The notes under the pieces: generated by a model | Told to the model about the DNA's origin: nothing | The model's database searches: none | Seen by the model: the letters and a program-made list of their open reading frames with translations, nothing else | Translations under genes and position numbers: made by a program | Origin: a virus | Virus record (IMG/VR): IMGVR_UViG_3300042398_000128 | Coordinates: 1 to 24,741 of that record | DNA length: 24,741 nt | Strand: one strand, 5' to 3' | In this document: piece after piece, positions 1 through 24,741 of the stretch | How the letters are laid out: every line of letters starts with the position of its first letter | Numbering within the stretch: the stretch's first letter is position 1

Positions 1-293
1 TGCAACCTCACTTGGATGCGTTGCAGTCTCGTTGTCACTTTCTGGACCTGACAGTTGATACTGAGCGTGACAAAATGTTGCGTATCAAGCAAGTTCACCG
101 CGATGCCGATGGTGGTTTGTTTGCTGACTATGATTTCACTCAGGAACAAACTGATGAAATTATGTCTTTCATTGATGCTAACTGCACTAAATTGCGTGAA
201 GTGTCTTTGCGTATGTGTTTGAAGGTTGCTGACTTGGTTAAGATTTCTGCTAACTGGCGTGAACTCGCTAAGGCAACTTGCATGAAAGGTTAA
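1..293 (+). CDS. AAA+ ATPase, C-terminal part (CobS/MoxR-like?), 5'-truncated by the window edge
   Basis: The reading frame is open to the left edge, so the real start lies outside the window; a TTG at 12 is internal. The visible residues begin with a D-A-L-Q-S-R-C stretch that fits the arginine-finger/sensor region of AAA+ ATPases. The tail holds K-L-R-E-V-S-L-R-M, which resembles the sensor-2 helix of the lid domain. This short lid recalls the CobS/MoxR-like ATPases carried by T4-like phages of aquatic bacteria; it is too short to be the gp44 clamp-loader C-terminus. All seven arginines I counted use CGN codons, unlike the AGA-rich genes downstream, which suggests a strongly expressed gene. 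It ends an operon, with a terminator about 70 bases after the stop. The AAA+ assignment is fairly sure; the subfamily is a guess. Confidence 0.6.
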   Translation, partial: QPHLDALQSRCHFLDLTVDTERDKMLRIKQVHRDADGGLFADYDFTQEQTDEIMSFIDANCTKLREVSLRMCLKVADLVKISANWRELAKATCMKG

Positions 294-363
294 CCCCTGC
301 AGTGTGCGTAGCGGCAATGTCAATAAGTCCGCTTCGATAAGTTTGTCATTGGCTCTTTCTTTT

Positions 364-386
364 GGGGACTTCGGTCCCCTTTTTTT
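364..386 (+). terminator. Rho-independent terminator with a UUCG tetraloop
   Basis: GGGGAC and GTCCCC (364-369 and 374-379) form a 6-bp GC-rich stem closed by the exceptionally stable TTCG loop, followed by seven T. This is a textbook intrinsic terminator. It separates the upstream ATPase operon from the promoter at 397. Confidence 0.95.
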
Positions 387-396
387 GCCTATATAC

Positions 397-425
397 TTGA
401 TTAAGTCTAACGTATTAGCTATAAT
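397..425 (+). promoter_or_regulatory. Sigma70-like promoter for the uvsW operon
   Basis: TTGATT at 397-402 and a perfect TATAAT at 420-425 are separated by exactly 17 bases, directly after the terminator. The expected transcription start, about 7 bases past the -10 box, is 432, which is the A of the first gene's ATG. This predicts an almost leaderless mRNA. It is probably read by host RNA polymerase early in infection. Confidence 0.8.
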
Positions 426-431
426 AGTAGG

Positions 432-1445
432 ATGATACCTGTACAAACAAAAGAACACCTTATCTATTTCATGCAAAGTGGCATGATGCGTTTAAGTAAA
501 TATGACCTTCGATTCGTGCAAAATCTACAGATTCTCGCATTAGAGAAAGCCAGTCTGACTACAAATCAAGTAGCACTGTTTGACAAATTAGTTGACAAAT
601 ATCGTAGGCAATTGCACAAGCATGGATTAACTACAGAACAACTTACTGTATTAAATTGGGATTCAGAAGTTGTACCTAGCGATCCTAAGTTCACAGAAGC
701 ATATGTCACAATTGACAATAGCAATATTCTTTTCAGAAGTCCATTCAATAAAAAATTTGTAGACGCATTCAACAAAGTGCCCAACAATCCTTTCAAATGG
801 ATGAAGGAAAGGAAAGTATATGAGGCATCATATAGTACTCATGCGTTGAAATTGTTACTCAGTATATCACCTGAACACTATCCAGTTGTAAATTATTGCC
901 CAATCACTTCGGGACTATTAAATAGTACTGAACAGTTTAATGCCAAATATTGGTCACCCACTCTAGTAAAAACAAATGGTAATTACTTGATAGCGGCAAC
1001 AAACGTGCATGTTGATAAAGCTATTAATAACTTGCCATTATCAGCCGATGTTGACTGTTTAGTTAACCTATCTATACACGGTATTCGTGTAGATAATGCT
1101 ATAATCAACAATGATCCGTTACTCAAGTTTGCATCAGAGTATGAGACGGAAGTTGATTTCAAAGATGTAGACCAATTGATTACATATCTAAAAGCAATAA
1201 AATGTGATAGTGTGTTAATTACTGGACAGTCATCGATGATGGTTCAATATAGAAGAATACTAACTAACAAACTCAAGGAAGCAGAAATCAATCTTGATGA
1301 AAAAAACTTCTTAGAAATAGGATCTAGAATCAACAATCATGTAAATCCAGTGATGATAAACCTTGCATCTAATATCAACGTTCATGTTGACAAGTTAAAG
1401 AAAATAATTAGAATGAAAAATTCTACACCGGTGGTAGTTAAATGA
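432..1445 (+). CDS. Phage protein with a possible HARP-like segment, partner gene of uvsW
   Basis: A 337-residue protein of unknown function. Residues about 20-65 (L-S-K-Y-D-L-R-F ... T-T-N-Q-V-A-L-F-D-K-L-V-D-K-Y) form a helical module of a kind I recall in phage DNA-replication proteins. Residues about 90-145 (A-Y-V-T-I-D ... L-F-R-S-P-F-N-K-K-F-V-D-A-F, then W-M-K-E-R-K-V-Y and a short helix ending L-L-L-S-I) follow the HARP/SMARCAL1-type pattern found next to annealing-helicase motors. The rest is unrecognised. The gene ends in an ATGA overlap with the UvsW-type helicase, so the two are probably translationally coupled. There is no usable Shine-Dalgarno: AGG directly abuts the ATG, and the promoter position implies a leaderless start. 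A role in DNA remodelling with UvsW is inferred, not shown. Confidence 0.75.
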   Translation: MIPVQTKEHLIYFMQSGMMRLSKYDLRFVQNLQILALEKASLTTNQVALFDKLVDKYRRQLHKHGLTTEQLTVLNWDSEVVPSDPKFTEAYVTIDNSNILFRSPFNKKFVDAFNKVPNNPFKWMKERKVYEASYSTHALKLLLSISPEHYPVVNYCPITSGLLNSTEQFNAKYWSPTLVKTNGNYLIAATNVHVDKAINNLPLSADVDCLVNLSIHGIRVDNAIINNDPLLKFASEYETEVDFKDVDQLITYLKAIKCDSVLITGQSSMMVQYRRILTNKLKEAEINLDEKNFLEIGSRINNHVNPVMINLASNINVHVDKLKKIIRMKNSTPVVVK

Positions 1446-2899
1446 AATCATGTAAAGTAATTGTCAAAGATGAAGTCAACGTCAAGTTAGAGGGCCTAGA
1501 ACTAGGTGATCGTAAGACATTGATGAAGATGTTTGAGTATGAGAAGCCTGGCGCTCGGTATTTGCCAAGTGTCCGACTAGGTCGTTGGAATGGTAAGGTA
1601 AGTTATTTCAGTTTAGGTGGTACAACGTATGTTAATTTACTGCCCCAGATACTACCTCTATTAGATCAAGCTGGGTATGATATTGAGTTGGAAGATTTGC
1701 GTACATATAGCACAGTATTTAATTTCAAACAGATTGAGGAAGACACATTTAGTATGTATAACTGGCCTAAGGGCCATCCTAAAGCAGGTGAGCCTGTAAC
1801 ATTTCGTGACTATCAATTAACAGTAGTCAATGAGTTCTTAGCTAATCCACAATCAATACAAGAAGTTGCTACTGGTGCAGGTAAAACATTAATGACTGCC
1901 GCACTTAGTTACAGTATACAAGACTACGGGCGCAGTATTGTCATTGTTCCTAACAAAAGTCTAGTCGTTCAAACAGAAGCAGACTATATCAATTTGGGAC
2001 TTGATGTTGGTGTATACTTTGGTGATAGAAAAGAATACGGCAAGACACATACTATTTGTACTTGGCAAAGTCTAGGTAACATGTTAAAGAATACTAAATC
2101 AGGCGAAGCAGAAGTATCCATCGGTGAATTCATTGAAGGTGTTGTTTGTGTCATGGTTGACGAAGTACACATGGCAAAAGCTGATGTATTAAAAGAATTA
2201 TTGACTGGGGTAATGAGTCAGATTCCAATTCGCTGGGGTTTAACTGGTACTATCCCCAAAGCAATTTATGAAGCACAAGCATTGTATATCTCTCTTGGGA
2301 ACGTTACGAATAAACTATCAGCAAGTGAATTGCAAGAGAAGGGTGTACTAGCGCAATGTCACGTTAAGATATTACAACTTAAAGATGACGTTGAGTTTAG
2401 CAATTACCAAAGTGAGTTAAAGCATTTATTAGAAAACAAATATAGACTAGATGCGATAGCACAGAGAATTATAGATATCAGTCAGACAGGTAATACACTT
2501 ATCCTAGTTGACAGAGTTAATGCAGGCAAAGAATTAGTAAGTAGAATCCCTGAAAGCGTTTTTGTTTCGGGTGATACTGACATGATGGAAAGAAAGGAAC
2601 AATATGATGAAGTTGCAACTGCTAGTAAAAAGATTATTGTGGCGACTTATGGTGTGGCCGCTGTGGGTATTAATATTCCTAGGATTTTTAATCTGGTTCT
2701 TTTGGAGCCCGGAAAAAGCTTTGTACGGGTTATACAATCTATTGGGCGAGGTATTAGAAAAGCTGAAGACAAGGACTTCGTCCAAATCTGGGACGTAACT
2801 AGTAACTGCAAATTTGCAAAGAGACACCTCACACAACGAAAAGTTTTCTATAAAGAAGCTAACTACCCTTTTGATGTAGAGAAACTAACCTATAAGTGA
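1442..2899 (+). CDS. uvsW: UvsW-type superfamily 2 DNA/RNA-DNA helicase
   Basis: A 485-residue SF2 helicase. The N-terminal ~115 residues match the small UvsW N-domain in size. Motif I is A-T-G-A-G-K-T (143-149), motif II D-E-V-H (240-243), motif III around G-L-T-G-T (266-270), motif V around T-Y-G-V-A-A-V-G-I-N-I (402-412) and motif VI Q-S-I-G-R-G-I-R (432-439). In T4, UvsW unwinds R-loops, branch-migrates recombination intermediates and drives the switch from origin to recombination-dependent replication. Length and motif order fit T4 UvsW (about 500 residues). The start overlaps the upstream stop as ATGA, with GGTGG shortly before it. The DEVH box replaces DEAH, which is common in this family. 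Confidence 0.93.
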   Translation: MKSCKVIVKDEVNVKLEGLELGDRKTLMKMFEYEKPGARYLPSVRLGRWNGKVSYFSLGGTTYVNLLPQILPLLDQAGYDIELEDLRTYSTVFNFKQIEEDTFSMYNWPKGHPKAGEPVTFRDYQLTVVNEFLANPQSIQEVATGAGKTLMTAALSYSIQDYGRSIVIVPNKSLVVQTEADYINLGLDVGVYFGDRKEYGKTHTICTWQSLGNMLKNTKSGEAEVSIGEFIEGVVCVMVDEVHMAKADVLKELLTGVMSQIPIRWGLTGTIPKAIYEAQALYISLGNVTNKLSASELQEKGVLAQCHVKILQLKDDVEFSNYQSELKHLLENKYRLDAIAQRIIDISQTGNTLILVDRVNAGKELVSRIPESVFVSGDTDMMERKEQYDEVATASKKIIVATYGVAAVGINIPRIFNLVLLEPGKSFVRVIQSIGRGIRKAEDKDFVQIWDVTSNCKFAKRHLTQRKVFYKEANYPFDVEKLTYK

Positions 2900-2911
2900 T
2901 ACAATACAAAT

Positions 2912-3412
2912 ATGAGAATTTTAACCCTTGACAATCAATTTTACAATCTGGAGACTCTCCCGGATGAAATTGATGACTTACGTTTTGCGATACTTGACAA
3001 CAGTAATCCAAACAATGTAGACTATCATTATATACCATTAATCTTTTTAGAATCGTTTAACGCGCCTGCACTTGTGTTACGTGTCGGTGATACTACAATC
3101 AAAATGCCGGTAGATTGGCAAATACTGATCGGTGAAAAAGAACACGGTGATTTAGAAACACTGCCCCTGACTAGTATTAATGACAGGGGCTTTAGTGCGT
3201 TTGAGTTTAATCCACTGAGTAGTTTCAGACCTGACTTTTTGCAAATTGAGATTGTAGACATTTACCATGACGTAACTTGGTATGCACCTAGACTAAAGAA
3301 CGGGCAGTTCTTGTGTGTACCTCTAGATGACAGCACTAAACCTAGATGCATTTACTTTGTTAAAGAGATTAGTAGAAATTGTGAGATTGTAGATTATCAA
3401 CAGGCATTCTAA
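2912..3412 (+). CDS. Conserved-looking phage protein of unknown function
   Basis: A 166-residue soluble protein with no signal peptide or membrane segment. It is rich in aromatic and acidic residues and looks mostly beta (for example I-K-M-P-V-D-W-Q-I-L-I-G and W-Y-A-P-R-L-K-N-G-Q-F-L-C-V-P-L near the C-terminus). I do not recognise a catalytic motif. It lies 12 bases after uvsW and shares one base with the following gp62-like gene (TAATG), so it belongs to the replication operon. A TACAAT box (2900-2905) sits 6 bases before the ATG, but no acceptable -35 box is present, so a separate promoter is uncertain. Confidence 0.8.
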   Translation: MRILTLDNQFYNLETLPDEIDDLRFAILDNSNPNNVDYHYIPLIFLESFNAPALVLRVGDTTIKMPVDWQILIGEKEHGDLETLPLTSINDRGFSAFEFNPLSSFRPDFLQIEIVDIYHDVTWYAPRLKNGQFLCVPLDDSTKPRCIYFVKEISRNCEIVDYQQAF

Positions 3413-4008
3413 TGGCAACCAAGAAACCGCAATTAGCTAAAGACGAAAAGTTTGAGAACATTGATGTTGATTTGTTCGATATTCTTGCCGCTATAGACAA
3501 GAAAGATTATGGCTATTACGATAGACTAACAGACGAACAGAAAAAGAAGATCGTGCCTTTCATGTTAACTCACTGGATGAGTGCTATTAAAGGTAGTGAA
3601 GGACTATCACGTTATTATGTGATGAGTACAAATGAGTATGCTAACAAATATTTGTTTGCTGAATTTGTGCAACGTCATCCTAAACTTCAATGGATGATGC
3701 TGTGTAGTGCTAGCCCAGGACTAGGCAAACAATTTCATCAGTGGATCCCTCACATCAGAGACAAAGTTATCAAATACAAAGAGGCAGCGACTCTAAAAGA
3801 AATCAAAGACTACTATACAAAGATTTATCCTAAGGCTGATAGTGAAAGCATTGGCGAGGTATCTAAAGCGTATGTAACAGAACAGAAACGTAAAATGCAT
3901 CTAGGTCAAATCTATCCTCACATGAAGGTAGCTGACTTAGAAGTACTAAATCAGATTGTGTCAGATGAAGATATCGAACAGTACGAAAGAGATAGAGGAA
4001 ACTTCTAA
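3412..4008 (+). CDS. Probable DNA polymerase clamp-loader small subunit (gp62-like)
   Basis: A 198-residue helical protein. Residues about 20-110 (F-D-I-L-A-A-I-D-K-K, then P-F-M-L-T-H-W-M-S, N-E-Y-A-N-K, and K-Q-F-H-Q-W-I) follow the layout of the phage clamp-loader A subunit family: a short N-terminal helix, an xFxxxxxxS segment, a conserved N-E-x-x-N, then a basic F-x-x-W. The C-terminus has the short helical tail (A-D-L-E-V-L-N-Q-I-V) seen in those proteins. T4 gp62 is 187 residues and joins four gp44 ATPases to load the gp45 clamp. The assignment rests on pattern and on neighbours (uvsW upstream). The partner ATPase gp44 and the clamp are not in the window. An unrelated helical protein is the main alternative. 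Confidence 0.55.
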   Translation: MATKKPQLAKDEKFENIDVDLFDILAAIDKKDYGYYDRLTDEQKKKIVPFMLTHWMSAIKGSEGLSRYYVMSTNEYANKYLFAEFVQRHPKLQWMMLCSASPGLGKQFHQWIPHIRDKVIKYKEAATLKEIKDYYTKIYPKADSESIGEVSKAYVTEQKRKMHLGQIYPHMKVADLEVLNQIVSDEDIEQYERDRGNF

Positions 4009-4684
4009 ACCCAAGTATGGGTGTGAGTTTTGCGGTCGCAGTTTTTTGCGTGAGTCAACAGTACTCAAGCACATCTGCGAATATAAACATCGTTGGCTAG
4101 AGAAAGATCGCCAAAGCAATAGATTAGGCTTCCAAGCTTGGTTACAATTCTATAAAAAGAATAGTGCAAGTAAGAAGCAAAAGACCTACGAAGAATTTAT
4201 CAAGAGTGCATATTACACTGCGTTTGTTAAGTTTGGTAATTACTGTGTCGAAGTCAATGCATTGAATGTAAGTAGATATGCTGATTGGTTAGTAAAGAAT
4301 CAAATCAAGATTGATACATGGACATCCGATACAAACTACAACAAGTATTTGATTGAATATTTGCGTATAGAAGATCCACTGGATGCAATTCATCGTAGTG
4401 TTGAAACTACAATTGAGATGGCACAAATTGAAACAATTCAAAGTAGAGACTATTTGCGGTTTGGCAACAGAAACAAAATCTGTTATTCAATCACTACTGG
4501 CAAGATTAGCCCTTGGATGTTGTTTCAGTCTAAGAGTGGTATTGAGTTCATGGATCAACTTGATCCTACACAAGTAAAAATGATTATCGACTACATTGAC
4601 CCTGAGAAGTGGGCACTAAAGTTTCACAGAGAACCAGAGAATGTCAGAACAGTTAAAGAGATTCTCACAGCCGGTGGGTACTAA
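3965..4684 (+). CDS. C2H2 zinc-finger phage protein of unknown function
   Basis: A 239-residue protein starting at ATG 3965, inside the end of the previous gene (44-base overlap). The frame also has a TTG at 3956, but the ATG is preferred. Near the N-terminus is a nearly classical C2H2 finger: C20-x2-C23-x12-H36-x5-H42 with F27 and L34 in about the expected core positions; C38 could substitute as ligand. Residues 60-239 are helical and aromatic-rich with no motif I can name. Such single fingers usually bind nucleic acid or mediate protein contacts. The gene sits between the gp62-like gene and the small-gene cluster, so a role in replication or late transcription is possible but unproven. Confidence 0.75.
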   Translation: MKISNSTKEIEETSKPKYGCEFCGRSFLRESTVLKHICEYKHRWLEKDRQSNRLGFQAWLQFYKKNSASKKQKTYEEFIKSAYYTAFVKFGNYCVEVNALNVSRYADWLVKNQIKIDTWTSDTNYNKYLIEYLRIEDPLDAIHRSVETTIEMAQIETIQSRDYLRFGNRNKICYSITTGKISPWMLFQSKSGIEFMDQLDPTQVKMIIDYIDPEKWALKFHREPENVRTVKEILTAGGY

Positions 4685-4685
4685 A

Positions 4686-4865
4686 GTGCGTATACCTTGG
4701 AAGATGGGTGATACGGTTACCGATTGGAATGAAACCTGTGCACAGGCAATAGAAATGTTTGGATTGCCGGGAGATAAATTTACTACTCAACTAACAGAGG
4801 ATCATCTGGATTTCATTTTCAAAGATGAAAAAGATGCTATAATGTTTGAATTAACATGCGGATGA
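4686..4865 (+). CDS. Small LRW-family protein, first copy
   Basis: Starting at GTG 4686, preceded by GGTGGG at a good ribosome-binding distance, this gives 59 residues. An in-frame ATG at 4641 would add 15 residues but overlap the previous gene by 44 bases. The protein has W-N-E-T-C, then F-G-L-P-G-D, and ends F-I-F-K-D-E-K-D-A-I-M-F-E-L-T-C-G. That ending matches the C-terminal signature of the genes at 5545-7125 (F-x-F-x-x-E-x-D-A-x-x-F-x-L-R-W), with T-C-G in place of R-W. No function is known to me. Confidence 0.7.
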   Translation: MRIPWKMGDTVTDWNETCAQAIEMFGLPGDKFTTQLTEDHLDFIFKDEKDAIMFELTCG

Positions 4866-4868
4866 TCT

Positions 4869-5543
4869 ATGATTAAATTTATTCCAGTACCAATCAGTGA
4901 CCATGATCCCATTCTAGGAAAAGACTTCAATCAGAAGTTTGCTTCTTTTATGAGTAGATACTATGCCCCCTTTCAACAAGATGACCTTGAAATTCAACTA
5001 GCAAAAGAAACTTGGGAATATGGAATATCTAAAAATATACACAATGCAACATGGGTTGGTGCAGGAAAAAATGTTGTTGATGTAACAACACCTATTGCTG
5101 ACTTTGATGTTAAGGGTATTAGTATTCAAAATTTAAATAAGGGATTGACTACAGAGGCTAGCTTCCTACAAAACATCCAAGCAAAGAACGCTAGTTTGTT
5201 TTCCAATTTATTTGCAAGCAAAGACTATCAAGGATTGAAAACCATGTTTGTTGATCCTTACATGGCTAAGATTTCTAAAACAAACAATCTGCATCTTCTT
5301 ACTGTTATACGTGAGAAAGAAACAAAAAAGGTGTACTATTGTTTATTCAAGGTAGAACCTACTACACTAACATCTACTGAGTTTGTAGACCAAATGACAC
5401 CTATCGGTGACTGTTCTGTTACTGTTCCTATGATTGATCCGATGTACGGTAGGACATATCTATACAGCAACAAACGTAGACTGGAAATTAAACTGAATGC
5501 ATCAGGTTTAAGTTCTTTTTTAATATATTCACATAGCTATTAA
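4869..5543 (+). CDS. Phage protein with a possible PD-(D/E)XK nuclease core
   Basis: A 224-residue soluble protein. The segment V-V-D71-V-T-T-P-I-A-D-F-D80-V-K82-G-I-S-I-Q has the arrangement of a restriction-type PD-(D/E)XK site: an acidic residue, a short beta turn, then D-x-K within a hydrophobic strand. It is followed by a T-T-E-A-S-F-L-Q-N helix that could carry the conserved Q/S. The C-terminal half is beta-rich (L-H-L-L-T-V-I-R, K-V-Y-Y-C-L-F-K-V, R-R-L-E-I-K-L) and ends in Y-S-H-S-Y. No methyltransferase is nearby, so a restriction-modification pair is unlikely; host-DNA breakdown or DNA processing would fit a phage. The gene sits inside the small LRW cluster but is not a copy of it. 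The nuclease call is an inference from one motif. Confidence 0.75.
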   Translation: MIKFIPVPISDHDPILGKDFNQKFASFMSRYYAPFQQDDLEIQLAKETWEYGISKNIHNATWVGAGKNVVDVTTPIADFDVKGISIQNLNKGLTTEASFLQNIQAKNASLFSNLFASKDYQGLKTMFVDPYMAKISKTNNLHLLTVIREKETKKVYYCLFKVEPTTLTSTEFVDQMTPIGDCSVTVPMIDPMYGRTYLYSNKRRLEIKLNASGLSSFLIYSHSY

Positions 5544-5544
5544 C

Positions 5545-5961
5545 ATGTTTAGAATCAAAGCTAGAATACGTAAATGGAAAGCTGAACGAAAGCTTGAAAA
5601 AAGTGGTTACCACACCTGGTCACGTTATCGACACAACAGGGATCCTGACGTAGCGAGGTATGCCGATGATGTAGGTAGTTTCTATGAGAGGTATCCCTAC
5701 GTATGTTCCTTTAAGGATTACAGTCATTACGCATTCCAATGTATTTGTGACAATGGACCGTTTGGTGATATCTATGGATACGATGAAATGCGAGTGTGGT
5801 GTGAAGATAAGATTCGATGGAACTATCGCTTAGACATTCATAGAGTCTGGGAAGATGATTACGGTAAAGCAAAATTCGATGATGTTGGTGGTCGAGATAT
5901 AATCTACTTTGCCTTCAAGAACGAAAAAGACTTAACATATTTCTTGTTAAGATGGTCATGA
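5545..5961 (+). CDS. LRW-family protein with a long basic N-terminus
   Basis: A 138-residue protein. The N-terminal 30 residues are strongly basic (R-I-K-A-R-I-R-K-W-K-A-E-R-K), then comes a tyrosine-rich part. The C-terminal half carries the family marks: V-W-C-E-D-K-I near residue 90, and the ending F-A-F-K-N-E-K-D-L-T-Y-F-L-L-R-W-S. It is the longest member of the run, so the extra N-terminal domain may be an added module. Its last codons (AGA TGG TCA TGA) contain a weak ribosome binding site and the start codon of the next gene. Function unknown. Confidence 0.75.
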   Translation: MFRIKARIRKWKAERKLEKSGYHTWSRYRHNRDPDVARYADDVGSFYERYPYVCSFKDYSHYAFQCICDNGPFGDIYGYDEMRVWCEDKIRWNYRLDIHRVWEDDYGKAKFDDVGGRDIIYFAFKNEKDLTYFLLRWS

Positions 5962-6188
5962 AACAGAATGAGTATAGACATTTAGGTCATGAAGTTCTCA
6001 TTCATAAAGACAATCATGTACCAGCCGGACAATGGTGCGAAGAACAACTCGGAAAACGTTGGGAAGCTATTGGCTATAGGTCTGGACGGTGGTGTATGTT
6101 CTGGGCAGGTAGAAATAATTTTGACAAGTATAGATTCTGTTTTGCCACTGAACATGATATGATGTGGTTTAAGCTGAGGTGGTCATGA
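5958..6188 (+). CDS. Small LRW-family protein
   Basis: A 76-residue protein starting at ATG 5958, which overlaps the previous stop as ATGA; an ATG at 5952 would add two residues but has no upstream ribosome binding site. It contains Q-W-C-E-E-Q-L near residue 26 and ends F-C-F-A-T-E-H-D-M-M-W-F-K-L-R-W-S, both typical of the cluster. Tryptophan content is very high (seven). Its terminal CTG AGG TGG TCA codons form a GAGG ribosome binding site for the next gene. Function unknown. Confidence 0.72.
   Translation: MKQNEYRHLGHEVLIHKDNHVPAGQWCEEQLGKRWEAIGYRSGRWCMFWAGRNNFDKYRFCFATEHDMMWFKLRWS
6176..6182 (+). promoter_or_regulatory. Ribosome binding site inside the L-R-W codons
   Basis: GAGGTGG is made by the last base of the Leu codon plus the Arg and Trp codons of the upstream gene's conserved ending. 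It lies two bases before ATG 6185 (core GAGG with a 5-base gap), so it decides the ATG over the in-frame GTG at 6179. Confidence 0.75.
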
Positions 6189-6394
6189 AGATAGTAGTAA
6201 ATGTTGATAACTCAACTGAAGTATGGGCACTGCTTGAAAAACTAAAAGAAAAAAATTTGTACGTGAACAAGGACTTTACTTTTAGGTACATTCCACCTCA
6301 GTGTGATGAAGGTTGGGAAAAAATCCAACGAAAATGTGTAATATTTGATTTTGTTGACGGAAAGAATGCCACATGGTTCTCTCTGATAATATGA
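6185..6394 (+). CDS. Small LRW-family protein, diverged ending
   Basis: A 69-residue protein starting at ATG 6185 (ATGA overlap with the previous stop, GAGG ribosome binding site). The ending I-F-D-F-V-D-G-K-N-A-T-W-F-S-L-I-I aligns with the family signature, but R-W is replaced by I-I and the W-C motif is lost. It is a plausible decayed or specialised copy. It ends in ATGA, shared with the next gene. Confidence 0.68.
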   Translation: MKIVVNVDNSTEVWALLEKLKEKNLYVNKDFTFRYIPPQCDEGWEKIQRKCVIFDFVDGKNATWFSLII

Positions 6395-6633
6395 AATCAT
6401 CCCTTTATGATTGGGTAAGAGGATGGGAAGATGACCATCCATTTTGGCATACGCATGTTATAAATGCTCAAACTGAATCAGATTTAGATAAACTACACAA
6501 AGAAGTAGTATTATGGTTGTATAAAAATATTAATAATCCAGAAAGACATTGCCGTTGGATTAGACTTGACACGAAAGTTAGTGTAAAATTCAGACATGAA
6601 AAAGATTACCTTTGGTTTACGTTGAGTTTTTAA
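6391..6633 (+). CDS. Small LRW-family protein, diverged ending
   Basis: An 80-residue protein; the ATG at 6391 is chosen because it forms an ATGA overlap, while an ATG at 6373 would add six residues encoded inside the previous gene. It is tryptophan-rich (W-V-R-G-W near residue 8) and ends V-K-F-R-H-E-K-D-Y-L-W-F-T-L-S-F, matching the F-x-x-E-K-D-x-x-W-F-x-L core with S-F instead of R-W. The Shine-Dalgarno is weak, so coupled translation is likely. Confidence 0.68.
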   Translation: MKSSLYDWVRGWEDDHPFWHTHVINAQTESDLDKLHKEVVLWLYKNINNPERHCRWIRLDTKVSVKFRHEKDYLWFTLSF

Positions 6634-6634
6634 T

Positions 6635-6856
6635 ATGGTAACAATATATCTACGTGACTTTACAAATGAACATGAAGCTTGGATCGCAAAAAATATAGGT
6701 CCAAGAATGCATTGGATACACAATAGCAGAGGTGGGCAAGGTTGGATAGCAAAGAGAGATTTTCGACCCGGAATAGGAAGTGCTTGGGCTCTTACATTTG
6801 AAGATGATAGACAAGCAACTTTTTTTGGACTGATGTTTTCGGAAGTATTAGCATGA
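6635..6856 (+). CDS. Small LRW-family protein, diverged
   Basis: A 73-residue protein whose ATG follows the previous stop by one base. Residues 10-30 hold an A-W-I-A-K-N-I-G helix comparable to the W-C helix of the others. The ending A-L-T-F-E-D-D-R-Q-A-T-F-F-G-L-M-F matches the family core (F-E-x-D-x-x-A-x-F-F-x-L) and is followed by six extra residues. Those extra codons include GGAAG, a ribosome binding site for the next gene, with which it shares ATGA. Confidence 0.68.
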   Translation: MVTIYLRDFTNEHEAWIAKNIGPRMHWIHNSRGGQGWIAKRDFRPGIGSAWALTFEDDRQATFFGLMFSEVLA

Positions 6857-7125
6857 CTAAAAATGTAGAAAAAGATACAATAGACAACCTGAGCAGGATT
6901 ATGGCAGAAGAAATTGATTGGGAACTTATGGTAGATATGATGATAGCAGTGGGCTGGATTAAAGTATCTATACCTAATTCATGGTCAGATATGACATCAT
7001 CGTTCTCACGTGAAATTAAAGAATGGTGTAGGGATAATGTCAAAGGTCACTATAATAATAGAGGTCGAATGTGGGTGTTTGAAAAGGCAGAAGATGCTGA
7101 ATGGTTTATGTTGAGGTGGCTATGA
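6853..7125 (+). CDS. Small LRW-family protein
   Basis: A 90-residue protein starting in an ATGA overlap. The N-terminal half is helical and acidic (I-D-N-L-S-R-I-M-A-E-E-I-D-W-E-L). The C-terminal half carries the complete signature: E-W-C-R-D-N-V near residue 57, and the ending W-V-F-E-K-A-E-D-A-E-W-F-M-L-R-W-L. The final codons TTG AGG TGG CTA TGA again make GAGGTGG plus ATGA for the next gene. Confidence 0.73.
   Translation: MTKNVEKDTIDNLSRIMAEEIDWELMVDMMIAVGWIKVSIPNSWSDMTSSFSREIKEWCRDNVKGHYNNRGRMWVFEKAEDAEWFMLRWL
7113..7119 (+). promoter_or_regulatory. Ribosome binding site inside the L-R-W codons (second case)
   Basis: GAGGTGG lies two bases before ATG 7122, the same spacing and reading phase as at 6176. 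It supports 7122 rather than the in-frame ATG at 7101, which lies inside the previous gene and has no ribosome binding site. Confidence 0.75.
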
Positions 7126-7475
7126 GTTTTAAAGTAAAAAAGTTTAATGTACAAGGTGTTACCTATATGGTAGACTGGCCACAAACATCAGAAATGAATA
7201 AACATATTAAGAAAACAGACTTGTTTGAGATTATGTTTAGAACCGTTCGCAGTGACCATGCTGGTCTTGCAATCAAACTCAATAACAATGAATATGATAT
7301 AATGTGGGTCAACAGTGATGTGTGGTTTAATAAAAAGAACTATACAGAATATGTGCGAGACATGTATGAGATTGTTGGGTTAGCGTTTAAAAATGAAACA
7401 GAAGCAAACTGTTGTGCTGAAATCATGAACAAGAATCTAATGTGGAGAATACTAGATGGCAATTACACCGTTTGA
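7122..7475 (+). CDS. LRW-cluster protein, distant member
   Basis: A 117-residue protein starting at ATG 7122 (ATGA overlap, GAGGTGG ribosome binding site). Residues about 82-105 read I-V-G-L-A-F-K-N-E-T-E-A-N-C-C-A-E-I-M, which is the family F-K-N-E-x-x-A core followed by a different tail ending M-W-R-I-L. The N-terminal part (V-T-Y-M-V-D-W ... A-G-L-A-I-K-L) appears beta-rich. Membership in the family is weaker than for its neighbours. It overlaps the next gene by 20 bases. Confidence 0.65.
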   Translation: MSFKVKKFNVQGVTYMVDWPQTSEMNKHIKKTDLFEIMFRTVRSDHAGLAIKLNNNEYDIMWVNSDVWFNKKNYTEYVRDMYEIVGLAFKNETEANCCAEIMNKNLMWRILDGNYTV

Positions 7476-7704
7476 TACATTATCACCCTACATAGAAATT
7501 GTTGAATATGAGTGTGTAAACACATGTGACTCCGGTAAAGTTATTTTTCGTTGTAAAGATAATCCATTGGAAGTCATTAAGTGGTGTCGCAAAAACTTTG
7601 GCAACAGAGGTGATGGTTGGGACTTTTCAGGGTCTGCTAAGACTGTAGATATTACGATATGGTCTAGTAAACTGATAACTATGTATGAATTATGGCAGAA
7701 CTAA
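7456..7704 (+). CDS. Small LRW-cluster protein, distant member
   Basis: An 82-residue protein with a GGAG ribosome binding site upstream of ATG 7456. It has I-K-W-C-R-K-N-F-G-N near residue 43, the W-C helix of the family, but the ending (T-I-W-S-S-K-L-I-T-M-Y-E-L-W-Q-N) keeps only the final L-W. It closes the cluster; the next gene starts one base after its stop and is unrelated. Confidence 0.65.
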   Translation: MAITPFDTLSPYIEIVEYECVNTCDSGKVIFRCKDNPLEVIKWCRKNFGNRGDGWDFSGSAKTVDITIWSSKLITMYELWQN

Positions 7705-7705
7705 T

Positions 7706-8401
7706 ATGAATGAATTGATTGATGGCAAGGGTTACGTTGTAGCTGAACGCTACATACCAGAGAAACTAATAGATGCAGTACATAACAAACTGCACACATT
7801 ATATCCAGTGAGAGCTAGTAGTACTAATAAGCAATACGCAGAGGGTGAGAAGATAAAAGACTTGCCTGACATTAACGTTTGGTGGAGTCAGATGGTAATG
7901 GACTGGCCCGAAGTTATAGAGATAGAATCTATGGTCAACGAACTAGTGAAGCCATATCTACCTACATTAGAATGGTATGCTAGTGATATTGTAGTAATTG
8001 AGGGTAACAGCACATGGATTAATCCGCACGTAGACACCCCGCATCGATTTAAGAAATACAACTACGATAAGCGACTGTTAGGCGTACAATCAATTGTTTC
8101 ATTATTTGACTTAGACAAGACTAGAGGAGTTACTGGAGTAGTTCCTGGAAGTCAAAAACAAGATCACAATATAAACTTATGTTATCAGGGCTTCTACAAT
8201 TCTCACTTCAATAAAAATTGTGTGCAACCTAACTTACCCAAAGGAAGTGTTTTATTATATAATTGTAGAGTATTGCATAGCAGTATGCCCAATACACAGG
8301 ATACACTTCGCCAGGCTCTATTGATTAATTACCTAGATAGTAGTATAATCAGTGATATCCGATCTACGGATAACATATGGAATAATGATAATGGCAAATG
8401 A
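7706..8401 (+). CDS. PhyH-type Fe(II)/2-oxoglutarate dioxygenase
   Basis: A 231-residue enzyme (start ATG 7706; an ATG at 7685 would lie inside the previous gene). The iron-binding triad is visible as H108-V-D110 in N-P-H-V-D and H191 in V-L-H-S-S-M-P-N. R202 in L-R-Q-A-L-L-I-N-Y is placed to bind 2-oxoglutarate. V-V-P-G-S-Q is the typical PhyH loop. Such enzymes hydroxylate small molecules, sugars, nucleobases or peptides and are frequent in T4-like phages of aquatic hosts; the substrate cannot be read here. Being next to an epimerase and a nucleotidyltransferase suggests a sugar or surface-modification role, but this is inference. Confidence 0.85.
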   Translation: MNELIDGKGYVVAERYIPEKLIDAVHNKLHTLYPVRASSTNKQYAEGEKIKDLPDINVWWSQMVMDWPEVIEIESMVNELVKPYLPTLEWYASDIVVIEGNSTWINPHVDTPHRFKKYNYDKRLLGVQSIVSLFDLDKTRGVTGVVPGSQKQDHNINLCYQGFYNSHFNKNCVQPNLPKGSVLLYNCRVLHSSMPNTQDTLRQALLINYLDSSIISDIRSTDNIWNNDNGK

Positions 8402-8948
8402 TGTAATGATCGACCTTGAGACACTGAATACAGCACCTGATTGTGTTGTATTGTCTATTGGTGCGGTAAGGTTCGATCCTAGGGGCAATGGCGTAGTAGA
8501 ACGATTAGAACTCAAGCCTACAATAGAAGATCAAACAGAAATATATAATAGGAGTATCAATGACGATACAATCAGATGGTGGGGACAACAAAATCCAGCG
8601 GCTCTTGAAGAAGCATTTAGTGAAGATGGACGTATCCCTTTTGCTGAGTGTATGGAGACCCTTTATAAGTTTTGTTGGAATCGCCGTGCTGTCTGGAGTA
8701 ATGGCGCTCCATTTGACCTTGTCGTCATGGAGCATGCCTGGAGACAAGTTAGTGACAAGCCAAATCCCATCCCTTGGCCCTTCTACACAATGCGAGATAC
8801 TCGAACATTGTACGAAATCGCAGGAGTAAGTCTTAAAGACGGTGGACATTCTACAAGTCATAAAGCGGTAGAAGATGCTGAACGACAATCTATTGTCGTG
8901 CAAAAGGCATATATGAAATTAATGAAAGCAGGGTTAGCTATAAAATGA
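8391..8948 (+). CDS. DEDDh 3'-5' exonuclease (DnaQ/RNase T-like)
   Basis: A 185-residue protein starting at ATG 8391 (11-base overlap with the dioxygenase gene). D8-L-E10 in M-I-D-L-E-T is motif I, D109 in N-G-A-P-F-D-L is motif II, and H157 with D162 in H-K-A-V-E-D-A form motif III, the full DEDDh set. R-W-W-G-Q-Q after the first motif and T-R-T-L-Y-E-I-A fit the Rv2179c/exodeoxyribonuclease VIII-like phage branch. It likely removes nucleotides from 3' ends of DNA or RNA. It shares ATGA with the next gene. Confidence 0.88.
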   Translation: MANDVMIDLETLNTAPDCVVLSIGAVRFDPRGNGVVERLELKPTIEDQTEIYNRSINDDTIRWWGQQNPAALEEAFSEDGRIPFAECMETLYKFCWNRRAVWSNGAPFDLVVMEHAWRQVSDKPNPIPWPFYTMRDTRTLYEIAGVSLKDGGHSTSHKAVEDAERQSIVVQKAYMKLMKAGLAIK

Positions 8949-9406
8949 AAACATACGGTGACGAATTACCAGGCGTACGCATAGTACATAGAGCACAGCA
9001 CGTTGATAACAGAGGTTATTTCAGCGAGACTTGGAAGATGACTGATGATGGTATGCGTGGTACATATCGTCAGTTGAACACAGCAGTATCAACACAATAT
9101 GTTGTCAGGGGTATGCATAGACAAGATCAGTATAAGCTGGTCATGCCTGCATATGGTAGAATATTTGATGTAGCAGTAGAACCAAAGACTGGTAAGTGGT
9201 TTGGTGTTGAACTAGATAGCACATTAGGCTTGTTGATTCCACCTCAATATGCACATGGATACATGGCATTGACAGACAATGCAATTGTACAATATATTGT
9301 AGACATGCCTTATAACAAAGAGATTGAAGAAAACTTCAAATGGAATGGATATACCATACAATGGCCTAATGCCATTGAGCCAATACTTTCGGAGAAAGAC
9401 AAATGA
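8945..9406 (+). CDS. RmlC-like dTDP-sugar 3,5-epimerase (compact)
   Basis: A 153-residue cupin, shorter than the usual 180 or so. R-G-Y-F-S-E-T-W (23-30), Q-L-N-T-A-V-S (43-49), R-G-M-H58-R-Q, G-R-I-F-D-V-A-V (71-78), P-P-Q-Y-A-H104-G-Y and the final L-S-E-K-D152 reproduce the conserved RmlC blocks. H58 and D152 match the catalytic dyad positions. RmlC epimerises dTDP-4-keto-6-deoxyglucose on the way to dTDP-rhamnose; RmlA, B and D are absent, so the phage would rely on a host intermediate or act on a related sugar nucleotide. ATGA overlaps at both ends tie it to its neighbours. Confidence 0.85.
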   Translation: MKTYGDELPGVRIVHRAQHVDNRGYFSETWKMTDDGMRGTYRQLNTAVSTQYVVRGMHRQDQYKLVMPAYGRIFDVAVEPKTGKWFGVELDSTLGLLIPPQYAHGYMALTDNAIVQYIVDMPYNKEIEENFKWNGYTIQWPNAIEPILSEKDK

Positions 9407-9888
9407 AGATAGGATTTAACTGTAGCAGTTTTGACTTGCTACATGCAGGGCATGTAACCATGCTAAAGATGGAAAAGCAATTGTGTGACTACTTAATTGT
9501 TGCGTTACAAATTGACCCTACGATTGACAGACCCGGCGTAAAGAACAAACCTATTCAAAGTGCATATGAACGTTATGTGCAATTGCAGGCTTGCAAGTAT
9601 GTAGATGAAATTCTTATCTACGAAACTGAATATGACCTGCTTCAACTGCTAATGACACAGAAGATTGACATTCGATTCCTAAGCGATGAATACTTGAATA
9701 GAGACTTCACTGGTAAACAATGGTGTATGAACAATGGAGTTGAATTGTATTATCATAAGCGCAATCATGATTATAGTTCAAGTGAACTCAGAGCCAGAAC
9801 TGCTAGACTTGAACGACTAAAGGGTGTAGAATCAATTGATGAGGAACCCCCACAGTACTCACCTGATCTAGTAAAGAAGCATTCATGA
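9403..9888 (+). CDS. Cytidylyltransferase-like nucleotidyltransferase (TagD/RfaE type)
   Basis: A 161-residue protein. F-D-L-L-H14-A-G-H17 is the HxGH nucleotide-binding signature and Y-S-S-S-E-L-R (124-130) is the second conserved block of this superfamily. A-Y-E-R-Y-V-Q-L-Q-A-C-K-Y-V-D-E-I lies between them, as in glycerol-3-phosphate cytidylyltransferase. The enzyme would link a CMP or AMP to a phosphorylated polyol or sugar. Residues 140-161 form an acidic, proline-containing tail not needed for catalysis. With the RmlC-like gene it makes a small activated-sugar module. GGAG upstream and an ATGA overlap mark the start. Confidence 0.87.
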   Translation: MKIGFNCSSFDLLHAGHVTMLKMEKQLCDYLIVALQIDPTIDRPGVKNKPIQSAYERYVQLQACKYVDEILIYETEYDLLQLLMTQKIDIRFLSDEYLNRDFTGKQWCMNNGVELYYHKRNHDYSSSELRARTARLERLKGVESIDEEPPQYSPDLVKKHS

Positions 9889-10466
9889 AATTCAACAGTG
9901 ACATTGACATTGACTTTGGAGATAGAGATAAGATTCTATCTCTGATTGACCACATTCCTGCGGCAATGCGTAAGATTAATCCCATGCGTAAACATGCCAC
10001 TGGTGTTCATGTCACTGATGTTCCCTATGATCCTGTCAATGATATGGCAAGTATTGACTACAGTGAAGCAGAAAAGCGCGGATACTTGAAACTAGACTTG
10101 TTGAATGTACACATATACAATCAAATTCGTGATGAACGTCATTTGATTGAACTTATGCGAGAACCCAATTGGGATCATCTAAAGAACAAAGATTTTGTTG
10201 AGAAGTTGATTCACTTGAATAATCAATATAGCACATTAAGAAGTATGCCAGAATCAGTGAATAGTATTCCTAGACTTGCTATGTTTTTAGCTATCATTCG
10301 TCCGGGAAAGAAGCACTTAATTAGTAAGACTTGGAAAGAAGTAGCAAAAACAGTATGGGACAAAGATCATACAGGATACACATTCAAAAAGAGTCACGCA
10401 ATTGCATACTCACATTTAGTAGTAATTCACATGAATCTGTTGGAAGAGACTACGGTAATCGTTTGA
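9885..10466 (+). CDS. Miniature protein matching the catalytic skeleton of DNA polymerase III alpha (DnaE)
   Basis: A 193-residue protein in an ATGA overlap with the nucleotidyltransferase. Five blocks occur in the same order as in the DnaE polymerase domain: S-D6-I-D8-I-D10-F (P-D-F-D-V-D-F, the catalytic Asp pair), K-H-A-T-G-V-H-V (K-H-A-G-G-V-V-I), G-Y-L-K-L-D71-L-L-N-V (G-L-V-K-F-D-F-L-G-L, third catalytic Asp), F-L-A-I-I-R-P-G (V-A-L-F-R-P-G) and G-Y-T-F-K-K-S-H-A-I-A-Y-S (G-Y-G-F-N-K-S-H-S-A-A-Y-A). All three catalytic aspartates appear kept. Segments between blocks are greatly shortened, and the PHP, beta-binding and OB domains are missing. Real DnaE is over 1,000 residues. Whether it polymerises, binds nucleotide only, or acts as a decoy is unknown. 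Confidence 0.8.
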   Translation: MKFNSDIDIDFGDRDKILSLIDHIPAAMRKINPMRKHATGVHVTDVPYDPVNDMASIDYSEAEKRGYLKLDLLNVHIYNQIRDERHLIELMREPNWDHLKNKDFVEKLIHLNNQYSTLRSMPESVNSIPRLAMFLAIIRPGKKHLISKTWKEVAKTVWDKDHTGYTFKKSHAIAYSHLVVIHMNLLEETTVIV

Positions 10467-10830
10467 CAAGTGTGATACTGCGTCTTTTTGACCTGCGCTT
10501 ATGAAGTTCATTCATACTAGTAATAGGACCATGTAAAACTGTCAGATTTTTGTTCGTGAATGTTCTGAGAAAGGGCTTAAACATAGTCCAATCATCTTTC
10601 AAAAACAGGTTAATGGGAATCAATCTATTTGATTCCCACCACCATACGTCCCCTAATTCTAAAAACTTAGCTTTTGCGACGGGTTCCATTATCGCTCCGT
10701 AATCATAGATAGTGGTTACGGAATCATCCCTATTCTGGATTATTCCTACGTAGTCTTGATTAGCGTAAGAACAAACCGTTATGAAAGGATGATTCTCGCT
10801 AAGTTTTTTAAAAAACTCATTTTGTGCCAT
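10450..10830 (-). CDS. Minus-strand phage protein of unknown function
   Basis: A 126-residue protein, the only convincing minus-strand gene in the window. The middle has G-D-V-W-W-W-E-S-N-R-L-I-P-I-N-L-F-L, a striking aromatic block, and the C-terminus is very basic (K-R-R-S-K-R-R-S-I-T-L-V-K-R). I recall similar W-W-W-E-S-N-R proteins in T4-like phages of cyanobacteria, with no assigned role. Its 3' end overlaps the end of the mini-DnaE gene by 17 bases tail to tail. Upstream, a CTAAATA motif on the minus strand (10889-10895) is a candidate late promoter. No clear Shine-Dalgarno precedes its ATG. Confidence 0.75.
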   Translation of the reverse strand: MAQNEFFKKLSENHPFITVCSYANQDYVGIIQNRDDSVTTIYDYGAIMEPVAKAKFLELGDVWWWESNRLIPINLFLKDDWTMFKPFLRTFTNKNLTVLHGPITSMNELHKRRSKRRSITLVKRLP

Positions 10831-10888
10831 GCATGTATAAATTCACGATAACTTTATTTAATCTGGTTAACCAAAGTTAATATTTTAA

Positions 10889-10905
10889 TATTTAGGAGCT
10901 AAATA
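10889..10905. promoter_or_regulatory. Divergent late promoter pair, TATTTAG-GAG-CTAAATA
   Basis: A perfect 7-bp inverted repeat with a 3-base centre. Each arm reads CTAAATA outwards, a close variant of the T4 late promoter box TATAAATA. The + arm (10899-10905) faces the structural gene at 11002; the - arm faces the gene ending at 10450. The 171-base gap 10831-11001 holds this pair, a GGTTAACC palindrome at 10865-10872 and the leader of the structural gene; I see no small gene in it. Confidence 0.6.
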
Positions 10906-11001
10906 CACTAAAGGACTACGTCTGTGTACTCAACACCAGTTTTTATCTATACGCAACGACAGATCGTTGTACTGCTTTTCGGTAACTCAGCGAGGAGATA
11001 T

Positions 11002-11703
11002 ATGCCAGTTTATGCCAAGCCACTAACATTACACAAAGGGGTTGATAACCAGATTCAATTCCAATTCTTGAACCAAGAACAAAAGCCAGTCGATATCACG
11101 GGCAAAGAGATATCATGCAGAATTATCAATTACGATGGTTCAGAAGTTTTATTACGCAAAGCACTAACACCTACACTGGCACTTAACGGCTTAGCGGTAT
11201 TGACACTAAATGCATCAGACATTGAAGACATTCCTGCACAACAAGCACACTATTCATTAGAAATTCCAGTAGGACAATTTGGATTCCCAGTATTCGTAGA
11301 TCAAAACGCGGGCGCCCGTGGTGATATGAACATAGTTAATTCAGTACTTCCAGCATTCATACCTTCAGCAAACGTAACCATCCCCACAGGGCAACCGTTT
11401 CCCAATATTGATTCTAATAATAGCATAGCAAACGTTTTACCAAATGCAAACATATATTACAGTAGCGTAATCAACACTGAGAACAATCCTGTATTGACAT
11501 TGCAAACATCATTCTATCAGTACAATGGTGACGTAACGGTAGAAGGTTCCTCGATTGTTGATAACGATTGGTATCCAATCACAACTGCGGCGTACTCAAA
11601 CAACAGTACTACTCAGGGTTATGTCGTTCAGGGCTATCACCCTTATATCCGTATGGCATTCACTAGCAATACGGGCGCAATCACCAATATCTTATCCAGA
11701 TAA
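11002..11703 (+). CDS. Phage structural (tail/baseplate-like) protein
   Basis: A 233-residue protein. The ATG at 11002 has a clear AGGAG four bases before it; a GTG at 10924 in the same frame is rejected for lack of a ribosome binding site. Residues about 5-90 (L-T-L-H-K-G-V-D-N-Q-I-Q-F-Q-F ... K-P-V-D-I-T-G) look like the beta-sandwich N-domain of baseplate upper proteins. The rest is rich in N, S, T and beta strands, ending R-M-A-F-T-S-N-T-G-A-I-T-N-I-L-S-R. No enzyme motif is present. It has its own late-type promoter about 100 bases upstream and is followed by the primase promoter. Confidence 0.72.
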   Translation: MPVYAKPLTLHKGVDNQIQFQFLNQEQKPVDITGKEISCRIINYDGSEVLLRKALTPTLALNGLAVLTLNASDIEDIPAQQAHYSLEIPVGQFGFPVFVDQNAGARGDMNIVNSVLPAFIPSANVTIPTGQPFPNIDSNNSIANVLPNANIYYSSVINTENNPVLTLQTSFYQYNGDVTVEGSSIVDNDWYPITTAAYSNNSTTQGYVVQGYHPYIRMAFTSNTGAITNILSR

Positions 11704-11716
11704 AATACCAAGACTA

Positions 11717-11745
11717 TTGCTTATTGATACATACTATGCTAAAAT
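11717..11745 (+). promoter_or_regulatory. Sigma70-like promoter for the primase-helicase pair
   Basis: TTGCTT (11717-11722), a 17-base spacer and TAAAAT (11740-11745), with TG at 11737-11738 as an extended -10. The expected start, 7 bases past the -10, is 11752, the A of the primase ATG. This is the same geometry as the promoter at 397. Confidence 0.6.
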
Positions 11746-11754
11746 CGTAGTATG
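11730..11754. repeat. Inverted repeat across the primase promoter and start codon
   Basis: CATACTA (11730-11736) and TAGTATG (11748-11754) are perfect 7-bp arms with an 11-base loop holding the -10 box. The right arm contains the ATG. It could be an operator; if transcription starts at the ATG, the arms cannot pair in the mRNA. Confidence 0.5.
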
Positions 11755-12732
11755 TTTGATATCCTAACCATCGTACCGGGCAGAAAGAAACTGTCTCATA
11801 GTGGATGGCACAGTTTTAATGCAATATGTTGTAATCATCGAGGTCACAAGGCTGATAAGCGTGGCCGCGGTGGCATTTGTTTGGATGGTGACAACTGGTC
11901 TATGCACTGCTTTAACTGTGGGTTCAAGTGTGGTTTCACGTTAGGTAAGAGTCTATCAAAGAACACTAAGCAGTTTCTTATTTGGTGTGGTGTTGACGAG
12001 CAACAAATACAGAAGTGGAGCTTAGAGAGTCTACAACACAAAGACCTATTAAGTTACGTTAACGTCAAAAAGCAAAAGTCAAAAGTAAAATTCAAAGAAC
12101 ATTTGTTGCCTGAAGAAGCAGAACTCATTGACGTAAACAACCCACTACACAAAGTATATGTAGACTATCTACGGAACAGGTCTATAAGTATTACTGATTA
12201 TCCCTTTATGATTACCCCAGATGAGTTGGGTAGAATGGGTAATCGTGTTATAATACCTTATACATATCATAATAAGATTGTAGGTCATACAAGCAGATTT
12301 TTAGACAACAAGATTCCCAAGTACATCAATGAACAGCAGCCGGGCTATGTATTCGGTATTGACTTTCAGAAGCCTGAGTGGGAAGTATGTATTCTTGTTG
12401 AAGGTATCTTTGACGCATTGAGTTTGAATGCTTGTGCATTGACTCATAATACTATAAGCGAAGAACAAGCTAACGTATTGGCGCAGTTAAACAGAAAGAT
12501 TATCTTTGTACCAGATCGTGATAAGACAGGTCTTGAGACATGTGATAGAGCATTAGAGCTAGGGTATAGTGTAAGCATACCTGATTGGGATAATGACGTA
12601 AAAGACGTAAACGATGCGGTTGTAAAGTATGGTAAATTGATGACATTGATTAGCATACTTCAGTCAGCAACTACAAGTAAAATTAAAATAGAATTACAGA
12701 GGAAGAAAATTGGCAAACAAAACAGATTCTAA
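11752..12732 (+). CDS. DNA primase (gp61-like)
   Basis: A 326-residue primase. A zinc-binding head contains C26, C27, H29, H32, C53, C56 and C60 (C-C-N-H-R-G-H and C-F-N-C-G-F-K-C). The TOPRIM fold shows L-V-E217-G-I-F-D221-A-L and V-P-D255-R-D257-K-T-G, the metal-binding residues. T4 gp61 (342 residues) makes RNA primers for Okazaki fragments together with gp41; here the helicase gene follows with a 23-base overlap, so the primosome is co-expressed. No Shine-Dalgarno lies before the ATG, and the promoter position implies a leaderless message. Confidence 0.92.
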   Translation: MFDILTIVPGRKKLSHSGWHSFNAICCNHRGHKADKRGRGGICLDGDNWSMHCFNCGFKCGFTLGKSLSKNTKQFLIWCGVDEQQIQKWSLESLQHKDLLSYVNVKKQKSKVKFKEHLLPEEAELIDVNNPLHKVYVDYLRNRSISITDYPFMITPDELGRMGNRVIIPYTYHNKIVGHTSRFLDNKIPKYINEQQPGYVFGIDFQKPEWEVCILVEGIFDALSLNACALTHNTISEEQANVLAQLNRKIIFVPDRDKTGLETCDRALELGYSVSIPDWDNDVKDVNDAVVKYGKLMTLISILQSATTSKIKIELQRKKIGKQNRF

Positions 12733-14173
12733 AAAGCAAATGGAATACACCCCGGATGTACAAAAACTGTTTTTGAGAATGATGTTAACTAATGCCGAGT
12801 TATATACTCGGGTTATGAACATCATGAACAGTGAGAATTTTGACAAATCGTTACGCCCCGTAGCAGAGATGTACAAGGAACATACTGACAAATATAAAGT
12901 TCTACCAGATCAAACTCAGATTCAAGCAGTTACTGGAATAGATATAGATCCTATTCCTGAAATGAACGAGGGTCATCAAGACTGGTTCTTAGATGCGTTT
13001 GAAGCATTCACTAAAAGACAAGAGTTAGAACGTGCTATTCTTAAAGCAGCCGATATGCTTGAAAAGGGAGATTATGGCCCAGTAGAGAAACTAATCAAGG
13101 ATGCTGTGCAAATTAGTTTACAGAAAGACATGGGTACAGATTACTTTCATGACCCTAAAGGCCGTATCAATAAGTATTTCAATGCAGGTGGACAAGTCTC
13201 TACGGGTTGGCCTCAGATGGATCGTATCTTATACGGTGGCATGAGTCGAGGCGAGTTGAACATCTTTGCAGGTGGTTCAGGTTCAGGTAAGTCATTGGTC
13301 ATGATGAACATTGCGTTGAACTGGTTGCAACAAGGTATGAGTGGTGTTTATATCACACTCGAACTCTCAGAAGAACTTACTAGTTTGCGTACTGATGCGA
13401 TGTTAACGCAGATGGGTACTAAATCAATTCGCAAAGATATCGACACAACTGATCTTAAAGTTAAGATGATTGGTAAAAAATCAGGTAAGTATCGTGTCAA
13501 GGGTCTGCCTGCACAAAGCAATGTCAATGACATTAGAGCATACTTAAAAGAAGTACAGATTCAAACAGGTATCAAGATTGACTTTGTTATGGTCGACTAC
13601 TTGGACTTAGTTATGCCGGTCTCTGTTAAAGTCAATCCCAACGATCAATTCATTAAAGACAAGTATGTTGCAGAAGAATTACGTAACTTAGCTAAAGAAC
13701 TAGGAGTGTTACTAGTCACAGCATCACAGTTAAATCGTTCAGCCGTTGATGAAATTGAATTCGATCACAGTCACATTGCAGGCGGTATCAGTAAGATTAA
13801 CACAGCAGATAATGTATTTGGTATCTTCACAAGTCGTAGTATGCGTGAGCGTGGCAAGTATCAAATGCAGTGTATGAAGTCTCGTAGTTCAACAGGTGTA
13901 GGACAGAAAATTGACTTAGATTATAATGTTGAAACTATGCGTATTACAGATGAAGATCCTGACGGATATGCAGACCAACAAGCAAAATACGCTCCTAAAC
14001 CTAGCCCTAATGCTATCATGGATAAGCTAAAAACTCAGTCTACTGTCTCCCCGGCATCATCCTCAACACCTGATCCTAATCATAAATTCGACTTTTCTCC
14101 ATTAGAAAAGAAAGTCGTAGCCGACGTACAGGGTACAAAACTCAAAGCTTTGCTGAATTCACTAAAGAAGTAA
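12710..14173 (+). CDS. Replicative DNA helicase (gp41/DnaB-like)
   Basis: A 487-residue RecA-fold hexameric helicase. Walker A is G-G-S-G-S-G-K-S (188-195), the downstream E is in L-E-L-S-E-E, Walker B is F-V-M-V-D296-Y-L-D-L, and T-A-S-Q-L-N-R (337-343) is the DnaB sensor motif. K-S-R-S-S-T-G-V-G near residue 395 is the arginine/lysine-finger region. The N-terminal 150 residues form the helical collar domain, and the last 60 are low-complexity P/S/T. The start is a TTG at 12710 with a strong AGAGGAAG before it; the next ATG (12740) has none. It unwinds DNA at the fork in partnership with the primase upstream. Confidence 0.93.
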   Translation: MANKTDSKKQMEYTPDVQKLFLRMMLTNAELYTRVMNIMNSENFDKSLRPVAEMYKEHTDKYKVLPDQTQIQAVTGIDIDPIPEMNEGHQDWFLDAFEAFTKRQELERAILKAADMLEKGDYGPVEKLIKDAVQISLQKDMGTDYFHDPKGRINKYFNAGGQVSTGWPQMDRILYGGMSRGELNIFAGGSGSGKSLVMMNIALNWLQQGMSGVYITLELSEELTSLRTDAMLTQMGTKSIRKDIDTTDLKVKMIGKKSGKYRVKGLPAQSNVNDIRAYLKEVQIQTGIKIDFVMVDYLDLVMPVSVKVNPNDQFIKDKYVAEELRNLAKELGVLLVTASQLNRSAVDEIEFDHSHIAGGISKINTADNVFGIFTSRSMRERGKYQMQCMKSRSSTGVGQKIDLDYNVETMRITDEDPDGYADQQAKYAPKPSPNAIMDKLKTQSTVSPASSSTPDPNHKFDFSPLEKKVVADVQGTKLKALLNSLKK

Positions 14174-14189
14174 TAAACCGAATTCAGCA
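14151..14189. repeat. 10-bp inverted repeat around the helicase stop codon
   Basis: TGCTGAATTC (14151-14160) and GAATTCAGCA (14180-14189) are perfect arms with a 19-base loop that contains the helicase stop. The right arm runs directly into the ATAAATA late motif. No T-tract follows, so it is not a standard terminator; an mRNA 3'-end stem or a protein-binding site are options. Confidence 0.65.
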
Positions 14190-14195
14190 TAAATA
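14189..14195 (+). promoter_or_regulatory. Candidate late promoter motif ATAAATA
   Basis: The motif lies in the gap after the helicase gene, 16 bases before ATG 14212, and resembles the T4 late box TATAAATA. AGGA, the ribosome binding site, follows at 14201. Confidence 0.55.
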
Positions 14196-14211
14196 CAATT
14201 AGGACAAATTT

Positions 14212-14460
14212 ATGCAAAAGAAAACCCGTTCCCTGTTGGAAGAATTGGAGTCTATGGGCAATGACCGTGACATGTCACATGTTATTGAAAATAGAGCCCA
14301 TAATATTATCACCAGTGCAATTAACTTAATTGAATTAATGAACAAACACTATGATAAAGATACTTCTGAGCTACTAGAAAAGAAGCTATTGAGCGCAATC
14401 AAGGGACGTGACCAAGCAAGATTCTCCAAAAGTATAAGGAAAAATCATGAGAATGAGTGA
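14212..14460 (+). CDS. Small conserved-looking phage protein
   Basis: An 82-residue, all-helical, charged protein (T-R-S-L-L-E-E-L-E-S-M ... N-R-A-H-N-I-I-T-S-A-I-N-L-I-E-L-M). I recall similar short proteins with R-S-L-L-E-E-L and S-A-I-N-L-I in T4-like phages, without a known function. AGGA precedes the ATG. The gene overlaps the next by 14 bases. It heads a late-type unit, so a virion or assembly role is possible. Confidence 0.75.
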   Translation: MQKKTRSLLEELESMGNDRDMSHVIENRAHNIITSAINLIELMNKHYDKDTSELLEKKLLSAIKGRDQARFSKSIRKNHENE

Positions 14461-15706
14461 CATTAAAAAGGCCCAGCGAATAGATGAAAAACTGGCTAAT
14501 TGGGTAGGTAACTTTGGAGCATCAACTCTAAAACAACTTGGTAATAGAATGACAGGTGACGCTGAAGGTCATTCAACCATTGCTGACAAATTTTCCAAAG
14601 AAAAGTTTGTTAATGATTTCTTGAGCCGCGCATATTCCGCTCTAACGGCTGAGATTGAAAGCGGAAGGGTAGATCCTCAGGCTGCAGGCGCGACTGCTCC
14701 CGCCCCAACAACTCCAACGACTCCACCGGCGACACCGCCACCTGCTCCGGCGGCACCTACAGCACCAGCAAAGCCAGGTACAGCTAAAGTTGCTCCTGGT
14801 AATGCAGGGGCGCCCGGTGCAGTACAAAAACAAACAAATCAAAATATCAATAACTATGTTCAAGGCGTTGCAAGACAGTTGAACGCAGAACCTGATCGTA
14901 ACAAGAAAATTGCCCTAACAAAAGAGTTGATTAACTTTATGGCTGACCGTAAAGATTACCCTGAGTGGGGTAACGCATTGGGTACAGCTAAGGCAGTTCT
15001 ACAAAAGAATCAAGCCGGTGGAAACATGGTTAGAGCCCTGCAGGGTGGACAGAAAGTCTCTGAAGCATGGAACGTATATTGGATCAATAAGCTATTAGAG
15101 TCTGTAAATTTATCATGGAAAGATGTTGGTTTAACTCTATTAAAAGAGGATAAAAAGAATGGTAGATATATCATTGCAGAATCCAAATATACAAAACTAA
15201 ACAACATTTTTGAAAGTATCATGTTAAGTGAAGCTGAGTCAATATCTCAGTTCTTACAGCGTTGGGTACCTACATACATGCGTGGTACAGACATGTCTGA
15301 TCCAAATACACAAGCATTAATTAAAGGTGTAGAAGATACGTATCAGCGAGATCAAGGTCAGGCTGCTATGAAAAAATTAGCCACAGCGGCATTTGCCGCA
15401 ACACGCAGTGGTGCGCCCTCAGGTGGCGGTGCGCCTGCCCCGTCAAGCGGTCCATCGGATCCAAGTACATCACCAGGAGCTAGTGGTCCACAAGGCGCTA
15501 GTACATCAGCAGGTTCTAATACTGCATCTACGCCGCAGTCTGTTGATAGTTTAATGTCAAACGTCAAGTCAAATCTAGCTAAATTAAAAGGGATGGACCC
15601 TGCAATGTATGCTAAGTTTATCAAAGAATTGACAGGTACCGGTTCATCTGCACCTGCACCTGCACCAGCACCTATCCCAGTAAGTGAAACTAGGAAGAGA
15701 AGATGA
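14447..15706 (+). CDS. Phage protein with proline/threonine- and serine/glycine-rich linkers, unknown function
   Basis: A 419-residue protein of alternating helical and disordered parts. Helical 1-75 (a K-F-V-N-D-F-L-S-R-A-Y-S helix) is followed by a P/T/A-rich linker (about 80-125), a helical core (130-315), a second S/G/P linker (318-358), a short helical domain (D-S-L-M-S-N-V-K-S-N-L-A-K-L) and an A-P repeat near the end. The start at 14447 has AAGGA upstream; an ATG at 14453 is possible. The layout suggests a scaffold- or virion-associated protein. The basic end shares ATGA with the next gene. Confidence 0.75.
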   Translation: MRMSDIKKAQRIDEKLANWVGNFGASTLKQLGNRMTGDAEGHSTIADKFSKEKFVNDFLSRAYSALTAEIESGRVDPQAAGATAPAPTTPTTPPATPPPAPAAPTAPAKPGTAKVAPGNAGAPGAVQKQTNQNINNYVQGVARQLNAEPDRNKKIALTKELINFMADRKDYPEWGNALGTAKAVLQKNQAGGNMVRALQGGQKVSEAWNVYWINKLLESVNLSWKDVGLTLLKEDKKNGRYIIAESKYTKLNNIFESIMLSEAESISQFLQRWVPTYMRGTDMSDPNTQALIKGVEDTYQRDQGQAAMKKLATAAFAATRSGAPSGGGAPAPSSGPSDPSTSPGASGPQGASTSAGSNTASTPQSVDSLMSNVKSNLAKLKGMDPAMYAKFIKELTGTGSSAPAPAPAPIPVSETRKRR

Positions 15707-16869
15707 ACTTATCAGAATCTTTAGCATTATTAAGAAACACGCTCTCCGATATTGATTACGTAGAGCAACGTCCTCTTTATGAAGATAAAGGTCACCTTGA
15801 CCATCCTGAAGATTTAGTGTTTTTAGGTGGTAGTCAGGGTGCCTCACGTGCTGTCCAAGCATCACAAGATACTGTTAAAAATCCAGCTAAAGTAACTATC
15901 AAGTGGGACGGGTATCCTGCATTGATCTTTGGACGTGGCGCTGACGGTAGATTCAGTATCATGGATAAACACATGTTTAACAAGAAAGACGGGTCTGGTA
16001 GAGAAGTCTATAGCCCAGACGAGTTTGTTAAGTATGACCAAGCCCGTGGCGTTGACCGTAGCAATCTACACCAATTGATTTCTAACATCTGGCCTGGTCT
16101 AGAAAAAGCAGATAATAGTAAAGGTTACTATTGGGGTGACTTGTTGTTCAGTGCCCCATTACAAGATCAGAACGGTCTATACAAGTTCAAAGCTAATCCA
16201 AATGGAATTGCATATACAATTGAATCTAGTAGTGAAGTAGGTCAGTTCTTGAAGGGTAAGACTGCTGGTATTGTTGTGCATCAGTACATGGCTCCTGATG
16301 CATATACTACTGATGATGCTGTTCCACTAGATGGCGGAATTGGTAGCTTGAAAAACAATAGTGATGTTGCTATTGTCCCTGCAAAGATGCCAATCACGCC
16401 TAAATTGAAGCTAGACTCTAAACTTTTAAAGAATGCTACTTCAAAGATACAGCAATACGGTCAAGCAGTGGATCAATTAATGAGTTCTGCTCCTCAAGCT
16501 AGAAACACATTTAATGGATTATTCACTACGTATATTAATAAGAAGATTATTGCCGGTGATCTTAGCAATCTATTACCAGATTTCATGGAATATGTTGAGA
16601 GTCGTCCTATGACAGCAAGTATGAAAGCTAAGATTGACAACCATCTACAGCAAAATATGAACGGTGTCAAGGGTGCATTTGAGATTTGGGCCGCTATATA
16701 TGCGTTGAAAATGTCAATTGTCGAGCAACTAAACAAAGCCGCAGAAGCTAGTCCTGTCAAGGGCTATCTACAAGACGGAACTCAAACCCAAGAGGGATTC
16801 GTTGCTAACGGCTTAAAATTCGTAGATAGAATGGGTTTCAGCCGTCAAAATTTAGCTGGCCGTGGTTAA
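15703..16869 (+). CDS. Divergent nucleotidyltransferase/ligase-like phage protein (DUF6267-like)
   Basis: A 388-residue protein. V-T-I-K67-W-D69-G70-Y-P-A matches the K-x-D-G motif I of ATP-dependent DNA/RNA ligases. G-Y-Y-W-G-D-L-L-F-S (141-150) sits where motif III (G-E-L) is expected, T-A-G-I-V-V-H-Q-Y (187-195) resembles motif IV, and D-V-A-I-V-P-A-K (221-228) could stand for motif V. The canonical Glu residues of motifs III and IV are replaced (D146 and A188). The C-terminal 150 residues are helical. I recall a phage family of unknown function (DUF6267) with this K-W-D-G motif. It shares ATGA with the gene before it and has GGAAGAG upstream. Enzyme activity is not certain. Confidence 0.75.
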   Translation: MNLSESLALLRNTLSDIDYVEQRPLYEDKGHLDHPEDLVFLGGSQGASRAVQASQDTVKNPAKVTIKWDGYPALIFGRGADGRFSIMDKHMFNKKDGSGREVYSPDEFVKYDQARGVDRSNLHQLISNIWPGLEKADNSKGYYWGDLLFSAPLQDQNGLYKFKANPNGIAYTIESSSEVGQFLKGKTAGIVVHQYMAPDAYTTDDAVPLDGGIGSLKNNSDVAIVPAKMPITPKLKLDSKLLKNATSKIQQYGQAVDQLMSSAPQARNTFNGLFTTYINKKIIAGDLSNLLPDFMEYVESRPMTASMKAKIDNHLQQNMNGVKGAFEIWAAIYALKMSIVEQLNKAAEASPVKGYLQDGTQTQEGFVANGLKFVDRMGFSRQNLAGRG

Positions 16870-16906
16870 TTTTAGTATCCAAAACCGACATTTTTTTGTG
16901 CCAGGC

Positions 16907-16920
16907 ATAAATAAGTGTAT
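16907..16920 (+). promoter_or_regulatory. Late promoter motif ATAAATAAGTGTAT
   Basis: An exact copy of the 14 bases at 21177-21190, and like that copy it is intergenic and upstream of a structural-type gene. The core ATAAATA fits the T4 late promoter box. The leader to ATG 16959 is about 35-40 bases and has AAAGGA as ribosome binding site. Confidence 0.72.
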
Positions 16921-16958
16921 GAGGCAGTAGGCTTCAAAACATTTAAAGGAATTTTATC

Positions 16959-17327
16959 ATGGCACAATTTACAAAAGTCAATGGCGACTTCAAACCGGTT
17001 ATTAACTATGACAGCCCAGCTTACACTAACACAGGTGTTAATGCTGTTACTTCAGCCGCAACAGTTCAACCTCAAGGTCCTAAATTAGACTTCTTCACTA
17101 TCACTAAAGATACTGGAGCTTTCACTACAGCTAACATCAGCACAATCGTTCAAACGGTTCAACAATTAGCTACAATTTACATCTATGAGTACACAGACGC
17201 TTCTGATGACACATTCGCAATGGCTGTTTACCCAACAGGCGCATGGACAACAGCAACTATCGACACAGCAGTTACAGCCGCTGGTATTGCAGTTACAGTT
17301 GCCGCATCTGCAACATTCACAAACTAA
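16959..17327 (+). CDS. Small, probably abundant virion protein
   Basis: A 122-residue protein, rich in T, A and V and beta-strand patterns (T-V-Q-Q-L-A-T-I-Y-I-Y-E-Y), with no charged clusters, signal peptide or membrane segment. It is the only gene in the window with its own late promoter, strong ribosome binding site and own terminator. Its regular third-position choices suggest high expression. This points to a capsid decoration or other high-copy structural protein. I do not recognise the family. Confidence 0.75.
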   Translation: MAQFTKVNGDFKPVINYDSPAYTNTGVNAVTSAATVQPQGPKLDFFTITKDTGAFTTANISTIVQTVQQLATIYIYEYTDASDDTFAMAVYPTGAWTTATIDTAVTAAGIAVTVAASATFTN

Positions 17328-17345
17328 TCTTTTAGTTTGATAAAG

Positions 17346-17373
17346 AACCCGGGATTTATTCTCGGGTTTTTTT
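17346..17373 (+). terminator. Rho-independent terminator
   Basis: AACCCG and CGGGTT pair around G-rich inner bases (9 bp including one G-T, loop TTTAT; 17346-17368), running into seven T. It closes the single-gene unit 16959-17327. Confidence 0.92.
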
Positions 17374-17380
17374 ACCTCTT

Positions 17381-17387
17381 CTAAATA
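17381..17387 (+). promoter_or_regulatory. Candidate late promoter motif CTAAATA
   Basis: CTAAATACTTGTAT shares TAAATA-NN-TGTAT with the motifs at 16907 and 21177. It lies 8 bases after a terminator and only 5 bases before ATG 17393, so transcripts would begin about at the start codon. Confidence 0.5.
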
Positions 17388-17392
17388 CTTGT

Positions 17393-17845
17393 ATGAGTTT
17401 TAGAATCACTTGCTATACATTATTTGATATTACACAGACTGGTGTGTTGAATCGTTCCAAACCAGGTGATGATACAGAATATGCAGAGTGGGTCTTTAAA
17501 AGAAACACACAAACTAACCTAGACACTATACTACAAGTAATCAATTTAAGGTCACAACCTGAGCTTATAGCGGCACCAGTAAGAAAAGATATTCGATTTG
17601 ATGAGTTTGAAAACTTTGGATTTTTGTTTCAACAGAACACTGATGAACCCTATCCTTGTTGGGCATTCTCTTTTGACATACACCACCATAGCGTTTTTAA
17701 CGATGGTAAAACAGAATTAGGGGCTTTGTACAATGATTGCGACCAAGTTCCTATGATACTATGCGGTACAGAATGGGGCAAGTTACCTGCATTTTTAGAC
17801 ACGACCCCTGAACTAAGAAATATCTATTTTACGGTACAAAAATGA
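17393..17845 (+). CDS. Conserved-looking T4-like phage protein of unknown function
   Basis: A 150-residue protein starting M-S-F-R-I-T-C-Y-T-L-F-D-I-T-Q-T-G-V, with L-D-T-I-L-Q-V-I-N-L-R-S-Q-P-E-L in the middle and G-T-E-W-G-K-L-P-A-F-L-D-T-T-P-E-L-R-N-I-Y-F near the end. I recall close relatives in many T4-like phages of aquatic bacteria, always without a function. Two histidine-rich bits (D-I-H-H-H-S) could bind metal. There is no Shine-Dalgarno and almost no leader. It shares ATGA with the next gene. Confidence 0.82.
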   Translation: MSFRITCYTLFDITQTGVLNRSKPGDDTEYAEWVFKRNTQTNLDTILQVINLRSQPELIAAPVRKDIRFDEFENFGFLFQQNTDEPYPCWAFSFDIHHHSVFNDGKTELGALYNDCDQVPMILCGTEWGKLPAFLDTTPELRNIYFTVQK

Positions 17846-18309
17846 ACGACAAATTAGTTGAGAAAATAAATCAGTTCCTATCCAAAGAATTGTTTCACAA
17901 GATGGGCGATATAGCTATCTTTAAATATAAAGATGGAACATATGAACTGTTCAATAAATATTGTATAGTAGAAGAAAAAGGGTATTATGTCATCAAGCCA
18001 AAACGTGGTATTGATACAAAGAATTTTTCATCATTGCGTAATGCAGTGACCTGGTGCAGTTTTGATAATCGAAACAAACTAATTCAAGCTAATAGGATTG
18101 CATATTTGGATACGATGATTTCGGGATTAGATGCTAACATTGTAGTTCATAAACATCTTATTTCTAGGTCTAAGGATCTAGAAAACAAGCTAATCTATAT
18201 CGCAAAGATGAGTGAAGAACAAGCTAAAAAGAAACATATGGTGGAAGAAATGTCCTCTTTCATTACCGAATCTAAAACCTGGCAAACTAGAAAGTTTGCT
18301 ACAAAATGA
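17842..18309 (+). CDS. Phage protein of unknown function, helical C-terminus
   Basis: A 155-residue protein. The first 70 residues look mixed (D-I-A-I-F-K-Y-K-D-G-T-Y-E-L-F-N-K-Y and G-Y-Y-V-I-K-P-K-R-G). The last 80 form charged helices that could be a coiled coil (S-R-S-K-D-L-E-N-K-L-I-Y-I-A-K-M-S-E-E). It is coupled to the upstream gene by ATGA, which suggests a common function. Confidence 0.8.
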   Translation: MNDKLVEKINQFLSKELFHKMGDIAIFKYKDGTYELFNKYCIVEEKGYYVIKPKRGIDTKNFSSLRNAVTWCSFDNRNKLIQANRIAYLDTMISGLDANIVVHKHLISRSKDLENKLIYIAKMSEEQAKKKHMVEEMSSFITESKTWQTRKFATK

Positions 18310-18315
18310 TAAATA
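18309..18315 (+). promoter_or_regulatory. Candidate late promoter motif ATAAATA
   Basis: It overlaps the last base of the previous stop codon and lies 25 bases before ATG 18341. TTGGA in the leader can serve as ribosome binding site. Confidence 0.55.
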
Positions 18316-18340
18316 ATAGATAACGTTTGGAATAACAACT

Positions 18341-19066
18341 ATGAAACTAACTGATTTTGACAAAAAAGTTTATGCCCCTAGAGCATTAGCTGAGAACTAC
18401 CAAATGTCTTTTAATCCATCTGCTATGAGCATAATGGAAACACAAAAGATGTTGAAGAAGGTTCGTACATTAGCTAACGAAGCTAAAGAAGCACCTAACT
18501 TTCACCAAAACCAAACTAGTCCTTCTTACATGAAATTAGTATTCATGGAGCAAGCACTTGTTCAACATTACAATGAATTACAGTCACAACCAAGAACTCG
18601 CATCGTTTTTGAAAACGAGGAAGTAGATAAATCTCAGGTTGTATTGGCTGCCCAAGACCTAGTTGATAGCATTCAGAAAATGCTTGAAGATGTAGGTCAA
18701 ATGCAAGTTAAAGAATTACCTGCTCTTACAGATTCTATCGAAAGTGAAATTGGTGTGAGTGAAGCACAAGGTTACAATGATCAGGTGTCTGCTCAACTAG
18801 ATACACTAAGTGGTGCATTGAAAGAAGCTTTTGCACAAATGAAGGCTGCACGTGATGCTATCACTGGTCAAGGTGCCGCCGGCTTTGCTGACGCTGGTAT
18901 GGACGCTGGTTTAGATGCTGGTATGGGTGACGAAATGGCAGGCATGGACGCTGGTATGGATGCTGGTATGGACGCTGACTTAGAAGCAGGCGCTGATATT
19001 CCTCCTGCACCCGAAGAAGAGCCTGAGCCAAGTGCTGGCGGTGCAGTAGGTCGCGCCAAGAGGTAA
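18341..19066 (+). CDS. Acidic phage protein with an M-D-A-G repeat, probably virion or prohead related
   Basis: A 241-residue protein. Residues 1-175 are mostly helical (S-Q-V-V-L-A-A-Q-D-L-V-D-S-I-Q-K-M-L-E-D and a later K-E-A-F-A-Q-M-K-A-A-R-D helix). Residues 185-218 are an acidic low-complexity stretch of G-M-D-A-G units, then a P/E-rich tail ending in basic G-R-A-K-R. The mix of helices, an acidic repeat and a basic C-terminal end resembles prohead core or other assembly proteins, but I cannot name it. It heads a six-gene unit under a TAAATA motif. Confidence 0.77.
   Translation: MKLTDFDKKVYAPRALAENYQMSFNPSAMSIMETQKMLKKVRTLANEAKEAPNFHQNQTSPSYMKLVFMEQALVQHYNELQSQPRTRIVFENEEVDKSQVVLAAQDLVDSIQKMLEDVGQMQVKELPALTDSIESEIGVSEAQGYNDQVSAQLDTLSGALKEAFAQMKAARDAITGQGAAGFADAGMDAGLDAGMGDEMAGMDAGMDAGMDADLEAGADIPPAPEEEPEPSAGGAVGRAKR
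18885..18988 (+). repeat. Imperfect 12-bp tandem repeat (ATGGACGCTGGT) inside a gene
   Basis: About six imperfect copies encode M-D-A-G in frame. Insertions or deletions of whole units would keep the frame, so length variation between related phages is expected. Confidence 0.7.
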
Positions 19067-19068
19067 TA

Positions 19069-19386
19069 ATGCGCCTCTACGAATTTACTGATCCTATGGT
19101 TACTAAATTAGTAGCCGTAGCGGATCAGCTAAAGTCAGACCTAGAAAAAGGGGAAGCAGATCCTAATATGACTCTTCCCAATTTCTTGCAATATCTTAAG
19201 AAGTTTGATATAATCATAGACAAGACAGACTTGTACGATATGATTAAGCAACTTCCACTCAAAAATCTTATCTCTAACATTCAGGGCGACAAGATTGTTT
19301 TCAAAGGGTTCGGTACTCCAGAAGCACCACCTGCTGATGACAGTAAAAAAATTGTAGCTGGAATGGCACAAAATGCAGCCAAATAA
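19069..19386 (+). CDS. Small conserved-looking phage protein
   Basis: A 105-residue protein (R-L-Y-E-F-T-D-P ... L-T-K-type helices, D-K-T-D-L-Y-D-M-I-K, then N-L-I-S-N-I-Q-G-D-K-I-V-F-K-G). I recall relatives in T4-like phages next to the previous gene, with no function given. The ribosome binding site AGAGGTAA lies partly in the last codons of the previous gene, two bases separate the two genes, and the tail (after residue 85) is disordered. Confidence 0.78.
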   Translation: MRLYEFTDPMVTKLVAVADQLKSDLEKGEADPNMTLPNFLQYLKKFDIIIDKTDLYDMIKQLPLKNLISNIQGDKIVFKGFGTPEAPPADDSKKIVAGMAQNAAK

Positions 19387-19391
19387 TCACA

Positions 19392-19712
19392 ATGATTACA
19401 GCTACAGACGCGGCAATTAAGAAGATAAGACAGCAAATACAAAGAAGAGGGAAAGGCCTAGGAATACGTGTAGGTGTAAAAACTACCGGTTGCTCAGGGC
19501 TTGCATACGTACTAGAGTTTGTCGATACACAAACAGATACGGATTACAAATTAGATTGTGAAGGGTGCTCTATATATGTAGACCCTAAAAGTTCTCCATA
19601 TGTTCAAGGCGTTGTTATTGATTATATCAAAAATGGCTTGAACGAAGGATTTGAATTCATCAATCCAAATGAACGTGACCGTTGTGGGTGTGGGGAAAGC
19701 TTTAGGGTATAA
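19392..19712 (+). CDS. IscA/HesB-type iron-sulfur carrier protein
   Basis: A 106-residue A-type carrier of usual length. The three conserved cysteines are present: C34 in T-T-G-C-S-G and C98-G-C100 in the C-terminal R-C-G-C-G-E-S-F. F-E-F-I-N-P-N is the typical block before them. Such proteins hold Fe-S clusters or iron for transfer to target enzymes. In a phage it is an auxiliary metabolic gene; it may mature a host or phage Fe-S protein during infection. It shares one base (TAATG) with the next gene. It sits within a late-type operon. Confidence 0.93.
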   Translation: MITATDAAIKKIRQQIQRRGKGLGIRVGVKTTGCSGLAYVLEFVDTQTDTDYKLDCEGCSIYVDPKSSPYVQGVVIDYIKNGLNEGFEFINPNERDRCGCGESFRV

Positions 19713-20482
19713 TGGAAATAACACATTTAGTAGTAGCAGGTTGTAGTTGGACATATTGTCAAGGTTTAGCTGATCCTAAGACACAGGGCTGGCCAGCCCT
19801 AGTTGCAAAAGAACTAGGTATTCCTGTAGTAAATCTTGCTCGACCTGGAATAGGAAATGATGCTATTCATAGAAGAACATATGAATATGCATTCGAAGAT
19901 TCATCGGATAATAATCCCTTTTATATAGTTGTTTGGACACAAACTTGGAGACGAGAAGCATGGTGTCGCCATTTGTATGATGGAAGAGCCAATGGATATT
20001 CCATCATAGCGATGCCAGGTGACGTTCCACAGAACAATATAGAACGAGCACTATTAGACACCTGGAACGAAGAAGATTTTTATCGTAGATTGGTATTATA
20101 TCGTCTTAGTTTAGATTCATTATTTAAATCAAAGAACATTGAATATATGACATCATTCTTTGCTGATGAAGAATTTAACCACGGTTCTACTGATTGTGTG
20201 GATGAAATACAAAATGTAAAAAATAGGTTTAATAATACTGTTGACTATCTTTCTAAAAATACTAATAGATTAGATAGTTTTATGGATATTGCAGGACCTT
20301 ATCCTAAAACAAAATGCGGACACGAAGGGGTAGAAGGTAATCAAGTAATAGCAAATTACATCATTAAAATGATGAATGAGAAATACCAAAAGATTATACC
20401 TGTTAACAAAGATTTTCTAACACTAAAATCATACTATCTAAAAACAGACCCATATGAAAAATCAAATCAACATTGGATTTAA
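19712..20482 (+). CDS. SGNH/GDSL-like hydrolase
   Basis: A 256-residue protein. V-V-A-G-C-S12-W-T-Y-C-Q-G is block I with the nucleophile serine, L-A-R-P-G46-I-G-N49-D carries the Gly and Asn of blocks II/III, and C-G-H204-E-G near the C-terminus can be the catalytic His (the usual Asp three residues before it is not evident; K201 is there). Such hydrolases deacylate lipids or sugars, and phage members may trim cell-surface polysaccharide. There is no signal peptide or membrane segment. AGGG precedes the start, and the next gene follows with no gap. An unusual catalytic triad is the main doubt. Confidence 0.78.
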   Translation: MEITHLVVAGCSWTYCQGLADPKTQGWPALVAKELGIPVVNLARPGIGNDAIHRRTYEYAFEDSSDNNPFYIVVWTQTWRREAWCRHLYDGRANGYSIIAMPGDVPQNNIERALLDTWNEEDFYRRLVLYRLSLDSLFKSKNIEYMTSFFADEEFNHGSTDCVDEIQNVKNRFNNTVDYLSKNTNRLDSFMDIAGPYPKTKCGHEGVEGNQVIANYIIKMMNEKYQKIIPVNKDFLTLKSYYLKTDPYEKSNQHWI

Positions 20483-21166
20483 ATGTACGTCCCTAAATAT
20501 AACTATGTAAAAATTAGTAGAGTAGACACACCTGATGGCCGTAGATATTCTACTCCTGATGGTGAAAAACTACCATCAGTCACTACGATACTTGATGCAA
20601 CTAAATCAGAAGAATCAAAACAAGCATTACAAAACTGGCGTAAGCGAGTTGGTACTGTGCAAGCGCAAGCAATCACAACTGAAGCCGCAGGTCGTGGAAC
20701 ACGTATGCACAAGTGGCTTGAAAACTATGTATTGACAGGAGACACAGGTGAGCCCGGAAGCAATCCGTATAGCAAGCAAAGCCATCAGATGGCACAATCT
20801 ATCATTACTCAGGGACTTGTCAACTGCACTGAATACTGGGGTACAGAAGTTCCACTTTACTTTCCTAAGATATATGCCGGAACAACTGACTTGGTTGGCG
20901 TTCATGGTGGTAGTCCTGCTATCATGGATCACAAACAATCTAACAAACTAAAAAAGCGTGAGTGGATTGATGATTATTTTGTTCAATTAGCGGCTTATGC
21001 TAATGCACACAATGAAGTACATGGAACTACTATTCGTAAGGGTGTTATTTTCATGTGTACACAAGATAATATCTATCAGGAATTCATCATAGAAGATACT
21101 GAATTCGACAAATATACTGATATGTGGTTCAAGCGAGTAGAACAATATTACATGAAGTTCCTATAA
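20483..21166 (+). CDS. PD-(D/E)XK exonuclease (RecB/Cas4/MGME1-like)
   Basis: A 227-residue nuclease. R-G-T-R-M-H76-K-W-L-E is the Cas4/RecB-type motif I, E122 lies in T-E-V-P-L-Y, D136 in A-G-T-T-D-L-V, D149-H-K151 is the D-x-K catalytic core and Q168-L-A-A-Y is the conserved Q-x-x-x-Y helix. No Cas4 cysteine cluster is seen. Single-strand exonucleases of this type process DNA ends in phage recombination or packaging. It directly follows the hydrolase gene (stop and start adjacent) and closes the operon. Confidence 0.9.
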   Translation: MYVPKYNYVKISRVDTPDGRRYSTPDGEKLPSVTTILDATKSEESKQALQNWRKRVGTVQAQAITTEAAGRGTRMHKWLENYVLTGDTGEPGSNPYSKQSHQMAQSIITQGLVNCTEYWGTEVPLYFPKIYAGTTDLVGVHGGSPAIMDHKQSNKLKKREWIDDYFVQLAAYANAHNEVHGTTIRKGVIFMCTQDNIYQEFIIEDTEFDKYTDMWFKRVEQYYMKFL

Positions 21167-21176
21167 TGGTTTAATG

Positions 21177-21190
21177 ATAAATAAGTGTAT
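21177..21190 (+). promoter_or_regulatory. Late promoter motif ATAAATAAGTGTAT
   Basis: Identical to 16907-16920, located in the short gap before the fibre gene. About 20 bases separate it from ATG 21211, with a weak GGTAAAG ribosome binding site. Confidence 0.72.
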
Positions 21191-21210
21191 CAAACGGTAA
21201 AGATACGCTT

Positions 21211-24195
21211 ATGGCCATTGTACAAATATCAAAAATCCAACAACGTTCAGGTAACATTGTTGACCTACCACAGCTTGATGAAGCTGAATTCGGTTGGGCA
21301 ACAGATGCTAAAAGACTGTTTATTGGTAAAGTTTCCCCTAACGAGAACATTGAGGTTCTCACTTCCTATTCCAACATCGTATTCAGTCAAATCGACGGCG
21401 CAGTAGGTAATCTAGACATTTCCGCTGTGTCAGTTGACGATGGGCAAATTCTTGCATATGACGGTACTAACTGGGTTAATCGTGGCGGTGCCGCCGGCGG
21501 ACTCATTGACTTAGGTGCAGTTTCAGATGTAAGTATCGGCGGTGGCGCAATTGGATACGTGCTAGAGACAGACGGTCTAGGTAATTTAGCATGGACTCCA
21601 AAAGGCACATTATATACAAACATTAATAGTCTGACGAATGACACAGGTAATGCCAACGTCATTACGATGAACGTTGCAAACACTACACCATATGTCAACT
21701 CACAGCCAATCACAATTACAGGTGTTCAAGGTAGTAACACAGTTCCAGTTAACGGTATAACTTTCTATGTTAAGCTTGACAGTAACTTTACATCCAATAG
21801 TTCTACTACAGGTTCTGGTAACGTAACGTTATACACCGACGCACTATTATCAACTACTGCTAACGGATTCAATTTAACTGCTAATGCTAATACAGGTATT
21901 GCAACAGCAGTCGTTCTAACAGGTGGATCCGGTGGAACATCAGCAGGCGGCTCAAACACATCTATTCAGTATAACAACTCAGGTGTTGTTGCAGGTGATG
22001 CTAACTTAGTATATGATTTCTCTGGTAAGATTCTTACACTAAGTGGTAATGCAAACGTAGGTAACTTGAATGCTTCTAGCTCAGTTGTTGCATCTACCCT
22101 AACATCTAACATTGCTACAGGTACTGCTCCATTAACAGTAACGAGTACAACACGTGTAAGTAATTTAAGTGTTGCATATTCTAATGTTAGTGATTTTGGT
22201 GTAACTACACTACAGTCAACTGGTACTTTCTTCCCTACATTCGTTAGTGCTAGTGCAACGGGCAATAGAGCATTAGGTGCAAATGCTAATTTAGGCTTCA
22301 ATGCAGCCACTGGTAATCTGTCAGCAACAATACTATACGCTAATACTACGATTACAGCGGTAGGTAATATTGTAGGTGCTAACTTAGATACCGCAGGCAA
22401 TGTCACTGCAAGTAGATTGATATCAAACGTAGCAACTGGTACTGCACCATTGACAGTAACAAGTACAACACGTGTAGCAAATTTAAACGTTGCTTATGCA
22501 AACGTTGCAGACTTAATTAATGTAGCAGATGTTACAACAGGTACATTCTATCCAATGTTAGCAAATGCGGCTACCGGTAATGTTTCAGAAGGATCAAATG
22601 CAAACTTGACGTTTAATGCGGCTACTGGTGCATTGAACTCTACCTTATTAGGTGGTACACTAACTACTGCGGCACAACCAAACGTAACAAGTTTGGGCAC
22701 ATTAACCTCATTGACTGTTTCGGGCACACTTACTGCAAATGACATTGCAACGTTTGGTACTACAGGCGATGCTCTAAACATAACAGGTGCTGGAAATACT
22801 AACGTTAACGGCGCTGGTGGAATTGTTAATATTGCGGCTGCACAAGGTAATGGTACAGGTCAAGGTGGTAACCTAACGTTAATCGGTGGCGCCGCAAACA
22901 GTGCTGGTAACGCAGCCGGCGGTATTGCTACATTGACAGCAGGCGCTGGTTATGGTCAAGGTCAAGGCGGTACAGTAGGTATCTATTCTGGCGTTAGTGC
23001 AAACACATACGGTGCTAAAGGTGGTAACATTGTAATCACTGGTGGTACATATGATGGTGCTGGCGGTGATATGACTATATCAGGTGGTGAAGCGGCAGGC
23101 CTAAATCATATAGGCGGTGATATTAATATTGTTGCAGGTGCAAGCACAGGAAATGCCACACCCGGTAGGATAGTTATTCAGACTGCAACAGCAGGAAGCA
23201 CAGGAAACACAGTACAAACATTGTCTGATAGAGTTATCATTGATGATACTCATATGAACGTTAGATTCACTACTGCATCTAGTTCTACAACAACAGGTGC
23301 ATTAGAAGTCGCAGGCGGTGTAGGTGTTGGTGGCAACGTTTATGCGGCAGCTTTCTACGGCGCGGCTACAGGATTAACAAGTGTGCCTGCAGGAAACATT
23401 TCAGGTACAGTAGCAAATGCTACACATGCCTCAACTGCTAACACAGTAGTCGATGCGGCACAAGGTAATATTACGAGTGTAGGTACATTGACAGGATTAA
23501 GTGTAGCCAGTGGAGCAATTACTGCAACAACACCAATACTAATCACGCAAACATGGAACAACTCTAGTGTTGCATTTACTGGTATCAGAGAGAATATTAC
23601 AAACACTGCAAGTGCCGCTGGTAGTTATCTATTAGATTTACAAGTAGGTGGCACAAGTCAATTTGTTGTAGGAACAGATGGTAACATCAATGTAGGACCT
23701 AGCAATGCAGGTGGTATTACAGCTACTTCTATTCAAGTTACAACCTTGACAACCGGTGCAAACATAACCGCAGGTACAGTTACTGGTAACTGGACATTAA
23801 GTGCAGGATCACGACTAAATGCAACATACGCTGACTTGGCAGAATACTATGAAGCGGACCAAGTGTACGGTCCTGGCACTGTACTTGAATTTGGTGGCGA
23901 AAAAGAAGTCACTCTAGCACAAGACGGTACAACAAGAGTTGCAGGCGTAGTTTCAACTGATCCAGCATATGCAATGAACACAAAATGCCCAGGCATCGCA
24001 ATAGCAATTGCCCTTCAAGGTCGTGTACCTACTAAGGTGCGTGGCTCAGTACGCAAAGGCGACATGATGGTTAGCGCAGGCAATGGCTATGCAAGACCAT
24101 GGAACAACCCACAAATGGGAACAGTTATCGGCAAAGCACTAAACGACTTTGACGGTGTCGATGGCATTATCGAAGTTGCCGTCGGAAGATTATAA
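21211..24195 (+). CDS. Giant tail-fibre-like protein with repeats and a conserved C-terminal domain
   Basis: A 994-residue protein. The N-terminal 45 residues (I-Q-Q-R-S-G-N-I-V-D-L-P-Q-L-D-E-A-E-F-G-W then R-L-F-I-G) form the phage attachment domain seen at the start of many fibre proteins. Residues about 280-500 hold two copies of a roughly 106-residue repeat. Residues about 525-660 are glycine-rich sheets (G-G-N-I-V-I-T-G-G pattern) suggesting a beta-helix. After about residue 870, Y-A-D-L-A-E-Y-Y-E-A-D starts a conserved C-terminal domain (V-A-G-V-V-S-T-D-P-A-Y, G-R-V-P-T-K-V, K-G-D-M-M-V-S) similar to Peptidase_G2-type C-terminal domains, possibly a chaperone or autoprocessing unit. Probably a host-recognition fibre. 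Confidence 0.87.
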   Translation: MAIVQISKIQQRSGNIVDLPQLDEAEFGWATDAKRLFIGKVSPNENIEVLTSYSNIVFSQIDGAVGNLDISAVSVDDGQILAYDGTNWVNRGGAAGGLIDLGAVSDVSIGGGAIGYVLETDGLGNLAWTPKGTLYTNINSLTNDTGNANVITMNVANTTPYVNSQPITITGVQGSNTVPVNGITFYVKLDSNFTSNSSTTGSGNVTLYTDALLSTTANGFNLTANANTGIATAVVLTGGSGGTSAGGSNTSIQYNNSGVVAGDANLVYDFSGKILTLSGNANVGNLNASSSVVASTLTSNIATGTAPLTVTSTTRVSNLSVAYSNVSDFGVTTLQSTGTFFPTFVSASATGNRALGANANLGFNAATGNLSATILYANTTITAVGNIVGANLDTAGNVTASRLISNVATGTAPLTVTSTTRVANLNVAYANVADLINVADVTTGTFYPMLANAATGNVSEGSNANLTFNAATGALNSTLLGGTLTTAAQPNVTSLGTLTSLTVSGTLTANDIATFGTTGDALNITGAGNTNVNGAGGIVNIAAAQGNGTGQGGNLTLIGGAANSAGNAAGGIATLTAGAGYGQGQGGTVGIYSGVSANTYGAKGGNIVITGGTYDGAGGDMTISGGEAAGLNHIGGDINIVAGASTGNATPGRIVIQTATAGSTGNTVQTLSDRVIIDDTHMNVRFTTASSSTTTGALEVAGGVGVGGNVYAAAFYGAATGLTSVPAGNISGTVANATHASTANTVVDAAQGNITSVGTLTGLSVASGAITATTPILITQTWNNSSVAFTGIRENITNTASAAGSYLLDLQVGGTSQFVVGTDGNINVGPSNAGGITATSIQVTTLTTGANITAGTVTGNWTLSAGSRLNATYADLAEYYEADQVYGPGTVLEFGGEKEVTLAQDGTTRVAGVVSTDPAYAMNTKCPGIAIAIALQGRVPTKVRGSVRKGDMMVSAGNGYARPWNNPQMGTVIGKALNDFDGVDGIIEVAVGRL
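22052..22690 (+). repeat. Tandem repeat of about 318 bp in the fibre gene
   Basis: Two adjacent copies, offset by 318 bases (106 codons). Shared blocks include A-T-G-T-A-P-L-T-V-T-S-T-T-R-V and N-A-N-L-x-F-N-A-A-T-G. DNA identity is high in the first block (22114 versus 22432) and falls elsewhere, so the duplication is not recent. Confidence 0.75.
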
Positions 24196-24208
24196 TTAGG
24201 AAAACAAA

Positions 24209-24733
24209 ATGGCATCATATACATATACAGGTAACGCAGTATCACAGCAATCAGCTAATATTGCTACAGACAAGATTAGAATAGCAACTACGAGTGTAGG
24301 TATTCACGCGGTTACCGGTTACCCTAGAGTAGCAGGCACCGGAACAGCAACGGCAGCAACTAACAGTGCAACAGTCACTGGAGTAAGTACTGCATTTGAT
24401 ACTCAACTTGAAGTTGGTGGTTGGATAGGTAACACAACTGGAACAACAGTTGGAATCATATCAAGTATTGCAAACGCTACTAGTTTAACGCTTACTGCTA
24501 ACGCAGGAGTAGCACTATCAAATGTTGCATACACTTATAATAATGCAGGTGTTCCTTACGCAATTGCTACACAACAGTCAACAATTTATTCTGCTAACGA
24601 TAGCTTCAATAGTGTTTATTGTGGTCAAGGCAATGTAGTAGCATTTCTTACAACTGGATCAAATGCAAGTGCAGGTACAGAGTTTAGTATTAGTGAACTT
24701 GGTATGCCACATGCGGTTACCGGTACAGAATAA
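24209..24733 (+). CDS. Small fibre/virion protein with an inserted-looking domain
   Basis: A 174-residue protein with AGGA before the ATG, 13 bases after the fibre gene. Residues 1-38 and about 112-174 read like one continuous small domain (H-A-V-T-G-Y-P joining V-P-Y-A-I-A-T-Q). Between them is a T/A/G-rich beta segment (G-T-G-T-A-T-A-A-T-N-S-A-T-V-T-G-V-S-T-A-F) that fits a separable phage fibre module with L-E-V-G-G-W-I-G. It ends A-V-T-G-T-E, 8 bases before the window edge. Structural role inferred from context. Confidence 0.75.
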   Translation: MASYTYTGNAVSQQSANIATDKIRIATTSVGIHAVTGYPRVAGTGTATAATNSATVTGVSTAFDTQLEVGGWIGNTTGTTVGIISSIANATSLTLTANAGVALSNVAYTYNNAGVPYAIATQQSTIYSANDSFNSVYCGQGNVVAFLTTGSNASAGTEFSISELGMPHAVTGTE

Positions 24734-24741
24734 TACCCATT

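Follow-up and report, generated by a model that had tools for sequence, protein, structure and literature searches.

An uncultured phage fragment encodes the C-terminal half of a split minimal DNA polymerase III alpha

Introduction

The stretch of phage DNA considered here (the window) comprises positions 1 to 24,741 of the IMG/VR record IMGVR_UViG_3300042398_000128. It encodes a 193-residue protein, part B, which is the C-terminal half of a split minimal DNA polymerase III alpha (Pol III alpha, in bacteria named DnaE). The preceding segment of DnaE is encoded in related phages by a distant gene, part A. We consider it likely that part B is the metal-binding half of a two-gene minimal Pol III alpha, the halves of which associate to act as an accessory polymerase or nucleotidyltransferase.

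A split enzyme of this type has been described in group 2.2 jumbo phages, in which one gene encodes an N-terminal part that binds NTP and another, distant from it, a C-terminal part that binds Mg and template, beside a family B polymerase (Iyer et al. 2021, Viruses 13:63, PMC7824862). The window protein is the C-terminal part of that system, and no difference between the proteins was found; the window differs in that it is a fragment of an uncultured phage with the partner gene outside it. Because the split pair was already known, the window protein is an environmental addition to an existing system. The present analysis adds data on the occurrence of the genes in environmental sequences, a carrier that at 142 kb is not a jumbo phage, and a small convergent gene that is found only beside part B. 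In the literature searched, no biochemical or genetic test of the split enzyme was found.

A single truncated "DNA polymerase III alpha" has also been noted in phages CBB and Atu_ph07 (PMC5259590, PMC6102473), where the Atu_ph07 paper lists one alpha subunit (PMC6102473); in neither paper was it connected to a second half. With its 172 residues and a location close to gp44, CBB_328 is apparently the partner half. The "split DNA polymerase" of MIJ3 is a different thing, i.e., a family B polymerase split by an intein.

Table 1. Features of the window and their positions.
Feature	Position	Strand	Remarks
UvsW-type helicase	1442..2899	+	conserved upstream neighbour; orthologues annotated UvsW
phrog_11758 gene	3412..4008	+	198 aa; resembles T4 gp62 clamp-loader small subunit by eye; kept in part-B loci
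phrog_11058 gene	3956..4684	+	242 aa; N-terminal CxxC...HxxxxxH zinc-finger-like segment; conserved ahead of part B in the majority of relatives
Run of small ORFs	4641..7704	+	products often ending alike (FLLRWS, WFKLRWS, WFMLRWL); similar-ended ORFs at 5545..5961, 5952..6188 and 6853..7125
Variable cargo	7685..9888	+	just upstream of part B; in some relatives only
Rv2179c-like 3'-5' exonuclease (PF16473)	8352..8948	+	close upstream of part B in 65/90 loci compared
Part B	9885..10466	+	193 aa; PHROG 11778
SDIDIDF block	9897..9917	+	residues 5-11; metal-binding D6, D8 = E. coli DnaE D401, D403; invariant
KHATGV block	9990..10007	+	residues 36-41; = DnaE K510-H511; H37, G40 invariant
KLDLL block	10089..10103	+	residues 69-73; K69, D71 = DnaE K553, D555; invariant
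IRPGK block	10296..10310	+	residues 138-142; = DnaE R639-P640; R139, P140, K142 invariant
FKKSHAIAY block	10383..10409	+	residues 167-175; = DnaE F756-H760 region (fingers); F167, H171 invariant
Convergent gene (phrog_11637)	10450..10830	-	126 aa; 3' end overlaps part B by 17 bp
DNA primase (phrog_47)	11752..12732	+	conserved neighbour
DnaB-like replicative helicase (phrog_19)	12710..14173	+	conserved neighbour

Sequence and Conservation of Part B

The part B reading frame is unbroken from its ATG at 9885 to the stop codon at 10464-10466, and its start codon overlaps by four bases with the stop of an upstream nucleotidyltransferase ORF that ends at 9888. The PHROG 11778 profile ("DNA polymerase") matches residues 3-190 with E = 1.7e-57, and two families of full-length DnaE give weak but independent matches (phrog_405, 2.5e-5; phrog_11165, 3.5e-4), in agreement with the homology that had been proposed from the letters and translations. 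Searches with the single sequence gave no usable match in Pfam and NCBIfam, and only chance matches in PDB (phmmer). In comparisons with orthologues of 74-92% protein identity, dN/dS is, where computable, ~0.03-0.08, i.e., the gene is under purifying selection, where the values are rough because synonymous sites are mostly saturated.

All five DnaE blocks listed in the first-pass annotation are found in order (Table 1), an arrangement that is far beyond chance. Homologues in other phages, which that annotation had proposed to look for, were readily found: 78 were aligned, composed of sequences from environmental contigs and proteins of phages with Pseudomonas, Klebsiella, Cronobacter, Escherichia, Erwinia, Agrobacterium, Sinorhizobium and Vibrio hosts. 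Fourteen residues are invariant in 78/78, i.e., D6, D8, D10, H37, G40, K69, D71, R139, P140, K142, W158, F167, H171 and N184, and these include the three aspartates that had been singled out as catalytic. A profile of the 78 homologues is collinear with residues 400-420, 538-558, 607-641 and 739-767 of E. coli DnaE, where single blocks are weak, and a profile alignment places part B residues 33-142 on DnaE 507-642. From these alignments it follows that D6, D8 and D71 are equivalent to D401, D403 and D555.

Relative to DnaE, part B has lost 79 residues between D403 and K510, a segment that we take, from the published domain map of the E. coli protein, to be about the thumb, and a further 89 between R639 and F756, among them the RRAMGKK segment of the fingers. 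It begins at about DnaE residue 397, directly past the dNTP-binding GS motif (GxGRGS), which is absent from the ORF, and the KSHA block is followed by just a short helix. Given a total length of 193 residues and these losses in spacing, the thumb, the full fingers and the PHP, clamp-binding and OB domains are not in part B, and the last three had correctly been listed as gone.

The Partner Half

In a whole-genome search, 12 of 15 related records were found to hold a second small ORF that matches only the first third of PF07733 (positions ~16-99). This partner, part A, is ~170 residues long, scores above the PF07733 cut-off and belongs to PHROG 11127, which the PHROGs collection holds as a "DNA polymerase" family separate from that of part B. 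Partner ORFs end in ...GRGSSVAS...YDLDxxEFLK followed by a stop codon, and they align to DnaE 321-393 by profile (323-393 with hhalign). Together with the equivalence of D6 and D401, this alignment implies that part A stops at ~393 and part B starts at ~397; as aligned, the two are adjacent, non-overlapping pieces of DnaE. The GxGRGS motif is invariant in 43 aligned partners, where the residues that never vary are G134, G136, R137, G138, S139 and S143. In Pol-beta-type enzymes the GS motif holds the incoming nucleotide, and in DnaE it is found at G363-S364.

The partner gene was not found within the 24.7-kb window. In the nearest well-covered relative (G003, with a part B that is 82% identical) it lies ~44 kb from part B, which would explain why it is missing from a fragment of this size. 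The distance between the two genes ranges from ~11 kb in Slickus01 to >200 kb in Phosso and is usually tens of kb. The partner is located a few genes upstream of the clamp loader gene (gp44-type), and a GroES-like gene often lies between the two. The overall first-pass reading is upheld for the DnaE-like core with its aspartates; what could not be seen from the window is that the NTP-binding half is not lost but is a separate gene in relatives.

Predicted Structures

AlphaFold models of the two halves are confident, with a pLDDT of 91.8 and a pTM of 0.82 for part B, and 88.7 and 0.70, respectively, for part A. A structure prediction compared with Pol III alpha had been suggested as a check of the homology; in a Foldseek search against PDB, structures of bacterial Pol III alpha (among them Taq 4iqj, 2hpi and 3e0d, and also 7pu7 and 5lew) occupy the first eight places for part B and the first seven for part A, with a best probability of 1.00 for each half. 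Neither an unrelated fold nor a lack of profile matches to DnaE, both named in the first-pass annotation as refuting outcomes, was seen. The best E-values, 1.7e-3 and 0.077 for the two halves, are modest, and TM-scores amount to ~0.34-0.45 of the query, where low values are expected because the fold is pruned. When sequence profiles were searched against PDB, Pol III alpha ranked first for both halves, a result that is not significant alone. In the part B model, D8 lies in the strand formed by residues 7-11 and D71 in that formed by residues 69-74, while D6 is found just ahead of the first strand.

Co-occurrence and Distribution

Both halves are present in 12/12 phage records examined by profile, and of the phage records in which tblastn clearly detects the partner, 57/57 also carry part B; in XacN1, CM1 and Slickus01 the partner is detectable by profile. 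Among the 61 part B records listed (of 63), only PP728206.1 (109 kb) showed no partner. Ten IMG/VR contigs >100 kb hold both halves, and others hold one half, i.e., part B in G004, G006 and G007 and part A in G013 and G014, all of which may be fragments. One option raised in the first-pass annotation, a single self-sufficient mini polymerase or transferase, is not supported by these data, since the GS motif resides on a second protein and both genes are found in every well-covered genome.

A family B polymerase, the presence of which elsewhere in the genome had been anticipated, is encoded by the complete phages that were tested and by the longest of the related contigs, and 12/12 closely examined phage records carry one. 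A family A polymerase is absent from the related phages searched, and a phrog_405 search of related genomes revealed no DnaE fragment beyond the two halves, except a weak 27-residue match in Phosso (E = 0.01).

Part B is encoded on at least 290 environmental stretches; for the partner the number is at least 595. Among the relatives, G001 has a length of 352 kb and G002 one of 335 kb. The Alishewanella phage Slickus01 (OQ508957.1) has a circular genome of 142 kb with both halves and a family B polymerase, and the trait is therefore not confined to jumbo genomes. In a search of host genomes just five GTDB contigs matched part B, three of them well (~47%). All three are contigs of metagenome-assembled genomes, binned as Rickettsiales, Natrialbaceae and Pacearchaeota, and they are probably mis-binned phage DNA.

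Gene Neighbourhood

Part B is located in a replication cluster with a conserved gene order, i.e., the UvsW helicase, several small genes, part B, the convergent gene, the primase and the DnaB helicase. The Rv2179c-like exonuclease upstream of part B is a candidate proofreader, and in RaK2, GAP32 and other phages an annotated DNA polymerase exonuclease (DnaQ-type) subunit is found close upstream of part B. The variable cargo listed in Table 1 includes PhyH-type dioxygenase, dTDP-4-dehydrorhamnose 3,5-epimerase-like and cytidylyltransferase-like genes. The shared end motifs of the small ORFs farther upstream suggest tandem duplicates.

The convergent gene, phrog_11637, was detected at 88/90 part B loci, and all 58 phage records in which it occurs carry part B (58/58). 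In those regions that were inspected, it and part B lie tail to tail. Its product has a conserved WWW and a conserved basic C-terminus, KRxKRR; no Pfam match was obtained, and a profile search of PDB found nothing. A third component of the split enzyme is a reasonable guess for this candidate. The more specific proposal of a three-component machine, in which part A contributes the GS motif, part B the metal-binding aspartates and the phrog_11637 protein a replacement for the missing thumb or template-binding part, is unlikely; if true, this would be a polymerase or nucleotidyltransferase of modular build, without a counterpart among the family C enzymes that consist of one chain.

Proposed Function and Alternatives

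In the mechanism that we favor, the partner (~170 aa) would supply the preceding palm segment with the NTP-binding GxGRGS motif, while part B would supply the three metal-binding aspartates, the palm strands with KHxxG and KxD, and much shortened fingers. The two chains most likely bind each other, and a single Pol-beta-type palm active site would thereby be rebuilt. Compared with bacterial Pol III alpha (DnaE; TIGR00594, PF07733, PF17657), the order of palm and fingers motifs and the predicted fold are alike, but the split enzyme consists of two chains with ~360 residues together, against 1160 in the single chain of DnaE, and is devoid of the PHP domain, a thumb-sized segment, RRAMGKK and the clamp-binding, OB and C-terminal parts. 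The combined halves would thus restore a palm without the thumb, most of the fingers and the PHP, clamp-binding and OB parts, and the product may be a thumbless polymerase of low processivity (distributive) or a nucleotidyltransferase. Beside the family B replicase it could serve in repair, gap filling, primer extension or a strand-specific task, possibly aided by the product of the convergent gene (phrog_11637) and by the 3'-5' exonuclease encoded nearby.

Because a thumb-sized segment and the RRAMGKK segment of the fingers are missing, template-directed synthesis is not assured. The main rival reading, which we regard as unlikely, is that the pair is active without a template, as a terminal or specialized nucleotidyltransferase built on a Pol-beta palm, for example in end tailing, primer capping, or modification of nucleotides or proteins. 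Such an activity would fit the retention of the GS, DxD and D core motifs together with the deletion of segments that hold template and primer. However, the RPG and KSHAxAY motifs on the fingers side are kept, with R139, P140, K142, F167 and H171 invariant, and the genes are found among those for primase, helicase, UvsW and clamp loader, which argues against this rival.

The large deletions relative to DnaE and the full family B polymerase in the same phages could also indicate a non-catalytic relic, i.e., a structural or regulatory replisome subunit such as a binder of primer termini or dNTPs. This explanation is improbable: a relic would be expected to have lost a metal ligand in some lineage, whereas all catalytic columns are invariant in 78 part B and 43 part A proteins and purifying selection is strong. 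Still less credible is the decoy raised in the first-pass annotation, which would block the host Pol III replisome and for which resemblance to the host DnaE is the sole argument. It is disfavored because the catalytic columns are invariant in both halves and the genes reside in a replication cluster, a context that is not one of early host take-over; in addition, the partner half co-occurs with part B, and the DnaE regions that contact the clamp, tau and epsilon are, by the established domain anatomy of DnaE, absent.

Implications

The split polymerase has been retained in phages that are highly diverged from each other and that possess a family B replicase in any case. Now that the site of the cut is defined to the residue and the invariant positions, the co-occurrence of the halves and an exclusive convergent companion are established, a reconstitution test is direct. 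If the accessory polymerase reading is true, one phage would harbor two unrelated replicase families at once, and a working two-chain family C polymerase of ~360 residues would set the minimum for a Pol-beta-type replicative palm.
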